Position numbers and translations under genes: made by a program
From: Microbacterium testaceum
GTDB lineage: Bacteria; Actinomycetota; Actinomycetes; Actinomycetales; Microbacteriaceae
Direction: 5' to 3'
DNA: 64,000 nucleotides
Assembly (NCBI RefSeq): GCF_006539145.1
Contig: NZ_BJML01000002.1
Location: forward strand, 372,001-436,000
Notes under the pieces: model-generated
Databases searched by the model: none
What the model was told of the DNA's origin: nothing
What the model saw: only the letters and a program-made list of their open reading frames with translations
Shown here: one piece after another, positions 1 through 64,000 of the stretch
Numbering within the stretch: the first letter of the stretch is position 1
Layout: each line of letters begins with the position of its first letter

Positions 1-847
1 CGGGGCGCTGGGTGCACATGAGGTTCACCGTGTGCGTCAGCATGTCGGGATCGAGGGATGCCAGCTCGGCCCGCACCGTGTCGGCGGCGGCGGTCTCGGC
101 GAAACCGCCGTAGCGCAGCAGCGAGCTGCCCGTGAAGACGCCCGGGTCGATTCGCACGCCCCGCGGCGGGTCGATCTCCATCATGCGTAGGCGGCAGCGA
201 CGCACCTCGCCGTCGCTGGCGAGCACGGGGAAGAGCCGGTCGACGTCGTGCCCCACGCAGACGATGACGGTGTCGGCGACGTACGATCCGTGGGTCGTGC
301 GCACCCCGTCGACGACGTCGACGACGTTCTCACCGAAACGGAACACCACACCCAGCCGCGCGAGATGCGCCGTCAATGCGGGAACGGCCGCGGGCGAGTC
401 GACGCGCAGATCCCGCGGCATGAGGGCACCGCCGACGAGTCCCGGCACCGCCCAGCCGAGCCGGTCGGCGGTCTCGTCGGCGCCGAGGACGCACACCTCG
501 TCGCGGTCGCGTCCTGAGGCGAACTCGTCGAGCACGGCCATCTCGGCGACGCTGCGCGCGGCGACGACGGTGCCGTGGGCGGACACCGCGAGCCCCGCTT
601 CCGCACCGGCACGCAGCCAGGTCTCTCGCGCCACGACGGCGTACTCGCGCGCGCGGCCCGATTGCGCGGTGGTGCAGATGTGCCCGAAGTTGCGCACGCT
701 CGCGCCGACGGCGCGGTCGTCGCGGTCCACGACGACGACCGAGAGCCCCGCGCGCACGGCGTGCCAGGCGTGGGCCAGACCGACGATGCCCGCGCCGACG
801 ACGACGACGTCGGCGCGCAGCGGAGCCGGACTCGAGTGGGAGTGCAT
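1..847 (-). CDS. FAD-dependent oxidoreductase, HpnW/TIGR03364-like (3' end beyond window)
   Basis: The reading frame starts with ATG at 845-847 and runs off the left edge, so about 282 N-terminal residues are visible and the C-terminus is missing. A Rossmann FAD/NAD motif GAGIVG lies at residues 18-23, followed by a D-x-D-D ribose-binding region near residue 41. This is the DAO-type flavin amine oxidase fold. Members of the TIGR03364 family are known to sit next to phosphonatase-like HAD enzymes of family TIGR03351, and exactly that partner lies across the divergent promoter here. I infer oxidative removal of the amine of an aminophosphonate, giving an aldehyde for the HAD enzyme. The substrate cannot be read from sequence. 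A generic glycine/D-amino-acid oxidase is the alternative. Confidence 0.8.
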   Translation of the reverse strand, partial: MHSHSSPAPLRADVVVVGAGIVGLAHAWHAVRAGLSVVVVDRDDRAVGASVRNFGHICTTAQSGRAREYAVVARETWLRAGAEAGLAVSAHGTVVAARSVAEMAVLDEFASGRDRDEVCVLGADETADRLGWAVPGLVGGALMPRDLRVDSPAAVPALTAHLARLGVVFRFGENVVDVVDGVRTTHGSYVADTVIVCVGHDVDRLFPVLASDGEVRRCRLRMMEIDPPRGVRIDPGVFTGSSLLRYGGFAETAAADTVRAELASLDPDMLTHTVNLMCTQRP

Positions 848-896
848 GGGGTCGAGTCTCGGCTCTCATCGCACCGGAGTTCGACCGGTATCGCGA

Positions 897-910
897 CTTG
901 TCATGCAATG
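897..910. promoter_or_regulatory. Candidate GntR operator, degenerate copy
   Basis: CTTGTCATGCAATG shares its first nine bases with the perfect palindrome at 997-1010 and starts exactly 100 bp before it. It lies between the FAD oxidoreductase start and a low-GC TATATA stretch near 931-937, so it sits in the oxidoreductase leader or promoter. Assignment to the adjacent GntR protein is inferred. Confidence 0.5.
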
Positions 911-996
911 TTCACCGCCGCCCCTCCTCTTATATATGCGCGCCAGGATCGGTGAACGGCGAGCGAACACAACCTATGTCGCCGCTTCCCCGTCCG

Positions 997-1010
997 CTTG
1001 TCATGACAAG
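997..1010. promoter_or_regulatory. Candidate GntR operator, perfect palindrome
   Basis: CTTGTCATGACAAG is a perfect 14-bp palindrome ending 8 bp before the GntR start codon. TGTC-n-GACA type palindromes are typical targets of HutC-type GntR regulators. Its position predicts autorepression and, with the copy at 897, control of the divergent oxidoreductase. Confidence 0.65.
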
Positions 1011-1018
1011 ATCGCTTC

Positions 1019-1777
1019 ATGTCGTTGCATGAGACCGTCCGCACGACGCTGCGCGATCGCATCCTCTCGGGTGCGCTCCCCGTCGGCGCGGCGCTGCCGA
1101 CCACAGCCGAGCTGAGCGTCGAGTTCGGGGCCTCACGTGGTCCCGTGCGGCAGGCGCTTGCCGCTCTCGCCACCGAGGGGCTGATCAGCACCGGGCAGGG
1201 GCGTGTGCCGACGGTCATGCGTGCGCCCTTCGCTCACGCCATCGACGACTTCTTCTCGTTCTCGGCCTGGGTCACGGCGATGGGCCGGGTGCCGGGCCAG
1301 CGCACGATCGAGCTGGCGCTGCGCCGACCGCCGGCCTCGGTGGCAGCCGCCCTCGGCGTCGGCGGCGACACCCGTGCGGTCGACCTGGTGCGCGTGCGAT
1401 CGATCGACGACGAACCGGTGATGATCGAGCGCTCGACGTTCGTCGAGCACGTGGGGCGTCTGATCTTCGACTTCGACCCCGACGCCGGATCGGTCTTCAC
1501 CGCGCTGCTCGACCGAGGCGTCTCACTCGAGCACGGCGAGCACACGATCAACGCGGTCGCCGCGAACGACCAGGATGCCGCCGCGCTCGACGTCGCCGTC
1601 GGCACGCCGCTGCTGCGCGTCCACCGTCTCACCCGCAGCGCCGCGGGCGAGGTGATCGAGGTGGCCGACGACCGCTACCGCCCCGATCGTGCGTCCCTGA
1701 TCGTCCACAACTCCCGCACTCGCACCGCCCCGGCCCCGTCGGCGGTGCGCCGAACGACCACGGAAGGCTCCCGATGA
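1019..1777 (+). CDS. GntR/HutC-family transcriptional regulator with UTRA domain
   Basis: The 252-residue protein has an N-terminal winged helix (about residues 1-70, with the GntR pattern GASRGPVRQALAALATEGLI) and a C-terminal UTRA ligand-binding domain (about 80-230, with VRSIDDEPVMIERS and LLRVHRL). No clear Shine-Dalgarno precedes the ATG at 1019, so the message may be leaderless or the start may differ slightly. The stop overlaps the next start (ATGA), so it is translationally coupled to the phosphonatase-like gene. It probably senses a phosphonate or pathway intermediate and acts at the CTTGTCATGACAAG site directly upstream. Family call is firm; the ligand is inferred from neighbours. 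Confidence 0.88.
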   Translation: MSLHETVRTTLRDRILSGALPVGAALPTTAELSVEFGASRGPVRQALAALATEGLISTGQGRVPTVMRAPFAHAIDDFFSFSAWVTAMGRVPGQRTIELALRRPPASVAAALGVGGDTRAVDLVRVRSIDDEPVMIERSTFVEHVGRLIFDFDPDAGSVFTALLDRGVSLEHGEHTINAVAANDQDAAALDVAVGTPLLRVHRLTRSAAGEVIEVADDRYRPDRASLIVHNSRTRTAPAPSAVRRTTTEGSR

Positions 1778-2463
1778 CCGTCTCCCTCCTCTCCCTCGAC
1801 ATGGCCGGCACCACGATCGACGAGGGCGGGGTCGTCTACGACCTGCTCGCACGCTGCGTCGGTGACGAGCTCGGCGCTCCGGTTCCGGCCGAGGTTCTGG
1901 CTCCCTGGACGGGCACCGACAAGACCGAGGCCATCCGCGGCCTCCTCACCGAGCTCGGCGGCGACCCTGCCCGCACCGACGCGGTGTATGCCGGTTTCGC
2001 CGCTCAGCTCGACGCGGCGTACGCCGCGGCGACCCCGACGCTGTTTCCCGGGGTGCGCGAGGCGATGGTGTCGCTGCGCGCGGCCGGGGTGAAGGTCGCT
2101 CTGCAGACCGGTTACACCCGCCCGGTGGCCGAGGGGCTCCTGGCGAAGGTCGGATGGGAGGTCGGCACCGACATCGACGCTCTCGCCACGTCGGAGCTCG
2201 TGACCGCGTCGCGGCCCGCTCCGTACCTCGTGTTCCGCACGATGGAGCTCACCGGCATCCGGTCGGTCGACGAGGTGCTGGTCGCCGGAGACACCCCCAA
2301 TGATCTGGCCGCCGGCACCGCCGCCGGGGCGCGGTTCGTCGTCGGGGTTCTCACCGGTGCGGGATCCGCCGCCGATCTGGGACGGTCGCGCCACACGCAC
2401 CTCGTGGGCGGAGTCGCCGACATCCCGGCTCTGCTGCACTCCGCGAGCGAGCTTCCCCACTGA
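1774..2463 (+). CDS. Phosphonatase-like HAD hydrolase (TIGR03351-like)
   Basis: The 229-residue HAD protein begins with the nucleophile motif LSLDMAGTT (Asp9). Its cap region contains GTDKTEAI with Lys50, which aligns by eye with the Schiff-base lysine of phosphonoacetaldehyde hydrolase PhnX (MGLLKIDH context). Later HAD motifs are visible as LQTGYTRP and VAGDTPNDLAAG. PhnX cleaves phosphonoacetaldehyde to acetaldehyde and phosphate; this family is a distinct clade proposed to act on a related phosphonate aldehyde. It overlaps the GntR gene by 4 bp and the next gene by 1 bp, so the three are one operon. C-P bond cleavage is inferred from the retained lysine and the context. Confidence 0.85.
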   Translation: MTVSLLSLDMAGTTIDEGGVVYDLLARCVGDELGAPVPAEVLAPWTGTDKTEAIRGLLTELGGDPARTDAVYAGFAAQLDAAYAAATPTLFPGVREAMVSLRAAGVKVALQTGYTRPVAEGLLAKVGWEVGTDIDALATSELVTASRPAPYLVFRTMELTGIRSVDEVLVAGDTPNDLAAGTAAGARFVVGVLTGAGSAADLGRSRHTHLVGGVADIPALLHSASELPH

Positions 2464-3290
2464 TGACCGCGGCGCGCAAGCTGCTGCTGATCGGCATCGA
2501 CGGCCTGCGCGTCGACGATGCGCTGCGCTCTCCCGCCCCGGCTGCTCGACTCGCGGCTTTCGGGCGCGCGGGAGTCGTGCTGCCGATGACCATGGAGGTC
2601 CCGACCATCTCGGGCCCCGGCTGGTCGTCGCTGCTCACGGGCATGCGGCTCGCCGAGCACGGCGTCGTCGACAACCACTTCCAGGGTCATCGTCTGCGCC
2701 GTTGTCGAGACCTCCTTTCCCGGGCCGTCGACGCGCGCCCGAGCTGCTCGACCTTCGCGGCCGCCGACTGGCCCCCGCTGATCGACCCCGACGGCCCGGG
2801 ACCGATCATCGCGCCCGCGCCCGAGAGGGAACGCGCAGGCCTGCACCACGTCGTCCTGCGCGATGGGGAGTCGAGAGGATATGACCCGATGGATGCCGAG
2901 ATCGCGGCCGCCGCACGTGCGCATCTGCGCGAGACGGGTCCCGACGTGTCGTTCGTCTACCTCGGCGAGGTCGATGAGGCCGGCCACCGGCACGGCGGGA
3001 CCGCGCCCGAGTACACGGCCGCGATCGTGCGCGTCGATGCGCTGCTCGGCGGCATCCTGGACGTCGTCGAAGACCGCGCCGAGACGCACGGCGAGGACTG
3101 GCTCGTCGCCGTCACCACCGATCACGGGCACGTCGATGCGGGCGGCCACGGCGGCGGGTCGGCGCTCGAGCGGCGCTCGTTCCTGGCGCTCGGCCGGTTC
3201 GGCGGTCGCGACTCGCTGCCCGCGGGTCCGGTTGCGCCTCACGAGGTCCGCGACCTCTTGCTCACCGACCTCGGGCTTCTCCCGGCGTAA
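2463..3290 (+). CDS. Alkaline-phosphatase-superfamily hydrolase
   Basis: The 275-residue protein belongs to the nucleotide pyrophosphatase / PhnA-type metallo-hydrolases. Visible metal and nucleophile motifs are LLIGIDGLR (first Asp), VPTISGPGWSSLLTG (nucleophile Thr/Ser region), YLGEVDEAGHRHG (Asp and His), TTDHGH and GGHGGGS (last His). It is shorter than phosphonoacetate hydrolase PhnA (about 400 residues), so a reduced substrate-capping region is likely. The start overlaps the previous stop by one base (TGATG). Context suggests removal of phosphate from a phosphonate or phosphodiester by-product. The substrate is unknown. Confidence 0.8.
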   Translation: MTAARKLLLIGIDGLRVDDALRSPAPAARLAAFGRAGVVLPMTMEVPTISGPGWSSLLTGMRLAEHGVVDNHFQGHRLRRCRDLLSRAVDARPSCSTFAAADWPPLIDPDGPGPIIAPAPERERAGLHHVVLRDGESRGYDPMDAEIAAAARAHLRETGPDVSFVYLGEVDEAGHRHGGTAPEYTAAIVRVDALLGGILDVVEDRAETHGEDWLVAVTTDHGHVDAGGHGGGSALERRSFLALGRFGGRDSLPAGPVAPHEVRDLLLTDLGLLPA

Positions 3291-3361
3291 GGTCGTCCCG
3301 GCGTCTGATCCCACGGGCTCGGCGGCCCGCCGCGCGAGCCCGCCGCCCAGCCCCGCCGCAC

Positions 3362-3433
3362 GGCGGAGGAAAACCCGGGGACGGGAGGACCAATCCCTCG
3401 GCATCCATCCTCCGCCCCCGGAATCTCCTCCCG
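3362..3433. repeat. Interleaved inverted-repeat element, copy 1
   Basis: Arm A GGCGGAGGA (3362-3370) pairs with A' TCCTCCGCC (3408-3416), a perfect 9 bp. Arm B CGGGAGGA (3382-3389) pairs with B' TCCTCCCG (3426-3433), a perfect 8 bp. The order A-B-A'-B' is that of an H-type pseudoknot rather than two nested hairpins. Related copies lie at 3527 and 22102. It may be a REP-like element or a terminator of the convergent genes. Confidence 0.6.
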
Positions 3434-3526
3434 CGGGCTCGACAACCTCGCGCCCGGCCCCGCACCAACCCGCGCCCGGACCCCCGCGCCCCACCGCGCA
3501 GCCCCACCGCATGGCCGCACCGCGCC

Positions 3527-3596
3527 GCGGAGGAAAACCCGGGACAGGAGGACAAACCCCTCGCATCCGTCCTCCGCCCCCGGGATCTCGTCCCGG
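3527..3596. repeat. Interleaved inverted-repeat element, copy 2
   Basis: Arm A GCGGAGGA (3527-3534) pairs with TCCTCCGC (3570-3577). Arm B CCGGGAC (3539-3545) pairs with GTCCCGG (3590-3596). The B sequence differs from copy 1, yet complementarity is kept. It starts 165 bp after copy 1 in the same gap. Confidence 0.6.
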
Positions 3597-3625
3597 AGGC
3601 CCGCAGCGACGACGCGCAGCGGGCC

Positions 3626-6600
3626 TCAGCGCTTCAGACGCAGCGTCACCAGCTGGAACGGGCGCAGATCGAGCTCGACCGCACCACCGGCAGCACTCGA
3701 CACCGCCGCGGCGTCGACCTCGCGCTCGAGCAGATCGGTCTCGACGACGCCCACGACCTCGAAGCCGGCGTCGAGACGCGCGTGCATGCGCTCGCCCAGA
3801 GCCTCGTACAGGCGCACGATCACATCGCCCGATCCGTCCTGCGCGAGCTTGACCGCCTCGACGACGACACCGGGCTGGTCGACCGCGACGAGAGGCGCGA
3901 TCGAGGTCTCGGCGGCATCCGTCACCGTCCGCTCCGGCAGGTTGGTGCGGTATCCCTCGGTGACGGCGTCGACGACCTCGGCGCCCACGACGATCCCCAC
4001 CTCGAGGTGGTGCGCGCCCTGATCCTGGCCGGGGTCGGGGAACTTCGCCGACCGGATGATCGACAGCCGCACGAGTGAGAACGTGCCGCCCGCCTCGCGC
4101 TCGTGACGCGTGATGTCGTGACCGTAGGTGGAGTCGTTGGTCACCGCCACGCCGAAGCGCGGCTCGGCGACCCGCACCCAGCGGTGCGCGGCGGTCTCGA
4201 AGCGAGCCGCGTCCCACGACGTGTTCGTGTGAGTGGGTCGGACGATATGCCCGAACTGGATCTCGGACGCCGCGCGGTCGGTGTGGACGTCGACCGGGAC
4301 GCCGAGCTTCAACAGCTTCTGCTGCTCGTGCCAGTCCACGTCGAGGGAGAGACGCACGGTGCGCGAGCCGTTCGCGAGAGCGATGCGCGTGACGATCGTG
4401 GACGCCCCCGTGCGGCGCTCGACGACGATCGCGCGTCCGTCGAGGCGGACGGCCTCGGCGGAGTCGAGGGGCGTGACGTGGCGCCGGTAAGTCTCGTCGA
4501 TGTCCCACGCGTCCCATTGGGTGGGCGTGTCGCGGAACACCTCGAACAGGCCCGCGGTGCGACCGGCCGGAACCACCTCGCGGCCGCTGTCCACCTCCAC
4601 CAGCGAGGTGATCAGACCGCGTCCGTCGACGACCGCGCGCACGACGCCGTTGTCGAGCACGAAGCCGTCGCCCTCGGCGCTCGGGGTCACGTCGCCGTCG
4701 GGGCTCGCCGGGGCGATCGCGAGAGCGGGAGCACCGGAACGGCGGTGCGGGGCGGCATTCGCCACGACCGCGCGGTCGCCCGTGCCCACGAGCGCCCGGA
4801 GGCTGTCGGCGATGATCTGCTCGAGCTCCGCCGCGATCGCGGCGTAATTGCGCTCGGCATCCCGGTGCACCCAGGCGATCGACGTGCCGGGCAGGATGTC
4901 GTGGAACTGCTGCAGCAGCACCAGGCGCCACAGGCGCTGGAACGTCTCAGCCGGGTAGGCGGCGCCCGTGCGGACGGTCGCGGTGGCCGCCCACAGCTCG
5001 GCCTCGCGCAGCAGGTGCTCGCTGCGGCGGTTGCCCTGCTTCGTGCGCAGCTGGCTGGTGTACGTGCCGCGGTGGAACTCGAGGTACAGCTCCCCCGCCC
5101 ACACGGCCGGGTCGGCGTACTCGGCCTCGGCGGTCTCGAAGAACTCCCGCGGGGTGGAGTGCTTCACCACCGGCGCGCCCTCGAGCGAGTGCGTGCGGGC
5201 GATCGTCGCGGTCATCTCGCGCGTGGGTCCGCCGCCGCCGTCACCGAAGCCGTACGGCAGCAGCGAGGTGCGCGCGCGACCCTTGTCGGCGAAGTTGCGC
5301 TCGGCGTGGGCCAGGTCGGCCGCGGTGACCTCGGAGTTGTACTTGTCGACCGGCGGGAAGTGCGTGAAGATGCGCGACCCGTCGATGCCCTCCCAGCGGA
5401 AGGTGTGGTGCGGGATGCGGTTGGTCTCGTTCCACGAGATCTTCTGCGTGAGGAACCAGCGCGCGCCCGCGGCTCTCATGATCTGCGGAAGGGCACCGCT
5501 GTAGCCGAACGAGTCGGGCAGCCACACCTCTTCGGTGTCGATGCCGAACTCCTCGAGGAAGAACGTCTTGCCCTCGACGAACTGCCGGGCCATCGCCTCG
5601 CCGCCGACCATGTTTGTGTCGGATTCGACCCACATACCGCCCACCGGCACGAAGCGTCCCTCGGCGACACGCGCTTTCAGCCGGTCCCAGAGCGCCGGGT
5701 AGTGCTCCTTCATCCACGCGAACTGCTGCGCCGACGACGACGCGAACACGAACTCCGGATCTTCGTCCATCAGCGAGAGGACGTTGCTGAACGTGCGCGA
5801 CACCTTGCGCGCCGTCTCACGTACGGGCCACAGCCACGCCGAGTCGATGTGCGCGTGCCCGACGGCGTGCAGGACGTGGGCACTGGATGCCGCGGGCGCC
5901 GCCATCAGCGGAGCGAGCACGTCGCGACCGGCCTGCGCCGTGCCCGCGACGTCCTCGGGATCGACCGCGTCGATCGCGGCATCCATCGCCTCGACGAGTG
6001 TTGCTCGGCGCGCGGAGGTGGCGTCGAGCTCGGCGATGAGGCCGTGGAGCAGGCGGAAGTCCTGCAGGAGCTCCCACACCGCGAGATCGCGGAGGCCGAT
6101 CGACATGTCGCGGAGCGTATAGAGAGGAGCGTCGCCCGCGGTGGCGAGGTCACCCAGGTGCGTCGGCTCGAAGGTGAAGAGGCTGCCCACGTCGGGGTTC
6201 GAGGCGGCCTCGACGAGCACGTCGACGCGACCGTCGGGGTCGACCGCGGCCGGGCTGGCGTTGTTGAACGGCGAGACGCCCTTGATGGGGGCGCCCTCGC
6301 GGTTCCAGACGAGCGCTTCGCACTGGAAGCCGCTCTGTCCGGCTGTGAAGCCGAGATCGATCACGAGCTCGGCGACGGTGCCCTCCGGCAGGGAACCGTG
6401 CGCGTCGCGCCACGCAGCGGGGATCTCGCCGGAGACGGCGAACCAGGTCGTCCCCCACGCTCGACCCCACGGCGTTCCGATCGCGAAGGGGCGGTACTCG
6501 GCATCCCGAGCCTCGGCGAAGGTCACGGGCTCGCCCGGCGCCTCCCATGCCTGGATGTCGAGGGGCTGACGGGCGCGGTAGACGGCGGGGGCGAGACGCT

Positions 6601-6652
6601 CGCGGACGAAGCGTTCGATGCGCATCTCGATGAGCGCGGTGCGGTCGTGCAT
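3626..6652 (-). CDS. Alpha-mannosidase, glycoside hydrolase family 38
   Basis: The ATG at 6650-6652 has an AAGGAA ribosome site 8 nt upstream and gives 1008 residues, the usual GH38 size. The open frame continues further upstream, but that part lies over the permease gene in another frame and is not coding. GH38 landmarks are visible: HAHIDSAWLWP (zinc His and Asp), GGMWVESDTN, LPDSFGYSGALPQI (nucleophile Asp) and the HFPPVDKYN region; the long C-terminal beta-sandwich follows. It hydrolyses terminal alpha-mannosyl residues, probably in the cytoplasm since no signal peptide is seen. It is the last gene of an import operon, 29 bp after the MalG-type permease. Confidence 0.93.
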   Translation of the reverse strand: MHDRTALIEMRIERFVRERLAPAVYRARQPLDIQAWEAPGEPVTFAEARDAEYRPFAIGTPWGRAWGTTWFAVSGEIPAAWRDAHGSLPEGTVAELVIDLGFTAGQSGFQCEALVWNREGAPIKGVSPFNNASPAAVDPDGRVDVLVEAASNPDVGSLFTFEPTHLGDLATAGDAPLYTLRDMSIGLRDLAVWELLQDFRLLHGLIAELDATSARRATLVEAMDAAIDAVDPEDVAGTAQAGRDVLAPLMAAPAASSAHVLHAVGHAHIDSAWLWPVRETARKVSRTFSNVLSLMDEDPEFVFASSSAQQFAWMKEHYPALWDRLKARVAEGRFVPVGGMWVESDTNMVGGEAMARQFVEGKTFFLEEFGIDTEEVWLPDSFGYSGALPQIMRAAGARWFLTQKISWNETNRIPHHTFRWEGIDGSRIFTHFPPVDKYNSEVTAADLAHAERNFADKGRARTSLLPYGFGDGGGGPTREMTATIARTHSLEGAPVVKHSTPREFFETAEAEYADPAVWAGELYLEFHRGTYTSQLRTKQGNRRSEHLLREAELWAATATVRTGAAYPAETFQRLWRLVLLQQFHDILPGTSIAWVHRDAERNYAAIAAELEQIIADSLRALVGTGDRAVVANAAPHRRSGAPALAIAPASPDGDVTPSAEGDGFVLDNGVVRAVVDGRGLITSLVEVDSGREVVPAGRTAGLFEVFRDTPTQWDAWDIDETYRRHVTPLDSAEAVRLDGRAIVVERRTGASTIVTRIALANGSRTVRLSLDVDWHEQQKLLKLGVPVDVHTDRAASEIQFGHIVRPTHTNTSWDAARFETAAHRWVRVAEPRFGVAVTNDSTYGHDITRHEREAGGTFSLVRLSIIRSAKFPDPGQDQGAHHLEVGIVVGAEVVDAVTEGYRTNLPERTVTDAAETSIAPLVAVDQPGVVVEAVKLAQDGSGDVIVRLYEALGERMHARLDAGFEVVGVVETDLLEREVDAAAVSSAAGGAVELDLRPFQLVTLRLKR

Positions 6653-6681
6653 GACGTGGGTTCCTTGTCTGGGGGGACGGG

Positions 6682-7593
6682 TCAGCCCTTGACCGCGCCG
6701 GCGAGGGCCGACGGGCCGCCGAGTCCGCGCTGCACGAGGACGTACAGGCCGAGGACCGGGAGGGAGTAGACGATCGAGTAGGCCGCGAGCTGGCCGTAGG
6801 CCACGGCTCCGAACGACCCGAAGAAGTTGAAGATGCTGACGGCGGCCGGCTGGTAGTCGGGACTGAGCAGCAGCACGAAGGGGACGAAGAAATTGCCCCA
6901 CGCCTGGATGAAGGTGAAGATGAACACGACCGCGATGCCGGGGCGCATGAGCGGGAGCACGATCTGCACGAGCGTGCGCATCGACCCCGCGCCGTCCATC
7001 CAGGCCGCGTGCTCGAGCTCGACGGGCACGCCGTCCATGAAGTTCTTCATCATCCAGATCGCAATCGGCAGAGCGCTCGCGGTGAGGAAGAGGATCGTGC
7101 CCCCGATCGAGTCGATGAGGTTCAGCTGCACGAACAGGCTGTAGACCGGCACCATGATCGCCGTGATCGGCAGGCATGTGCCGAACAGCACCGCGTAGAG
7201 GAAGGGCTTGCCGACGCGCATCTTGTACCGCGAGAGCGGATAGGCGGCGAGCGAGGCGAGCACGACCGTTGCGATCGAGGTGCCTCCCGCCAGCAGCACG
7301 CTGTTCCACAGGGGCTGGAACAGCAGATCCGGCTTCATCACGGCCGCGAAGTTGTCGAGGGTGACGACCTCGGGCATCTTGATGGCCAGCGTCGGCTGCG
7401 CGTCGAGCGAGGCCGTGACGAGCCACACGAGCGGCACCACGAACAGCACGCCGACCACGATGAGCAGCGTGTTGGCGACGACGCGCAGGGCGCGGGTGCG
7501 CGGCGACGACAGCGACGCCTTCTTGCGCCCGGGAGCGCGGCGTGCGGAGCGCGAGCGGGCGCCGGTCACCTCGGGCAGGGTGGCGGTGGTCAT
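6682..7593 (-). CDS. Carbohydrate ABC transporter permease, MalG type
   Basis: This is a 303-residue inner-membrane subunit with a basic N-terminus and about six hydrophobic helices. The permease EAA loop is visible as ELEHAAWMDGAGSMRTLVQIVLPLMRPG. The start overlaps the stop of the upstream permease by 4 bp (ATGA). It pairs with the MalF-type subunit to form the channel for a mannose-containing oligosaccharide. No ATP-binding subunit is encoded nearby, so it probably shares an MsiK-like ATPase encoded elsewhere, as is common for actinobacterial CUT1 transporters. Confidence 0.92.
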   Translation of the reverse strand: MTTATLPEVTGARSRSARRAPGRKKASLSSPRTRALRVVANTLLIVVGVLFVVPLVWLVTASLDAQPTLAIKMPEVVTLDNFAAVMKPDLLFQPLWNSVLLAGGTSIATVVLASLAAYPLSRYKMRVGKPFLYAVLFGTCLPITAIMVPVYSLFVQLNLIDSIGGTILFLTASALPIAIWMMKNFMDGVPVELEHAAWMDGAGSMRTLVQIVLPLMRPGIAVVFIFTFIQAWGNFFVPFVLLLSPDYQPAAVSIFNFFGSFGAVAYGQLAAYSIVYSLPVLGLYVLVQRGLGGPSALAGAVKG

Positions 7594-8522
7594 GACGAGA
7601 CCTCCTCGCGCAGCGCGCGGACGTAGAAGAACGAGAAGATCGCACCGATGAGCAGCATGATCGTGGCGATCGCGGTGCCGTAGCCGAGCTCGCCGAACTT
7701 GAGGCCCTGCTGGTAGGCGAGGATCGGCAGCGTCGTGCTCTTGTTGCCGGGGCCACCGCCGGTCATGACGAAGATCAGTGTGAAGACCGACAGGGTCTGC
7801 AGCGTCACGATCATCGAGTTGGTTCCGATGGTCGAACGGATCATGGGGATCGTGATGAGGAAGAGGCGCTTGATGCCGCTCGCTCCGTCGACCTCGGCCG
7901 CCTCGGTGATCTCGGGCGGCACGTCGGCGAGGGCCGCCGAATAGACCATCATCGAGAACGCCGTCCCGCGCCAGATGTTGGCGAAGACGACCATGAGCAC
8001 CGGCATCGTGAAGAGCCAGCTGACGGGGTCGAGACCGAAGATCCCGAGGATCACGTTCAGGGTCCCGTTGTCGCGGAAGAACGCGTACGCGGCGAATGCC
8101 GCGACGATCTCGGGCAGGACCCACGCGGTGACGACGATCGTGCCGACCACCGCGGTGACGACGCGATTGCCCGAGCGCATCATGAGAGCGAGGGCCAGGC
8201 CCAGGATGTTCTGACCGATCACGGCGGAGAAGAACACGAACACGATCGTGTTGACGACCGCCACGGGAAAGTCGGGGGCCTTGAAGAGCTGGGTGTAGTT
8301 GTCGAAGCCGATGAACTGGCTCGCGACGGCGGTCGAGCCCGACAGGGTCGCGTTGGTGAGCGAGCCCCACAGCGACACCAGGATCGGTCCGAGCAGGAAC
8401 ACCGCGAGCAGCAGCGCTGCGGGAAGGAGCGGGAGCGCCCGGGCCGAGGACCGGAGGCCGCGCGTGGTGGCGCGCGACCTCCGGTCGGTTCCGGTCGCCC
8501 CGGTCTGAGCCAGGGCGGTCAC
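7590..8522 (-). CDS. Carbohydrate ABC transporter permease, MalF type
   Basis: The GTG start at 8520-8522 lies two bases after the binding-protein stop and gives 310 residues. A cytoplasmic leader of about 35 residues precedes the first membrane helix (ALPLLPAALLLAVFLLGP). The EAA loop reads EITEAAEVDGASGIKRLFLITIPMI. It forms the transmembrane pair with the MalG-type subunit downstream. Substrate class is inferred from the GH38 gene in the same operon. Confidence 0.9.
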   Translation of the reverse strand: MTALAQTGATGTDRRSRATTRGLRSSARALPLLPAALLLAVFLLGPILVSLWGSLTNATLSGSTAVASQFIGFDNYTQLFKAPDFPVAVVNTIVFVFFSAVIGQNILGLALALMMRSGNRVVTAVVGTIVVTAWVLPEIVAAFAAYAFFRDNGTLNVILGIFGLDPVSWLFTMPVLMVVFANIWRGTAFSMMVYSAALADVPPEITEAAEVDGASGIKRLFLITIPMIRSTIGTNSMIVTLQTLSVFTLIFVMTGGGPGNKSTTLPILAYQQGLKFGELGYGTAIATIMLLIGAIFSFFYVRALREEVSS

Positions 8523-8524
8523 GA

Positions 8525-9883
8525 TCAGCCCTGCTGGGTGTTGTCTTCGCCGACGATGCCGATGACGGCCTGGTCGTAGGCTGCGGCGGCGTCGTCGACG
8601 CTGGACTGCCCGGTCATGACCGCTTCCATGGCGACCTGGATCTGGTTCGAGATCTTGTCGTAGTCCTCGGTGGCCGGTCGGAAGTGCGTCGTTGCGACGA
8701 AGCTCGAGAAGGTCTTGAAGCTCGGGTTGGCGTCGAGGTATTCGGTGGACTGCGCCACATCGGCACGGACGGCGATCTGGCTGTTGTTGATGTCGTAGGA
8801 CGTGGCGTTGTCCTTGTTCACCGCGGTGGAGAGGAAGTCCCAGGCCGCGTCGGCGTTCTTGGTGTTCTTGCCGATGGCGAGCGTCCACCCGCCCGACATG
8901 CTCGTGGTGCCGGGTGCCTGGCCGTTCTGGGTGGGCATCGCGGCGATACCGAGCGTGTCGCTCCACGCGGGCCACGGGGCGGTTCCGCCGTCGACCCACG
9001 CGGCCGACTGCCACGAGCCATCGAGGGCGATCGCGAGCTTGCCCTTCGGCAGCCAGTCGGCGGTCACGCTGGTGAAGATGTTGGGGTCGAGCGCCTGCTG
9101 GAGCGAGGGTCCGAGGCCGCCCTGGTAGACGTCGGAGACGAAGGTCAGCGAGTCCTTGAAGCCCTGGCTGCCGACGACCCACTTCTTCGAGGAGGTGTCG
9201 TAAAGGGTGTCCTCGGTGCCGTAGAGGAGCATTTCGAGCCCCTGCATGGATGCCGCTTCACCGGCCGTCTTGCCCGAGTACACGTTCATCGGGATGACGT
9301 CGGGGTCGGCCGCCTTGACCTTCTTGGCCGCCGAGAGGACGTCGGCCCAGGTCTTGGGCTGCCACGGGACGGAGATGCCCGCCTTGGCGAAGATCTCCTT
9401 GTTGTACCAGAGGCCGCGGGTGTCGGTTCCGAGCGAGACGCCGTAGGTCTTGCCGTCGGGGCCGAGGCCGGCCTGCTTGGCGCCGTCGGCGAACTGCGAC
9501 CAGTCGCTCCACTTCGCGAGGTAGTCGTCGAGGGGCAACAGGTACCCCGCCGCGGCGTCGGACTGGATCTTGAAGGTGTCTTCGTACTGGACGTCGGGGG
9601 CGGTGCTGGCCGACTTGTTCATCAGCGCGAGCTTCGTGTAGTAGTCGGCGCCCTCGGCCTGGATCGGCACGAGCTCGACGGTCATGCCGGGGTGTGCGGC
9701 CTCGTACTGCGACTTCGCCGTCTCCATCAGCGTCTGCATCTGGTTGAAGGTCGCCGTGGTCTGGTACGCGACGCGGATGGTCTTCGCGTCACCGGCGTCG
9801 CCGCTGCCCGCGGAACAACCGGCCAGGGCCGCGGTCAGGGCGGTGGCGGTCAGAAGACCGGTCACCATCGTCAGTTTCTTCAT
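8525..9883 (-). CDS. Carbohydrate ABC transporter substrate-binding lipoprotein
   Basis: The 452-residue protein has a lipoprotein signal peptide: MKK charge cluster, hydrophobic stretch and lipobox LAGC with the acylated Cys at residue 23. The rest is a type 1 extracellular solute-binding fold, with the SBP-family segment GTDTRGLWYNKEIFAKAG. AAGGGAG lies 6 nt before the ATG. It is the first gene of the import operon and would deliver a mannose-containing oligosaccharide to the two permeases. The actual ligand cannot be read from sequence. Confidence 0.92.
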   Translation of the reverse strand: MKKLTMVTGLLTATALTAALAGCSAGSGDAGDAKTIRVAYQTTATFNQMQTLMETAKSQYEAAHPGMTVELVPIQAEGADYYTKLALMNKSASTAPDVQYEDTFKIQSDAAAGYLLPLDDYLAKWSDWSQFADGAKQAGLGPDGKTYGVSLGTDTRGLWYNKEIFAKAGISVPWQPKTWADVLSAAKKVKAADPDVIPMNVYSGKTAGEAASMQGLEMLLYGTEDTLYDTSSKKWVVGSQGFKDSLTFVSDVYQGGLGPSLQQALDPNIFTSVTADWLPKGKLAIALDGSWQSAAWVDGGTAPWPAWSDTLGIAAMPTQNGQAPGTTSMSGGWTLAIGKNTKNADAAWDFLSTAVNKDNATSYDINNSQIAVRADVAQSTEYLDANPSFKTFSSFVATTHFRPATEDYDKISNQIQVAMEAVMTGQSSVDDAAAAYDQAVIGIVGEDNTQQG

Positions 9884-9925
9884 GAAAGCTCCCTTGCTCG
9901 GGTGGAGACACCACGTCGCCAGAAC

Positions 9926-9950
9926 CTTTTATAAATCAAATGGACTAACT
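9926..9950 (-). promoter_or_regulatory. Candidate promoter/ROK operator of the mannoside operon
   Basis: An AT-rich island in otherwise GC-rich DNA lies 43-67 bp upstream of the binding-protein start. It contains an imperfect palindrome, TAAATC (9932-9937) and GACTAA (9943-9948) around a 5-bp centre. ROK repressors bind AT-rich palindromes of this kind, and a ROK repressor gene ends 71 bp away. Promoter elements were not resolved with certainty. Confidence 0.45.
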
Positions 9951-10020
9951 CGGCAAGTCCCAGAGTCGCCACGCTCGTAACGATCGGGAAACGCCCGGCG
10001 TCGGCGGAAGGGGGACGGGC

Positions 10021-11226
10021 TCAGAGGGCGATCATCATGCGCGCCGGCCGCGCCGCGAAGGCGCCGTCGAGCATGAGGCAGGCGGCCCCCACGGCCGCGA
10101 CGTCGGCTCCGACCCGTGAGCGACGCACGACGATCTCGCGCGTCGCGGTCGAGGCCGCGTCGACGGCGACGCGCTCGGCGACGACGTCGCCCAGCACCTC
10201 CGCGAGGCGCTCCCACACGGGGCCGCCGAGGACGACCTCGTCGACGTCGATCAGGTTGTTGGTCACGACCAGCGCGCGCGCGATCCGCTCCCCCGCCCGC
10301 CGCAGCACCGCGGCCGGACCCTCCTCGCCCTCGCGCGCGTCGCGCACGAGCCGGTCCAGGTCGGGGCGCGTGTCACCGGCCGCCGCCGGGGCGTACCCGG
10401 CCTCGGCCAGCAGCACGCGCGGCTCGATCGACACCCCGAGGCACCCGCGAGCGCCGCACGCGCAGGGCGGACCATCGGGATCGACGATCACGTGCGCGAT
10501 GCCGCCGGCGTTGCCGGTGCGTCCGCGCACCGGAGCACCCGCGATCGCGAGCCCCACGCCGACACCCGCGCCGTAGTACAGGAACATCGCGTCGCCGAGA
10601 GCGTCGGAACGGTCGAACCACATCTCGCCCACCATGGCGGCCGTCACGTCCTTCTCGACGATCACGGGCAGGCCCGTGACGGCGCCGAGGTCTTCTCGCA
10701 CGTTGACGTTGTGCCACTCCGGCAGCAGGGGCGGATCGAGAAGGCGCCCGCCGCGCGCGTCGAAGGGCCCCGGAGCGGCCACACCGACCCCGAGGACGAG
10801 CTCGCGGGGGATGCCGGCGCGCTCGACGATCGCGTCGACCGCGGCGCCCACGGCATCCACCAGCCCCGCGGGCGTCGACAGGGCCGGGCGGCCGATCTCG
10901 TCATGCGCGATGACCTCGCCGGCCATGTCGACCACCACGATCGTGTCGACCACCGGGTCGAGGTGCACTCCGACCGCGAATCGCGAGCGCGGCGCGAGTT
11001 TGAGCAGCGTGCGGGGCTTCCCGGGTCCCGAGATGACCTTGCCCGCCTCCACGATCAGCCCCTCGTCGGCGAGCCGCCGGGTGACGTTGCTGAGCGTTTG
11101 GGCGCTGAGGCCCGTGCGCGCCGACAGCTCGACGCGGCTCAGCCCCTCGGGCGAACGGCGGATGTGGTCGAGCACGAGGGTCTGGTTGTACTCCCCGACG
11201 GCGGGCAGGTTGGATCCGGTACGCAT
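10021..11226 (-). CDS. ROK-family transcriptional repressor
   Basis: I chose ATG at 11226 (401 residues); an ATG 63 bp further upstream is also possible. An N-terminal winged helix (about residues 15-75, with LSRVELSARTGLSAQTLSNVTRRL) precedes a ROK sugar-binding domain. The ROK zinc motif CACGARGC is present, and GVGVAAPGPFD matches the sugar-phosphate fold. It is the likely sugar-responsive repressor of the mannoside import operon just downstream, acting at the palindrome near 9932-9948. It also lies downstream of a ROK kinase, in the same direction. Confidence 0.88.
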   Translation of the reverse strand: MRTGSNLPAVGEYNQTLVLDHIRRSPEGLSRVELSARTGLSAQTLSNVTRRLADEGLIVEAGKVISGPGKPRTLLKLAPRSRFAVGVHLDPVVDTIVVVDMAGEVIAHDEIGRPALSTPAGLVDAVGAAVDAIVERAGIPRELVLGVGVAAPGPFDARGGRLLDPPLLPEWHNVNVREDLGAVTGLPVIVEKDVTAAMVGEMWFDRSDALGDAMFLYYGAGVGVGLAIAGAPVRGRTGNAGGIAHVIVDPDGPPCACGARGCLGVSIEPRVLLAEAGYAPAAAGDTRPDLDRLVRDAREGEEGPAAVLRRAGERIARALVVTNNLIDVDEVVLGGPVWERLAEVLGDVVAERVAVDAASTATREIVVRRSRVGADVAAVGAACLMLDGAFAARPARMMIAL

Positions 11227-11314
11227 GATCCCCGCCCTCGTTCGCCGGTCCGCGGCGCGGGCCCTCTCGTCCAGATTATGCCCGCCCATCGGCGCGCTCC
11301 TCTCGCGCGGTCGG

Positions 11315-12247
11315 TCAGGACTGCAACGCGAGCGCCGCCGCCCCGAGCAGGGGACCGTCTCCGTCGAGTCCCGAGCCGACGATGCGGCAGCGCCGGGCGT
11401 AGGCGTGCAGCGAGGCGGCCTGGGCGGCCGCGCGCACCTGGTCGACGTAGTCGGGGGCGACCTGCGAGAAGCCGCCGGCGATGGCCACCGCCTCGAGATC
11501 GCACAGGGTGGCTGCCGCGGCGATGGCCTGGCCCACCGCGGTCGCCGAACGGCTCACGGCGGCGATGGCCACGGCATCCCCCGACGCGTGCGAGGCCGCG
11601 AGATCGAGACCGGTCTCGCCCTCCCACCCCTGCTTCTTCGCCCAGGCGACCGTGCCGGGCCCCGCGGCCACGGCTTCGAGGGTGGCCGCGACGACGTCGT
11701 CGCCTTCGAGGGTGCGCACGAAGGTCTGTCCCAGATGACCCGCGTTGCCGCTGGCGCCGCTGACGGGGCGACCTCCGAGCACGAGGCCCCCGCCCACACC
11801 GGTCGACACGACGATCGCCATCGCGTCGTCGCAGCCGACCAGGGCTCCCCGCCAGTGTTCGGCGAGGGCGATGCAGGTGCCGTCGAGCGCGAGATGGATG
11901 GGGCCGTCGACGAGCCCGCCCAGCACCTCGTCGATGCGCAGTCCCGCCGCCAGCGGAAGGTTCAGGGGAGACACCGAGCGCGAGGGCAGGTCCACCGGAC
12001 CCGCACTGCCCACGCCGATCGCGGTGACCCTCGCCTCCGGAACGGCGGCGAGCGCGGTTTCGGCGGCCTGACGGACGTTCCGGGCGATCGTGTCGCGGTC
12101 GTTCCCGCGACCGGTGGGGCGTCGGGTCACGCTCGAACGGATCACCTCGCCGGAGGTCGAGACCAGGGCCGCGTCGACCTTGGTCCCGCCGATGTCGACA
12201 GCGAGCACGTGGGCGGCGGCGGGCAGGGACGGGGTGGTGTGCGACAT
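11315..12247 (-). CDS. ROK-family sugar kinase-like protein
   Basis: ATG at 12245-12247 is preceded by GAGGAG with 7-nt spacing and gives 310 residues. The phosphate-binding motif AVDIGGTKVDAALV lies near the N-terminus, and the second glycine-rich ATP motif reads IVVSTGVGGGLVLGG. The protein ends GDGPLLGAAALALQ, typical of the family. The classical ROK zinc cluster CxCGxxGCxE is absent; the segment after NAGHLGQ continues directly. It probably phosphorylates a hexose (mannose or glucose) released by the mannosidase. Loss of the zinc site leaves some doubt about activity. Confidence 0.82.
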   Translation of the reverse strand: MSHTTPSLPAAAHVLAVDIGGTKVDAALVSTSGEVIRSSVTRRPTGRGNDRDTIARNVRQAAETALAAVPEARVTAIGVGSAGPVDLPSRSVSPLNLPLAAGLRIDEVLGGLVDGPIHLALDGTCIALAEHWRGALVGCDDAMAIVVSTGVGGGLVLGGRPVSGASGNAGHLGQTFVRTLEGDDVVAATLEAVAAGPGTVAWAKKQGWEGETGLDLAASHASGDAVAIAAVSRSATAVGQAIAAAATLCDLEAVAIAGGFSQVAPDYVDQVRAAAQAASLHAYARRCRIVGSGLDGDGPLLGAAALALQS

Positions 12248-12414
12248 GCGCGGGCTCCTCGGGTGGACCAACGCTCCCCGATCCTAGGGGCGACCCCCCT
12301 CTCCCCGAGTGACGCCTGTGCACCCGCGGCTTTCCGACCCCCGCCACCGTGGCGCGGGTTACGATCGGGTCACGTTGGCGAGGACGCTCCCGCCTCCGCG
12401 ACACGAGGGATGCC

Positions 12415-13467
12415 ATGGACGAGACGGTCACGCCCGAGGCGACCACGCGGCTGCGCCGCGCCGACACCGCCACCGGCCCCGCCCGGCCCGGGGTCGACGC
12501 CCCTCTCGATGCGGCGTCTTTCGCCCGTCTGACCGGGGAGATCCTGTCGTCGGTGTCGCGGGTCATCGACGGCAAACCCGACGCGGTGCGCAGCGCCCTG
12601 ATCGCCCTTCTCGCCGAAGGCCACCTGCTCATCGAAGACGTCCCGGGCGTCGGCAAGACGATGCTCGCGCGGGCTCTGGCCGCCACGGTCGACGCCGACG
12701 TGCGTCGCATCCAGTTCACCCCCGATCTGCTGCCGGGCGACATCACCGGCGTGTCGGTGTTCAACCCCGTGCAGCGGCAGTTCGAGTTCACCCCCGGCGC
12801 GGTGTTCGCCCACATCGTCATCGCCGACGAGATCAACCGCTCCTCCCCCAAGACGCAGTCGTCGTTGCTCGAGGCCATGGAGGAGCGCCAGGTGACGGTC
12901 GACGGCCGCACGCACGTGCTCCCCTCCCCGTTCCTCGTCGTCGCGACGCAGAACCCGTTCGAGATGGAGGGCACGTACGTGCTCCCCGAGGCGCAGCGCG
13001 ACCGCTTCCTGCTGCGGATCTCGATGGGGTATCCGGATGCCGCGGCCGAGGCGCTCATGCTGCGCCAGCGCGACGCGGTGAACCCTCTCGACGCCCTGAC
13101 GCCGGTCGTGACCGCGCGTCAGGTGACCGCGCTGATCGCCTGGGCACGCGGTGTGCACGTGGCCCCCGCTCTCGAGGAGTACGTCGTCGCCCTCGCGCAG
13201 GCCACCCGCAGCCACCCCGACATCCGTCTGGGGGCGAGCCCGCGCGCGACCCTGCAGCTCGTGCGCGCCGCCAAGGTGCGCGCCGCCCTCGACGGGCGCG
13301 CGTACGTCATCCCCGACGACATCACCGCCCTGCTGTCGCCGGTCTTCGCCCACCGCCTCATCGCGAACCGTTCGGCCGCGGGCGGTCGGGCCGGGGCTGC
13401 GGTGGTCGCCGACGCGCTCGAGCGCATCGCGTCCAGCGTGCGCGTTCCCCTCGCTCCCCGGCCGTGA
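12415..13467 (+). CDS. MoxR-family AAA ATPase
   Basis: ATG at 12415 follows a GAGGGA ribosome site and gives 350 residues. Walker A reads EDVPGVGKTMLA, Walker B HIVIADEINRSSPKTQ, and sensor VVATQNPFEMEGTY, all diagnostic of MoxR. These ATPases are thought to act as chaperones for partner membrane or metal-binding proteins. The stop overlaps the DUF58 start (GTGA), and a transglutaminase gene follows, which is the standard MoxR-DUF58-TgpA arrangement of Actinobacteria. A role in cell-envelope stress or maturation is inferred from that conservation. Confidence 0.93.
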   Translation: MDETVTPEATTRLRRADTATGPARPGVDAPLDAASFARLTGEILSSVSRVIDGKPDAVRSALIALLAEGHLLIEDVPGVGKTMLARALAATVDADVRRIQFTPDLLPGDITGVSVFNPVQRQFEFTPGAVFAHIVIADEINRSSPKTQSSLLEAMEERQVTVDGRTHVLPSPFLVVATQNPFEMEGTYVLPEAQRDRFLLRISMGYPDAAAEALMLRQRDAVNPLDALTPVVTARQVTALIAWARGVHVAPALEEYVVALAQATRSHPDIRLGASPRATLQLVRAAKVRAALDGRAYVIPDDITALLSPVFAHRLIANRSAAGGRAGAAVVADALERIASSVRVPLAPRP

Positions 13468-14720
13468 GCACCGGCGTGACGCGCCTGTGGCCCTTCACCC
13501 TGCGGGGCACGGGGGCCGTGCTCCTCGCCGTGGCGGGGTTCGCGATCGCGCAACGCGCCGGCATCCCGGAACTGCTGTACTTCGCCACCCTTCTCGTGGC
13601 CCTGCTGGCGGTTTCGGCGATCGCGCTGCTGCTGACGCGCGGCAGGGGTGCGGTCTCGCGCGTCGTGACGCCCGAAACGCCCGAGGTCGGGGGCTCGGCG
13701 ACGGTCGTGGTGCGCGCCGGACTCTCGAGCGCCCTCCCCGCGGGCCCCGCGCGATGGAACGACACGCTGCCGACGGGACTGACCGGACGCGCCCACGGGA
13801 CGTCGGCCTCCCTCGCGTCGACGATTTCGGGCACCACGGGGACGATCGAGGTGCGGTACGACGTGATCGGCGCGGCGCGCGGCATCCATTCGATCGGTCC
13901 GCTCGAGGTGACGACCACCGATCCTTTCGGCCTGGTGCGCCGCCGGATCGCCCTGGGCCGGACGACGCCGGTGACGGTTGCCCCGGCGATCGTCGACCTG
14001 GCGCCGCTGCCCTCCTCCTCCGGCGAAGCGGGCGGCACGCGCCAGACCGCGGCCCTGCAGCTCGGTCAGGGGGCCGACAACCTCGTCGCGCGACCGTACG
14101 CGCCCGGCGACTCGATGCGGCGCATCCATTGGCGCGCCACCGCCCACCGCGACACCCTCATGGTGCGTCAAGAGGAGCAGGAGTCCTCGCCGGCCGCCAC
14201 CGTCGTGATCGACCGCGCGCTCTCGCGGTGGTCGCCGCTGGCCGCTCATGCCCCCGGCGGCGACCCGGCTTTCGAGACGGCCGTGACCGCGTGCGTCTCG
14301 GCCGTCGCCCACCTCGTGCACGAGGGCTACACGGTCGACGTCGTCGACAGCGACGGAACTCTTCTCGCCGACCCGGTCGAAGGCGGCGACGACGTCGAAG
14401 CCCGAGCGGCCGCCGCGGGTTTCGCGAGCCTGCGAGCCCGCGTCGACGACGCCTCCCACCGCGTCGTTCCGGCGACCGCCTCCGCTCTGCTGGGTCCCGT
14501 CGTCGTGATCACGGGAGACCTGCAGCCCGAAGACCGCGCGGCCCTCGGCGAGATGGGCACGCATTCGGCCCTTCCCGTCCTGATCGTGGTGGCCGAGCAC
14601 GCGGAGCTCGACGCCGTTCGTGTCGCCGGCTGGCGCGCGGCTCACCTGCGTCCGGGAACGGACGTCGCCCTCGCCTGGGACGACGCGATGGAACAGGGGT
14701 ACGCCCGTGTCGGCCGCTGA
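13464..14720 (+). CDS. DUF58 membrane protein
   Basis: GTG at 13464 overlaps the MoxR stop by 4 bp and yields 418 residues. Two hydrophobic helices lie within about residues 8-60. The DUF58 signature DNLVARPYAPGDSMRRIHWRATA sits in the second half, followed by a von Willebrand-A-like segment. The stop lies inside the next gene, with a 14-bp overlap. DUF58 proteins accompany MoxR ATPases; their molecular role is not established. Confidence 0.92.
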   Translation: MSTGVTRLWPFTLRGTGAVLLAVAGFAIAQRAGIPELLYFATLLVALLAVSAIALLLTRGRGAVSRVVTPETPEVGGSATVVVRAGLSSALPAGPARWNDTLPTGLTGRAHGTSASLASTISGTTGTIEVRYDVIGAARGIHSIGPLEVTTTDPFGLVRRRIALGRTTPVTVAPAIVDLAPLPSSSGEAGGTRQTAALQLGQGADNLVARPYAPGDSMRRIHWRATAHRDTLMVRQEEQESSPAATVVIDRALSRWSPLAAHAPGGDPAFETAVTACVSAVAHLVHEGYTVDVVDSDGTLLADPVEGGDDVEARAAAAGFASLRARVDDASHRVVPATASALLGPVVVITGDLQPEDRAALGEMGTHSALPVLIVVAEHAELDAVRVAGWRAAHLRPGTDVALAWDDAMEQGYARVGR

Positions 14721-17028
14721 TCTCAACGTGCTGCGCACGCCCCGCCGCCGCCGCGACGCGACCCTGCTGACGATCGGTCTGTTCTCCGCGATCGCCGCCG
14801 CGATGCTTCCGGTGTTCTCGGTGATCGCCCCGGGGGCGTGGGTCGCGGGAGCCTTTCTCGTGGGAGGAGGTGCGCTCGGCGCGGGACTGATCGTCCGCCT
14901 GTCGCGGCTGCCCGCCCTGGTGGCGAGCCTCGCCGAGGTGACCGTGTGGATCGTGCTGCTCACGGCGATCTTCGGCCGCTCCACGGCCCTGCTCGGCATC
15001 ATCCCCACCCCCTCGACTTTCGCCTCGGTCCCCGGCCTCGTCGCCCAGGCCTCGGCGGAGATCCGCGACGGCGTCGCCCCCGTCCCGCCGGATGAGGGCT
15101 TGGCGTTCCTCCTGGTCGCCGCGATCGGTGCGCTCGCCATCGTGCTGGATCACGTGGTCCTGACGGCGCGGATGCCGTTGCTCGCCGGAGTGGGCCTGGT
15201 CGCCGTCTCGCTCATCCCCACGATCGCGATCCCCTCCGACGTCGACGTCGCGAGCTTCGTGCTGCTGGCGGCTGCTCTGCTCTTCCTGCTGCGGGTCGAC
15301 ACACGGGCACGTGCCGCGGCGTCCGCACGCCGCGACGATCGCGCTCGCCCCGCGCAGGGCCGCCGTCTCTTCGGGGTATCGGCCACCGCCCTGGGGGTCG
15401 CGGCCGTGGCTGTGATCGTCGCCGTGGTCGCCACTCCTCTGCTCCCCCAGCCGGGCCTGAGGTTTGCCAGCGGCGGCACCGGCGGGCTGGGGACGACCAT
15501 CAACCCCAACCTCGAGCTCGGCAACGACCTTCGTCAGCCGCGCGACGTCGAGGTGCTCAAGGTGCGCACCACGGGCCCGACGGCCCCCTACCTGCGCGCG
15601 GTCACTCTGTCCCGCTTCGACGGCGCCGTCTGGCAGCCCGATACCTTCGACACGGTCCCCCTCCCCTCCGACGGCACGGTGTTCGACCGCGTCAGCGTGG
15701 ACGGCGATATCACCCTCGCCGACTGGACGACCACGATCACCGTCGATCAGCTCGACAGCCCGTGGCTGCCGGTGCCCTACCCCGCCTCGACGGTCACGGG
15801 TCTGGACGGCGACTGGTTGGGCATGCCGCAGAACCGCACGGTGGTCACCCGCGCCGGGTCCACCCGCGAGCAGGTCTACGAGGTGCAGGCGAGCGTCCCC
15901 CGCCCGACCCTCGAGCAGATCCGCTCGAAGACCGTGGGCGGGACGGACCTCGACCCCGCGCTGACCGCGCTCCCCGCCGAGGTGCCCGCCGTCATCGGCG
16001 ACACCGCCCGCGAGGTGACCGCGAACGCGCAGACGCCCTATGACAAGCTCGTCGCCCTGCAGAACTGGTTCCGCAGCAGTCAATTCCGTTACTCGCTCGA
16101 CGCTCCCGTCGATTCCGGCTTCGACGGAGCCGGTCTCGACGCGGTGGCGCAGTTCCTGCAGGTGCGCGCCGGATACTGCGTGCACTATGCCTCGGCCTTC
16201 GCCGTCATGGCACGCACTCTCGGCATCCCCGCGCGCATCGTCATCGGGTACCTTCCCGGCACGGCCTCGAGCATCCCCCAGCAGGGCGGCACCGAGTACT
16301 CGGTCAGCTCGAGTCAGTTGCATTCGTGGCCCGAGGTGTACTTCGAGGGCATCGGATGGGTGCCCTTCGAGCCGACGAACAGCCTCGGCGTCCCCACGAA
16401 CTTCGCTTCGGGCTCCTCCGGGAACAACACGACCACCCCGAACACCCCGAGCCAGGATGCCGAGGCCCCGGCCGATCAGCCCTCGTCGGCGCCGTCGGAG
16501 GCCGCCGAGAACGACCCCGGGGCGCAGACCACCGGCGGTGGTTCAGTCGCCGCGCGGCAGAGCACCGCGTGGGTCGCCCCGGTCCTCGGGATCCTCGTGC
16601 TGCTGGTGCTCGCCGGGGTCCCGGCCGTCGCCCGGATCGTGCGGCGTCGCCGACGCCTCGCCGCCGCGCGCGCGGGCGACCCGGTGGCCGCGTGGACCGC
16701 GATGCTCGAGGACGCGGTGGATCTCGGCATCCCGGTCTCGTCCGCGCTGTCTCCGCGCGCCTTCGCGGTGCTGCTCGTCGAGGAGCATGGCGCACCGTCC
16801 GACGACGTCGGTCTTCTCCGCGAGGCCGTCGAACGGGTGAGCTACGCGGGCGACAGCTTCGACCCCGCTCGGGGACCCGGTCTCGTCGCCGCCGTCACGG
16901 GCGTGCGTGCGGCTCTCGATGAGAGAACTGCACCGCTGCGCCGGTTCCTCGCGCGGGCGTACCCTCGCTCGCTCGTCACGCGACCCGGCACCGTCGGCGC
17001 GGTCGAGCGCGAGAGCGTGTCGCGGTAG
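14707..17028 (+). CDS. Transglutaminase-domain membrane protein (TgpA-like)
   Basis: GTG at 14707 gives 773 residues. Five to six membrane helices fill the first 230 residues. An extracytoplasmic part follows with a transglutaminase core: Cys in RAGYCVHYASAFAVMA, His in QLHSWPEVYFEG and the WVPFEPT end motif. A Thr/Ser/Pro-rich linker leads to a last helix and a cytoplasmic DUF4129-like tail. It is the third gene of the MoxR-DUF58 operon. It may process or cross-link envelope proteins; no substrate is known from the sequence. Confidence 0.9.
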   Translation: MSAADLNVLRTPRRRRDATLLTIGLFSAIAAAMLPVFSVIAPGAWVAGAFLVGGGALGAGLIVRLSRLPALVASLAEVTVWIVLLTAIFGRSTALLGIIPTPSTFASVPGLVAQASAEIRDGVAPVPPDEGLAFLLVAAIGALAIVLDHVVLTARMPLLAGVGLVAVSLIPTIAIPSDVDVASFVLLAAALLFLLRVDTRARAAASARRDDRARPAQGRRLFGVSATALGVAAVAVIVAVVATPLLPQPGLRFASGGTGGLGTTINPNLELGNDLRQPRDVEVLKVRTTGPTAPYLRAVTLSRFDGAVWQPDTFDTVPLPSDGTVFDRVSVDGDITLADWTTTITVDQLDSPWLPVPYPASTVTGLDGDWLGMPQNRTVVTRAGSTREQVYEVQASVPRPTLEQIRSKTVGGTDLDPALTALPAEVPAVIGDTAREVTANAQTPYDKLVALQNWFRSSQFRYSLDAPVDSGFDGAGLDAVAQFLQVRAGYCVHYASAFAVMARTLGIPARIVIGYLPGTASSIPQQGGTEYSVSSSQLHSWPEVYFEGIGWVPFEPTNSLGVPTNFASGSSGNNTTTPNTPSQDAEAPADQPSSAPSEAAENDPGAQTTGGGSVAARQSTAWVAPVLGILVLLVLAGVPAVARIVRRRRRLAAARAGDPVAAWTAMLEDAVDLGIPVSSALSPRAFAVLLVEEHGAPSDDVGLLREAVERVSYAGDSFDPARGPGLVAAVTGVRAALDERTAPLRRFLARAYPRSLVTRPGTVGAVERESVSR

Positions 17029-17043
17029 TCACGGCCGGAGAAG

Positions 17044-17077
17044 CGAAGAGCGCCACCCTTCCGGGTGACGCTCTTCG
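17044..17077. terminator. Bidirectional terminator hairpin
   Basis: A 15-bp stem with one G:T-type mismatch (17044-17058 and 17063-17077) encloses a TTCC loop. It lies between the transglutaminase stop and the 3' end of tRNA-Ser on the opposite strand, so it can end both transcripts. Confidence 0.8.
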
Positions 17078-17079
17078 TG

Positions 17080-17171
17080 TGGCGGAAGTGACAGGATTTG
17101 AACCTGCGAGGCGAGTTACCCCGCCTACATGGATTCCAGCCATGCTCCTTAGGCCGCTCGGACACACTTCC
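17080..17171 (-). tRNA. tRNA-Ser(GGA)
   Basis: The minus strand folds into a class II tRNA. The acceptor is GGAAGTG/CACTTCC with CCA encoded (17080-17082). The anticodon stem CATGG/CCATG encloses loop CTGGAAT, with anticodon GGA reading serine codons UCC and UCU. A long serine-type variable arm and a TTCAAAT T-loop are present. A TAAGAT box at 17180-17185, 9 nt before the 5' end, is a plausible -10. Confidence 0.96.
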
Positions 17172-17193
17172 AAGGGACGATCTTACACGGCGC

Positions 17194-17967
17194 TCAGCCC
17201 CGCCCGAATCGCCGCCGGGTCTGCACGGTGATCGGACTGTCCTCCGCCCTCCACGACATCGCGCGCACGCCGGTGTCGCGGGAGAGCCGCGTGGTCGCGG
17301 CATCCAGGAACTCGGGCGCGTCTCCCTCGATGAGCAGCTCGGCCTCGAGGACGACGCCCGCCGGCTCGTCCTCGGAGCCGTCGTCGTCGTGGCTCGACAT
17401 CGCGAGCACCAGGACATCGGGTGACTCCAGGGTGTCGGAGAGCAGCTCGCGTACTTCTTGCTCGCGCTCCTCGAGCGCGCGCACCGTGAGCACGAACGCC
17501 CCGATGGTCTCGGCGTTCGCGTCGGGGGCGCGGTCGACGAGGCGCCCGAGCGGGCGCAGAAGCAGGTGTACCAGGAGCACCAGCGCCGTCATCGCGAGCG
17601 CCGGCACGACCAGCCCTCCCGCGGCCAGGCACCCGACGGCCGCCGAGCACCACAGGGTCGCGGCGGTGTTGAGCCCCTGCACGGACAGGCCCTGCCGGAG
17701 GATCACCCCACCGCCGAGGAAACCGACGCCGGAGACGACGTAGGCCGCGATCTGCAGCGAGCCCTGACCCACCCCCAGCTCGCTGCCGAAGAGGACGAAG
17801 GCGGCGGCTCCCATCGCCACGAGCGCCTGCGTGCGAAGGCCCGCCGTGCGGGAGCGATACTGCCGCTCCAAACCGATGAGCACGCCGCAGCCGGCGGCCA
17901 ACAGCAGCCGCAGCACGAAGTCCAGGTCAGCCACGGGCGGCACCCCTCCCGACGCGGTCGAAAGCAC
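17194..17967 (-). CDS. MgtC/SapB-family membrane protein
   Basis: The 257-residue protein has about five hydrophobic helices in its first 150 residues and a soluble C-terminal domain. The family motif is clear: GVLIGLERQYRSRTAGLRTQALV, and GVGFLGGGVILRQG followed by LNTAATLW. MgtC proteins help cells grow under low magnesium or acid stress and modulate ATP synthase in pathogens; the role in free-living actinobacteria is unsettled. ATG at 17967 is used here; a GTG about 30 bases inside is an alternative. It stands alone between the tRNA and the amidase operon. Confidence 0.88.
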   Translation of the reverse strand: MLSTASGGVPPVADLDFVLRLLLAAGCGVLIGLERQYRSRTAGLRTQALVAMGAAAFVLFGSELGVGQGSLQIAAYVVSGVGFLGGGVILRQGLSVQGLNTAATLWCSAAVGCLAAGGLVVPALAMTALVLLVHLLLRPLGRLVDRAPDANAETIGAFVLTVRALEEREQEVRELLSDTLESPDVLVLAMSSHDDDGSEDEPAGVVLEAELLIEGDAPEFLDAATTRLSRDTGVRAMSWRAEDSPITVQTRRRFGRG

Positions 17968-17986
17968 GAGTCACCGGCGCAGTATG

Positions 17987-18913
17987 TCAGAGCACGCTTT
18001 TCGGCAACCTGTGCACGGTCACCGCCCCCACGGCCCGGAACGGATGCAGAGGGTCAGGTGCCTCCGAGCCCGTCGGGCCGCCCAGTTCGCTGTGCACGAG
18101 CGCGCTCATGACCGCGTACGCGTCCATCGGGTCCCACCCGCGTGCGTCGACGAGCTCGTCGAACACGTCTTCGTAGCCGCGCCGGATGCTCTCCTGCACC
18201 GGGTCGCCCAGGCCGACGAAGATCCACTCCTCGTCGGTCTCGATGCGGGGCGCCCGCAGAGCGGCATCCGGCAGCAGATCGATCGAGACCACGGCGACGC
18301 CCGCCGCCTCGATCGCGACGAACGACGATTCGCCTCTCGCCATGACGGCATGGATGTCCCCGATCGACAGCAGCGCCCCCTCGACCTCGACCGGCAGGTA
18401 CACCGTGGCGCCGGGAGCGACGTCGGTGAGATCCATGTTGCCGCCGAGCGCCGTCGTGGGCATGACGGTGGAGTTCCGCCCCCTGGCGGGCGCCGTGCCG
18501 ATGCACCCGATCATCGGGCGCGGGGGCACCACGTGCCTCTCGGTGAGGTGCACGCCCCCCGCGTCGATGGGGATGCGCCGGCTGACGACCCGATCGGGCA
18601 TGCGGTGCTGCAGCGCCCCGGCGCCGGGGAGGCTCTGCGACCACCCGTACTCCCCGAGGCGGATCTCGTGCACGTGGACGACGAGGGCATCGCCCGGCTT
18701 CGCACCCTCGACGTACACGGGGCCGGTGACCGGATTGATCGGGGCCGTGAGGGCGCCGAGATCGCCGTGATCGTGGAGCTCGGCGTAGACCGCGTCGTCG
18801 GTTTCGAACGCGATGGTCTCGCCGGTCCCGGGCCGCACGCGCAGCGCCGGGGCCACCGCCGCGTCGTACCCGGGACGACCGTGCTCCCGGCCGAGCCAGT
18901 GCTCGGCGCTCAT
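17987..18913 (-). CDS. Acetamidase/formamidase family protein
   Basis: The ATG at 18911-18913 overlaps the permease stop by 4 bp and gives 308 residues, the normal size for FmdA/AmdA proteins. Conserved features include DALVVHVHEIRLGEYGWS, PPRPMIGCIGTAPA and LGGNMDLTDV. These zinc enzymes hydrolyse short-chain amides or formamide to acid plus ammonia. Coupling to an amino-acid-type permease suggests that an amide or N-acyl compound is taken up and cleaved for nitrogen. The exact substrate is unknown. Confidence 0.9.
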   Translation of the reverse strand: MSAEHWLGREHGRPGYDAAVAPALRVRPGTGETIAFETDDAVYAELHDHGDLGALTAPINPVTGPVYVEGAKPGDALVVHVHEIRLGEYGWSQSLPGAGALQHRMPDRVVSRRIPIDAGGVHLTERHVVPPRPMIGCIGTAPARGRNSTVMPTTALGGNMDLTDVAPGATVYLPVEVEGALLSIGDIHAVMARGESSFVAIEAAGVAVVSIDLLPDAALRAPRIETDEEWIFVGLGDPVQESIRRGYEDVFDELVDARGWDPMDAYAVMSALVHSELGGPTGSEAPDPLHPFRAVGAVTVHRLPKSVL

Positions 18914-20334
18914 CGCGGAGCCACTTCGCCGCCGCCTTCTCCGGCGGTGGCCGTGGCGTGCTCGGGCAGGGGACCTGCGGCTCCGCCGTTCTTGCGGGCG
19001 AAGATCAGGTAGACGATCCCGCCGACGACCAGCCACAGGATGCCGCCGATCTTGGCGGTCATGTCGGCGTTGAGCAGCACGTATCCGATGATGAGGAACC
19101 CGACGAGCGGCACGACGAGGTGCAGCAGGTAGTTCTTCGACTTCTTCTTGCCGAGGTAGTACGCCGCGACCGACACGTGCAGCAGCATGAATCCGAGCAG
19201 GGCGCCGAAGTTCACGAGCGACGAGATCACCGCGATCTGGCCGACGAAGAACAGCACCAGCACGAGCGAGATCGCACTCACCAGAAGGATCGCCGCCATC
19301 GGCACCTGGCGCGAGGTGACCTTCGACAGGAAGGCGGGCAGGCGCCGGTCGCGGCTCATCGAGTAGAGCAGACGCGAGGTCGCCGCTTGAGCCGCGACCG
19401 CATTGGCGATCCCCACCGCGATGACGTTGACCGCGAGGAACGCGGTCGCCCACCCGCTGCCCGCGGCCTTGGCCACGAGCAGGAAGAAGGCGTTGTTGAC
19501 CTCGTCGTCGCCGAAGGCGATGGTGCCGGCGGCCAGGGCGCTGGCGAACCACGTCTGCGCGATGAAGAGCACCGCGACGACGAGCAGAGCGATGATCATG
19601 GCGCGGCCGCCCGACTTACGATCCCCCGTGGACTCCTCGGCCATGGTCGAGATGCCGTCGAAGCCGAGGAAGCTCAGCACCGCGATCGAGAGGGCGGTGG
19701 CGATCAGCGCTGGATTGACCTTCTCGGCATCCCAGAGCGGAGCCATCGTGAATTGCGCACCCGGAATCGTGCCGGACGACAGGGCGACCATCGCGATCAC
19801 GACGAAGATCACCACGAAGGCGAGCTGGATGGTGAGCATGACGCGGTTGGCGATCTTGATCGAACCGATGCCGAGCACGTTGATGACGGTGTTGATGATG
19901 ACGAAGGCCACGGCCCAGATCCACTGCGGGACGTCGGGGAAGATGCCCGCCATCGACGACGCGGCGAAGACGTACAGCAGGGTCGGCACGAGCAGGTAGT
20001 CGAGCAGGATCGCCCAGCCGGCGAAGAAGCCCACGGTGGGGTGCAGACCGCGCCCGACGTACGAGAACACGGAGCCCGCGATCGGGAACGCCTTCGACAT
20101 CTGCGCGTACGCGAGGGCGGTGAAGATCATGGCGATCACGCCGGTGAGGTAGACCAGCGGCACCATGCCGCTCGCGGCGTTGAACACGACGCCGAAGATC
20201 GCCCACGGGGCGATGGGCACCATGAAGACGAGACCGTAGACCACGAGGTCGAGGGTGGACATGGAGCGCTTGAGCTCCTGCGTGTAGCCGAACGACTCCA
20301 GCGACTGCTGGGCCTCGGGGGCGGGGTGCGACAT
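18910..20334 (-). CDS. APC-superfamily amino acid permease
   Basis: The 474-residue protein has about twelve hydrophobic helices and the APC pattern near the N-terminus (LDLVVYGLVFMVPIAPWAIFG and AKAFP-like AQMSKAFPIAGSVFSYVGRG). CCAGGAGA lies 5 nt before the ATG. It is first in an operon with the acetamidase. It would carry an amino acid, amide or polyamine-like substrate; specificity cannot be read. A prolyl-iminopeptidase-type hydrolase lies just upstream on the same strand. Confidence 0.92.
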   Translation of the reverse strand: MSHPAPEAQQSLESFGYTQELKRSMSTLDLVVYGLVFMVPIAPWAIFGVVFNAASGMVPLVYLTGVIAMIFTALAYAQMSKAFPIAGSVFSYVGRGLHPTVGFFAGWAILLDYLLVPTLLYVFAASSMAGIFPDVPQWIWAVAFVIINTVINVLGIGSIKIANRVMLTIQLAFVVIFVVIAMVALSSGTIPGAQFTMAPLWDAEKVNPALIATALSIAVLSFLGFDGISTMAEESTGDRKSGGRAMIIALLVVAVLFIAQTWFASALAAGTIAFGDDEVNNAFFLLVAKAAGSGWATAFLAVNVIAVGIANAVAAQAATSRLLYSMSRDRRLPAFLSKVTSRQVPMAAILLVSAISLVLVLFFVGQIAVISSLVNFGALLGFMLLHVSVAAYYLGKKKSKNYLLHLVVPLVGFLIIGYVLLNADMTAKIGGILWLVVGGIVYLIFARKNGGAAGPLPEHATATAGEGGGEVAPR

Positions 20335-20368
20335 CGGGTCTCCTGGTTCGGGTGGGGCGGGGCGGGTG

Positions 20369-21259
20369 TCAGGGGAGGGGTGCGAGGAAGTCGGCGATGA
20401 CCGCGCGGAAGGCCTCGGGCATCTCGAGGTGGGTGCAGTGGCTCGCCCCGGCGAAGACGTGCGAACGGGCGCCGGGGATGTGCTCGACGAAGGGCTCCCA
20501 CGTCTCGGGAGTGGCCTCGTCGAACTCGCCGGCGACCACGAGGGTGGGTGCCGCGATCAGGGGAAGGCGGTCGATGATCGACCAGTCGCGACCGGTGCCG
20601 ACGACGTGGAACTCGTTCGGGCCGTTCATGGTGAAGTAGACGGTCGGGTCTGCGAGCATCTGCTGCTCGCTGTCGACGAAGTCCTGCGGCATGGGCGTCA
20701 CGCGACAGACGTGCCGCTCATAGAACACGCGGGTGGCCTCCGCGTACTCGGGGTCGTCGAGGGTGCCGGCGGCTTCGTGGCGGTCGAGCGCCTCGCGGGC
20801 TTCCGCGGGCAGCTCGGAACGGAGCCGGGCCGCGCCGGCGAGCCAGAGAGCCATGGATGCCGGGGAGTTGCAGATTTCGAGGCTCCGCAGCCCCGCGGGC
20901 TGGCGGACGGCGATCTCGGCGCCGAGCATGCCGCCCCAGGACTGCCCGAGCACGTGGTACTCGTCGAAGCCCAGCGCGCGCTGCAGGTTGTGGAACTCGT
21001 CGACGAAGAGCTGCGGCACCCATTGCGACGCCGGGGCGTCGGGATGGTGCGAGCTTTTGCCGCAGCCGATCTGGTCGTAGTGCACGACGGTGCGCCCGGT
21101 CAGGTCGGCGAGGGCGTCGAGATTCGACACGTAGTCGTGGGCCATTCCGGGTCCGCCGTGGAGGACGAACAGGGGGGCCCGACCGGTGGGCTCGGCGGGT
21201 TCGGTAAGGCGCGCCCAGGTGAAGCCGTCGCGGAAGGGAACGGTGGTCTCGTGTTGCAT
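20369..21259 (-). CDS. Prolyl iminopeptidase-family alpha/beta hydrolase (PIP or L-amino-acid amidase)
   Basis: The 296-residue enzyme shows FVLHGGPGMAHDY (oxyanion hole), the family's VHYDQIGCGKSS, nucleophile elbow GQSWGGMLG, the acid in AGEFDEATP and His in GASHCTHLE. That is a full PIP/tricorn-interacting-factor set. It releases N-terminal proline from peptides or hydrolyses amino-acid amides. It is transcribed divergently from the GntR gene and ends 34 bp before the permease start, so it probably belongs to the same amide/peptide-use regulon. The start at 21259 leaves a palindromic site free in the short divergent gap. Confidence 0.9.
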   Translation of the reverse strand: MQHETTVPFRDGFTWARLTEPAEPTGRAPLFVLHGGPGMAHDYVSNLDALADLTGRTVVHYDQIGCGKSSHHPDAPASQWVPQLFVDEFHNLQRALGFDEYHVLGQSWGGMLGAEIAVRQPAGLRSLEICNSPASMALWLAGAARLRSELPAEAREALDRHEAAGTLDDPEYAEATRVFYERHVCRVTPMPQDFVDSEQQMLADPTVYFTMNGPNEFHVVGTGRDWSIIDRLPLIAAPTLVVAGEFDEATPETWEPFVEHIPGARSHVFAGASHCTHLEMPEAFRAVIADFLAPLP

Positions 21260-21279
21260 GGAGTCATCGTGGACCCCTT

Positions 21280-21301
21280 AAAGGTGCGTTGGCAAACCTT
21301 T
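21280..21301. promoter_or_regulatory. Candidate GntR operator in divergent promoter
   Basis: AAAGGT (21280-21285) and ACCTTT (21296-21301) form a perfect inverted repeat with a 10-bp centre in the 78-bp gap between the hydrolase and GntR starts. It is the obvious target for the adjacent regulator; binding is inferred. Confidence 0.5.
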
Positions 21302-21337
21302 TCTGCGGAATTAACATGGAAGAAACGACGGGAGCCC

Positions 21338-22081
21338 ATGGCCGACACCGACGACGCGTCCCTGGTGGAACGCGTGACCGAGCGACTCATCACCGCCGTG
21401 GCGGTGGGCGAGTTCCTCCCGGGCACACGGCTCCCCGCCGAGCGCGAGCTCTCGCCCCTGCTGGGCGTCGGTCGGACGACGGTGCGCGCGGCCCTGGACG
21501 ACCTGTCCACGAAGGGTCTGATCGAGCGCCGTCGCGGGCGCGGGGGCGGCACGTTCGTGGCCGAGGAATGGCCCGCGTCGATCGTCGTCGGCGTGGACCG
21601 CTGGTTCGAGGAGCGTTGGAGCGACCTGGTCGACGCGTGCACCGCGAGCTCGATGCTGCACTCTTCGCTCGCACGCCTGGCGGCGGAGCGGCGCACCGAC
21701 GCCGACATCACCGCCCTGCGCGGCCGCCTCGACGACTTCCATTCCGCCGAGTCGGGCGACCACAAGCAGCGCGCCGACAGTCTGTTGCACCTCGCCATCA
21801 TCGAGGCGGCCCACAACACCGCGCTGCGCGACATCCTGCTCGCGCACGAACGCCGCCTGTCCCTCTCGGCCCCCGCGCACCCGTGGGGCGACCGAGAGAG
21901 CCATCGCCGCATGGAGACGCGTGCCGCGCGGGAGCACGACGCGATCGTCCACGCGATCGTCCACGCCGCCCCCGACGAAGCCGCCGAGCTCGCGCGGCGG
22001 CACGTGCAGATCGACCTGGAGCTGTTCAGCGAGTCGCGCGCGTTCGCGCGCCGCCGAGCAGCCGAGGCGGCCGCCGGCTGA
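21338..22081 (+). CDS. GntR-family regulator, FadR/FCD type
   Basis: ATG at 21338, preceded by GGGAG, gives 247 residues. The N-terminal winged helix contains LPAERELSPLLGVGRTTVRAALDDL. The C-terminal half is all-helical, as in FCD ligand domains, with the metal-binding type HLAIIEAAHN and EHDAIVHAIVHAAPDEAAELARRH. It is divergent from the PIP-type hydrolase and probably controls that gene, the permease and the amidase through the AAAGGT-ACCTTT site. The ligand is unknown. Confidence 0.88.
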   Translation: MADTDDASLVERVTERLITAVAVGEFLPGTRLPAERELSPLLGVGRTTVRAALDDLSTKGLIERRRGRGGGTFVAEEWPASIVVGVDRWFEERWSDLVDACTASSMLHSSLARLAAERRTDADITALRGRLDDFHSAESGDHKQRADSLLHLAIIEAAHNTALRDILLAHERRLSLSAPAHPWGDRESHRRMETRAAREHDAIVHAIVHAAPDEAAELARRHVQIDLELFSESRAFARRRAAEAAAG

Positions 22082-22101
22082 TCCCGCCGCTCGTCCCGCG
22101 A

Positions 22102-22174
22102 GCGGAGGAGAATGCGCCTCGGGAGCAAGCCCGCGCGCGCCGACGTCCTCCGCCGCGCGAACCTCCTCCCGAGG
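22102..22174. repeat. Interleaved inverted-repeat element, copy 3
   Basis: Arm A GCGGAGGA (22102-22109) pairs with TCCTCCGC (22146-22153). Arm B CCTCGGGAG (22117-22125) pairs with CTCCCGAGG (22166-22174), a perfect 9 bp. The A-B-A'-B' order matches copies 1 and 2, and again the site lies between two convergent stop codons (GntR and GNAT). Confidence 0.6.
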
Positions 22175-22180
22175 GCGCCG

Positions 22181-22756
22181 TCAGTCGCGCAAACGCCCCT
22201 CAAGACCCGCCCGCACGGCCGGCCACTCTTCCCGGAGGATCGAGAAGTACAGCGTGTCCGCCACGCTGCCGTCGGGCGCGATGCGGTGCTGCCGCAGCCG
22301 TCCTTCGCGCGTCGCGCCGAGGCGCTCGATCGCTCGCGCGCTGCGCTCGTTCCGCGCGTCGCAGCGCAGCGCGACCCGGTTCACGCGCCATTCGTCGAAC
22401 GCGTGCGTCAGCAGCAACAGCTTTGCGGCGGGATTGGTCCGCCCGCCCTGGAAGGCGCGGCCGTACCAGGTCGTCCCGATCTCGACCCGCCCCTGCGCGG
22501 GAACGTATTCGTAGAACGTCGTCGCCCCGCGGACCTCCCCCGTCTCGGCCTCCCGCACGGTGAAGGCGTACAGGCCCGGCGTGGCACGCTGCTGCTCGAC
22601 ACGAGCGGCGTAGGCCTCGACCGAGTCCGCCCACGGGGTCGTCATCCGGCTCCAGAGCTCCGCATCGGTCAGCGCCCAGGCCTCCGTCGCGTCGCGCGGC
22701 TCCGCCGGAGTCAGACGGATGCCGTACCCCTCGAGCGTGGTGTCGTGCGCGGTCAT
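22181..22756 (-). CDS. GNAT acetyltransferase, RimJ/RimL type
   Basis: The 191-residue protein starts with a RimL-like strand (GIRLTPAEPRDATEAWAL). It carries the acceptor-side FYEYVPAQGRVEIGTTWYGRAFQGGRTNPAAKLLLLTHAF and a CoA-pyrophosphate region NVR-like NERSARAIERLGATREGRLRQH. It would acetylate an N-terminus or small amine. The ATG overlaps the MerR stop (ATGA), so the regulator and enzyme are translated together. The substrate is unknown; the pairing suggests an inducible modification or drug-resistance function. Confidence 0.88.
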   Translation of the reverse strand: MTAHDTTLEGYGIRLTPAEPRDATEAWALTDAELWSRMTTPWADSVEAYAARVEQQRATPGLYAFTVREAETGEVRGATTFYEYVPAQGRVEIGTTWYGRAFQGGRTNPAAKLLLLTHAFDEWRVNRVALRCDARNERSARAIERLGATREGRLRQHRIAPDGSVADTLYFSILREEWPAVRAGLEGRLRD

Positions 22757-23124
22757 CGGGACTCTAACTGGCGGACGAACTCGTCGGCGGCGTCGAGCTG
22801 GCGACGCAGGTCTTCGCGGCGGCGGTGCGCCTCGTCGCGGATATCGGCGAGACGGGCCGCGAGAGCGGAGTCGCCCGGCGCCTCGGCGAGCCCGTCGACC
22901 ACCTCGAGCAGCTCTCCCATCTGCTCGAGGGAGTAACCGAGCGGTTTCATGCGGCGAATGAGGAGCAGGCGCGACTCGTCGTCGGCCGTGTACAGCCGGA
23001 ACCCTCCCTCGCTCCGCGCGGAGGGCCGGAGGAGCCCGATCTCGTCGTAATGGCGAAGCGTGCGGATGGACAGCCCGGTCCGCTCGGCGAGCTCACCGAT
23101 CTGCATCGGTCGCGCGTCGGTCAT
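22753..23124 (-). CDS. MerR-family transcriptional regulator
   Basis: I take ATG at 23124, giving 123 residues; starts at 23142 and 23106 are also possible. The MerR helix-turn-helix is clear: MQIGELAERTGLSIRTLRHYDEIGLL, then RLYTADDESRLLLIRRMKPLGYSLEQMGELL. A coiled dimerisation helix ends the protein. No cysteine cluster for metals is visible, so it may sense a drug or redox signal. It is coupled to the GNAT gene. Confidence 0.9.
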   Translation of the reverse strand: MTDARPMQIGELAERTGLSIRTLRHYDEIGLLRPSARSEGGFRLYTADDESRLLLIRRMKPLGYSLEQMGELLEVVDGLAEAPGDSALAARLADIRDEAHRRREDLRRQLDAADEFVRQLESR

Positions 23125-23241
23125 GTATCCCCCATCCCGCAACCCTCTCGTTACGGTAGAGTCTTCGATGTCGCGATCGCGACCCCCCTATTCTCCCCCG
23201 CGTCGACGCGGGTCCCTCCTCCCCCACCCCGGAGCCTGCCC

Positions 23242-24735
23242 ATGACAACTTCCGTTGCGCGCCCGCACACCGATCCCACCGTCCTGCAGACGCTACGATC
23301 CCCCCGCCTCCTGACCCGCGAGGTCTTGGCCGGACTCGTGGTCGCTATCGCCCTCATCCCCGAAGCGATCGCCTTCTCGATCATCGCGGGGGTCGACCCG
23401 CGCCTCGGATTGTTCTCGTCGTTCGTGATGGCCGTGGCCATCGCGTTCCTCGGCGGCCGCCCGGCCATGATCACGGCGGCGACCGGAGCGATCGCGCTCG
23501 TGATCGCCCCGGTCGCCCGCGAGCACGGGGCCGAATACCTGCTCGCGACCGTGGTCCTGGGCGGCATCCTGCAGGTGATCCTCGGCCTCCTCGGAGTCGC
23601 GAAGCTCATGCGCTTCATCCCGCGCAGCGTCATGGTGGGGTTCGTCAACGCCCTCGCGATCCTCATCTTCATCGCCCAGGTGCCGCAGCTCATCGGCGTG
23701 CCCTGGGCGGTCTACCCGATCGCCGCGGCGGGACTGGCCATCATGTATCTGCTCCCGCGTCTCACCAGGATCGTGCCCGCCCCGCTGGTCGCGATCGTGC
23801 TGCTCACCGGTGCCGCGGTCGTCTTCGGCATCTCGGTACCCACCGTCGGCGACCAGGGCGCCCTGCCCGAGAGCCTGCCCGCCCTGCTGATCCCGAACGT
23901 GCCGCTCACCGGTGAGACGCTCGCCATCATCCTGCCGTTCGCCGTCGCCATGGCCGTCGTCGGCCTGCTCGAATCGCTCATGACCGCGACCCTCGTCGAC
24001 GACATCACCGACACCCCGTCGTCGAAGACGCGCGAATCGCTCGGCCAGGGCGTTGCGAACGTCCTCTCGGGGCTGTTCGGCGGGATGGGCGGCTGCGCGA
24101 TGATCGGTCAGACGATGATCAACGTCAAGGCGTCGGGTGCGCGCACGCGGATCTCCACCTTCCTCGCGGGCGTCTTCCTCCTCGTGCTCGTGCTCGTCTT
24201 CGGCGACGTGGTGGCGGTCATCCCCATGGCGGTGCTCGTGGCCGTGATGATCGTGGTCTCGATCGCCACGTTCGACTGGCACAGCATCCGCCCGTCCACT
24301 CTGCGGCGGATGCCGCTGAGCGAGACGATCGTGATGGTCCTCACGGTCGCGATCACGGTCTGGACGCACAACCTCGCGATCGGCGTCGGCGTGGGCGTGG
24401 TGGCCGCGGCGGTGCTCTTCGCCCGACGGGTCGCGAGCGTCACGGCCGTGACGCGGTCCGTGGAGGGCGAGACCGCGCGCTACACCGTGGAGGGCGAGCT
24501 GTTCTTCGCCTCGAGCAACGATCTGACCACCAGGTTCGCGTACCACGATGACCCCCAGCGGGTCGTCATCGACCTGTCGCGTTCACACGTCTGGGACGCG
24601 TCCACGGTGGCGGCGCTCGACGCGGTGGAGACGAAATACGCCCACCTCGGCACGACGGTCGAGATCGAGGGCATGAACGACACCGCGGCCCGACTGCACG
24701 CGCGCCTGAGCGGAGGGCTCGGCGCGGGGCACTGA
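23242..24735 (+). CDS. SulP-family anion transporter with STAS domain
   Basis: ATG at 23242 with GGAG 7 nt upstream gives 497 residues. Ten or more membrane helices carry SulP features: AIALIPEAIAFSIIAGVDPRLGLFSSF, GGRPAMITAATGAIALVIAP and the LESLMTATLVDDIT segment. A C-terminal STAS domain (about 400-490) includes RVVIDLSRSHVWDASTVAALD. It probably carries sulfate or bicarbonate. It is divergent from the MerR gene and ends 11 bp before the stop of the convergent AraC gene. Confidence 0.93.
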   Translation: MTTSVARPHTDPTVLQTLRSPRLLTREVLAGLVVAIALIPEAIAFSIIAGVDPRLGLFSSFVMAVAIAFLGGRPAMITAATGAIALVIAPVAREHGAEYLLATVVLGGILQVILGLLGVAKLMRFIPRSVMVGFVNALAILIFIAQVPQLIGVPWAVYPIAAAGLAIMYLLPRLTRIVPAPLVAIVLLTGAAVVFGISVPTVGDQGALPESLPALLIPNVPLTGETLAIILPFAVAMAVVGLLESLMTATLVDDITDTPSSKTRESLGQGVANVLSGLFGGMGGCAMIGQTMINVKASGARTRISTFLAGVFLLVLVLVFGDVVAVIPMAVLVAVMIVVSIATFDWHSIRPSTLRRMPLSETIVMVLTVAITVWTHNLAIGVGVGVVAAAVLFARRVASVTAVTRSVEGETARYTVEGELFFASSNDLTTRFAYHDDPQRVVIDLSRSHVWDASTVAALDAVETKYAHLGTTVEIEGMNDTAARLHARLSGGLGAGH

Positions 24736-24746
24736 CCGCGCGGGGG

Positions 24747-25682
24747 TCACGACCGCAGCGTCGCCGACGGCGTCTCGCCGAACTCTCCGCGGTACATCGC
24801 CGCGAAGCGACCGAGGTTCGAAAAGCCCCACCGAGCGGCGATCGCGGCCACCGTCTCCACGGACGGATCGGCGCTGCGCAGCTCGCCGCGCGCGGCGTCC
24901 AGCCGCACACGGCGGAGGTACTGCATCGGGGTGCGCCCGGTGGCGGCACGGAACGCGTACTGCAGCCCGCGCGGCGACAGCCGAGCGGCCTGAGCGATGT
25001 CGGACAGCACCACGGGCTCCGCCGCGTGGGCCTCGACGTACGCCTTGGCTCGGCGCACCGGGGCGGGGAGGGGCCGTGACGGGCGACCGGCGGCGAGGGC
25101 CTCGGTGAAGGTCGTCGGGAAGGCCAGGAGCGAAGCCTCGAGCAGGAGCGTCCGCGCCTGCTGCTCGATGAGGGGGGTCCGTTCAGGCGACCGCAGGAGC
25201 ACGTCGCGGGCGTACTCCCAGGTGCGCGACCAGTAGCGCAGGCGCTGCTCGCTCACCGGGGCGTAACCGGTCGGTCGGACGCGCAGAGTGTCGTCGCCCG
25301 ACAGACGCCGCGCGGCCTCGTCGAAGTCGGAGCGCGCGAACGAGACGGCGGTGCCGGCGATGCGGCCGGTGAAGGCGATCTCGAGAGGGCGGTCGACGAC
25401 CATGAACGGCACGGCGGTGTCGATGCGCTCGCGACGGTACGTTCCCGAGACCCGCGGGCCCGCGATACGCCCGACCACGACCTGGTCGAGGGGGTCGGAT
25501 TCGACGAGCATCGTCGAACCGATCGTGTAGTCGCAGAAACCGAAGCCGGGCTCGGATGCCGCGTGCCAGGCGAGAGCCGGCTGAATCACATCAGCGCGCG
25601 AGATGCGCGCTCCGGGAACGACGGTCTGCCACAGGTGCTCCACCGTCTCGGCGTCGCGGGTTTCGATGTTCGTGTGCTCCAC
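24747..25682 (-). CDS. AraC-family transcriptional regulator
   Basis: GTG at 25680-25682, with AGGAAAAAGG upstream, gives 311 residues. The C-terminal 100 residues form the double HTH of AraC/XylS, with SDIAQAARLSPRGLQYAFRAATGRTPMQYLRRVRLD and AAIAARWGFSNLGRFAAMYRGEFG. The N-terminal domain is a poorly conserved ligand or dimer module, similar in type to the second AraC protein at 50622. No target or neighbour relation is evident; it stands alone. Confidence 0.88.
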   Translation of the reverse strand: MEHTNIETRDAETVEHLWQTVVPGARISRADVIQPALAWHAASEPGFGFCDYTIGSTMLVESDPLDQVVVGRIAGPRVSGTYRRERIDTAVPFMVVDRPLEIAFTGRIAGTAVSFARSDFDEAARRLSGDDTLRVRPTGYAPVSEQRLRYWSRTWEYARDVLLRSPERTPLIEQQARTLLLEASLLAFPTTFTEALAAGRPSRPLPAPVRRAKAYVEAHAAEPVVLSDIAQAARLSPRGLQYAFRAATGRTPMQYLRRVRLDAARGELRSADPSVETVAAIAARWGFSNLGRFAAMYRGEFGETPSATLRS

Positions 25683-26101
25683 GCCTTTTTCCTAAAGAGT
25701 CCGAGAGTATGCGGCAAGACCATTGCGCTTCGTGGCGGGTGCCACTATGGGAACGCTCTCACGCACTCAGTTCAGGAGACTGCGGCGTCGTGGATGCCCC
25801 CCCATCCGGCATCCACGCTATCGCTCATAGGAATCACAATGCGCATTTCGGCGCATTCGGCCTACAGGCGCGAGGAGACATCCGCAATGCGAAAAGTGGA
25901 CGTAGTCCACATTGACCGGATGCATCTCAGCGCGCCACCATTCCCGAGCAACCCCGTGTTGCAAGCCGGCCGCTCCCCGTTCCCCGGCGCGGTGGTCGTC
26001 AGGTGCCTCGGCGCGGAGCTCGTGACCCCGCTCCGGGGCGCCGACTGCGGACCATAATGGGAGAGGCTGCCGCCCGGCACCCACCCGGGGAGGGGAGCTT
26101 C
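25683..26101. other. Lower-GC spacer with three inverted repeats
   Basis: This 419-bp stretch is visibly less GC-rich than its surroundings between about 25690 and 25930. It has three perfect short inverted repeats: GTGGATGCC/GGCATCCAC (25790-25816), AATGCGC/GCGCATT (25838-25857) and GTGGAC/GTCCAC (25896-25910). A weak small reading frame lies at 25887-26057. No known regulatory RNA was recognised. Confidence 0.5.
25887..26057 (+). CDS. Possible 56-residue small protein, unknown
   Basis: ATG at 25887 is preceded by GAGGAG with 9-nt spacing. The product would be a short basic protein beginning MRKVDVVHIDRMHLS, with no membrane segment or known domain. It ends 45 bp before the next gene. Low GC at its start and lack of any recognised family make it uncertain; the start region overlaps a palindrome (25896-25910). 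It may be a decayed fragment. Confidence 0.25.
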   Translation: MRKVDVVHIDRMHLSAPPFPSNPVLQAGRSPFPGAVVVRCLGAELVTPLRGADCGP

Positions 26102-26443
26102 ATGCCGTTTCGGACCACGACCACACTTCAGGCCTGGGTCGACGACTTCCGAGCCCTGGGCTACGACAATGCCGACATGCTGCGCGTGATCCCCCAGGAC
26201 AACGACGACGGTGACGACGCGGGTCTCATCGCCGCCCGGCTCAAGAGCGTCTCGACGACATTCTTCATCGCACCCGGCCCCGAGCTGCATTCCACGGAGT
26301 GGGCCGTGACGTTCGAGCCCCGCGAAGACGCCGCCCCCCTGGCTGCCGGTCGCGTCATGGCCCTGTCGGGCGAACTCGCGACGCTGTCCGCCTTGTGCTC
26401 GTTCCTGCAGGCGCGTTCCGAGGCGTTCCTCGCGAACGTCTGA
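26102..26443 (+). CDS. Small conserved-looking protein of unknown function
   Basis: ATG at 26102 has GGGGAG 4 nt upstream and gives 113 residues. The sequence is acidic and compact, with no signal or membrane segment, and mixes predicted helices and strands (TLQAWVDDFRALGYDNADM; TEWAVTFEPRED). It ends SFLQARSEAFLANV, helical. I do not recognise the family. It converges on the MarR gene, with 33 bp between stops. Confidence 0.65.
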   Translation: MPFRTTTTLQAWVDDFRALGYDNADMLRVIPQDNDDGDDAGLIAARLKSVSTTFFIAPGPELHSTEWAVTFEPREDAAPLAAGRVMALSGELATLSALCSFLQARSEAFLANV

Positions 26444-26476
26444 CCCCGAATACGGCGGCCGTCCGGTACCGCGAGC

Positions 26477-26929
26477 TCAGCGGACGGCGCGAGCGGTGAT
26501 GCGATCGAGGAGTCGGGCCAGCCGATGAGCTTCGGCGGGATCCACGTCCGACACCGCCTCTTCCACGGCGGCGTCGAAGGCGCGGAGCTGAGACCAGGGC
26601 GGACTGTCGAGGTCGATGATCGCCGTGATGTGGTTCACGCGACGGTCCTCGTCGTCGAGGTCGCGGCGCACGGCCCCACGCTGCACCAGGCGGTCGATCA
26701 GGGTGGTGACGCCGGCCGAGGTGATGCCGAGATGGTCGCGGACGTGCGAGGGCCGGGCCCCGGGATTGTCCGCGACGAAGAGCAGGGCGCGGGCATCGAG
26801 CTCGTTCAGCGACAGCTCTCGGCGCGCCTCCGCGGCGGCCACCCGGCGCGCTTCGCCGTAGGCGAGGAGGGCACGACCGAGCTCCGACCCCGGTGACGGG
26901 GAAGACGACGTTTCGCTGGACGGGTGCAC
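26477..26929 (-). CDS. MarR-family transcriptional regulator
   Basis: I use GTG at 26927-26929, giving 150 residues; upstream in-frame starts lack homology-like sequence. The winged helix reads LNELDARALLFVADNPGARPSHVRDHLGITSAGVTTLIDRLVQRGAVRRD with the wing DLDDEDRRVNHI. MarR proteins are dimers that usually repress efflux or stress genes. No divergent target is certain; the small gene at 27145 lies upstream on the other strand. The start codon is the least certain part. Confidence 0.82.
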   Translation of the reverse strand: MHPSSETSSSPSPGSELGRALLAYGEARRVAAAEARRELSLNELDARALLFVADNPGARPSHVRDHLGITSAGVTTLIDRLVQRGAVRRDLDDEDRRVNHITAIIDLDSPPWSQLRAFDAAVEEAVSDVDPAEAHRLARLLDRITARAVR

Positions 26930-27094
26930 GACCCATGATCGTACCCACTTCGGCCATGCGCCGTGGAGCGCGCATCGATCGTCCCGACGTGTCCGACCGC
27001 CCACGCGGCCGGGCGCAACGGGCGACAGGCACGTCGAGACCCCTGTCAAGCCGGTCTCCAGCCCCGCTTCCGAGGTCTATGACGGAAGCACACG

Positions 27095-27128
27095 CCGTCG
27101 GGAGACGGCCGACCCCGTCGGGAGACGG
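27095..27128 (+). repeat. Tandem 20-bp hairpin repeat upstream of a small gene
   Basis: CCGTCGGGAGACGG occurs twice, at 27095-27108 and 27115-27128. Each unit is a 5-bp stem (CCGTC/GACGG) closed by GGGA, a GNRA-type tetraloop. The second unit ends 16 nt before the ATG at 27145, so it lies in the probable 5' leader. Confidence 0.55.
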
Positions 27129-27144
27129 GAATGAGGAGAAGGCC

Positions 27145-27333
27145 ATGATCTACGGACAGCAGAGCGCACGACAGACGGGCTCGGTGTGGAGCATCGCCAT
27201 GACCGCCGCCATGGGCAACGGCATCGGGCCGCGTTTCGTCGAGGAGTCCCCCGCGCCACGGATGGCGAAACGGTGGCCGTGGTCGCGCCCGGACTCGGCA
27301 GGTGAAGAGATCACGGTCGCGCCCCGCGCCTGA
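27145..27333 (+). CDS. Small protein of unknown function (62 aa)
   Basis: ATG at 27145 is preceded by an AGGAGAAGG ribosome site. The product has no recognised domain, a weakly hydrophobic middle (WSIAMTAAMGNGIG) and a Pro/Arg/Trp-rich second half. Two tandem hairpins lie directly upstream. It could be a small stress or regulatory peptide, or noise; the strong ribosome site favours translation. Confidence 0.4.
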   Translation: MIYGQQSARQTGSVWSIAMTAAMGNGIGPRFVEESPAPRMAKRWPWSRPDSAGEEITVAPRA

Positions 27334-27507
27334 TCCCACCGCCCCGTTCCCCGGCGCGTCGGCTTCTCCCCCGGAAGTCGGCGCGTCGGCTCGTGCCCGG
27401 GCGTTCACACGATGGTCTCTGCGGTGTAACCCACCGCGCAGGGTCGAGGCCTCAGCATGGGACGACCGCACCCGCGGTGGTGGATCCCGGCCTGGAAAGC
27501 GACCTCG

Positions 27508-28704
27508 ATGACCCGACCCGTGCGCGTGCTCTCGCTCTATGAAGGCTTCTTCGCCGGAGGGGCGCGAATCCTTCATTCCGACGTCGTCACGGGGCTCGTG
27601 GCCGATGGAACGCAGGAGCACCGCGTGCTGTCGCTGACGTCAGCCGCGCGGCGGGACGCCTCCCTGCAGTTCGCGCACGACGACACCCGATTCCGTCGCC
27701 TGAAAGACCGCGGGGTGCGCATCGACACGTTCGAGCGCATCGCGGGCGACCGTCCCCTCGCTCCCGAGGACTTCACGAGGAGCGAGCTCGAACACGCCGC
27801 GCGGCTCTTCGACGAGGCCGACGTCATCCTCTCGCTCAAGGAGCAGCCCCTGAGCCTCGTCGTCGCTCTGGAGCGCGCGGGCCTGCTGCCCGACCGGGCG
27901 ATCGCCGCCTGCCTGCACCGCTCCGACCCCGGCCACTCCGGACCCGCCCTCGGCTGGCTGGTCGAGGCGGCCGCGACGGGGGCGGTCACGGCGACGATCT
28001 CCTGCGCGGAATCGACCTCCCGCGCCTACGCGCGCGCCGGTGTCTCGGCCGGTGAGGCTTGGGTCATCGACAACGGCATCGACACCCGTCGCTTCCGGCC
28101 CGGCACGCGCGCCGAGCGGCGACGGATCCGCGCGGGTCTCGGCATCCCCGATTCTGCTCCCGTGGTGCTGCTGGCCGCACGTTTCGACGCCATGAAAGAC
28201 CCGGGGCTGTTCCTCCGCGCCGTCTCGGCGCACGCGCGCTCGGCGCCGGGGACGCACTACGTCGTGTGCGGATCGGGCATGACCCGCACGAACCCGGCCT
28301 TCGTCTCATTGCTCGCCGACAGCGGCGTCGACGAAGGCGTGGACCTGCACGCCCTCGGTCTTCGGGAAGACATGCCCGAGCTGTACCGCATCGCCGACGT
28401 CATCGCCCTGACCAGCGCCTTCGGCGAAGCCTCTCCCCTCTGCCTCGTCGAGGGAGCGGCATCCGGAGCCGTTCCGGTGACGACCGACGTCGGAGACGCC
28501 GCGCGCCTCGTCGAGGGCTTCGGCCTGGTGACGGCACGCGAAGTCGGCGCGATCGTCGAAGCCTGGGGAGACGCCCTCGCCCTCGGCCCGGCATTGCGCG
28601 CAGCCGCCCTGTCCGCCCGAACGCGGATGGACCGCGGTCGCATGATCGCCGACTACCGCGCAGCGGTCGAGGGCCTGCTCGTGTCGCGCGCGCTCGCGGC
28701 CTGA
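27508..28704 (+). CDS. Glycosyltransferase family 4-type protein
   Basis: ATG at 27508 gives 398 residues with two Rossmann-like halves, as in GT-B enzymes. The N-terminal half has the acceptor-side VLSLYEGFFAGGARILHSDVVTGLV. The C-terminal half has NGIDTRRFRPG, VVLLAARFDAMKDP and the nucleotide-sugar E-x7-E region FGEASPLCLVEGAASGAVPV. It would move a sugar from a nucleotide donor to an unknown acceptor. It is followed after 77 bp by the polyketide synthase in the same direction, so decoration of that product is possible but unproven. Confidence 0.87.
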   Translation: MTRPVRVLSLYEGFFAGGARILHSDVVTGLVADGTQEHRVLSLTSAARRDASLQFAHDDTRFRRLKDRGVRIDTFERIAGDRPLAPEDFTRSELEHAARLFDEADVILSLKEQPLSLVVALERAGLLPDRAIAACLHRSDPGHSGPALGWLVEAAATGAVTATISCAESTSRAYARAGVSAGEAWVIDNGIDTRRFRPGTRAERRRIRAGLGIPDSAPVVLLAARFDAMKDPGLFLRAVSAHARSAPGTHYVVCGSGMTRTNPAFVSLLADSGVDEGVDLHALGLREDMPELYRIADVIALTSAFGEASPLCLVEGAASGAVPVTTDVGDAARLVEGFGLVTAREVGAIVEAWGDALALGPALRAAALSARTRMDRGRMIADYRAAVEGLLVSRALAA

Positions 28705-28781
28705 CCCCGCCCCACCATAGACGGCGTGCCGACACGGCGCTATCCCCGACGAGGGAGACGCGAGCGTGCCTACAGTGAGGC

Positions 28782-29876
28782 ATGACCGCCCGCATCCTCT
28801 CGATCGGCACGGCCCTGCCCGACACTCGTGTCGCCCAGTCGACCCTCCGTGACCTGTTCGCCGCTCAGCCCGGATTCGACCGCAAGGCCCAGCGCCTCGT
28901 GGGGGCGGCCTTCGACGCCGCAGCCATCGACACCCGGCACGTCGTCCTTCCCCAACTCGCCGGCGGAACCGGAGACGAGCTCGAGGTTCGCGACGGCGAC
29001 ACTCTTCTCATGCCCCCGACCGGTGCGCGCAACGACGAGTACCGCCGCACCGCTCCGCCGCTGTTCGCCGAAGCCTCTCGCGCCGCCATCGCCGGTTCGG
29101 GACGGAGCCCGGATGCCCTCACGCACGTCGTGACCGTCTCGTGCACCGGTATGTTCGCACCCGGACCCGACTACCACCTGGTGCGCGACCTCGGTCTCTC
29201 TGCGACGGTCGAGCGGTATCACCTCGGCTTCATCGGGTGCGCGGCGGCGATCCCGGCGCTGCGCCTGGCGGCCCGCATCGTGAGCGACGACCCGGATGCG
29301 GTCGTGCTCGTCGCGTGCACCGAACTGTGCTCGCTGCACTGGCAGACCTCTTCCCACCCCGACCAGATCGTCGCCGCCTCGGTGTTCGCCGACGGGGCGG
29401 GGGCGGCCGTCGTGGCATCCGGAGATTCCACACACGAGGGTCTCGACCTCGAGGGCTTCGCCACGCGCCTGATCGACGAGGGCGAAGAGGACATGGCCTG
29501 GACGGTGGGCGACTCCGGTTTCCAGATGACGCTCACCCCCGAGGTTCCGCGCATCATCGGCCGCGAGATATCCGCGATAGCCGCCGACGTGATCGGTGAC
29601 ATCGACGAGATCGACGCGTGGGCGGTCCACCCCGGAGGGCGCAGCATCCTCGACCGGGTCGAGAGCGCCCTCTCCCTGGATGCCGCAGCGCTCGCACCCT
29701 CGAGAGAGGTGTTGCGCCAGCACGGCAACATGTCGAGTGCCACGCTGCTGTTCATCCTGCGCGACCTGCTCGCCGACACCTCTCGCGGCGACGGCCACCG
29801 CGTGGCCGCCCTCGCCTTCGGCCCGGGCCTCACGGTGGAGGCGGCGCGTCTGACGCTGCGCCGCCCGACGGCGTGA
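28782..29876 (+). CDS. Type III polyketide synthase (AgqA-like alkylresorcinol synthase)
   Basis: The 364-residue chalcone-synthase-fold enzyme keeps the full catalytic triad: Cys121 in VSCTGMFAPG, His283 in WAVHPGG and Asn316 in HGNMSSAT. It condenses a starter acyl-CoA with malonyl-CoA units to an alkylresorcinol or pyrone. TACAGT lies 5 nt before the ATG with no Shine-Dalgarno, so the message is probably leaderless. Its stop overlaps the methyltransferase GTG by 4 bp. Order T3PKS, methyltransferase, FAD monooxygenase matches agqA-B-C of Actinoplanes, which make alkyl-O-dihydrogeranyl-methoxyhydroquinones. Confidence 0.9.
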   Translation: MTARILSIGTALPDTRVAQSTLRDLFAAQPGFDRKAQRLVGAAFDAAAIDTRHVVLPQLAGGTGDELEVRDGDTLLMPPTGARNDEYRRTAPPLFAEASRAAIAGSGRSPDALTHVVTVSCTGMFAPGPDYHLVRDLGLSATVERYHLGFIGCAAAIPALRLAARIVSDDPDAVVLVACTELCSLHWQTSSHPDQIVAASVFADGAGAAVVASGDSTHEGLDLEGFATRLIDEGEEDMAWTVGDSGFQMTLTPEVPRIIGREISAIAADVIGDIDEIDAWAVHPGGRSILDRVESALSLDAAALAPSREVLRQHGNMSSATLLFILRDLLADTSRGDGHRVAALAFGPGLTVEAARLTLRRPTA

Positions 29877-30577
29877 CCGGGTTGGCGCAGCGCGACACCG
29901 CGCTGACCGAGCTCATGGACGATCCCGACTGCGACCCCCGTACGCTGGCCGCGACCTACCGTCGCTTCGATCTCGTGAACCGGCTGGTCTCCGCCTGGGG
30001 GCACGTGTACCGCTCGCGCGTGCGGCCCGAGCTGCGCGCCCTCGGCCGGCCCGCGCGCGTGCTCGATCTGGGGTGCGGCGGAGGGGACGTGCTCGTGAGA
30101 CTGGCGGATCTGGCCGCGCGCGACGGCTTCGAGCTCGACTGCGTCGGGGCCGACCCCGACCCGCGCGCGATCGCCGCCGCCCGCGAGCGCGCCCGGCCGG
30201 GGGTGCGGTTCGTCGCACAGGACTCACGGGCCCTGATCGCGGCCGGGGACAGCTTCGACATCGTCGTGTCGAACCACGTTCTGCACCACCTGGACGCTGC
30301 GGCACTCCGAGGCTTCACCTCCGACTCCCTCGCCCTGTCGACGGGCAGCGTCCTGCACGCCGACATCGCGCGCGGCCGCCTGGCCTTCGGGCTGTACGCC
30401 GTCGGCATCTCGCCGCTCTCGGCGGGCACGTTCCTCCGCGTCGACGGCCTCCGCTCGATCCGTCGCAGCTACCGCGCTCCCGAGCTCGCCGCAGCCCTCG
30501 GGTCCCCCTGGCGTGTGGAGACGCCCGCACCCTTCCGCGTTCTGGCCGTCGCCCGCGGGGAGGCCGGCCGTGCGTGA
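29873..30577 (+). CDS. SAM-dependent methyltransferase (AgqB-like)
   Basis: GTG at 29873 overlaps the synthase stop and gives 234 residues. The SAM-binding motif VLDLGCGGGDVLVRL and the post-motif IVVSNHVLHHLD are clear. In agq-type pathways this enzyme O-methylates the alkylresorcinol. The stop lies 8 bp inside the next gene, so the three genes form a tightly coupled operon. The role is assigned by position and family. Confidence 0.88.
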   Translation: MTGLAQRDTALTELMDDPDCDPRTLAATYRRFDLVNRLVSAWGHVYRSRVRPELRALGRPARVLDLGCGGGDVLVRLADLAARDGFELDCVGADPDPRAIAAARERARPGVRFVAQDSRALIAAGDSFDIVVSNHVLHHLDAAALRGFTSDSLALSTGSVLHADIARGRLAFGLYAVGISPLSAGTFLRVDGLRSIRRSYRAPELAAALGSPWRVETPAPFRVLAVARGEAGRA

Positions 30578-31688
30578 GGTCCTCGTCGTCGGAGCGGGTC
30601 CCGTCGGTCTCGCCCTCGCGGCAGACCTCCGCGCCCGCGGCGTCGACGTCGACATCGTCGAGAAGCGCACCGCGATCGGCGGTGGAACCCGGGCCATCGG
30701 CATCCACTCCCCCGCTCTGGCCCTCCTCGAGGCCTCCGGCGCGACCGACGAGCTTCTGTCGCGGGCCGTCCGCATCGAGCGCGGCGAGGCCCGCGCCGAC
30801 GGGAAGGTCCTGGCGCAGATCCGTTTCGACCGGCTCCGCGCGCGCCACCCGTACGTCGCCGCCCTCCCGCAGGCAGACACGGCCGAGATCCTCATCCGGC
30901 TCGCCCCTCCCGTCCGACGCGGCGTCGTCGTCACCTCCCTCACCGACGACGGGACCGCGGTGCGAGCGCGGACGATCGGCGAAGACGGCGAGCACGAGAC
31001 GAGCGCACGGCTCGTCGTGGTCGCCTCGGGGTGGGCGGGGCGCGATCTCGTCTACCGCCCCGGGGCCGTCCGCGCGCACGAGTATCCCGACCGGTACGCG
31101 ATGGCGGACGTCGTCGCCCCGGGCGGACCGGTCGCCCGCGTGCATCTCGAGCGAGCGGGCGTGCTCGAGTCGTTCCCCCTTCCGAACGGTCGGCGCCGCC
31201 TCGTGGCCTGGGCGGGAATCGAGCAGGCTCCGGATGCCACGTCCTTTCTCCGCCGCGCCGTCGTCGAGCGCGCCGGGCTCGAGGTCGACATCCCCGAGGC
31301 GACGACGTTCCGTGTGCGCCGCGCCGTCGCGCCCGCCCTGCGGCGCGGGCGCGTGATCGTCGTCGGCGACGCCGCCCACGAGGTCAGCCCCATCGGCGGG
31401 CAGGGGATGAACCTCGGGTTGCTCGACGCATTGACCCTCTCACCGCTGCTGTCGCGATGGCTGCGGACCGAGGAACCGGAGGGGGTGTGGCGGTGGGAAC
31501 GCGACCGTCTCGCCTCGGCGCGGCACGCCGCGCGATTGGCCACGCTCAACACCTTCCTGGGGCGGGCACTCGGCCCCGCGGCACACGCGGCGAAGACCGC
31601 GACGCTGCGCGCGGTCCTGCGGGGACCGGGCGGTGCCGCTTTCACTCGCGCCTACGCGATGCAGGGGGACCGGGCCGCCCGCTCGTGA
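30570..31688 (+). CDS. FAD-dependent monooxygenase (AgqC-like)
   Basis: GTG at 30570, with GGGGAGG upstream, gives 372 residues. The FAD motif VVGAGPVGLALAADL is at the N-terminus, and VVGDAAHEVSPIGGQGMNLGLLDA is the second FAD/ribityl motif of PHBH-type hydroxylases. It would hydroxylate the methylated resorcinol to a hydroquinone. It ends only 3 bp before the stop of the mutarotase gene on the other strand; the expected prenyltransferase partner lies about 7.6 kb away at 39305. Confidence 0.87.
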   Translation: MREVLVVGAGPVGLALAADLRARGVDVDIVEKRTAIGGGTRAIGIHSPALALLEASGATDELLSRAVRIERGEARADGKVLAQIRFDRLRARHPYVAALPQADTAEILIRLAPPVRRGVVVTSLTDDGTAVRARTIGEDGEHETSARLVVVASGWAGRDLVYRPGAVRAHEYPDRYAMADVVAPGGPVARVHLERAGVLESFPLPNGRRRLVAWAGIEQAPDATSFLRRAVVERAGLEVDIPEATTFRVRRAVAPALRRGRVIVVGDAAHEVSPIGGQGMNLGLLDALTLSPLLSRWLRTEEPEGVWRWERDRLASARHAARLATLNTFLGRALGPAAHAAKTATLRAVLRGPGGAAFTRAYAMQGDRAARS

Positions 31689-31691
31689 ACC

Positions 31692-32015
31692 TCAGTCGAG
31701 GTGGAAGATCTCGGGCAGCTCGTGCCACCACTCGCCCTCGCGCCGATCGGGCACGGGACTCTGGAGCGGCTCCTGCACCGACCACCAGCGCTGAGTCTCG
31801 GGGTCGGCCGCCATGGCGGCCATGTCGGCTTCGTAGTCGTCGCCGACGTACTCGTAATACGCGAACAGCAGTTCACCGTAGCGGTAGATCGAGTAATTGC
31901 GGATGTTGCTCCGCGTGATCTGCTGGAGCACCCCGGGCCAGACGGCCGCGTGGTAGCGCTCGTATTCCGCGCGGTTCTCGGGTGAGACGCCGATGACGGA
32001 CGCGAACCTTCTCAT
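31692..32015 (-). CDS. L-rhamnose/L-fucose mutarotase (RhaM-like)
   Basis: ATG at 32015 with AGGAG 5 nt upstream gives 107 residues, the normal RhaM length. Family features are visible: catalytic His in ERYHAAVWPGVLQ, NYSIYRYGELLFAYYEYVGDDYEADM, and WWHELPEIFHLD at the end. It interconverts alpha and beta anomers of a 6-deoxyhexose, feeding the dehydrogenase. It is the last gene of a minus-strand group with the lactonase and aldo/keto reductase. L-fucose and L-rhamnose cannot be separated from sequence. Confidence 0.9.
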   Translation of the reverse strand: MRRFASVIGVSPENRAEYERYHAAVWPGVLQQITRSNIRNYSIYRYGELLFAYYEYVGDDYEADMAAMAADPETQRWWSVQEPLQSPVPDRREGEWWHELPEIFHLD

Positions 32016-32115
32016 TCGTTCTCCTGGGGTTTTCGTGGTCGATCCGCAGACCCGGGAGTCCACGGATACATCGTGTGATTCGTTCGTACGGCCGGGTCCG
32101 CGCATCGCGCGGGAG

Positions 32116-32988
32116 TCAGCGCGTGAGGCCGAGCCGCCGGGTGTCGAGCCGGTAGAACTCCGCGGCCGTGCGACCGAGGACGTGTTCTCGCGCCTCGGCG
32201 TCGAGCTCGTCGAACAGGGGGCGAAGGCCCTGCCACACCCGGGAGTATCCCCCGGCGAGCACGGAGATCGGCCAGTCTCCCCCGTACATCAGGCGCTGCG
32301 CACCGAACATCTCGAGCGCACGGTCGACGAACGGTCGGATCTGATCGGTCGTCCAGGCCGAACTGTCACCGGTCGCGGAGTACAGACCGCTCACCTTGGC
32401 GTAGACGTTCTCGCAGTCGGCGGCGGCGGCCATCAGGCGGCCCCACTCCGCGCCGTCGCCGACACCGATCGGCGGCTTGGCGAGATGGTCGATCACCATC
32501 CGCAGGCGTGGATGGCGTGCCGCGACGAGCGGAACGATCTCGACATGCCGCGGGAGCACCGCGACGACATCGAAGGGAAGACCGCGCTCTTCCAACATCC
32601 CCAGCGACGCGTCGACATCGGGCCGCAACAGCCAGTCCGGGTCGTCCTGGGCGTGGATGAGCGTGCGCACGCCGACCATGAGCGGGTCGCCCTCCCACGA
32701 CGCCAGCGTGCGGGCGGTCCGCCCCGGATCGTCGAGCGGGGCGTATCCGACGATGCCGGCCACCTCGGGATGGTGGGCCGCCGACTCCTTCATCAGCTCG
32801 GTGTCTTCGGCGTTGTCCGCCGACTGCACCTGGACGGTGAAGTCGACACCGGCCGCGCGCAACTCGGGAGCGACGTCGGCGAAGGTCATGACGGTGTCGA
32901 TCGGGGCGGCATCCGACGTCAGCCAGTCGTACTCGGCACGCGACGGGTCCCAGACGTGCTGGTGGGCGTCGATCACGGGAAAGGTCAT
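32116..32988 (-). CDS. Amidohydrolase, L-fuconolactonase / L-rhamnonolactonase type
   Basis: ATG at 32988 with GAGGAG 6 nt upstream gives 290 residues. The amidohydrolase_2 fold starts with VIDAHQHVWDPSRAEYDWL; further metal and active residues lie in VIDHLAKPPI, YAKVSGLYS and YGGDWPISVL. Such enzymes open 1,5- or 1,4-lactones of sugar acids. It would act after the sugar dehydrogenase and before the missing dehydratase. It is the middle gene of the minus-strand group. Confidence 0.9.
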   Translation of the reverse strand: MTFPVIDAHQHVWDPSRAEYDWLTSDAAPIDTVMTFADVAPELRAAGVDFTVQVQSADNAEDTELMKESAAHHPEVAGIVGYAPLDDPGRTARTLASWEGDPLMVGVRTLIHAQDDPDWLLRPDVDASLGMLEERGLPFDVVAVLPRHVEIVPLVAARHPRLRMVIDHLAKPPIGVGDGAEWGRLMAAAADCENVYAKVSGLYSATGDSSAWTTDQIRPFVDRALEMFGAQRLMYGGDWPISVLAGGYSRVWQGLRPLFDELDAEAREHVLGRTAAEFYRLDTRRLGLTR

Positions 32989-33123
32989 GCGGGCCTCCTC
33001 AGGCACGGGGTCGCCTCGGTGATGCGCCCTTCGACGCGAAGTGGTCGCCGTGCTCGTCCACGGCATCCGGCCCGTCCACGGCGAGCGAGGTCGGACAGCG
33101 CGGCTCGCGCGTCGTGACCGTGG

Positions 33124-34101
33124 TCATGCGTGACGAGAGGCGACGAGTCCGGTCGCGGCGAGTTCATCCCAGAGGTCGTCGGGGATGGGGGTGGCGGCTC
33201 GGTCGAGATTCTGGGCGACCTGTCGGCGTCCGCGCGCGCCGAGCACGACCGATACGACGGCGGGATGCCGCAGGGCGAAGGCCACCGCCAGGTCGGGGAG
33301 GGTCACTCCGTAGCGCTCGGCGACGTCGGCGATCGCGTTCGCCCGCGCGAGGATCTCGGGCGACGCGGGCCGGTAGTCATACGTCGCGTCCGCGGGCGGA
33401 CGCGGGGCACCCAGAAGGCCGGAATTGAACACACCGGCGGCGACGACCCCCACGCCGCGTTCCCGAGCGAGCGGAAGCAGGTCGGCGGCGGCGGAGTCGT
33501 CGAGCAACGTGTACCGCCCCGCGCACATGACCACGTCGACGTCGGCGCGACGGATGAGCTCGGCGAGAGGCGCGTCGGCGTTCATTCCCGCACCCACCGC
33601 CGAAACCACACCCTGATCGCGGAGTTCGATGAGGGCACCGATGCCCTCGGTGGACGCCTGCTCGAAGTGATCGTCGGGGTCGTGGAGGTACAGGATGTCG
33701 AAGCGATCGAGGCCCGTGCGCCGCAGCGAGTCCTCGACGGAGCGCAGAACGCCGTCACGGCTGAAATCCCACCGTCGCACGACATCGCGCGGCACGTCGA
33801 ACCCGTCGTCGTCGCGCAGATGCGCGGTAGCCGGACTCGCCTCGAGCACCCGTCCGACCTTCGTGGAGATGACGTACTCGCCGCGAGGCCGATCGGCGAG
33901 GCGCTCGCCCAGACGTCGCTCCGACAGCCCCAGGCCGTAGTGCGGGGCGGTGTCGAAATAGCGGATGCCGCCCTCCCAGGCGGTCTCGACCGATTCATCC
34001 GCCTCGACCTCCGTGGTCTCGCGGAAGAGATTGCCGAGTTGAGCCGTTCCCAGGCCGATCTCGGTGAGCGGTAGTCCGTGCCGCAGTGTACGAGTGCGCA
34101 T
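33124..34101 (-). CDS. Aldo/keto reductase, L-fucose/D-threo-aldose dehydrogenase type
   Basis: ATG at 34101 with AAGGAGG 5 nt upstream gives 325 residues. The AKR tetrad is visible: Asp and Tyr in RYFDTAPHYGLGLSERRLG, Lys in VISTKVGR and His in ILYLHDPDD. Members of this subgroup oxidise L-fucose, L-galactose or related aldoses at C1 to the lactone. Position with a mutarotase and a lactonase supports this oxidative direction. It is first in the minus-strand group and divergent from the Zn-dehydrogenase operon. Confidence 0.88.
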   Translation of the reverse strand: MRTRTLRHGLPLTEIGLGTAQLGNLFRETTEVEADESVETAWEGGIRYFDTAPHYGLGLSERRLGERLADRPRGEYVISTKVGRVLEASPATAHLRDDDGFDVPRDVVRRWDFSRDGVLRSVEDSLRRTGLDRFDILYLHDPDDHFEQASTEGIGALIELRDQGVVSAVGAGMNADAPLAELIRRADVDVVMCAGRYTLLDDSAAADLLPLARERGVGVVAAGVFNSGLLGAPRPPADATYDYRPASPEILARANAIADVAERYGVTLPDLAVAFALRHPAVVSVVLGARGRRQVAQNLDRAATPIPDDLWDELAATGLVASRHA

Positions 34102-34244
34102 GGCGCCTCCTTCATCGTGGACAGGTCGCCGGGCATCCCCCTGACGATCGAAGAACGCATCGACAGGGGGAGCCTGCAGCATCCCATCAGTCTCAGCGTT
34201 CGGAGGGTGCTTCTGCATGGATCGCAACGACGCGATTCCTCCTC

Positions 34245-34255
34245 TTGTACGACAT
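34245..34255. promoter_or_regulatory. Candidate GntR(FadR)-type operator in divergent sugar promoter
   Basis: TTGTACGACAT fits the loose FadR-type pattern TnGTnnnACnA except for its last base. It lies in the 208-bp divergent gap between the aldo/keto reductase and the Zn-dehydrogenase, 55 bp before the latter. No regulator gene lies inside the sugar cluster, so the factor would act from elsewhere. Confidence 0.35.
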
Positions 34256-34309
34256 ATTACCTATCGTCGGGCATGATGGAGGGAACAGCCATCCAATCGA
34301 GGAGAGTCA

Positions 34310-35332
34310 ATGCTGACAGCGGCCTACGTGGGCGATCGCACAATCGATGTCCGAGAGGCGGATGCCACCCCTCCCGGCCCCGGCCAGGTCCAGATTCGCG
34401 TGGCGTATACAGGCCTGTGCGGAACGGACCTGCACATCCTGCACGGCTCGATGGACGCTCGCGTGCAGATGCCGCTCGTCTTCGGGCACGAGATGAGCGG
34501 CTCGATCGCCGCCCTCGGCGAGGGCGTCGACGGGTGGGCCGTCGGCGACGGCGTGACCGTCATGCCGCTGTCGTGGGACGGCACGTGCCCCGCCTGCCGC
34601 GCGGGCAACGAGCACATCTGTCAGAACCTCGACTTCATCGGGATCGACTCCCCCGGATCGCTGCAGGGCCTGTGGAACGTGCCGGTCGAGACGCTCGTGC
34701 GCCTGCCCGCGGGCATCGCTCTCGACCACGCCGCGCTCGTCGAGCCGGTCGCCGTCGCCGTGCACGACGTGCGACGCGCTGAGCTCGCCGCCGGAGACAA
34801 GGCCGTGGTCATCGGAGGGGGCCCGATCGGCGTTCTCATCGCCTGCGTCGCGCGCCATGTCGGCGCCGAGGTCCTCGTGATCGAACTCGACGAGAAGCGC
34901 CGCGCCCAGATCGAGCAACTCGGCTTCTCGACCCTCGACCCTCGAGAGCGGGATCAGGTCGCTGTCGTCGAGGAGTGGACCGACGGCGCCGGAGCCGACG
35001 TCGTCTTCGAGGTCTCGGGAGCGGCCGCCGCCGTGCGCGGAGCCACCGGCCTGGCCAAGGTGCGCGGCACCATCGTGGTCGTCGCCATCCACCCCACCCC
35101 ACGCGAGATCGACCTGCAGCGGATGTTCTGGCGCGAACTGCGTCTGCTCGGCGCCCGCGTCTACCAGCGGACCGACTTCGAGACCGCCGTCGAGCTCGTC
35201 GCCGACGGGGTCATCCCCACCGATCTGCTGATCACCCGCATCGTGCCCCTCAGCGCCACGGCCGAAGCCTTCGCCGGCCTCGAGGCCGGCCGCGCGATGA
35301 AGATCCTCGTCGACGTGGAAGGCCAGGCATGA
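34310..35332 (+). CDS. Zinc-dependent alcohol/polyol dehydrogenase (MDR family)
   Basis: The 340-residue MDR protein carries catalytic zinc ligands Cys in TGLCGTDLH, HE in FGHEMSG and Glu in ALVEPVAVAVH. It also has the NAD site VVIGGGPIGVLIA. In the structural-zinc lobe only three of the usual four cysteines remain (DGTCPACRAGNEHIC), with Asp at the first position. Such enzymes oxidise a secondary alcohol of a sugar acid or polyol. GGAGAG lies 5 nt before the ATG. It is first in a six-gene plus-strand operon and overlaps kduD-like by 4 bp. Confidence 0.9.
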   Translation: MLTAAYVGDRTIDVREADATPPGPGQVQIRVAYTGLCGTDLHILHGSMDARVQMPLVFGHEMSGSIAALGEGVDGWAVGDGVTVMPLSWDGTCPACRAGNEHICQNLDFIGIDSPGSLQGLWNVPVETLVRLPAGIALDHAALVEPVAVAVHDVRRAELAAGDKAVVIGGGPIGVLIACVARHVGAEVLVIELDEKRRAQIEQLGFSTLDPRERDQVAVVEEWTDGAGADVVFEVSGAAAAVRGATGLAKVRGTIVVVAIHPTPREIDLQRMFWRELRLLGARVYQRTDFETAVELVADGVIPTDLLITRIVPLSATAEAFAGLEAGRAMKILVDVEGQA

Positions 35333-36087
35333 GCGGCCTCTTCTCGCTCGAGGGCACCACGGCCGTCGTCACCGGAGCACGACGCGGCATCGGCTTCGCG
35401 ATGGCCCTCGGTCTCGCCGAGGCCGGTGCCGACATCATCGGCGTCAGCGCCTCGCAGACGGCGTCGGGCAGCGAGATCGAACGGGCCGTCACGGCGGTCG
35501 GACGCTCGTTCACCGGGATCGCCTGCGACTTCGGCGATCCGTCCGCGGTCGACGACCTCGCCGCAGACCTGTCGGAGCGCCACATCGACGTCCTCGTCAA
35601 CAACGCCGGCACCATCGAGCGTGCTCCCGCTGCCGTCCACGAGCTCGACGCGTGGGACCGGGTGCTGCAGATCAACCTGAGCAGCCCGTTCCGGCTCACC
35701 CAGGCGGTCGCCCGGCAGATGCTCGCGCGCGGCCGCGGGAAGATCATCTTCACCGCCTCGCTCCTCAGTTTCCAAGGCGGCATCAACGTGCCGGGATACA
35801 CCGCGGCCAAGTCCGGTATCGCCGGGCTGACGAAAGCGCTCGCCAACGAGTGGGCGTCGAAGGGCGTCAACGTCAACGCGATCGCGCCGGGGTACATCGC
35901 CACCGACAACACCGAGGCCCTGCGCGCCGACGCGGCGCGCTCGACGGCCATCCTCGAGCGCATCCCCGCGGGACGGTGGGGCGACGCATCCGACCTCGCC
36001 GGGGCGACCGTGTTCCTCGCCTCCCGCGCGTCGGACTACGTGTCGGGCATCACCCTGCCGGTCGACGGAGGATGGCTCGGGCGATGA
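35329..36087 (+). CDS. kduD: SDR oxidoreductase, 2-dehydro-3-deoxy-gluconate 5-dehydrogenase (KduD) type
   Basis: The 252-residue classical SDR has the NAD motif VVTGARRGIG, NNAGTIERAP (the T-I-E-R-x-P segment is typical of KduD), and catalytic Ser/Tyr/Lys in FTASLLSFQGG and PGYTAAKSG. KduD interconverts 5-keto-4-deoxyuronate products and 2-keto-3-deoxygluconate. It overlaps both neighbours by 4 bp. Downstream aldolase and kinase genes fit a KDG end pathway. The symbol rests on motif resemblance, not on a search. Confidence 0.78.
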   Translation: MSGLFSLEGTTAVVTGARRGIGFAMALGLAEAGADIIGVSASQTASGSEIERAVTAVGRSFTGIACDFGDPSAVDDLAADLSERHIDVLVNNAGTIERAPAAVHELDAWDRVLQINLSSPFRLTQAVARQMLARGRGKIIFTASLLSFQGGINVPGYTAAKSGIAGLTKALANEWASKGVNVNAIAPGYIATDNTEALRADAARSTAILERIPAGRWGDASDLAGATVFLASRASDYVSGITLPVDGGWLGR

Positions 36088-36737
36088 CGCGATCTCGGTC
36101 TGCGCTTACCGAACGCATCAGCGCCGTCGGTATCGTTCCCGTCGTGGTGCTCGACGACGCCGATCGTGCGCGCGATGTGGCCCTCGCCCTGCGCGACGGG
36201 GGCATCGGCTGCGCGGAGTTCACGTTGCGTACCCCCGCCGGTCTCGCCGCGATCGCCGCGACCGCGGATATCGACGGATTTCTGGCGGGCGCGGGCACCG
36301 TCCTCACCGTCGAGCAGGCGGATGCCGCCATCGACGCGGGCGCGAGCTTCGCCGTCACGCCGGGCTACGACCCCGCGGTCGCCGACCGTCTGCGTGCCGG
36401 CGGGGTCGAGGTCGTCCCGGGTGTCGCGACGCCCACCGAGGTCCAGCGGGCCTTGGCCGATGGCTTCCGCGACGTGAAGATCTTCCCTGCCGGGCATCTC
36501 GGCGGTGCCGGCTACCTCGACGCGTTGCACGGGCCGTTCCCCGACATGAGGTTCGTGCCCAGCGGCGGCGTCGATCCGGGCAGCCTCGGCGACTACCTCC
36601 GACGTTCGTGGGTGCTCGCGGCGAGCGGCAGTTGGATGGTGCCGCGCGACGTGATCGCGCGCGGCGACTTCGACACGATCCGCACCGCGGCCGCCGACTG
36701 CGCCCGTATCCGCGACGACGTCCGGGCCGCCCGATGA
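36084..36737 (+). CDS. 2-dehydro-3-deoxy-phosphogluconate aldolase
   Basis: The 217-residue TIM-barrel enzyme has the class I aldolase residues: Glu in CAEFTLRTP, the Schiff-base Lys in FRDVKIFPAG, and the phosphate loop FVPSGGVDPG. It splits KDPG (or KDPGal) to pyruvate and glyceraldehyde 3-phosphate. The ATG overlaps the KduD stop and its own stop overlaps the kinase start (ATGA in both). It completes the lower half of the KDG branch. Confidence 0.92.
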   Translation: MTRSRSALTERISAVGIVPVVVLDDADRARDVALALRDGGIGCAEFTLRTPAGLAAIAATADIDGFLAGAGTVLTVEQADAAIDAGASFAVTPGYDPAVADRLRAGGVEVVPGVATPTEVQRALADGFRDVKIFPAGHLGGAGYLDALHGPFPDMRFVPSGGVDPGSLGDYLRRSWVLAASGSWMVPRDVIARGDFDTIRTAAADCARIRDDVRAAR

Positions 36738-37675
36738 ACCGCGTGGTCACGCTCGGCGAGAGCATGGGACTGATCCTCGGCGACGGCGTGGGCGGCTGGG
36801 AGCATCAATCGCAGGCGCGCGTCGCGACCGGCGGAGCCGAGGGGAACACCGCGATCGGGCTGGCGCGGCTCGGCGTACCCGTCACCTGGCTCGGTCGCGT
36901 GGGCGATGACGCGCTGGGCCGCCGGGTCGTCGGAGACCTCCGCTCCGAGGGTGTCGACGTTCTCGCGCGCATCGACGGCGGAGCGCCCACCGGACTCATG
37001 CTCAAGTCGACGCCGCGAGCCGGTGCCACCACCGTCGATTACTACCGGCGCGGGAGCGCGGGCAGCCGCCTCGCCGCAGCCGACCTCGACGAGCTGCCGC
37101 TGGGCGCCGGCGATATCCTGCACGTCACCGGCGTCACCCTCGCCCTGTCGGAGTCGGCGCGCGAAGCAGTGATCGTCGCGGTGGATCGCGCGCGATCCGT
37201 CGGCGCCCTCGTCTCGTTCGCGGTCAATCACCGCAGCCGCCTCTGGGGGCACGCCGAGGCCGTCGAAGCGTACGCGTACGTCGTCGCCCGCGCCGACATC
37301 GTCTTCGCCAGCGACGACGAAGCGCGGATGCTGCATCCCCACCCCGCCCCGGAGGACCTCGCCCGCGCGCTGGCGGACGCGGGGCCGGCCGAGGCCATCG
37401 TGACTCGGGGAAGCGAGGGAGCCGTGGCATTCATCGACGGGGAACGGCGCCGTGTGGCCGCTCTGCCCATCACCGCCGTCGACACGGTCGGCGCCGGAGA
37501 TGCGTTCGCCGCCGGCTACCTGTCCGAACGCTTCGCCGGCAGCGACGCCACCACCCGCCTGAACACGGCGGCGAGAGCCGGCGCCTACGCCTGTCTGCAC
37601 CCCGGCGACTGGCAGGGCGGCATCCGCCGATCCGAACTCCACGGCGCCGAGTCCGCCGACCCCGTCGCCCGATGA
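36734..37675 (+). CDS. PfkB-family sugar kinase, 2-keto-3-deoxygluconate kinase type
   Basis: The 313-residue ribokinase-fold protein shows GGAEGNTAIGLARLG near the start and the second PfkB motif DTVGAGDAFAAGYL with the catalytic Asp. It probably phosphorylates KDG (or the galacto form) to KDPG for the adjacent aldolase. It overlaps the aldolase by 4 bp and is followed after 19 bp by the FAH-family gene. Substrate is inferred from operon logic. Confidence 0.88.
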   Translation: MNRVVTLGESMGLILGDGVGGWEHQSQARVATGGAEGNTAIGLARLGVPVTWLGRVGDDALGRRVVGDLRSEGVDVLARIDGGAPTGLMLKSTPRAGATTVDYYRRGSAGSRLAAADLDELPLGAGDILHVTGVTLALSESAREAVIVAVDRARSVGALVSFAVNHRSRLWGHAEAVEAYAYVVARADIVFASDDEARMLHPHPAPEDLARALADAGPAEAIVTRGSEGAVAFIDGERRRVAALPITAVDTVGAGDAFAAGYLSERFAGSDATTRLNTAARAGAYACLHPGDWQGGIRRSELHGAESADPVAR

Positions 37676-37694
37676 TCCGCTCGAGGAGAACCGC

Positions 37695-38546
37695 ATGACC
37701 TTCGCCCGACTCGGTGCCCCCGGCGCCGAGATCCCTGCCCTGCGCCACGACGGCGTCGTCTACGACCTGCGGTCCCTGACCGCCGACATCGACGGGGCGT
37801 TCCTCTCCGCCGACGGACTCGTCCGCGCTCGCGCCGCCGTCGAGCGCGGCGAGCTGGCACATCTCCCGGGCGCCGAGGGGCTCCGCGTGGGCGCACCGAT
37901 CGCTCCCCCGGGGAAGATCGTCTGCGTGGGGCTGAACTACCACGACCACGCCGCCGAGACGGGGGCGAGCGTCCCCGCCGAGCCGGTCGTGTTCATGAAG
38001 GACCCCTCGACGATCGTCGGTCCCTTCGACGACGTGCTCATCCCGCGCACGTCGACGAAGACGGACTGGGAGATCGAGCTCGGTGTCGTGATCGGCACCA
38101 CCGCGCGCTATCTCTCCTCCCCCGACGACGCTCTCGCGTACGTGGCGGGGTACGTCGTGTCGCACGATGTATCGGAGCGGGAGTTCCAGCTCGAGCGCGG
38201 CGGGCAGTGGGACAAGGGCAAGAGCTGCGAGACGTTCAACCCGCTCGGGCCCGACCTGGTGCCGGCGACCGACGTCGCCGACCCGCAAGCACTGGGCCTC
38301 CGGCTGTGGGTGAACGGCGTCGAGCGGCAGAACGGCTCGACGGCGTCGCAGATCTTCTCCGTCGCGCACGTCATCTGGTACCTCTCGCAGTTCATGGTGC
38401 TGCGTCCCGGCGACCTGGTGAACACGGGAACGCCCGCGGGGGTCGCCCTCGGGATGCCCGACACGCCGTACCTTCGCGCCGGCGACGTCGTGGAGCTCGA
38501 GATCGACGGCCTCGGCCGCGCTCGTCAGACGATGGTGCAGGCATGA
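37695..38546 (+). CDS. Fumarylacetoacetate hydrolase-family protein (2,4-diketo-3-deoxy-L-fuconate hydrolase type)
   Basis: The 283-residue protein has the FAH core: VCVGLNYHDHAAET, metal-binding DWEIELGVVIG, and NTGTPAGVALG. GAGGAG lies 6 nt before the ATG. In the non-phosphorylative L-fucose pathway this family splits 2,4-diketo-3-deoxy-L-fuconate to pyruvate and lactate. The following SDR is the expected partner that makes the diketo acid. Other 3-oxo acid hydrolases of the family remain possible. Confidence 0.88.
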   Translation: MTFARLGAPGAEIPALRHDGVVYDLRSLTADIDGAFLSADGLVRARAAVERGELAHLPGAEGLRVGAPIAPPGKIVCVGLNYHDHAAETGASVPAEPVVFMKDPSTIVGPFDDVLIPRTSTKTDWEIELGVVIGTTARYLSSPDDALAYVAGYVVSHDVSEREFQLERGGQWDKGKSCETFNPLGPDLVPATDVADPQALGLRLWVNGVERQNGSTASQIFSVAHVIWYLSQFMVLRPGDLVNTGTPAGVALGMPDTPYLRAGDVVELEIDGLGRARQTMVQA

Positions 38547-39298
38547 GCACCGGGGAGTTCCGCGGGCTGGCCGTGGTCGTCACCGGCGGAGCATCGGGCA
38601 TCGGGCTCGCGACCGCGACGGCCTTCGCCGCCCGCGGGGCGCACGTCGCCGTTCTCGATCTCGTCACCGACGGTCTCGACGACGATCTGGCCGGCTTCCA
38701 CGCCGACGTGACCGACCGGGAGTCGGTGGATGCCGCGATGGCGGCCGTCGCAGAAAGATTCGGCGGGGTCGACGTCTTGGTGAACAGCGCCGGCGTGAGC
38801 TGCGTCGGAACCGTCGAGGAGGCGACCGAGGCCGACTGGGACCGCGTGCTCGACATCAACGTGCGCGGCACGGCCCGTGCCTGCGCCGCAGCGCTGCCGT
38901 ACCTCACGCACTCGGAGCACGCGTCGATCGTCAACGTGTGCTCGATCGGGGCCATGAACGGTCTGCCCCGGCGCGCCGTCTACAACGCCTCGAAGGGTGC
39001 GATCCTCTCGCTCACCTACGCGATGGCCACCGACCATGTGCGCGAGGGCGTGCGGGTGAATTGCGTGAGCCCCGGCACCGTCTCGACGCCCTTCGTCGAG
39101 CGGATGCTGCAAGACTTCCCCGACCCCGTGGCCGAGCGCGCCACTCTCGACGCCCGCCAGGCGACGGGGCGGATGGTCACGCCCGCCGAAGTCGCCGGCG
39201 CGATCATGTATCTCGCGAGTCCGAGCGCGGGCTCGACGACCGGCACCGCGCTCGAGGTCGACGGGGGCGTGACGCATCTGCGGGTGCGGCCGCAGTAG
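38543..39298 (+). CDS. SDR oxidoreductase, 2-keto-3-deoxy-L-fuconate dehydrogenase type
   Basis: The 251-residue classical SDR has VVTGGASGIGLATA, VNSAGVSCVG and catalytic Ser-Tyr-Lys in CSIGAMNG and AVYNASKGA. An Asp after the second strand (VLDL) points to NAD. It overlaps the FAH gene by 4 bp, so the two steps oxidation then C-C cleavage are coupled. It ends 6 bp before the stop of the convergent UbiA gene. The role is from context and family. Confidence 0.85.
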   Translation: MSTGEFRGLAVVVTGGASGIGLATATAFAARGAHVAVLDLVTDGLDDDLAGFHADVTDRESVDAAMAAVAERFGGVDVLVNSAGVSCVGTVEEATEADWDRVLDINVRGTARACAAALPYLTHSEHASIVNVCSIGAMNGLPRRAVYNASKGAILSLTYAMATDHVREGVRVNCVSPGTVSTPFVERMLQDFPDPVAERATLDARQATGRMVTPAEVAGAIMYLASPSAGSTTGTALEVDGGVTHLRVRPQ

Positions 39299-39304
39299 GC
39301 GAGC

Positions 39305-40132
39305 TCAGGCGACGACCAGCTGCGCGGCGAGGAGCAGCGCCGCCAACATGGTCAATCGGAACACCGCCCGCCCGGGCGGCCGCACGAACACCAGCGCCAC
39401 GGCGCCGACCGCGACCGCTGCGACCGCGGCGAGGAAGACGACGCCGGCGATCGTGGCATCCGTGCCGGCGAACACGGCGACCGCTCCGACGACGATCCCG
39501 CACGCGGCGATCACCGTAGACGCCCGCGCTCCCAGACGGTGCGGAAGTCCGCGCACCCCGGTGCGCCGGTCGTCGTCGAGGTCGCGCACGACATTCGTCA
39601 GGTGGACGGCGGCTCCGAGGGCCGCCCCCGCGAGAGATGCCCACCACGCGGCGAGCGCGGGCGGCGAGAGACTCAGGGTCGCGAACGAGGGGAAGAACCC
39701 GAAGCTCACGACGAAGGGCACGATCGACAGCGGCGTCGATTTGAGACCCGCGTTGTACGCCCAGGCGGATGCGAGCGCGACGGCATGGGCGGCCACGAGA
39801 GCCGGTCCGAGGGGCAGCGACAGGGCGATGGCGAGGATCGCGGATGCCACGGCCACCCCGAGCGCGCGCTCCGGCGTCACCGCTCCCCCGGCGATCGGCT
39901 TGTCGGTACGACCGACCGCCGCGTCGCGCGCGCCGTCGATCGCGTCGTTCGAGAGCCCGACGGAGACCTGACCAGCGAAGACGGCGACGACGAGCACCGC
40001 CAAGCGCCACGGCTCGACGCCCGCCGCGATGCCAAGGGCCAGCGCGAGGACGGTGACCACGAGGGTCGGGCCCGGGTGGGTGGCACCCCAGAGCGAGCGC
40101 ACGAGGGGCGGCTCGACCGCGGCATCCGTCAC
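39305..40132 (-). CDS. UbiA-family prenyltransferase (AgqD-like)
   Basis: The 275-residue membrane protein has eight to nine helices and both prenyl-diphosphate motifs: GLSNDAIDGARDAAVGR (NDxxDxxxD) and NVVRDLDDDRRTG. UbiA enzymes transfer a prenyl chain to an aromatic ring. AgqD prenylates the alkyl hydroquinone made by AgqA-C, whose homologues lie at 28782-31688. Here it is on the opposite strand and separated from them by the sugar cluster. Menaquinone-type prenylation is the alternative. Confidence 0.85.
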   Translation of the reverse strand: MTDAAVEPPLVRSLWGATHPGPTLVVTVLALALGIAAGVEPWRLAVLVVAVFAGQVSVGLSNDAIDGARDAAVGRTDKPIAGGAVTPERALGVAVASAILAIALSLPLGPALVAAHAVALASAWAYNAGLKSTPLSIVPFVVSFGFFPSFATLSLSPPALAAWWASLAGAALGAAVHLTNVVRDLDDDRRTGVRGLPHRLGARASTVIAACGIVVGAVAVFAGTDATIAGVVFLAAVAAVAVGAVALVFVRPPGRAVFRLTMLAALLLAAQLVVA

Positions 40133-40180
40133 CCCCCGACGCTACCGCGCCGAGGGCGGGATCGGCCGCGCGTTCGCCTC

Positions 40181-40207
40181 TTGGCACTCTGTCCACCCGA
40201 GTGCTAA
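40181..40207 (+). promoter_or_regulatory. CIRCE element (HrcA operator)
   Basis: TTGGCACTC-N9-GAGTGCTAA matches the CIRCE consensus TTAGCACTC-N9-GAGTGCTAA with one change. It lies 82 bp before the Hsp20 start and is the standard binding site of the heat-shock repressor HrcA. Confidence 0.92.
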
Positions 40208-40217
40208 TCTCGTCGCA

Positions 40218-40238
40218 GTTGAGTCGCTTCGGCTCAAC
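40218..40238 (+). promoter_or_regulatory. HAIR-like element (HspR operator)
   Basis: GTTGAGT-N7-GCTCAAC is a near match to the HspR-associated repeat CTTGAGT-N7-ACTCAAG. It lies 10 bp after the CIRCE element and 50 bp before the Hsp20 start, so the gene appears to be repressed by both HrcA and HspR. Confidence 0.75.
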
Positions 40239-40288
40239 TTCAGAACCTCGGGATGCCAGATCCCGGACGATCGAAAAGGAGAACGACC

Positions 40289-40744
40289 ATGGCCACCTAC
40301 GACCCCTTCAGAGACCTCGACCGCCTCGCGTCGACGCTCCTCGACGCCCGCCGCGGCGGTGGTCCGCGACGGATGCCGATGGACCTCTATCGCGACGGCG
40401 ACCACTACGTCCTGGCCGCCGACCTGCCCGGCGTCGACCCCGGCTCGGTCGACATCGACGTCGACGGTCAGCTGCTGACGATCCGCGCCGAGCGCACCCT
40501 GGGCTCGGGCGAGGGGGTGAAGTGGATCACCCGCGAGCGCGAGACGGCCTCGTTCGTCCGCCAGCTCAATCTCGGCCAGGGCATCGACACCGACGGCATC
40601 AGCGCGTCGTACCGCAACGGCGTGCTCTCCGTGACGATTCCGGTCAGCGAGAAGGCGAAGCCGCGCCGCATCGCCGTCTCGACCGACGACGGCGACGGCG
40701 TCATCGAGGCGCACGAGAGCACCCCTCAGCCCATCGAGCAGTAG
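40289..40744 (+). CDS. Hsp20/alpha-crystallin small heat-shock protein
   Basis: ATG at 40289 with AAGGAG 7 nt upstream gives 151 residues. The alpha-crystallin domain spans about residues 30-130, with YVLAADLPGVDPGSVDIDVDGQLLTIRAER and the beta9-type end GVLSVTIPVSEKAKPR. A C-terminal I-x-V-like anchor follows (RIAV). It is an ATP-independent holdase that keeps unfolding proteins soluble in heat. CIRCE and HAIR elements lie upstream and a strong hairpin downstream, so it is a single-gene unit. Confidence 0.93.
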   Translation: MATYDPFRDLDRLASTLLDARRGGGPRRMPMDLYRDGDHYVLAADLPGVDPGSVDIDVDGQLLTIRAERTLGSGEGVKWITRERETASFVRQLNLGQGIDTDGISASYRNGVLSVTIPVSEKAKPRRIAVSTDDGDGVIEAHESTPQPIEQ

Positions 40745-40825
40745 GGCACGAGCCGCGAGCGCGGCCCGGCCGCGCGGCCGCGCTCTGCCTCCGCTTCGGG
40801 ACCATCGGCGCGGCGCCCGCGGCAC

Positions 40826-40860
40826 CATGCCCCGGGCGCCGCGATCGGGCCCGGGGCATG
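40826..40860. terminator. Bidirectional terminator hairpin
   Basis: CATGCCCCGGGC (40826-40837) and GCCCGGGGCATG (40849-40860) form a perfect 12-bp stem with an 11-nt loop. It lies between the convergent Hsp20 gene and the acidic-protein gene. Confidence 0.8.
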
Positions 40861-40869
40861 GCGGAGGGG

Positions 40870-41229
40870 TCAGAGGTCTTCGGGGGCGAGGTCGCCCTGG
40901 CCCTCTTCGCCGAGTTCGACCACGCCCGGGTCCTCTCCCTGCGAGTCGGTCCCGGTGGATTCGGGATGGATGTCCTCGAGCGGGATGTCGCTGTCGTCCG
41001 CGGGAATCTCGGCCGGATCGGCACCCGTGGCGGTCGCCGGGTTGATATCGGCCGGGTCCGCCCCCTCGTCGAGGGCGTTCGTGGCGTCCCACTCCGCCTG
41101 GGCGGGGTCGAGCGCGGGGTCGGGCTCGATGGACGTGTCGCCGTCGCGAAGGGGCTGCACGGCGGCGATGCCCGCGTCGGCGGCCGGGTTCGTCGCGTCG
41201 GGGGTCGGGTCGATCGAAGCGTCGCTCAT
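40870..41229 (-). CDS. Acidic, disordered small protein of unknown function
   Basis: ATG at 41229 with AAAGGA upstream gives 119 residues. The product is rich in Asp, Glu, Ala and Pro, lacks hydrophobic core segments and is likely disordered. Short DPA/DPAxI units recur in the middle. Similar low-complexity acidic proteins lie at 44477 and 50345. A GTGTCAAGG motif sits 84 bp upstream (41313-41321), shared with other stress-type genes here. Function unknown; a hydrophilin-like desiccation or osmotic role is only a guess. Confidence 0.7.
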   Translation of the reverse strand: MSDASIDPTPDATNPAADAGIAAVQPLRDGDTSIEPDPALDPAQAEWDATNALDEGADPADINPATATGADPAEIPADDSDIPLEDIHPESTGTDSQGEDPGVVELGEEGQGDLAPEDL

Positions 41230-41312
41230 GAGGGGTCCTTTCGTGGCACGCGCGTCACCGCCGGGAACGGCGGTCTTCTCATCCAACGGGGCGCTCCGCC
41301 TCGAGCCCCGGG

Positions 41313-41321
41313 CCTTGACAC
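41313..41321 (-). promoter_or_regulatory. GTGTCAAGG motif upstream of acidic protein gene
   Basis: On the minus strand the site reads GTGTCAAGGCCCGGGG. It is one of four such sites, each oriented towards a small or stress-type gene. It may be part of a promoter for an alternative sigma factor. Confidence 0.35.
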
Positions 41322-41429
41322 GTGCGTCCCCGCTTTCGTACGAGCACCGCGAGCGAAGTCGTCCCGGACGCCCCCGGTCGACGAGGGGCCCCCGGTCGTC
41401 CACGTGAGGCGTCGTCCGCGGGACCGGTG

Positions 41430-41438
41430 GTGTCAAGG
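41430..41438 (+). promoter_or_regulatory. GTGTCAAGG motif upstream of flavoprotein gene
   Basis: GTGTCAAGGCACTGG begins 62 bp before the flavoprotein ATG, in the same orientation as the gene. It is the second of the four sites. Confidence 0.35.
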
Positions 41439-41491
41439 CACTGGTCGGGCACCGCGCGAGGCCGCACCGTGAGGGAAACGAGAGGATTCCC

Positions 41492-42685
41492 ATGACCGAC
41501 TCCCCGCGCATCGTCGTGATCGGCGGCGGAAACGCCGGCCTGTCCGTCGCCGGGCGCCTGCACCGGCTGCGCCTCGGCGACATCACCGTCATCGAACCGC
41601 GCACGATCCACGTCTTCGCCCCCCTCCAGTCGCACATCGCCGGCGGCACCGCGCGCGCCTCGGAGGCCGCACGGAATCAGGCCGACGTCATCCCTGCGGG
41701 AGTGCGATGGCTGCGCGACGAAGTGTTCACCGTGGATGCCGAGGCCCGCCGCGTCCACCTCGTCTCAGGCGGACACCTCGACTACGACCAGCTCGTGGTC
41801 AGCGCGGGCATGCGCATGGCGTGGGAGCAGATCCCGGGTCTGCCCGAAGCGATGGCCGCCCCCAGCGGCATCTCGAACTACGACTACGAGCTCGCCGCGA
41901 AAGCGTCGCCGGTGCTCCGTAACCTCCGCTCGGGCACGGTCGTCTTCACCCAACCGCCCGAGCCTGCCTCGTGCGGAGCGGCCGCCCAGAAACCGATGTA
42001 CCTCGCGTGCGACTGGTGGCGGGCGATCGGGGTGCGCGACGACCTCCGCGTGGTGTTCGTGTGCCCGGATCCCGTGCCCTTCGGCATCCCGGCCGTCGAC
42101 GACGAACTCCGCCCCACACTCGACGCATACGACATCGAGGTGCGTTACAGCCGGGACGTTCGACGAGTGGATGCCGACTCCCGCACGCTCGTGATCGGTC
42201 GCGGCGATGCGGAAGAGACGTTGGCGTACGACGTGCTGCACGCTGTGCCTCCGCAGCGAGCACCGGAATGGATCGCGGGCAGCGGCCTCGCGGCATCCGA
42301 TGATCCGCACGGCTTCGTCGATGTCGATCCCGAGACCCTGCAGCACACCCGCCACCCGGAGGTCTGGGCCATCGGCGATGCCGCCACCGTCGCGACGCGG
42401 CGCTCGGGCGGGGCGATCCGCCCGCAGGCCAAAGTGCTCGTCAGGAACATGAGGGCCGCGCTCGCGGGGCGTGCGCCCTCGGCGACGTACGACGGCTACA
42501 GCGTCGTGCCGTTCACCGTCTCGCGCGGCACGGTCGTCTTCGCCGAGTTCGACCGGAAGGGTCGGCTGAAGCCGACCGTGCCGTTCTGGCGCTCGCTGTA
42601 TCGCGAGCGCCGCCTGTCGTGGATCGCCGATCGTCGCGTCCTCCCGTGGGTGTACTGGCACCTCATCCTGCGCGGGCGGGCATGA
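41492..42685 (+). CDS. Sulfide:quinone oxidoreductase-like FAD protein
   Basis: The 397-residue pyridine-nucleotide-disulfide-family protein has the FAD motif VVIGGGNAGLSVAGRL and a second FAD motif VWAIGDAATV. SQR-like features include EPASCGAAAQKPMYLACDWW with Cys161 in the place of the catalytic SQR cysteine, and an amphipathic Arg-rich C-terminus for membrane contact. The other C-terminal catalytic cysteine of SQR (G-Y-T-S-C-P context) is replaced by Val339 in YDGYSVVPF. It may therefore be a non-sulfide quinone reductase or a divergent SQR. It stands alone. Confidence 0.85.
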   Translation: MTDSPRIVVIGGGNAGLSVAGRLHRLRLGDITVIEPRTIHVFAPLQSHIAGGTARASEAARNQADVIPAGVRWLRDEVFTVDAEARRVHLVSGGHLDYDQLVVSAGMRMAWEQIPGLPEAMAAPSGISNYDYELAAKASPVLRNLRSGTVVFTQPPEPASCGAAAQKPMYLACDWWRAIGVRDDLRVVFVCPDPVPFGIPAVDDELRPTLDAYDIEVRYSRDVRRVDADSRTLVIGRGDAEETLAYDVLHAVPPQRAPEWIAGSGLAASDDPHGFVDVDPETLQHTRHPEVWAIGDAATVATRRSGGAIRPQAKVLVRNMRAALAGRAPSATYDGYSVVPFTVSRGTVVFAEFDRKGRLKPTVPFWRSLYRERRLSWIADRRVLPWVYWHLILRGRA

Positions 42686-42840
42686 CGCGGGCGCTGCCTC
42701 CGACCCCCCTCACGCCATGGGTCCAGACCACACGCCTGCGCGTATAGGGCACGAACGCGGATCCCTCAACCCCGGGGTCGGGTCGGCGGCATCGGTCGAA
42801 GACTGAGATCAGCCCCGGAAATCACCGAGAAGAGGACACC

Positions 42841-43293
42841 ATGGCACAGGTCATCGAAACCATCGACGTCAACGTTCCCGTCCGCGTCGCGTACAACCAG
42901 TGGACGCAGTTCGAGGAGTTCCCGCACTTCATGAGCTTCGTGGAGTCCATCACGCAGAAGAGCGACACCCTGACGCACTGGAAGGTGAAGATCGCCGGTG
43001 CCGAGCGCGAGTTCGACGCCGAGATCACCGAACAGCACCCCGACGAGCGCGTCGCGTGGAACAGCGTGGGCGGCGACGAGAACCACGCCGGAGTCGTGAC
43101 CTTCCACCGTCTCTCGGACGATGAGACGCGCGTCACGGTCCAGATCGACTGGGCGCCCACCGGCGTCCTCGAGAAGCTCGGCGCGGCGTTCGGCGCGGAC
43201 GACCACTCGGTCAAGAAGGACCTCGAAAACTTCAAGAAGTACATCGAGTCGCGCGGTGCCGAGTCCGGCGCCTGGCGCGGCGACGTCAGCTGA
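42841..43293 (+). CDS. SRPBCC-family protein (cyclase/dehydrase type)
   Basis: The 150-residue protein follows GAGAAGAGGAC and starts MAQVIETIDVNVPVRVAYNQWTQFEEFPHFM, the typical START-like helix-grip entry with the W-T-x-F-E-x-F-P-x-F-M signature. It ends in an amphipathic helix (DLENFKKYIESRG). These proteins bind hydrophobic ligands; actinobacterial copies are often stress-induced. A strong terminator follows directly, so it is monocistronic. Confidence 0.9.
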   Translation: MAQVIETIDVNVPVRVAYNQWTQFEEFPHFMSFVESITQKSDTLTHWKVKIAGAEREFDAEITEQHPDERVAWNSVGGDENHAGVVTFHRLSDDETRVTVQIDWAPTGVLEKLGAAFGADDHSVKKDLENFKKYIESRGAESGAWRGDVS

Positions 43294-43310
43294 CGTCGCG
43301 CGATGAGAGA

Positions 43311-43346
43311 AGCCGGGTCCGTCCGTGAGGGACGGGCCCGGCTTTC
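43311..43346. terminator. Terminator hairpin with T-rich tail
   Basis: A 14-bp stem with one G:T pair (43311-43324 and 43330-43343), loop GTGAG, is followed by TTCGTC. It ends the SRPBCC gene and can also serve the convergent aldo/keto reductase. Confidence 0.85.
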
Positions 43347-43358
43347 GTCATGTGCGGG

Positions 43359-44351
43359 TCACCACTGCGGGTGGATCTCCGCCCGGAGGCGACGGTCGTA
43401 GACCTCGCGCACCAGGGTGTCGAAGGCCCCGAGGTCGAAACCTCCGTCGAGCAGTTCCGCCGCCTGGGCGTTGGCCGCCGCCTGGTCGATCGAGCGCGCA
43501 CCCGGGATCACCGAGGTGACGCCCTCGCGCGAGGCGATCCACGCGAGAGTCGCGGCCGGCAACGTCACGCCCTCGGGAAGCGCCGCCTTCAGCTCGTCGG
43601 CCGCGGCCACGCCCTCGTCGAAGGGCACACCCGAGAACGTCTCGCCCTTGTCGAAGGCCTCGCCGTTGCGGTTGTAGGTGCGGTGGTCGTTCGCGTCGAA
43701 GGTCGTCGAGCGCGTGTACTTCCCCGAGAGCAGACCGCTGGCGAGCGGCACCCGTGCGAACACCGCGACGTTCTTCTCGGCCGCGAGGGGCAGCACCTCG
43801 TCGAGCGGCTTGAGGCGGAACGGGTTGAAGATGATCTGCAGGTTGGTGAGGTTCGGCCGGGTCAGGGCCGACAGGGCCTGATCCATGGTCTCGACCGAGG
43901 CACCGTAGGCGGCGATCACGCCCTCCGACACGAGCTGGTCGAGAGCGTCCCACGTCGCGTCGTCGTCGATGACCGCCGACGGCGGGCAGTGCAGCTGCAC
44001 CAGGTCGAGCGTCTCGGTGTCGAGCAGGCGCCGCGAACGGTCGAGCCAGCCGCGGAAGTTCTCGATGACGTAGTTCTCGGGAACCTGGTCTTCGCGGCGA
44101 CCCATCTTGGTCGCCACGGTGATGTCGTCGGCACCCCGCTCCTTCAGGAACGACCCGACGATCTGCTCCGACCGACCGTCTCCGTAGACGTCGGCGGTGT
44201 CGAAGAGGGTGACGCCGGCGTCTGCCGAGGCCGCCAGGACGGCGCGCGCGTCGTCTTCGCTGACGTCGCCCCAGTCGGCGCCGAGCTGCCAGGTGCCGAG
44301 ACCGACGGCCGAGACCCGACGGCCGGTTCGGGAGAGAGGGCGCTGCTGCAT
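43359..44351 (-). CDS. Aldo/keto reductase
   Basis: The 330-residue AKR has Asp and Tyr in LFDTADVYGDGRSE, Lys in VATKMGR and His in LVQLHCPP, and ends with the AKR substrate-lid region and SVIPGARSIDQ. It is closer to the YghZ/AKR11-13 general reductases than to the sugar dehydrogenase at 33124. It probably reduces reactive aldehydes or a sugar with NADPH. GAAAGGAAACC lies upstream of the ATG. No operon partner. Confidence 0.9.
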   Translation of the reverse strand: MQQRPLSRTGRRVSAVGLGTWQLGADWGDVSEDDARAVLAASADAGVTLFDTADVYGDGRSEQIVGSFLKERGADDITVATKMGRREDQVPENYVIENFRGWLDRSRRLLDTETLDLVQLHCPPSAVIDDDATWDALDQLVSEGVIAAYGASVETMDQALSALTRPNLTNLQIIFNPFRLKPLDEVLPLAAEKNVAVFARVPLASGLLSGKYTRSTTFDANDHRTYNRNGEAFDKGETFSGVPFDEGVAAADELKAALPEGVTLPAATLAWIASREGVTSVIPGARSIDQAAANAQAAELLDGGFDLGAFDTLVREVYDRRLRAEIHPQW

Positions 44352-44476
44352 TGCGGTTTCCTTTCGAAGCGTGAGTCGAGCCTAACCAGACCGTCCGACA
44401 TCGCGGGCCGCGTCAACCCCGTCCGATCGCGGGCGCGGCGCGCCTAGCGTGGCGGCACACCCACGGAAGGAACACC

Positions 44477-44959
44477 ATGGACTCCCCCGCCGACCGGCTC
44501 CCCGGAGCCGACGAAGAGAACCTCGTCCCCGAATCCGACGGCCTCGCCGCCGACGTGCCCGCCGGCGGCGCCGGTGCGGACTCCGGTGCCGTGGGCACCG
44601 CCCGTATCGACCCCGACGACGAGGCACGCCTCCAGGGGATCTCGAGCCAGAACGACCTCGCCGGCGTCGGCACACGCGGCGCCGACGGCGCGGGCGAGCG
44701 CGGCACCGACGACGCTCGCGGGGAGGTCGGATCGACCTCGCGCCACGCCGAGGACACGAGCCGTCCCGACCACGAGCCCCGCGACGACGCACAGGACGAG
44801 GCGATCCGCACCCCCGCGTCGCCGTCGCGCTCCGATGACGGCGGCGAGCCGCACGTCGACGGCGACGACCCCATCGCGAAGTTCCAGCCGGGCGTCGGCC
44901 GCGACTCGGCCGCCTCGAGCAGGATCGCGCAGAGCCTGCCCGACCCCGACGACGCCTGA
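44477..44959 (+). CDS. Acidic, disordered protein of unknown function
   Basis: ATG at 44477 with GGAAGGA 7 nt upstream gives 160 residues. The sequence is rich in Asp, Gly, Ala, Ser and Arg, with no hydrophobic segment. The end IAKFQPGVGRDSAASSRIAQSLPDPDDA is the most ordered-looking part. It resembles in style the acidic proteins at 40870 and 50345. A terminator follows at once. No family recognised. Confidence 0.7.
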   Translation: MDSPADRLPGADEENLVPESDGLAADVPAGGAGADSGAVGTARIDPDDEARLQGISSQNDLAGVGTRGADGAGERGTDDARGEVGSTSRHAEDTSRPDHEPRDDAQDEAIRTPASPSRSDDGGEPHVDGDDPIAKFQPGVGRDSAASSRIAQSLPDPDDA

Positions 44960-44968
44960 CGCGCGTCG

Positions 44969-45018
44969 CGACGATCCGCGCATGCCCGGGGCTCTCGCCC
45001 GGGATGCGCGGATCGTCG
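44969..45018. terminator. Long bidirectional terminator hairpin
   Basis: About 21-bp arms (44969-44990 and 44997-45018) with one offset base enclose a short CTC-type loop. It lies between the convergent acidic-protein and beta-lactamase-fold genes. Confidence 0.85.
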
Positions 45019-45020
45019 TC

Positions 45021-46349
45021 TCAGTGGGCGAGGCGCAGGGCGTCCTGAGCCAGGTGGAAGAAGTCGCTCATCGCGCCGGTGACCGCCTGTGCGTCGTCGT
45101 CCGCCATGAGCCACACGACCGTCGCCTCGCTCGCGTCGTCGCGCGCGAACCAGCTGCCCGTCAGCACTCCCAGGCTCGACCCGCCCTTGAACGCGGCGTA
45201 CGGCCACGTCCCCAGGTCGAGCCCCTGCCCGGGGTTCTCGCTCAGGATGCCGAGCACCTCGGCATCCTGCGTCTGCTGCAGCGCGCGGTGGACGGCGGCG
45301 ATGTCGTTCGCACTGGCGAACCAGTCGAATCCGTCCTGCCACACGGGGGTCGCGACGTCGGCCACCTCGACGGCGAGGGGCGCCGCGTCGATCCGGTCGA
45401 GCAGTGCGCGCTTGCCCGCGTCGTCTGCGGACTTCCACTCGGCGCGCAGCGAGGCATCGCCCCACCCGAGGGTGAACAGCTCCTTGGTCGAGAAGAAGGG
45501 CGAGAGCACGGCCGGGTCGCTGTGACCCGACCGCTCCACCGCCGCCTCCACGCGCTCGCGCCCGAGCCTCGTGATCAGCAGGTCGGTCGCGGTGTTGTCG
45601 CTGATGCGGATCATCGCGGAGGCGGCGTCTCGCACCGAGACCTCGGTCCCGGTGGGCGCGGTCTGCAGCTCACCCGATGGCAGGCTCCGGTCGATGTCAC
45701 GGAGGACGAGCTTCTCGTCCCACGACAGGTCGCCGGAGGCCACGGCATCCGCCACCGCCAGAAGCACGTACAGCTTGAAGGCCGAGGCGAGAGGGGCCAG
45801 CCGGTTCGCATCGACGGCGAGCGCCTCCTCGTCACCGCGGAGCACGAGGGCGCTGACCTCGCCCGGGAGGTCGGCGAGGCGCTGCTCGACCTCGCCGAGA
45901 GAGGCCGAGGGAGACCACGGTTCCGCCACGGGTCCGAACACCATCCCGGTGATGCGGCTCGCACCGTCGATCGTGAGAGAGAGGTCGAACGGGTCGCCCA
46001 GGGCTCCCGCCAGGGTCGCCACGGCCTGGGTCTCGGTGCCCTGGTACGCCGTGACCGTGAAGGGAGCGGCCGGACGCAGCTGGCGATTGACGAGCTCGGC
46101 GACCTGCTCCGCGGGCACCTGCGCGAGGAAGCTCTCGTGCAGGACGCGCGCCCACTCCCCCGGTGTGGTGTCGGCATCGGCCTCCAGCCGGTCGATGATC
46201 CACGACACGCGTTCCCCGACGGGGGTGTCCGGTATGTCGACGGATGCCGCCGCGCTCGCGGGCGTACCCGGCGCGGCGCTCGCGCAGGCGGTGAGCGCCG
46301 CGACGGCGACGAAGGAGAGGGCGGCGGCGAGGCGACGGGCGAGAGTCAC
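45021..46349 (-). CDS. Beta-lactamase-fold serine hydrolase lipoprotein (Cpe/LpqF-like)
   Basis: GTG at 46347-46349, with GGAAGG 6 nt upstream, gives 442 residues. A lipobox LTAC puts the lipidated Cys at residue 22. An NTF2-like N-terminal domain (about 40-150) precedes a class A beta-lactamase fold with SxxK (Ser189, Lys192), SDN (250-252) and KGG (388-390). This layout matches the Cpe/LpqF family, which is envelope-linked in mycobacteria and sits in clavam clusters. The Glu166 of true beta-lactamases was not identified, so antibiotic hydrolysis is not claimed. It is anchored outside the membrane. Confidence 0.85.
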   Translation of the reverse strand: MTLARRLAAALSFVAVAALTACASAAPGTPASAAASVDIPDTPVGERVSWIIDRLEADADTTPGEWARVLHESFLAQVPAEQVAELVNRQLRPAAPFTVTAYQGTETQAVATLAGALGDPFDLSLTIDGASRITGMVFGPVAEPWSPSASLGEVEQRLADLPGEVSALVLRGDEEALAVDANRLAPLASAFKLYVLLAVADAVASGDLSWDEKLVLRDIDRSLPSGELQTAPTGTEVSVRDAASAMIRISDNTATDLLITRLGRERVEAAVERSGHSDPAVLSPFFSTKELFTLGWGDASLRAEWKSADDAGKRALLDRIDAAPLAVEVADVATPVWQDGFDWFASANDIAAVHRALQQTQDAEVLGILSENPGQGLDLGTWPYAAFKGGSSLGVLTGSWFARDDASEATVVWLMADDDAQAVTGAMSDFFHLAQDALRLAH

Positions 46350-46404
46350 GAGAATCCTTCCGGGGGGGGAGAGAGATTCCCACGCTACGCACGCCGCCTC
46401 GTCG

Positions 46405-47844
46405 TCACCTCCCTCTCGAGAGGGATCTCCGGGCGCGGCGAGCACGCCACCCGAGCACCACGTCGACCAGCACGAACACCGCGAGTGTGTACCCGACCAG
46501 CGGCAGCACCAGTCCGATCGCGACGGCCGCGACGAGTACCGCCCCGGTTCCCCACCACGGCGCGTGTCGCAGCACGCCGTGCGCGGGCGCCGCGGCGACT
46601 CTTCCGGCCGGTCGCCGCTTCCACCACATCGCATACCCCAGCACGACGAGGCCGGCGATGCCGATCGCGAGAGCGAACAGCACGAGCTGGTTCGCGAGGC
46701 CGAACATCGTGCCCATGTGCAGATCGACGCCCCAGCGCGAGAGCTTGGCCAGCAGCGGGTAGTCGGCGAAGTCGACCCGGTCGGTCACCCGCAGGGTGGA
46801 TCCGTCGATGGCCACGGCATCCACCTCCGTCGGGAAACTCCGGTGGATCTCCTGCACGACCCAGGCCGTGCCCGCCGAGGCGGGAGGACGAATCTCGAGG
46901 TCGCCGGAGTTCACGTTCACGTCTCGGGCCACGGCCCACACCACGTCGAAGGTCGCCGGATCCGCGGACGGCGCACCCGACGAATGCGTGCCGCCGTGGT
47001 GCGCGTGCTCGCCTCCGGCCGCGGACGCCGCGTCGAGGGTGGTCGTGAGGGCGGGAGTCCCCTCGCCCACGAGGGTGCGAAGCTCGGCCACGTTCGCGCC
47101 CGCGAAGGTCGACCACGTGATGCCCGTGGCCGACAGGAACAGCGCCCCGGCCACGACCCAGATGCCCACGGCCGAATGCCAGCCCGACAGACGCCGGTAA
47201 CCCGTGTGCCGCCGGTTGGGTCGCAGCAGATCGCGGCGACCCCGGCGGCTGCGCACGAACCGTCCGATCCAGAGTCCCAGTCCGGCCAGAGCCACGATCC
47301 CCAGCCACGACGCCGCGAGCTCGCTGTACCAGCGGCCGACGTCTCCGAGGTGCAGCGAGCGGTGCAGGTCGCTGATCCAGTGCCGCAACGGCAGCGCACC
47401 GCTCGTGCCGTAGGCCGGGAGGTCGCCGCGGATCTCGGTGGTGGCGGGATCGACGAAGATCGCCCTCGTCGTGCTCTCGGGCAAGGTTTCGTCGGCGAAC
47501 ATCACGCGCGTGGTCGCCCCGGCCTGAGGTGCTGGACGCACGGCGACGGGAGTCGCCCCGCCGCCGACGTACTGCTCCGCGGCCGATACCTGTTCGGCCA
47601 GCGGTACCGCCGGCGCCGTCGAAGACGCGGTGAGCTCGTGCGCGTACAGGGTGCTCTCGAGGGTCGGGGTGATCGCATACAGCGCGCCGCTCACCGCGGC
47701 GACGAGGATGAACGGCCCCACCAACAGCCCCGCGAAGAAGTGCAGGCGCCGTAGCAGCGCGGTGAACCACCCGCGAGAGGACGCCCTGTCCGCGGCAGCG
47801 GGAGCGGACGGGGTGGCCTTCGGGTCAGCGCCCACGGCGGTCAT
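46405..47844 (-). CDS. PepSY-domain membrane protein
   Basis: ATG at 47842-47844, with GGAG 7 nt upstream, gives 479 residues. The PepSY-TM pattern is clear: RRLHFFAGLLVGPFILVAAVSGALYAITP, LHRSLHLGDVGRWYSELAASWLGIVALAGLGLWIG and GWHSAVGIWVVAGALFLSATGITW. A His-rich loop (GGEHAHHGGTHSSG) lies outside. Such proteins occur with siderophore, copper or thiol redox systems and may move electrons to metals. The start overlaps a 20-codon leader frame. An unknown five-helix protein lies upstream. Confidence 0.88.
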   Translation of the reverse strand: MTAVGADPKATPSAPAAADRASSRGWFTALLRRLHFFAGLLVGPFILVAAVSGALYAITPTLESTLYAHELTASSTAPAVPLAEQVSAAEQYVGGGATPVAVRPAPQAGATTRVMFADETLPESTTRAIFVDPATTEIRGDLPAYGTSGALPLRHWISDLHRSLHLGDVGRWYSELAASWLGIVALAGLGLWIGRFVRSRRGRRDLLRPNRRHTGYRRLSGWHSAVGIWVVAGALFLSATGITWSTFAGANVAELRTLVGEGTPALTTTLDAASAAGGEHAHHGGTHSSGAPSADPATFDVVWAVARDVNVNSGDLEIRPPASAGTAWVVQEIHRSFPTEVDAVAIDGSTLRVTDRVDFADYPLLAKLSRWGVDLHMGTMFGLANQLVLFALAIGIAGLVVLGYAMWWKRRPAGRVAAAPAHGVLRHAPWWGTGAVLVAAVAIGLVLPLVGYTLAVFVLVDVVLGWRARRARRSLSRGR

Positions 47845-47903
47845 GCGCGGGCTCCGATCGACGGCGGGGCCGGAATCGGCGTGAGGGGAGCAGCAGGGAA
47901 CAT
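47841..47903 (-). CDS. Possible 20-residue proline-rich leader peptide
   Basis: ATG at 47903 opens a 20-codon frame (start MFPAAPLTPIPAPP) that ends exactly on the start of the PepSY gene with an ATGA overlap. A purine-rich GGAAAGAG lies upstream. Pro codons cluster (PAPPS), which could slow ribosomes. Coupling or attenuation is speculative; it could also be chance. Confidence 0.3.
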   Translation of the reverse strand: MFPAAPLTPIPAPPSIGARA

Positions 47904-47959
47904 CGAGGTCTCTTTCCGAACGCAGGATGCGCTCGTGACAGGACGCCGCGCAGGGCGGA

Positions 47960-47999
47960 CGCCGTCGCCCACGGCGGCCCCTCCTCAGGGGCGACGGCG
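47960..47999 (-). terminator. Hairpin between membrane gene and PepSY gene
   Basis: CGCCGTCGCCC (47960-47970) and GGGCGACGGCG (47989-47999) form an 11-bp stem with an 18-nt loop. It lies after the upstream membrane-protein stop and before the leader frame of the PepSY gene, so it could be a terminator or attenuator. Confidence 0.5.
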
Positions 48000-48115
48000 T
48001 GGGCCGGAAGGGTGGGGACGCGCCCGAAGACACGTCGACGATCGCGCTGATCCGGCGAGGTGCACGGCACAGCGGTCGATCGCTCCGCCGCCGCGAGAGG
48101 CGGGCGGAGCGAGAC

Positions 48116-48724
48116 TCAGGATGCCGCGAGAGGAGGCCCGCGCCGGTGCGCGGACGACACCATGAAGGCCGAGTGCGGACGCACCGCGACGACGACGACG
48201 GGCACGGTTCGCCGCACGGACGGCGCCGCGGGAAGGGTCAGCACGACGCGCACCCGCGCGCGGAGCCACACGACGCTGCGCTCCGCGAGGATCCGCAGGG
48301 CGGCGAGCGTCCGCTCGCCCCGGTGCAGGGCCAGGGTGGTGGCGACAGCGGCGACGGCGTGGCCGAGCCACATCGCGGCATGCGGGCTCACCGGCGCAAG
48401 CGCGGTGCCCGTGAGCACCGGGAGGGCGGAGCCGTGAACGTGCGCCGCGGCGGCCAGGTCGTAGCTGCCGAGCACGAACAGCGCGTGGAACAGCACTTGG
48501 CTCACCGCAACGGCCACCGCGAGGCGCCAGGTCGACAGGCGGCGCCCGGCCAACACCGTGCACACGACGAACGACAGAGCGAGCGGCACGGCGACACCGA
48601 ACAGGCCGGGAACCTCTCCTCCCCCGCTGACGTGCGAGAGCAGAGCGACGAAGGTGGCGACGGATGCCGCGGCGGTACCGCGCGCTACGCGTGTCGCCCG
48701 AGCCTGTCGTCGCATGGGACTCAT
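48116..48724 (-). CDS. Membrane protein of unknown function
   Basis: ATG at 48722-48724 (or 48715) gives about 202 residues with four to five hydrophobic helices. His residues lie near the helices (SHVSGGGEV, LFHALFV, HVHGSAL, PHAAMWLGHAVAAV), which might suit metal or haem handling. It is upstream of the PepSY protein in the same direction. I do not recognise a named family. A shared metal or envelope role with PepSY is inferred only from position. Confidence 0.7.
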   Translation of the reverse strand: MSPMRRQARATRVARGTAAASVATFVALLSHVSGGGEVPGLFGVAVPLALSFVVCTVLAGRRLSTWRLAVAVAVSQVLFHALFVLGSYDLAAAAHVHGSALPVLTGTALAPVSPHAAMWLGHAVAAVATTLALHRGERTLAALRILAERSVVWLRARVRVVLTLPAAPSVRRTVPVVVVAVRPHSAFMVSSAHRRGPPLAAS

Positions 48725-48955
48725 TGTGCCAGGCGACGACGCTCGGACCGGACGGGTGTCAGCGGCCGAGAAGTGGGCGTTCCGCGCGAGACGCGGACCT
48801 GATCCGGCTGGTCGACGAGAGCGTCGCGCGCCACCGCGGTCGGCAGCGGGATCCAGCGGGCGTCGGCGGTCACCATCTCGTCCTGCCGGTCGGACGGCGA
48901 CGCCGCGGCGAAAGCCCGCCCCTAGGCTGAAACCCACCCAGGCCAGGAGGATGCC

Positions 48956-49960
48956 GTGACCCCACCCCGTGTCGTGATCGCCGGCGCGAGCGGCTTCATC
49001 GGCCGCGCGCTGACGGACGCCTTCCGTGCGGACGGTTACGAGGTGGCGACGGTCGGGCGCGCCGGGGACGCAGTGTGGACAGACCCTGGCGCAATCGCTC
49101 GGCTCGTCGACGGAGCCGACGTGCTCATCAATCTGGCGGGGAAGATCGTGTCGTGTCGGTACAACGATGCGCATCGCGACGAGATTCTGCGCTCGCGCGT
49201 CGCCACCACCCGGGCGCTACGCGAGGCCGTCGCGAACGCGGAGCGCCCTCCGCGCGTCTGGATGAACGCGTCGACCGCGACCATCTACCGGCACGAGACC
49301 GAGCACGGTAACGACGAGCGGGACGGCATCACGGGCGAAGGCTTTTCGGTCGACGTCGCGACCAACTGGGAACGCGCCCTGTTCGCCGGAGAGCTCCCCG
49401 CCACGCGCCGAGTGGCCCTGCGGATGGCGATCGTCTTCGGCGACGGACCGGCGACCCGCATCCTGCTCGCCCTCGCGCGACTCGGTCTCGGCGGACCCCA
49501 GATCGACAGCTGGTGGTTCCCGCACCGCCGGTACCGCGGGATCGGACCCCGTCCGACGGGTCCCGTGTGGTCGAGCTGGCGCCAGACATCGGGAAGGCAG
49601 CGCTTCAGCTGGATCCACATCGACGATGTCGTGGCATCCGTCCGCTTCGTCCGCGATCACGACGAGATCGCCGGACCGGTCAACCTCTCGGCTCCCGGCG
49701 TCACCGATAACCGCACGCTCATGCGCGAACTGCGCCGCGTTGCGCGCGCCCCCTTCGGCCTGCCCGCCTACCGGTGGATGCTCGACCCGGCCATGGCGGT
49801 GCTGCGCAACGAGCCCGAACTCGTGCTGAAGAGCCGGTGGGCCGTTCCGCGCGTGCTGACGGAGGCGGGATTCTCGTTCCGCTATCCCGAGATCGGCCCA
49901 GCCCTCGACGCCGTCGTCGCGGTGCGTCCCGCTCGCGCGCGCGACCTCATCTCGCGCTGA
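48956..49960 (+). CDS. NAD-dependent epimerase, TIGR01777/DUF1731-type
   Basis: GTG at 48956 follows AGGAGG with 5-nt spacing; the ATG at 48951 runs into a stop at once. The 334-residue protein starts VVIAGASGFIGRALTDAF and has the SDR39U1/YfcH features ADVLINLAGKIV, WMNASTATIY, RMAIVFGDG, FSWIHIDDVV and PVNLSAPGVTDNRTLM. The reaction of this family is undefined. A TAGGCT box lies 24-29 bp before the start. Monocistronic, with a hairpin downstream. Confidence 0.9.
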   Translation: MTPPRVVIAGASGFIGRALTDAFRADGYEVATVGRAGDAVWTDPGAIARLVDGADVLINLAGKIVSCRYNDAHRDEILRSRVATTRALREAVANAERPPRVWMNASTATIYRHETEHGNDERDGITGEGFSVDVATNWERALFAGELPATRRVALRMAIVFGDGPATRILLALARLGLGGPQIDSWWFPHRRYRGIGPRPTGPVWSSWRQTSGRQRFSWIHIDDVVASVRFVRDHDEIAGPVNLSAPGVTDNRTLMRELRRVARAPFGLPAYRWMLDPAMAVLRNEPELVLKSRWAVPRVLTEAGFSFRYPEIGPALDAVVAVRPARARDLISR

Positions 49961-50018
49961 GTGTCGGAACGCACGCCGCCCCGCACCGTCGCAAGCGTCG
50001 GGCGGGGGCGGCATGGAA

Positions 50019-50039
50019 CGATCCCGCACGGCGGGATCG
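50019..50039. terminator. Bidirectional terminator hairpin
   Basis: CGATCCCGC/GCGGGATCG form a perfect 9-bp stem with an ACG loop between two convergent genes (stops at 49960 and 50044). Confidence 0.75.
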
Positions 50040-50043
50040 GGGG

Positions 50044-50202
50044 TCAGACCTGACGGCGGATGAATCGCAGGAGCGCGGCGATGATCCCGATGATGAGGAT
50101 GATCACGCCGATCCACAGCAGGAACTTCACGGCCTCGACGAAGATGCCGAGGAACAGGAGCACGAGGCCCACGATGACGAGGATGATGGCGAGAGCGGGC
50201 AT
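50044..50202 (-). CDS. Small two-helix membrane protein
   Basis: Starting at ATG 50202 the product has 52 residues: MPALAIILVIVGLVLLFLGIF and a second helix around LLWIGVIILIIGIIAALL, then RFIRRQV. The sequence GGAGGG directly abuts this ATG, too close for a normal ribosome site, so a start up to 26 codons upstream is possible. Function unknown; it resembles short actinobacterial stress-type membrane proteins. A GTGTCAAGG motif lies 39 bp upstream of the 50202 start. Confidence 0.75.
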   Translation of the reverse strand: MPALAIILVIVGLVLLFLGIFVEAVKFLLWIGVIILIIGIIAALLRFIRRQV

Positions 50203-50240
50203 CCCTCCACTGAGCGCCTGCACCGCCGCTCGGCGCTCGG

Positions 50241-50249
50241 CCTTGACAC
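50241..50249 (-). promoter_or_regulatory. GTGTCAAGG motif upstream of small membrane protein gene
   Basis: On the minus strand the site reads GTGTCAAGGCCGAGCGG. It faces the opposite copy at 50274-50282, so CTTGACAC and GTGTCAAG form an 8-bp inverted pair in the divergent gap. Confidence 0.35.
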
Positions 50250-50273
50250 CGCGAGCGGCCCGCGGCAGTGCGC

Positions 50274-50282
50274 GTGTCAAGA
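50274..50282 (+). promoter_or_regulatory. GTGTCAAGA motif upstream of repeat protein gene
   Basis: GTGTCAAGACCGCCGCGG lies 63-71 bp before the repeat-protein ATG in the same orientation. It is the fourth of four similar sites. Confidence 0.35.
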
Positions 50283-50344
50283 CCGCCGCGGGCTCGGCAT
50301 CCGGGGTCTAACGTCGGTGACACCATCGAACTCAGGAGGCGCAC

Positions 50345-50617
50345 ATGGCCGAGCGCGACGTCAACGGACATGACTCAGGACACGGCACCGGACCAGGTGA
50401 AGGCGAGTACACCGACGTGCAGCTGCCGGACGGTACCGCCGACCGCGGGAGCTCCGACCTTCCCGGCGAATACGTCGACACCGAGCACGCCGACGGCAGC
50501 GAATCGCGCCCCCGCGCCGATGAGGCGGGCGCCTACACCGACGTGGAGCAGCCCGGCGGACACGAGTCGCGCGAGAACCTCGACGACCCCGGCGAGTACA
50601 CCGACCGCGATCGCTGA
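50345..50617 (+). CDS. Acidic protein with four 21-residue G-[EA]-Y-[TV]-D repeats
   Basis: CAGGAGG lies 7 nt before ATG 50345. The 90-residue product is made of four units starting GEYTDV (20), GEYVDT (41), GAYTDV (62) and GEYTDR (83), spaced exactly 21 residues apart. Each is followed by acidic residues and a P/A-D/G-G turn. No membrane segment or cysteine is present. The protein is probably extended or disordered. No family name is known to me; it belongs to the stress-type neighbourhood. Confidence 0.75.
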   Translation: MAERDVNGHDSGHGTGPGEGEYTDVQLPDGTADRGSSDLPGEYVDTEHADGSESRPRADEAGAYTDVEQPGGHESRENLDDPGEYTDRDR

Positions 50618-50621
50618 GCCG

Positions 50622-51551
50622 TCAGCGTTCGAGCGTGCGACGGGGATCCACGCGATAGGCCGCGCGGTAGGCCTCGACGAAAGCCGCGGTGTCGGTGAAC
50701 CCCCACCGAGCCGCGACGTCGCGGAGGGTGACGGAGGTGGGGTCGGCGCCGACGAGGTCGGCATGGGCGGCGCTCACCCGCGCCGTCGACAGATACTCCT
50801 CGGGCGTCGCGCTGAGCTGACCGTTCGCGGCGAACGACCGGCGGAGGCCGGCGACAGAGCTGCCGACGGCGCGCGCGACGTCGTCGACGGTGACCGGCAG
50901 CGAGGCGTGGTCGTCCATCCACGACGTCGCCGAGGTGTAGATCGACGCCTGCTCGATGGCCGAGGCTCGACGCTCGCGCGGGTCTCCCGCGAGAGGGAAG
51001 GCTTCGAGCGTGGCGATCGCGAGGGTGCGACGCACGTGGGCGCGCACGAGGGGCTCGGTCATCAGGGGCGCCTGCGTGAGCGACCAGCGCACCGTCGCGA
51101 GCCAATAGTCGCGAAGCCGACGCGAGACGGGGCCCGTTCCAGCGAAGCGCACGGAGAGGTCGTCGTCGCCGTAGATCGCTCGCGCCGTCTCGATCAACCA
51201 GTCGGTGTCGAAAGCGATCAGGTGCAGGTCGGTGTCGTCCGGACGGCCGATCAGCTCGTGCCCCGGCTGCACGAGACCCGGCTCGACGCTGTACTCCCCG
51301 GTCTCGGACCCGATGGTCCACGCGTATCCCGGTGTCGAGGTGGCGAAAAAGAACCGATCCGCCTCATAGATCACCTCGGCCCGGCATCGCCAGGTCAGCC
51401 GCCGCATCGAGAAGGAGGCGTCGCCGACGGCGTGCTCCGCGAAGGTGCCTCGATCCGCTTGCACCACGACGTGCCCATACTGCGCTTGCAGCCAGGCCTG
51501 CGTCTCGGCGGCGTCGCTCGTGCGCACGCTGGTGTCGAAGAAATCGTTCAT
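50622..51551 (-). CDS. AraC-family transcriptional regulator
   Basis: ATG at 51551 gives 309 residues; no Shine-Dalgarno precedes it, so a start at 51596 is possible. The C-terminal AraC double HTH reads VDDVARAVGSSVAGLRRSFAANGQLSATPEEYLSTARVSAAHADL and LRDVAARWGFTDTAAFVEAYRAAYRVDP. The N-terminal part is a cupin-like regulator domain. It is divergent from a GNAT gene, which may be a target. Effector unknown. Confidence 0.87.
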   Translation of the reverse strand: MNDFFDTSVRTSDAAETQAWLQAQYGHVVVQADRGTFAEHAVGDASFSMRRLTWRCRAEVIYEADRFFFATSTPGYAWTIGSETGEYSVEPGLVQPGHELIGRPDDTDLHLIAFDTDWLIETARAIYGDDDLSVRFAGTGPVSRRLRDYWLATVRWSLTQAPLMTEPLVRAHVRRTLAIATLEAFPLAGDPRERRASAIEQASIYTSATSWMDDHASLPVTVDDVARAVGSSVAGLRRSFAANGQLSATPEEYLSTARVSAAHADLVGADPTSVTLRDVAARWGFTDTAAFVEAYRAAYRVDPRRTLER

Positions 51552-51638
51552 AGAGAGGGGGGTCGACCGCCGGAAAGGCGGGACGCCTCCGCCCATGATA
51601 GGTAACCGAACGCTTCATCAGCCCCCGAGAGGATCCCG

Positions 51639-52100
51639 ATGACCGACTCGCCCACCATCCGCCCCATCGACACCGACGACGCGGGCGAAGTGCTCACGAT
51701 CCAACGCGCCGCGTTCGCGAGCGAAGCGCTCATCTACGGAGACCCCGATATGCCCCCGCTCACGCAGACCCTCGAGGAGCTGCGCGCGGAGCTCGTCGAG
51801 AACCTGGGCTGCGTCGCCGTCGCAGGGCACCGCCTGGTCGGCGCGGTGCGCGCCCGCCTCGACGGCGAACTCCTGCTCATCGGTCGTCTCGCCATCGCGC
51901 CCGACCAGCAGGGCGAAGGCCTGGGCACACTGCTGCTGGCCGCGGTCGAAGAGCGTGGCCGAGAAGCCGGAGCCACCGAGGCGGAACTGTTCACCGGCGC
52001 CCTGAGCGAAGCCAACCAACGCCTGTACGAGCGCGAGGGCTACCACCGTTCCGAAGAGACCGAAGACGGCGAGATCTTCTACCGCAAGCCGCTCATCTGA
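51639..52100 (+). CDS. GNAT-family N-acetyltransferase
   Basis: The 153-residue protein starts TDSPTIRPIDTDDAGEVLTIQRAAF and holds the acetyl-CoA motif IGRLAIAPDQQGEGLGTLLLAAVEERG plus NQRLYEREGYHRSEE. GAGAGGATCCCG precedes the ATG. It acetylates an unknown amine. It is divergent from the AraC gene with an 87-bp gap. Confidence 0.9.
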   Translation: MTDSPTIRPIDTDDAGEVLTIQRAAFASEALIYGDPDMPPLTQTLEELRAELVENLGCVAVAGHRLVGAVRARLDGELLLIGRLAIAPDQQGEGLGTLLLAAVEERGREAGATEAELFTGALSEANQRLYEREGYHRSEETEDGEIFYRKPLI

Positions 52101-52253
52101 TCCCTGGCCCGCGGCACGAGAACGGGGGATGCGCCCGGAACAGGCCGGCTCACGGGAAACCGCGCTGTTCTCGTGTTCCTTCCCGTCCTCATGACGATGA
52201 ACCACGAGGGGCCGCCGTCCGAATCCGGACGACGGCCCCTCTGCGGCGCGCGC

Positions 52254-53147
52254 TTACGGCGTCGGCATCCCGCCGTTGACGTTGAGCGTCTCGCCGATGA
52301 CGTAGCTCGACTCCGCCGACGCGAGATAGACGTACGCCGGTGCGAGTTCGGCGGGCTGACCCATGCGTCCCAGCGGGGTCTCCTCCCCGAACTCGTCGAC
52401 CTTCTCGTTCGGCTGTCCGTCGGTGACCTGCAGGGGCGTCCAGATCGGGCCCGGGGCGACCGCGTTCACGCGGATACCCTTCGGCGCGAGCTGCTGGCCG
52501 AGCGCCTTGGTGAAGGTGTTGATCGTCGACTTCGTCGAGGCGTAGTCGACGAGGATGGGAGCCGGCGAGTACGCCTGGATCGACGTGGTGTTGATGATCG
52601 TCGACCCGGGCTGAAGGTGCGGCACGGCCTCTTTGCAGATCCAGAACATCGCGTAGACGTTGGTCTTGAAGGTGTCGTCGAACTGCTCGTCCGACAGCGT
52701 GGTGATGTCTTCGTTGAAGATCTGCTTGCCGCCGTTGTTGACGACGATGTCGAGCCCGCCGAGCCCCTCGACCGCCTCCTTGACGAGGGTCGTGGCGTAC
52801 TCGCGCTCGCGCAGGTCGCCCGGGATCTGCACGACGGTCGCGCCCGCCTCGCGGAGGATCCCGGCGATGCGGTCGGCATCCACCTTCTCCTCGGGGAGGT
52901 ACGACATGGCGACCGAGGCACCCTCACGGGCGAAGGCGATCGCGGTGGCCGCCCCGATACCCGAGTCGGCGCCGGTGATGAGCGCCCTGCGTCCCTTCAA
53001 CCGGTCGCTGCCGACGTAGGTGTCCTCGCCGAGGGCGGCCTTCGGGGTCATCTTGGCGTCGAGGCCGGGTTCGGGCTGATCCTGCGCCTGCGGTTCGATG
53101 TCGGCGTAGAGCGTGGTCGGGTCGGTGAACGTGTACTGCGTGCTCAT
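52254..53147 (-). CDS. SDR oxidoreductase, general-stress/glucose dehydrogenase type
   Basis: The 297-residue SDR has an N-terminal extension of about 45 residues typical of the YhdF/YdaD stress group, then ALITGADSGIGAATAIAFAREGASV, VNNGGKQIFNEDI, NTTSIQAYSPAPILVDYASTKST and the C-terminal SYVIGETLNVNGGMP. It would reduce or oxidise a sugar or polyol with NAD(P). It is 53 bp downstream of the GH15 stop region and shares a stress-rich neighbourhood. Confidence 0.9.
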   Translation of the reverse strand: MSTQYTFTDPTTLYADIEPQAQDQPEPGLDAKMTPKAALGEDTYVGSDRLKGRRALITGADSGIGAATAIAFAREGASVAMSYLPEEKVDADRIAGILREAGATVVQIPGDLREREYATTLVKEAVEGLGGLDIVVNNGGKQIFNEDITTLSDEQFDDTFKTNVYAMFWICKEAVPHLQPGSTIINTTSIQAYSPAPILVDYASTKSTINTFTKALGQQLAPKGIRVNAVAPGPIWTPLQVTDGQPNEKVDEFGEETPLGRMGQPAELAPAYVYLASAESSYVIGETLNVNGGMPTP

Positions 53148-53199
53148 GGCGCGTCCTTTCAGGAGGGATGGATGCCGAGGCGGGGTGCCCCGACGGGGT

Positions 53200-55005
53200 T
53201 CAGCGGTCGCCGAGCTCGGCGTCGTCGACGAGTTCGCGGATGACGAGGGCAGCGTTGATGAGGGCGAGGTGGCTCAGCGCCTGCGGCAGGTTGCCCCAGA
53301 ACGCCCCGTCGGCCTCGGCGATCATCTCGGAGTAGATGCCCACGTCGTTGCCTTGGGCGACGAGCGCGTCCATCGCTTCGACGGCCTCGCCATGGCGGCC
53401 GACGCAGGCCAGAGCGGTGGCCCGCCAGAAAGCGCAGGCGACGAAAGTCTGCTCCTCCTGGTCCATACCGGTGTAGCGGTACACCAGGTGATTCTCGGTC
53501 GTGAGTCGTTCGGTGATGGCATCCAGGGTCTTCGACATGCGCTCTCCGCGGTCGAAGCCGGTGGGGGCGTGCAAGAGGACGGACGCGTCGAGGTCATCGC
53601 TGCCCGGGGCGATCGTGTACGCCTGAAGCTTCTCCGACCAGCAGCGCTCGTCGACCCACGCGTGGATGCGGTCGCGCTCGGCCCGCCAGCGGTCGCTGTT
53701 GTCGGGGATGTGCCCGCCGCCGGCCAACCACTGCGCGTCGTCGAGGGCTTTCCAGCACCCCATCTTCGAGGAGGTGTAATGGCGCAATTCGGGCAGTTCC
53801 CACATCCCCGAGTCCTCGCGGCGCCAGAGATCGCAGGTGCGATCGGCGACGTCTGCGAGCAGGCGCCCGGTCTGGATGTCGAGGCGGTTCCCCGCCTCGA
53901 CATACGTGCGGCACAGGGCGATGAGATCGCCGTACACGCCGAGCTGCAGCTGCCCCTGCGCGGGGTTGCCCGTGACGACCGGTCGGTTGCCGTTCCAGCC
54001 CGGCACCTCGTGCTTCTCGAGTCCGATCTCGGCGTCGCCGTCGAGCGTGTACATCACCTGCACCTCGGGCCCGTTCTTGCGGATCGTGCGCAAGAGCCAT
54101 GAGATCGCCGCGTGCGTCTCTTCGCGAAGGCCGAAGCCGACCCACGCGTGGGCGGTGTAGGCGAGGTCGCGCACCCAGGCGAAGCGGTAGTCCCAGTTCT
54201 TTCCGCCCCGCGGGTTCTCGGGCAGCGACGTCGTCGCCGCGGCCGCGATCGCCCCGGTGGGGCTGAACAGCAGGAGTTTGAGGGCCAGGGCGCTGCGCTG
54301 GACGTCGTCGGCCCACGGGCCGTCGTACGAGAATTCGTCCGACCACATCTGCCAGCCGCCGATGGTGCGGTCGATGCCGCGATCGACGTTCAGGGCGTCG
54401 GGGATGCGCAGCGGTTCCCCCTCGGTCGCGGCGATCACGAGCAGGTGCCGCGACCCCTTGGTGGCGGTGAACCGTCCGTCGATGCTCTCGTTCCCGGCAT
54501 CCGGATCGCCGTGCAGTCCGTGCTCGTGGCCCGTGACGGCGAGCGAGACGTGGCCGATGCGCATGATCGAGAAGCCGTCGATGCGCTCGGTCCAGGGGGC
54601 CGCCGAGCGCAGCATCGTGCCGGGCTGCACGCACCAGGCGAACTCGACCTCTCCCTTCACCCCATCCACGCGGCGAGCGAGCTCCGCCCACGGCAGGCGT
54701 CCGGCGATACCGGTCACCATGGCATCCGTCATCGTGGCGACACCCGTCTTCGTGGTGAAGGTCGTCTCGAGCACATTGGTGCGCGGGATGTAGCGTCGCG
54801 TCACTTCGTACTCGCCCACCGGTGCCAGCTCGATGCATCCACCGGCGGTCTCGTCGACGAGTCGCGCGAAGACGGGACGCGAGTGGATGTTCGGCAGCGG
54901 CAACCAGTCGACCGAGCCGTCGAGACCGATGAGGGCGACGGTGCGCCCGTCTCCGATCGCAGCGTAATCGCGCAGCGGACGAGACGGGGCGGGAGGCGTG
55001 GGCAC
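53200..55005 (-). CDS. Glycoside hydrolase family 15 protein (glucoamylase/trehalase-like)
   Basis: The 601-residue protein starts PLRDYAAIGDGRTVALIGLDGSVDWLPLP, the DUF5911/TreH N-terminal domain. A GH15 (alpha/alpha)6 barrel follows, with NWDYRFAWVRDLAYTAHAWVGFG, ELPEL-type region MWELPELRHYTSSKMGCWKALD, and a second acid region near LDASVLLHAPTGFD. No signal peptide is seen, so it acts inside the cell on maltodextrin, trehalose or a related alpha-glucoside. It may serve stress-related trehalose or glycogen turnover, next to SDR and Dps genes. Confidence 0.9.
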   Translation of the reverse strand: MPTPPAPSRPLRDYAAIGDGRTVALIGLDGSVDWLPLPNIHSRPVFARLVDETAGGCIELAPVGEYEVTRRYIPRTNVLETTFTTKTGVATMTDAMVTGIAGRLPWAELARRVDGVKGEVEFAWCVQPGTMLRSAAPWTERIDGFSIMRIGHVSLAVTGHEHGLHGDPDAGNESIDGRFTATKGSRHLLVIAATEGEPLRIPDALNVDRGIDRTIGGWQMWSDEFSYDGPWADDVQRSALALKLLLFSPTGAIAAAATTSLPENPRGGKNWDYRFAWVRDLAYTAHAWVGFGLREETHAAISWLLRTIRKNGPEVQVMYTLDGDAEIGLEKHEVPGWNGNRPVVTGNPAQGQLQLGVYGDLIALCRTYVEAGNRLDIQTGRLLADVADRTCDLWRREDSGMWELPELRHYTSSKMGCWKALDDAQWLAGGGHIPDNSDRWRAERDRIHAWVDERCWSEKLQAYTIAPGSDDLDASVLLHAPTGFDRGERMSKTLDAITERLTTENHLVYRYTGMDQEEQTFVACAFWRATALACVGRHGEAVEAMDALVAQGNDVGIYSEMIAEADGAFWGNLPQALSHLALINAALVIRELVDDAELGDR

Positions 55006-55174
55006 TCCCTCACGCTAGAAACGAGGCCCTCCGCTCAGACCGGGGTTGTCGGATCGAGCGGGAACGGCTACGGACGGGGTCTGATTACCCCTCCTCCGCC
55101 GCAGTCGCAACCCCCGTCGAGCGCTCGAGCGTCCCGCCTAACGTCGCTATCGACCGTGAGTGAAAGGAACGCGC

Positions 55175-55735
55175 ATGTCCACCACCACCAAGGACGCCCC
55201 CACCAAGAACCGTCGTCGCCCGGCCCGCGGCGGCAGCGGTCCCGAGACCACCGACGAGCAGAACGCCGAGAGGGGCTTCCAGGCCTCGGAGAAGCTGACC
55301 GACAGCCTGCAGGCCGTCCTCGTCGACCTGATCGAGCTGTCGATCCAGGGCAAGCAGGCCCACTGGAACGTCGTGGGCAAGAACTTCCGCGACACGCACC
55401 TGCAGCTCGACGAGATCATCGACGCCGCCCGTGAGTTCAGCGACGAGATCGCCGAGCGTATGCGTGCCCTGCACGCGCTGCCCGACGGACGCAGCGACAC
55501 GATCGCCGAGACCACGACCCTGCCGGAGTTCCCCCAGGGCGAGGTCGACACGGCCGAGGTCATCGACCTGATCACCGAGCGCCTCGACGCGACGGTCGGC
55601 ACCGTCCGCGACGTGCACGACGACGTCGACGACGAAGACCCGACCAGCGCCGATATCCTGCACGGCGTGCTCGAGCGCCTCGAGCAGCTGTCGTGGATGG
55701 TCAGCGCCGAGAACCGCGTCGCCCGTAAGTCGTAA
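55175..55735 (+). CDS. dps: Dps-family DNA-binding ferritin
   Basis: ATG at 55175 with AAAGGAA 6 nt upstream gives 186 residues; an upstream GTG is less likely. A Lys/Arg-rich N-terminal tail (TTKDAPTKNRRRPARGG) may bind DNA. The Dps ferroxidase signature is present: KQAHWNVVGKNFRDTHLQLDEIIDAAREFSDEIAERM. Twelve subunits oxidise and store iron and protect DNA. It is the last of a cluster of stress-type genes and has a strong downstream hairpin. Confidence 0.93.
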   Translation: MSTTTKDAPTKNRRRPARGGSGPETTDEQNAERGFQASEKLTDSLQAVLVDLIELSIQGKQAHWNVVGKNFRDTHLQLDEIIDAAREFSDEIAERMRALHALPDGRSDTIAETTTLPEFPQGEVDTAEVIDLITERLDATVGTVRDVHDDVDDEDPTSADILHGVLERLEQLSWMVSAENRVARKS

Positions 55736-55751
55736 TCACCGCAGAACACAC

Positions 55752-55783
55752 CGGATGCCGGGGCCTCAGGGCCTCGGCATCCG
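55752..55783. terminator. Terminator built from an inverted pair of GGATGCC words
   Basis: CGGATGCCGGGGCC and GGCCTCGGCATCCG form a 14-bp stem with one G:T pair and a TCAG loop. It lies 17 bp after the Dps stop and before the convergent small gene. Confidence 0.8.
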
Positions 55784-55834
55784 TCGTTCGTGCGGTGGTT
55801 CCGTCCGCGCCACGGCTCAGGTCCGCGCGACGGC

Positions 55835-56119
55835 TCAGCCGCGGGCGATGAGGAACGGCGGGTGCGGGCCTTCGAGGCGGGCGAGACCGAGCTTGACCTC
55901 CATGAGAGACGCTCCGAGCTCCGCGAAGCGCTCATCGGTGCGGGTTTCCATCCGGTCGAACCGCGCGTCCATCCGCTCGAAGCGCGCGTCCATTTCCGCG
56001 AAGCGGGCATCGGTCCGGTGCTCGACACGGCCGAGCATCCACTTCATCCCGCTCAGGATGGTGACGGAGAGCGTCACGACCAGACCGACCGCCGTCGAGA
56101 GCAGAGGAAGAGTCTCCAT
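55835..56119 (-). CDS. Membrane-anchored coiled-coil small protein
   Basis: ATG at 56119 with AAAGGA 8 nt upstream gives 94 residues. One N-terminal helix (LLSTAVGLVVTLSVTILSGMKW) is followed by a heptad coiled coil with repeats MDARFER, MDARFDR and METRTDE. The DNA shows matching 21-bp tandem units at 55947-56009. The end (EGPHPPFLIARG) is short and non-helical. Function unknown; oligomerising anchor proteins of this shape are often phage-derived or membrane scaffolds. Confidence 0.75.
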   Translation of the reverse strand: METLPLLSTAVGLVVTLSVTILSGMKWMLGRVEHRTDARFAEMDARFERMDARFDRMETRTDERFAELGASLMEVKLGLARLEGPHPPFLIARG

Positions 56120-56232
56120 CGGGCAATCCTTTCGGGGTGGGATGCAATGACTGTAGAGCACCGTGCTCCCGCCCCGCGGGGATGATGTCGGACAGTGGAG
56201 AACTTCACCCGGGCCGCCCCCGGGAGGAGCGA

Positions 56233-58764
56233 TCAGAGCCGCAGCACCTCGGTCACGCGCACGATCGCGGTGCCCTCCTCCTCGGAGGCGGCGAGGTCGA
56301 CCTCCGCGCGGATTCGCCAGTCGTGGTCGCCGGCGGGGTCGTCGAGGATCTGCTCGACCCGCCAGACGCCCTCGGCGGCCGAGGACTCGTCGATGACGAC
56401 GAGGGAAGACGAACGCGCCGCGCCGCCGGTGCCGATCGTGTCGTGCTCCTCGAAGTAGTCGTCGAGCACCCCCGGCCAGTCGACGTCGGGGTCGAGCTCG
56501 ACCAGCTCGTCGTCGCGCTGCAGCGCCGCCAGCTGCACACGCCGGAACATCTCATTGCGCACGAGCACGACGAAGGCACGAGGATTGGTGAGGATCGACG
56601 GCGGCGCGGGCGGCACCACCGGGGCGTCCGGGTCGTCTGCGGGATTGATGAGCTGCTCCCACTCGTCGACCAGGCTCGAGTCGACTTGACGCACCACCTC
56701 GCCGAGCCAGGCGATGAGGTCGAGCAGATCGGGTGTCTGCGCATCGACCGGCACCGTCTGGCGGATCGCGCGATACGCGTCGCTGAGGTAGCGCAGCACC
56801 AGACCTTCGCTGCGGGCGAGCTGGTACAGCGACACATACTCGCCGAACGAGCACGCCCGCTCGAACATGTCGCGCACGACGGACTTGGGCGACAGCTCGA
56901 AGTCGCGGATCCACGGCTGGCTGGAGGCGAACACTTCGTAGGCCTGCGCGAGCAGCTCGTCCAGCGGCTTGGGCCAGGTGATCTGCTCGAGCAGCTCCAT
57001 GCGCTCGTCGTACTCGATGCCCTCGCGCTTCATCGCCGCGACCGCTTCGCCGCGAGCGCGGAACTGCTGCTGCGACAGGATCGGGCGCGGGTCGTCGAGC
57101 GTCGCCTCGATGACGCTGACGACGTCGAGCGCGTAATGGCCCGTGCCGACCGATGACGCCGGGGGCGCGGCATCCGGGCCCCTTCCGAGTTCGACCTCGG
57201 GGTCGAGCATCTCGATCGCGGCGAGCGCGAACGGAGACAGCGGCTGGTTGAGGGCGAAGTTCGGCTGCAGATCGACCGTGAGACGGATGCCGTCGGCTCC
57301 GGCCTCGACGACCCCCGCCTGAACGAGGGTGCGGAAGATCGCGATGGCCCGGCGGGCGAGCTCGTACTGGCGGGAGCGAGGCTCGTGGTTGTCGAAGACG
57401 AGGGAGCGGACGTTCGAGAAGACGTCTCCGCCGCGCGCGATGACGTTGATGAGCATGGCGGCCGAGAGCTTCATCTGCGGGACGAGCGGCTCGGGTTCGG
57501 CCGCGACCAGGCGGTCGTAGCTCTGCTCGGTCCAGTTGACGAAGCCCTGCGGCGCCTTCTTGCGCACGATCTTCTTCTGCTTCTTGAGGTCGTCGCCGGC
57601 CTTGAGGATCTGAGCGGCGTTCTCGATCTCGTGGTCGGGGGCCATGACGACGACCGTTCCCGCGGTGTCATAGCCTGCGCGGCCGGCGCGACCGGCGATC
57701 TGGTGGAACTCGCGCGCCGAGAGCTGGCGCATGCGCGTGCCGTCGTACTTCGTCAGCGCCGTCATCAGCACGGTGCGAATCGGTACGTTGATGCCGACGC
57801 CGAGGGTGTCGGTGCCGCAGATCACCCGCAGCAGCCCGCGCTGCGCGAGAGTCTCGACGAGCCGCCGGTACCGCGGCAGCATGCCGGCGTGGTGCACGCC
57901 GATCCCCGCGCGCACGTAGCGCGAGAGGGTCTTGCCGAAGCCGGTCGTGAAGCGGAAGCCGCCGATCGCCTCGGCGATCTCGTCGCGCTGCTCGCGCCCG
58001 ATGATGCGGATCGACGACAGCGCCTGCGCCCGTTCCATCGCGGCGGCCTGAGAGAAGTGCACGACGTAGATCGGCGCTTGCCGGGTGTCGAGCAGTTCCT
58101 GCACCGTCTCGTGCACGGGCGTCCGGGCGTACTCGAAGTGAAGGGGTACCGGTCGTTCGACGCCCGTCACCCGTGCGGTGTTGCGGCCGGTGCGGCGCGT
58201 CAGGTCGTCGGCGATGTTCTCGACGTCGCCGAGAGTGGCCGACATGAGGATGAACTGCGCGCGCGTGAGCAACAGCAGTGGCACCTGCCATGCCCAGCCG
58301 CGGTCGGCCTCGCCGTAGTAGTGGAACTCGTCCATCACGACCTGGTCGACGTCGGCGTCGGCACCCTGGCGGAGGGCCAGGTTCGCCAGGATCTCGGCGG
58401 TACAGCAGATGATCGGGGCATCGGAATTCACCGAGGAGTCCCCCGTGACCATGCCGACGTTCTCGGCGCCGAAGATGTCGACCAGGGCGAAGAACTTCTC
58501 GCTCACCAGGGCCTTGATCGGCGCCGTGTAATAGGTGCGGCCGCCCCGGGCGAGGGATGCCGCATGCGCGGCCACCGCGACGAGCGACTTGCCCGTGCCG
58601 GTCGGGGTGGACAGGATCACGTTCGCGCCCGACACGATCTCGATCACTGCTTCGTCTTGCGCGGGGTACAGCGTGAGCCCTCGCGAGGCCGCCCACTCGA
58701 CGAAGCCCAGGTACACGGCATCCGGATCGGCGCCGACGGGGACGTTCTCGAGAAGGGGGGTCAC
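56233..58764 (-). CDS. DEAD/DEAH-box helicase with DUF3516 C-terminal domain
   Basis: The 843-residue protein has helicase motifs Q-like LYPAQDEAVIEIV, Walker A STPTGTGKSLVA, box II VMDEFHYYG, motif III LMSATLG and motif VI QIAGRAGRAGYD. The second half is the DUF3516 region common in Actinobacteria. It resembles the Ski2/Mtr4-like class and probably unwinds structured RNA or DNA. It is monocistronic. The precise process is unknown. Confidence 0.93.
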   Translation of the reverse strand: MTPLLENVPVGADPDAVYLGFVEWAASRGLTLYPAQDEAVIEIVSGANVILSTPTGTGKSLVAVAAHAASLARGGRTYYTAPIKALVSEKFFALVDIFGAENVGMVTGDSSVNSDAPIICCTAEILANLALRQGADADVDQVVMDEFHYYGEADRGWAWQVPLLLLTRAQFILMSATLGDVENIADDLTRRTGRNTARVTGVERPVPLHFEYARTPVHETVQELLDTRQAPIYVVHFSQAAAMERAQALSSIRIIGREQRDEIAEAIGGFRFTTGFGKTLSRYVRAGIGVHHAGMLPRYRRLVETLAQRGLLRVICGTDTLGVGINVPIRTVLMTALTKYDGTRMRQLSAREFHQIAGRAGRAGYDTAGTVVVMAPDHEIENAAQILKAGDDLKKQKKIVRKKAPQGFVNWTEQSYDRLVAAEPEPLVPQMKLSAAMLINVIARGGDVFSNVRSLVFDNHEPRSRQYELARRAIAIFRTLVQAGVVEAGADGIRLTVDLQPNFALNQPLSPFALAAIEMLDPEVELGRGPDAAPPASSVGTGHYALDVVSVIEATLDDPRPILSQQQFRARGEAVAAMKREGIEYDERMELLEQITWPKPLDELLAQAYEVFASSQPWIRDFELSPKSVVRDMFERACSFGEYVSLYQLARSEGLVLRYLSDAYRAIRQTVPVDAQTPDLLDLIAWLGEVVRQVDSSLVDEWEQLINPADDPDAPVVPPAPPSILTNPRAFVVLVRNEMFRRVQLAALQRDDELVELDPDVDWPGVLDDYFEEHDTIGTGGAARSSSLVVIDESSAAEGVWRVEQILDDPAGDHDWRIRAEVDLAASEEEGTAIVRVTEVLRL

Positions 58765-58793
58765 TCCCCCACCCTCTCATTCACCGGGCGGGC

Positions 58794-59549
58794 TCAGCCC
58801 CTGTCGCTGAAGACGCCCACGTTCTCGCCGTCGAAGACGAACTGCACGCTCGTGCCGACCGGGAAGCGCTGGACGAAGGCGGCGGGCATGCCGTCGGCGA
58901 CGACGAACTGCACGGTGGCGGGGAACACCCCGGCTCCGCAGCCGCCGTAGACGAAGTTGCCGCGGAAGCCGCGCGTGTCGTCGGCGTCCACCTCGTCGGC
59001 GTCGAGCAGGTAGAGACAGGGGTTGCGGTTGTCGGTCGCGTCGGTGGCAGCCCGCCCCGTGAACGCCGCAACCCCGTAGTAGTTCTCGTAGCCGCGTTCC
59101 GCGCCCGTGCGCTCACCGAACACGGCGGGAGCCGAGGAGTCCGGGTCGGGCACGAGTGTGTCGACCTGGGGTGCTCCCGCCGTCGCGGTCACGGGCACGA
59201 ACGACACGCTCATCGCGGTTGCCGCGCTGGCGAGGGCGGCGACCACGGCCAGCGAGACCGCCCATGCCCAGAGGCGGCGCTTCGAGTGCACGAGGGGAGG
59301 GCGCTCGCGGCGGATCTCCTCCTCGTCCTCCTCGTCCTCCTCGTCGTGCTGCGCGGACGCGACCGCGGCGCTCGAACCCGCCGGCGGGGCGGGCGGCGTT
59401 CGCGGAGCCGTGGGGAGCCGGTCCTCGCGCTCGAGCTCTTCGAGGTCTCGAAGACGCGAGACGGCGACCGGGTCGTCGGCGATGTCGGCCTCGGGGCCGT
59501 AGGCCCGCGCCCGCAACAGACGCAACTCCTCACGCACATCGTCGTCCAT
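58794..59549 (-). CDS. Single-pass membrane protein of unknown function
   Basis: ATG at 59547-59549 gives 251 residues. An acidic cytoplasmic part (DDDVREELRLLRARAYG, and a Glu/Asp run near residue 70) precedes one helix (LWAWAVSLAVVAALASAATAMS). A roughly 135-residue external domain has two Cys (NPCLYLLDAD and YGGCGAGVF) that may form a disulfide and the repeating VQFV strands. No clear ribosome site is near the ATG. It resembles conserved actinobacterial hypothetical proteins; no function is assigned. Confidence 0.8.
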   Translation of the reverse strand: MDDDVREELRLLRARAYGPEADIADDPVAVSRLRDLEELEREDRLPTAPRTPPAPPAGSSAAVASAQHDEEDEEDEEEIRRERPPLVHSKRRLWAWAVSLAVVAALASAATAMSVSFVPVTATAGAPQVDTLVPDPDSSAPAVFGERTGAERGYENYYGVAAFTGRAATDATDNRNPCLYLLDADEVDADDTRGFRGNFVYGGCGAGVFPATVQFVVADGMPAAFVQRFPVGTSVQFVFDGENVGVFSDRG

Positions 59550-59639
59550 ATCCAGAATGGTTCCACACCTCCCGGGGGCCGGGGCCGACTCCCGGTATAT
59601 GCGTGGGAATAGATCACCGACCGCGGCGTTACACACGTC

Positions 59640-60674
59640 ATGCGCTCCTTCGGCACACTCTCCTTCGGCCATTACGGCCCCCTCGGCGGCGGTCGCCAGC
59701 TCAGCGCCGGCGACTCGATGCTCCAGGCGATCGACCTCGCCCAGGGCATGGACGACCTCGGGGTCAACGGCGTCTCGTTCCGCGTGCACCACTTCGCACG
59801 CCAGCAGGCGGCCCCCATGCCCCTGCTCGCCGCCATCGCCGCGCGCACCTCGCGCATCGAGGTCGGCACCGGCGTCATCGACATGCGATACGAGAACCCC
59901 CTCATGCTCGCCGAGGAGGCGGCATCCGTCGACCTCATCAGCGCCAACCGCCTCGCCCTGGGCGTGAGCCGCGGGTCACCCGAGACGGTCGTCCGCGGCT
60001 ACGAGGCCTTCGGCTACACCGGGTCCGAGGATCCGCGCGGCGGCGACATCGCCCGCGAGCACTTCGACCTGTTCCTCCGCGCGATCGACGGCGAGGGTCT
60101 CGCCGAGCGCGATCCGATGAGCCCCTTCGGCGGCGGCACCGGCCTGCAGCGCATCGAGCCGCACTCCCCGGGGCTTCGCAAGCGCATCTGGTGGGGCGCC
60201 GGCACCACGGCCACCGCGGAGTGGGCCGGGCGGATCGGCGTTAACCTCATGTCGTCGACGCTGCTCACCGAGGCCGACGGCACGCCCTTCGACCTCCTGC
60301 AGGCGCAGCAGCTCGATGCGTTCCGCGCCGCGTGGCGCGAGGCCGGCCACGAGGGCGAACCGCGCACCTCGGTCAGCCGCAGCATCTTCCCCATCGTCAC
60401 CGCGGAAGACGAGATGTACTTCGGCGGCTCGGCCGGCAGCGACCAGATCGGCGTGATCGACGGCATGCGCTCGACCTTCGGCAAGACGTACGCGGCCACC
60501 CCCGACAAGCTCGTCGAGCAGCTGCAGAACGACGCCGCCGTGATGAGCGCCGACACGCTCATGCTCACGATCCCGTCTCAGATGGGGGTGGAGTTCAACC
60601 TCCGCCTGGTCGAGAACTTCGCGAAGCACGTCGCACCCGCCCTTGGATGGCAGTCGACCCTCGCGACGGTCTGA
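59640..60674 (+). CDS. LLM-class flavin-dependent oxidoreductase
   Basis: The 344-residue bacterial-luciferase-like protein has GTLSFGHYGPLGGG, the flavin-side segment VNGVSFRVHHFARQQAAPMPLLAAIAARTSRIEVGTGVI and LALGVSRGSPETVVRGYEAFGY. It would use FMNH2 or F420-type cofactor for oxygenation or reduction of an organic substrate. No Shine-Dalgarno is evident before the ATG, so the message may be leaderless. It is divergent from the membrane protein with a 90-bp gap. Confidence 0.9.
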   Translation: MRSFGTLSFGHYGPLGGGRQLSAGDSMLQAIDLAQGMDDLGVNGVSFRVHHFARQQAAPMPLLAAIAARTSRIEVGTGVIDMRYENPLMLAEEAASVDLISANRLALGVSRGSPETVVRGYEAFGYTGSEDPRGGDIAREHFDLFLRAIDGEGLAERDPMSPFGGGTGLQRIEPHSPGLRKRIWWGAGTTATAEWAGRIGVNLMSSTLLTEADGTPFDLLQAQQLDAFRAAWREAGHEGEPRTSVSRSIFPIVTAEDEMYFGGSAGSDQIGVIDGMRSTFGKTYAATPDKLVEQLQNDAAVMSADTLMLTIPSQMGVEFNLRLVENFAKHVAPALGWQSTLATV

Positions 60675-60758
60675 GCAACTCCCCGAACGGATCCGGATGC
60701 CGATCGACTCGGCATTCGGATCCGTTCGGCGTTTCGCGGAGAGTCGTACGGTGAGAGG

Positions 60759-61223
60759 GTGAGCGTCACCGTCCGCGAAGCCGTCTTCCCGCGAGACGCC
60801 GCGGCCGTCAGCGCCCTCGTCGGGGCGTACCTGCGACAGACGGAGGCGGAGAAGGGCGAGCGCGGGCTCGCCGCCGACACGTTTCCCGAGCGGTACGCGC
60901 GGGAGATCGACGACCCGGCGGCGGCATTCACGGGCCGGCACGCCCTCTTCGCCACCGTCGACGGCGCAGATGTCGGTCTCGTCGTCTCATCGACCGTGCC
61001 CGAAGGCACAGAACTCTCGCGTGTGTGGACCGATCCGCGCGCCCGGGGGCGAGGCGTCGGAACCGCGTTGCTCACGGCTGCGCTCAACGGAGCCGTGCGA
61101 CCGGTGCGTCTGTCGGTCTGGGAATGGCGTGAGCCCGCGGTGCGGATGTACCGCGCCGCGGGTTTCGAGGTCGTCCCGTCGTGGGACGACCGGCCGGGAC
61201 TCGTCTGCCTCGAGCTGCGGTGA
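60759..61223 (+). CDS. GNAT-family N-acetyltransferase
   Basis: GTG at 60759 gives 154 residues. The acetyl-CoA motif reads LSRVWTDPRARGRGVGTALLTAAL, followed by AVRMYRAAGFEVVPSWDDRPGLV. TACGGT sits 6 nt before the GTG, the spacing expected for leaderless initiation. Substrate unknown. It converges on the gene at 61239. Confidence 0.88.
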   Translation: MSVTVREAVFPRDAAAVSALVGAYLRQTEAEKGERGLAADTFPERYAREIDDPAAAFTGRHALFATVDGADVGLVVSSTVPEGTELSRVWTDPRARGRGVGTALLTAALNGAVRPVRLSVWEWREPAVRMYRAAGFEVVPSWDDRPGLVCLELR

Positions 61224-61238
61224 CCCAAGCCGCGCTGC

Positions 61239-61763
61239 TCAGCGCGCGGGCGGGACCCGCATCGTGCCGTCGAGCGTCCACCCGTTCTGATCGACGGCGC
61301 CCGTGGCATCCGCCCGCTTCGCTCCGGGATCGGCGTACCAGAGGCAGACGAGACCCCGCTCGCGCCACAGGGCTTGACGGCTCATCGAGTCCTCGGCCAT
61401 CCAGAACGCTCCGCCTGCGGTTCGACGGCGCAGCTCGGCGAGCCAGGTCGCGTACCCCGGATCCGGTTCGGATGCCGCGGCGTGGGGCCGTGCGAGCTCG
61501 ATGAAGCGGCCGGCCAGGGTCTCGGTCGTCCAGTCGGTGCGCCCGTCCTGAAAGACGTCCTCTCCGCCCGCGCTGGAGTACCTCAGCACCACGTTGCTCT
61601 CACGCTCGAGAGGACTGTCGTGCGTCTCGCCCGGTTCGGGAACGAACACGCGACACCGCCAGTGCCCCGTCGCGTAGAGGTTCGCGTTGATGCGGATGCC
61701 CTGCCAGCCGCGCTCGTGGGCATTTGCCACGGCCGCGACGAGACGGAACGCGACGGGAATCAC
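61239..61763 (-). CDS. Protein of unknown function (174 aa)
   Basis: GTG at 61761-61763 has GGAG 5 nt upstream and overlaps the stop of the membrane-protein gene by 4 bp. The product starts IPVAFRLVAAVANAHERGWQGIRINANLYATGHWRCRVF and ends with repeated Trp-containing strands (LVCLWYADPGAKRADATG, NQNGW-like). No signal or helix is seen. It is probably a compact alpha/beta protein, translated with the membrane protein. I do not recognise the family. Confidence 0.7.
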   Translation of the reverse strand: MIPVAFRLVAAVANAHERGWQGIRINANLYATGHWRCRVFVPEPGETHDSPLERESNVVLRYSSAGGEDVFQDGRTDWTTETLAGRFIELARPHAAASEPDPGYATWLAELRRRTAGGAFWMAEDSMSRQALWRERGLVCLWYADPGAKRADATGAVDQNGWTLDGTMRVPPAR

Positions 61764-62044
61764 CGGTACTCCGTCAGTCCCCGCGAGCGGGCGATGGTCT
61801 GCGACACGAGGTACTCGCCCCACGCCACCGCGTAGGCGCCGAGAGCGGCCCACACCCACGCGGAGGGCAGGATGCCGATGACCCCGAGCAACGCCGCGAT
61901 CGTCAGCACGACGACGACAGCAAGCACCGGCACGATCGCCCGCGCGCCGATGGCACCCGCGCTGGTGCGCCAGATGACCAGCAGCGCTCCCGCCGTCGCG
62001 ACGAGGAGGATGACGGGGGTGAACCATGGCCCCAGGGCACCCAT
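61760..62044 (-). CDS. Small membrane protein, start uncertain
   Basis: The first ATG (62044) gives 94 residues with three helices (PWFTPVILLVATAGALLVIW, AIVPVLAVVVVLTIAALLGVIG, WVWAALGAYAVAWG). The open frame extends upstream through another hydrophobic stretch (ASLATAGIGAAIT) with no ATG, GTG or TTG. AGGAG lies 6 nt before an ATC codon at 62126-62128, which would give 122 residues and a fourth helix. It overlaps and is coupled with the gene at 61239. Function unknown. Confidence 0.65.
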   Translation of the reverse strand: MGALGPWFTPVILLVATAGALLVIWRTSAGAIGARAIVPVLAVVVVLTIAALLGVIGILPSAWVWAALGAYAVAWGEYLVSQTIARSRGLTEYR

Positions 62045-62256
62045 GGTGATCGCGGCACCGATACCGGCGGTGGCGAGGGACGCGGTGCGGAGGGCGCGGA
62101 TCCGTGTCGGAGAGGGCGAGACGGCGATGGGATGCTCCTGGGAGGGGGGCTGAACGCGGGGAACCGGACCCGCCCATGACGACGGGCAGGGACGGCTTTC
62201 CAGGGTACCCGCGCCTCGATCCGCCGCCGCGGGGCGTTCGTGTCTACGGTGGACAC

Positions 62257-63423
62257 GTGGGCATCTCTCTGACGCGTGTCGATCTCTCGGGTGCAGACGA
62301 TCGCGCCGCGCTGACGGCGTTCCTCACCTCGAACACCTTCCCGTTCCACGTGCGCGTGCGTCCGACGGTCGCGCAGGTCGAGAACGACATCCGCGCGGGC
62401 TCCTGGGACGGCGACGACGTCGAGACCTTCTGGATCGACGACGAGAGGGACGGCCGCGTCGGTGTGATCCGGCTGGAGGACCTGCAAGACGCCACCGTGA
62501 CGGTCGATCTGCGCCTCGCCGACGGCGCCCGCGGTCGAGGCTTCGGCTCGGCGGCGTTGTCGGCCGCGACCCACCTCGTCTTCTCGCACCACCGCGGCGT
62601 CATCCGATTCGAGGGGCAGACCCGCGACGACAACGTCGCCATGCGGCGTGTTTTCGAACGATGCGGCTGGGTGCTCGAGGCGCACTACCGCGACGGCTGG
62701 CCCGTCGAGGGCGGCGACCCCCTGGCATCCGTCGCCTACAGCGTTCTGCGCCGCGACTGGGCGAGTGGCTCCACGACGCCCGTGCCGCGTGGACCCGAGG
62801 TGACGCTCCGCGGCGAGTTGCGCTGCGCCGACGCCGCCGAGGCGCAGCGCGTGCGCGCCCATCTCGCCGAGCACATCGCTCTGACACGTGCGGAACCGGG
62901 ATGCCTCTCTTTCGACGTCGACCCCACCGACACCGACGGCGTCTGGAGCGTGTCGGAGCGCTTCGTCGATGAAGCGGCTTTCGACGCGCACCAGCGCCGC
63001 GTCGCCGCGAGCACGTGGGGACGCGAGACCGCCGGGATCCAGCGCTTCTACGTCATCCACGGAAGGGCCTTGGATGCCGACGCCCTCATCGCCACGGCCT
63101 GGGCGGCCGAAGAGACGCTTCTGCATCCGGCGGTGCGCTCGAACCCTCGCGAGCTGAACCGGTTGCTCGACCCCGAGTTCGTCGAGGTCGGCCAGTCCGG
63201 CCGTCGGTGGACGCGAGACGGGATCGTCGCCGCCCTGGGGGATGAACCGGGAACCGACTCCTCGCCCCTCGTCGAAGAACGAGAGAGTCGGCTCGTCGGA
63301 CCTGACACGGTCCTCTTGACCTATCTGCTGCGCTTCGAGAACCGCGTCAGCCGCCGGTCGTCCCTCTGGCGATGCGACCCCACGCCGCGGTGCCTGTTCC
63401 ACCAGGGGACGCCGGTCGACTAA
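62257..63423 (+). CDS. Fusion protein: GNAT + antibiotic-biosynthesis-monooxygenase + NTF2/DUF4440-like
   Basis: GTG at 62257 gives 388 residues; an in-frame ATG at 62176 is an alternative. TACGGT lies exactly 6 nt before the GTG with no ribosome site, suggesting leaderless translation. Residues about 1-160 form a GNAT (LRLADGARGRGFGSAALSAATHLVF). About 180-270 resemble an ABM dimeric ferredoxin-like domain (VTLRGELRCADAAEAQRVRAHLAEHIALTRAEPGCLSFDV). About 275-385 resemble a SnoaL/DUF4440 domain (LLDPEFVEVGQSGRRWTRDGIVAAL). The combination is unusual; substrates unknown. Confidence 0.82.
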   Translation: MGISLTRVDLSGADDRAALTAFLTSNTFPFHVRVRPTVAQVENDIRAGSWDGDDVETFWIDDERDGRVGVIRLEDLQDATVTVDLRLADGARGRGFGSAALSAATHLVFSHHRGVIRFEGQTRDDNVAMRRVFERCGWVLEAHYRDGWPVEGGDPLASVAYSVLRRDWASGSTTPVPRGPEVTLRGELRCADAAEAQRVRAHLAEHIALTRAEPGCLSFDVDPTDTDGVWSVSERFVDEAAFDAHQRRVAASTWGRETAGIQRFYVIHGRALDADALIATAWAAEETLLHPAVRSNPRELNRLLDPEFVEVGQSGRRWTRDGIVAALGDEPGTDSSPLVEERESRLVGPDTVLLTYLLRFENRVSRRSSLWRCDPTPRCLFHQGTPVD

Positions 63424-63427
63424 GGCG

Positions 63428-63895
63428 TCACCCGTTCGCCGGGAAGGCGGTGTACTCCGCCGGCGCACCGTCGGGGTGGAGGTTCCGGAACGCCGCGAGG
63501 TCACGCACGTTCTTCTGCACCGCGACAACGGCGAAGAGGCTCATCGCGAAGCCGATGCCGTAGAAGCCCTTCTCGGACAGCAGCAGCTCGGCGTTCCAGA
63601 GGCCGACCGCCATGAGGGCGAGCGCGACGAGAAGCATGCCCCAGGCGACGCCGAGGTAGGCGCCGGTCACGGGGATGTCTTCCGCACGGTCGCGGACGGC
63701 CTTCTGCACCGAGATGGCGGCGAAGAGACCGAGCAGAAAGACCGCGAGGTAGAACCCCTTCTCGGCGAGCGTCATCTGTGCGTTGTACAGGCCGATGAAG
63801 TACACCGAGGCCCCCAGCCCGAGCGCCACCCACGAGGCCCCCACGAACGCTCCGGTCGGGCGACCGAGCATCTGCTGAGCGTGTCCATCCGTCAT
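63428..63895 (-). CDS. YiaA/YiaB-family two-helix-domain membrane protein
   Basis: ATG at 63893-63895 gives 155 residues. Two copies of the YiaAB unit are visible: GASWVALGLGASVYFIGLYNAQMTLAEKGFYLAVFLLGLFAAISVQKAVRD and the parallel GVAWGMLLVALALMAVGLWNAELLLSEKGFYGIGFAMSLFAVVAVQKNVRD. Each has two helices joined by an EKGFY loop. These inner-membrane proteins are often stress-linked; the molecular role is unknown. A purine-rich GGGAAAG abuts the ATG. Confidence 0.9.
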   Translation of the reverse strand: MTDGHAQQMLGRPTGAFVGASWVALGLGASVYFIGLYNAQMTLAEKGFYLAVFLLGLFAAISVQKAVRDRAEDIPVTGAYLGVAWGMLLVALALMAVGLWNAELLLSEKGFYGIGFAMSLFAVVAVQKNVRDLAAFRNLHPDGAPAEYTAFPANG

Positions 63896-64000
63896 CTTTC
63901 CCACCCCTTCGTCGGGTCCCCTGGCGGGGACGTATGCCGTGGCGGAGAAGCTAGCGGAAAGTTCATGCCGAAAATGCCATGATCCCTTCACCTGTGGACA

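Follow-up and report, generated by a model that had tools for sequence, protein, structure and literature searches.

A candidate family of interspersed four-box palindromic elements in Microbacterium

A 64,000-nucleotide stretch of the Microbacterium testaceum genome (RefSeq assembly GCF_006539145.1, contig NZ_BJML01000002.1, positions 372,001 to 436,000; hereafter the window) contains three copies of a palindromic sequence, which raises the question of what such a sequence is and how it came to lie where it does. An earlier note on this DNA had described the copies as inverted repeats interleaved in the order A-B-A'-B' and suggested a new structured terminator, a REP-like mobile element or an RNA. 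Among these options the REP-like element fits best, given dispersed discrete units with a 3'-end bias that form local arrays. All three reported copies are present, with cores at 3365-3431, 3529-3593 and 22104-22169 (the start given for the first was off by one base). Copy 1 spans 3357..3439, its ends being placed 8 bp outside the outer boxes, and comprises the boxes GGAGGA, GGAGGA, TCCTCC and TCCTCC with spacers of 13 and 12 and a loop of 18. Copy 2 spans 3521..3601 (last box TCGTCC, spacers of 12, loop of 17) and copy 3 spans 22096..22177 (second box GGAGCA); none of the three is assigned to a strand. Copies 1 and 2 lie between a called gene at 2463..3290 on the plus strand, whose 3' end points towards them, and a called gene at 3626..6652 on the minus strand, which faces them from the opposite side and which we take to encode an alpha-mannosidase. 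Upstream of copy 3 is a called gene at 21338..22081 on the plus strand, presumably for a FadR-like regulator, and a called gene at 22181..22756 on the minus strand faces it. A four-box scan of the window at a threshold of at least 21 of 24 box letters returned exactly three copies, and none in the reversed window; at 20 of 24 a fourth place appeared within a called gene (59273-59340; control 0), and at 19 of 24 there were six places versus two in the control.

These elements, which we call type 1, share the layout box-N12-box-loop-box'-N12-box', with the box GGAGGA, spacers of 12 (13 in some species) and a loop of 17-18 (19 in one copy and, by eye, about 11 in G047). Within one arm the GGAGGA boxes follow each other at about 18 bp, and the other arm mirrors them. 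Since the sequence preceding box 1 resembles by eye that preceding box 2, each arm can be described as two directly repeated 18-bp units, a feature that the earlier note overlooked. Starting 9-10 bp beyond the outer box there is almost no information content, both in type 1 and in the type 2 introduced below, and the limits of the element lie some 8 bp outside its outer boxes. We detected no left-right polarity: a two-class fit gained 92, against a mean of 128 with shuffled pairing, and 99 of 100 shuffles were at least equal. Box position 6 likewise showed no significant association over 114 elements (best for nested outer boxes, p 0.06). Three genomes gave 47 single-arm matches, of which 15 were absent from the palindrome list and were fetched, the others being assigned by position to palindromes already listed. 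None of these 15 arms was solitary: the opposite arm was present each time and agreed with the boxes at 11-13 of 14 letters, whereas only 0.3% of shuffles attained 11. Outside the ends of either type there was no excess of direct repeats of the kind left by target-site duplication, and type 2 showed a deficit; old target duplications could have eroded. As a separate observation on the window, the pair CGGCATCC / GGATGCCG is its most over-represented 8-mer among those with at least 12 copies (38 and 34 occurrences versus 3.6 and 3.5 expected). The shorter pair GATGCC/GGCATC falls within genes in 135 of 151 cases and is present in 28 of 84 type-1 loops versus 3 of 168 flanks.

Further type-1 copies occur beyond the window. 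Merged searches with three-box patterns identified 21 distinct places in the 3.59-Mb genome of origin, which rest on three boxes, the fourth having been checked in part of them. Across the genus, the three-box pattern matched 30 of 59 genomes and the reversed pattern one (G030), and genomes with one lone single-strand match probably represent chance. Most copies were found via exact boxes, and such patterns miss degraded ones. A pattern requiring a loop of 18-19, which therefore misses loop-17 copies, found the genome of origin and one unconvincing place among 90 genomes of the family (85 genera). In a scan of named contigs, 27 of the at least 116 matching stretches listed showed the four-box geometry. 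A taxon was available for 20 of these, 16 being Microbacterium, Agromyces or Microbacteriaceae, and the remaining four Dyadobacter, a Thiobacillus bin, a Bathyarchaeota bin and Rhodopirellula; among the matches listed, some type-1 elements are in Agromyces. Dispersed copies in the same genome are mostly 70-80% alike (the best between-locus pairs reach 0.89 in G008 and 0.91 in G058), which suggests that movement of the element is old or rare. Local arrays hold two to five copies, and copies at one locus are often the most alike; at L167 (G287) we saw by eye a half copy lacking the right arm between two full copies, perhaps the product of deletion between short repeats. At the mannosidase locus, for which 19 other species were read out of 74 matching genomes, elements lie downstream of the gene in 8 of the 19. 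An Rfam search of positions 3250-3700 gave four matches, all to miRNA families and all far below gathering scores, and the part of the open-licence literature results that we examined contained no published description of these repeats.

A second family came from the rpsT site, where some species carry other palindromes (by eye), one of which led us to elements with the box GAACAGG. These type-2 elements occur in 14 of 59 genus genomes (control 0 of 59), share the type-1 geometry (period mostly 18-19 bp, loop 19-20) and have ends that read CGTC in many copies. The window holds a degraded example, which the earlier note overlooked, at 52117..52191 (strand not assigned). The flanking genes, separated by the gap 52101-52253, were called as convergent, and a terminator-like inverted repeat at 52202-52245 adjoins the element. 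A third pattern, AACTCCTCA...TGAGGAGTT, occurs in 7 of 59 genomes (loci L398-L403; no match in the control), with a total length of 73-75 bp, or 65 in G057, and only its outer boxes established. The rpsT gap of L138 (G027) contains, by eye, tandem repeats of another palindrome that includes GCATTGGGGCG. A four-box scan with the word left free gave 17 matches versus 6 in shuffles, several of them plainly coding, and serves only as a lead. Tentatively, these families may form one superfamily of DNA elements with four sites, recognised by a diverging family of sequence-specific proteins, in which the geometry of about 18 bp would stay constant while the recognition word changes (GGAGGA, GAACAGG, perhaps AACTCCTCA) and the element would double as a 3'-end element and an in-frame linker.

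The placement of all copies between convergent genes, as first described, holds for the three in the window and not as a rule, since 30 of 93 type-1 and 19 of 41 type-2 sites are convergent. Over these 134 sites we counted 49 convergent, 51 tandem, 14 divergent, 17 overlapping a called gene and 3 at an edge (tandem, divergent, gene-overlapping and edge sites being 36, 12, 12 and 3 in type 1 and 15, 2, 5 and 0 in type 2), orientation counts that carry error, the genes having been called by a home-made codon-score script. Element-free gaps of at least 100 bp in the same loci and the window comprised 24 convergent, 61 tandem and 67 divergent. Relative to these, divergent sites are depleted (12 of 78 in type 1 and 2 of 36 in type 2 versus 67 of 152 gaps; p 7e-6 and 3e-6) and convergent sites enriched (p 2e-4 and 1e-5, respectively). 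The 65 tandem copies had a median distance of 82 to the upstream stop versus 156 to the downstream start (p 0.002).

Most of the flags that put an element inside a gene had coding signal on both sides; those at L077, L114, L125 and L324 look like call-boundary errors (no two-sided coding signal or gene end). In-frame type-2 elements were seen in the linker of an FAA-hydrolase/RraA fusion protein at L337, L317, L333 and L343 (at L337 and L317 between the FAA_hydrolase and RraA-like domains), and in two species they are doubled in frame. In-frame type-1 elements were seen at L059, L075, L111, L064, L072 and L134, in a CT_C_D/CT_A_B fusion (between the two domains at L059), in a Radical_SAM/CofH_C protein (after the best Radical_SAM stretch at L064 and L072) and after an AP_endonuc_2 domain (L134). 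Repeat copies within one gene are spaced 99, 105, 105 and 180 bp, all multiples of three. For the FAA/RraA gene, linker anchors could be located at 11 of 37 loci. A type-2 element (20-28 of 28 box letters) is present in six species, whose linkers measure 159-291 nt, the element of G024 being weak (20 of 28, where its own shuffles reach 19), and five species without an element (13-16 of 28) have linkers of 90, 93, 96, 108 and 150 nt. Presence and absence alone fit insertion or loss; insertion would explain the difference.

Taking these observations together, we lean towards reading the repeats as interspersed palindromic elements of the REP/RPE kind, some 82-86 bp long, in which a single short recognition unit occurs four times. 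The left arm would hold two directly repeated units with a period of about 18 bp and the right arm two inverted ones, with a variable centre between the arms. A sequence-specific DNA-binding protein, likely also the disperser, would read the boxes; insertion would account for the dispersal, and copies may persist at sites where their presence costs little, namely behind stop codons and within flexible linkers. Two papers describe REPs as short, dispersed extragenic palindromes, with several classes per genome, between convergent or unidirectional genes near 3' ends (PMC3733652, PMC2817692). The Microbacterium elements resemble REP, REPIN and BIME sequences with a RAYT, as those sources present them, in being dispersed palindromes of several sequence classes placed at 3' ends. 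They differ in that the REP unit is itself a short hairpin whereas the Microbacterium arm consists of two direct boxes without an inverted partner (arm profiles), in that no GTAG-type tag was seen in the Microbacterium consensus, and in the cognate Y1 transposase. The REP-type tyrosine transposase considered in the earlier note (Y1, PF01797, RAYT class) was found in 1 of 59 genus genomes (G041) and is absent from the genome of origin, while the control search found it in 5 of 14. G041 has no type-1 or type-2 pattern match. For these genomes, with Y1 in one of 59, a RAYT origin is not supported.

CGTC-tagged REPs, as described in PMC3733652, have no dedicated transposase and have stems of 8-9 bp with loops of 4-5 bases; they share the CGTC of many type-2 ends, but the elements here are four-box palindromes of 82-86 bp. 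The main text of that paper does not mention Actinobacteria, Microbacterium or Streptomyces. Rickettsia palindromic elements, according to the review PMC10969869, are about 150 bp long and also occur in frame within protein genes, a likeness in behaviour only; among the elements studied here, intragenic copies are a minority. The same review describes BOX, RUP, SPRITE and other MITEs as small interspersed non-autonomous repeats, some of them terminator-like. With MITEs the elements share a discrete inverted-repeat unit at unrelated loci, but the target duplication and the parent insertion sequence that characterize MITEs were not found here, the search for a parent having covered Y1 transposases and the 15 single arms.

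How the arms relate to each other bears on every alternative. All four boxes share the core GGAGG/CCTCC, which gives rise to the A-B-A'-B' appearance and makes nested and interleaved pairings equally available, so that the adjacent bases decide. We reduced 102 type-1 elements to 72 without near-copies, 52 of them from five genomes. In these 52, interleaved flanks matched at 0.490 versus 0.478 and 0.478 versus 0.459 under permutation (z 0.6 and 0.8; -0.8 and 0.8 in the 20 others), and nested flanks at 0.471 versus 0.528 for the inner (z -2.6) and 0.413 versus 0.452 for the outer boxes. The 12-base spacers matched across nested arms at 0.518 versus 0.533, with a single position (10) above permutation (z 3.4). 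For type 2, a set reduced from 58 to 45 elements gave nested z values of -1.6 for the flank, -1.1 and -1.2 for the spacers, -2.4 for the loop and 0.9 and -0.1 for the boxes, and interleaved values of 1.0 and 1.0, with no part clearly above permutation. In 15 orthologous type-2 elements, nested pairing stood at 75.8% versus 75.6% in shuffles and interleaved pairing at 78.2% versus 78.2%. A set of 13 type-1 elements, made up of window copy 3 and 12 elements of the mannosidase locus in the window and in orthologous loci, did show nested covariation (0.210 versus 0.115, reached by 0 of 500 shuffles), with weaker interleaved covariation (0.153 versus 0.111, 6 of 500) and an interleaved excess of paired cells (74.6% versus 70.5%, 1 of 500). 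Since this set mixes two subtypes, 1a and 1b, the arms change together between subtypes and not within one genome. We favour arms that share a single recognition word, or correction of one arm by the other from time to time; a hairpin under selection is the less likely reading.

An alternative that we consider rather unlikely is that the repeats are chromosome-organising or roadblock sites of the host, at which a putative host protein binds the four boxes (in supercoiling, as a domain boundary or as a bidirectional block), with selection for this role driving the spread or emergence of copies. At one orthologous locus, the convergent L351 locus treated below, the boxes change less than 4-fold-like sites, and the spacers and loop do not: identity among the 15 orthologous type-2 elements is 0.864 in the boxes, 0.570 in the spacers, 0.567 in the loop and 0.602 in the flank, and 0.617 at 4-fold-like sites of the adjacent gene, with the proviso that the 15 were selected on box score (at least 20 of 28; element-free loci reach 13-18). 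The four left out of the 19 orthologues (G009, G027, G020 and G172) were degraded; with them included, the box letters agree at 472 of 532 positions over all 19 (after correction of the first box of G000 by eye). Such conservation of the boxes between orthologues would be unnecessary in a dead mobile relic and speaks against the mobile-element reading. Six copies inside one gene are also 0.91 identical in the boxes versus 0.62 elsewhere, and a symmetric array suits convergent genes. The arms moreover tend to be less complementary than permutation predicts, most clearly at the nested inner flanks and the type-2 loop and more weakly in other parts, so what is maintained does not seem to be a stable hairpin. 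Set against a host function are the 29 of 59 genus genomes without a type-1 match, the variation of the box words between species and the intragenic copies, which make a general roadblock unlikely.

Improbable in our assessment is a bidirectional structured terminator or 3'-end RNA hairpin formed by the nested arms. The 3'-end placement would suit it, as would the nested covariation between subtypes and the match at spacer position 10, but the nested excess is absent overall within genomes and among the 15 orthologues. For window copies 1-3 the advantage in folding over shuffles is modest (z -1.6, -2.8 and -2.2; -0.45 for the degraded type-2 copy), whereas L352 of G053 and L390 of G007, an ordinary intergenic copy, reach z -6.6 each, indicating that some copies are able to form strong hairpins. 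The convergent locus of L351 was matched in 359 of 366 genus genomes, and among the best 30 of the 359, with terminators judged by eye, some have a terminator-like hairpin only and others a hairpin together with a type-2 element. Six species (G053, G356, G239, G009, G027 and G055; L352-L355, L357 and L365) carry the element or its strong inner hairpin with the usual terminator absent (by eye), and G009 and G055 show matched changes in that hairpin (by eye). At the rpsT site and the L351 locus, on the other hand, separate, ordinary terminator-like hairpins adjoin the element in most element-bearing species (by eye), and copies lie in frame inside genes, both of which argue against a structured terminator as a general role. 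Terminator use looks secondary and may be a local, later adoption.

The RNA pseudoknot of A-B-A'-B' topology proposed in the earlier note has almost no credence left and we reject it: the interleaved complementarity of the three window copies follows automatically from the shared box core, box-adjacent bases match no better than permutation, the apparent compensatory change stays at permutation level within genomes of both types and among the 15 orthologues, and on the identical 13-element alignment the nested signal is stronger than the weak interleaved one seen between subtypes.

The repeats offer concrete, testable sites in a genus that has received little study, and through them the spread and persistence of REP-like repeats without a RAYT become approachable. 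The boxes could be used as bait for the putative binding protein, with orthologous sites with and without an element already in hand. In the linker copies the repeat adds to protein sequence, as is known from Rickettsia.
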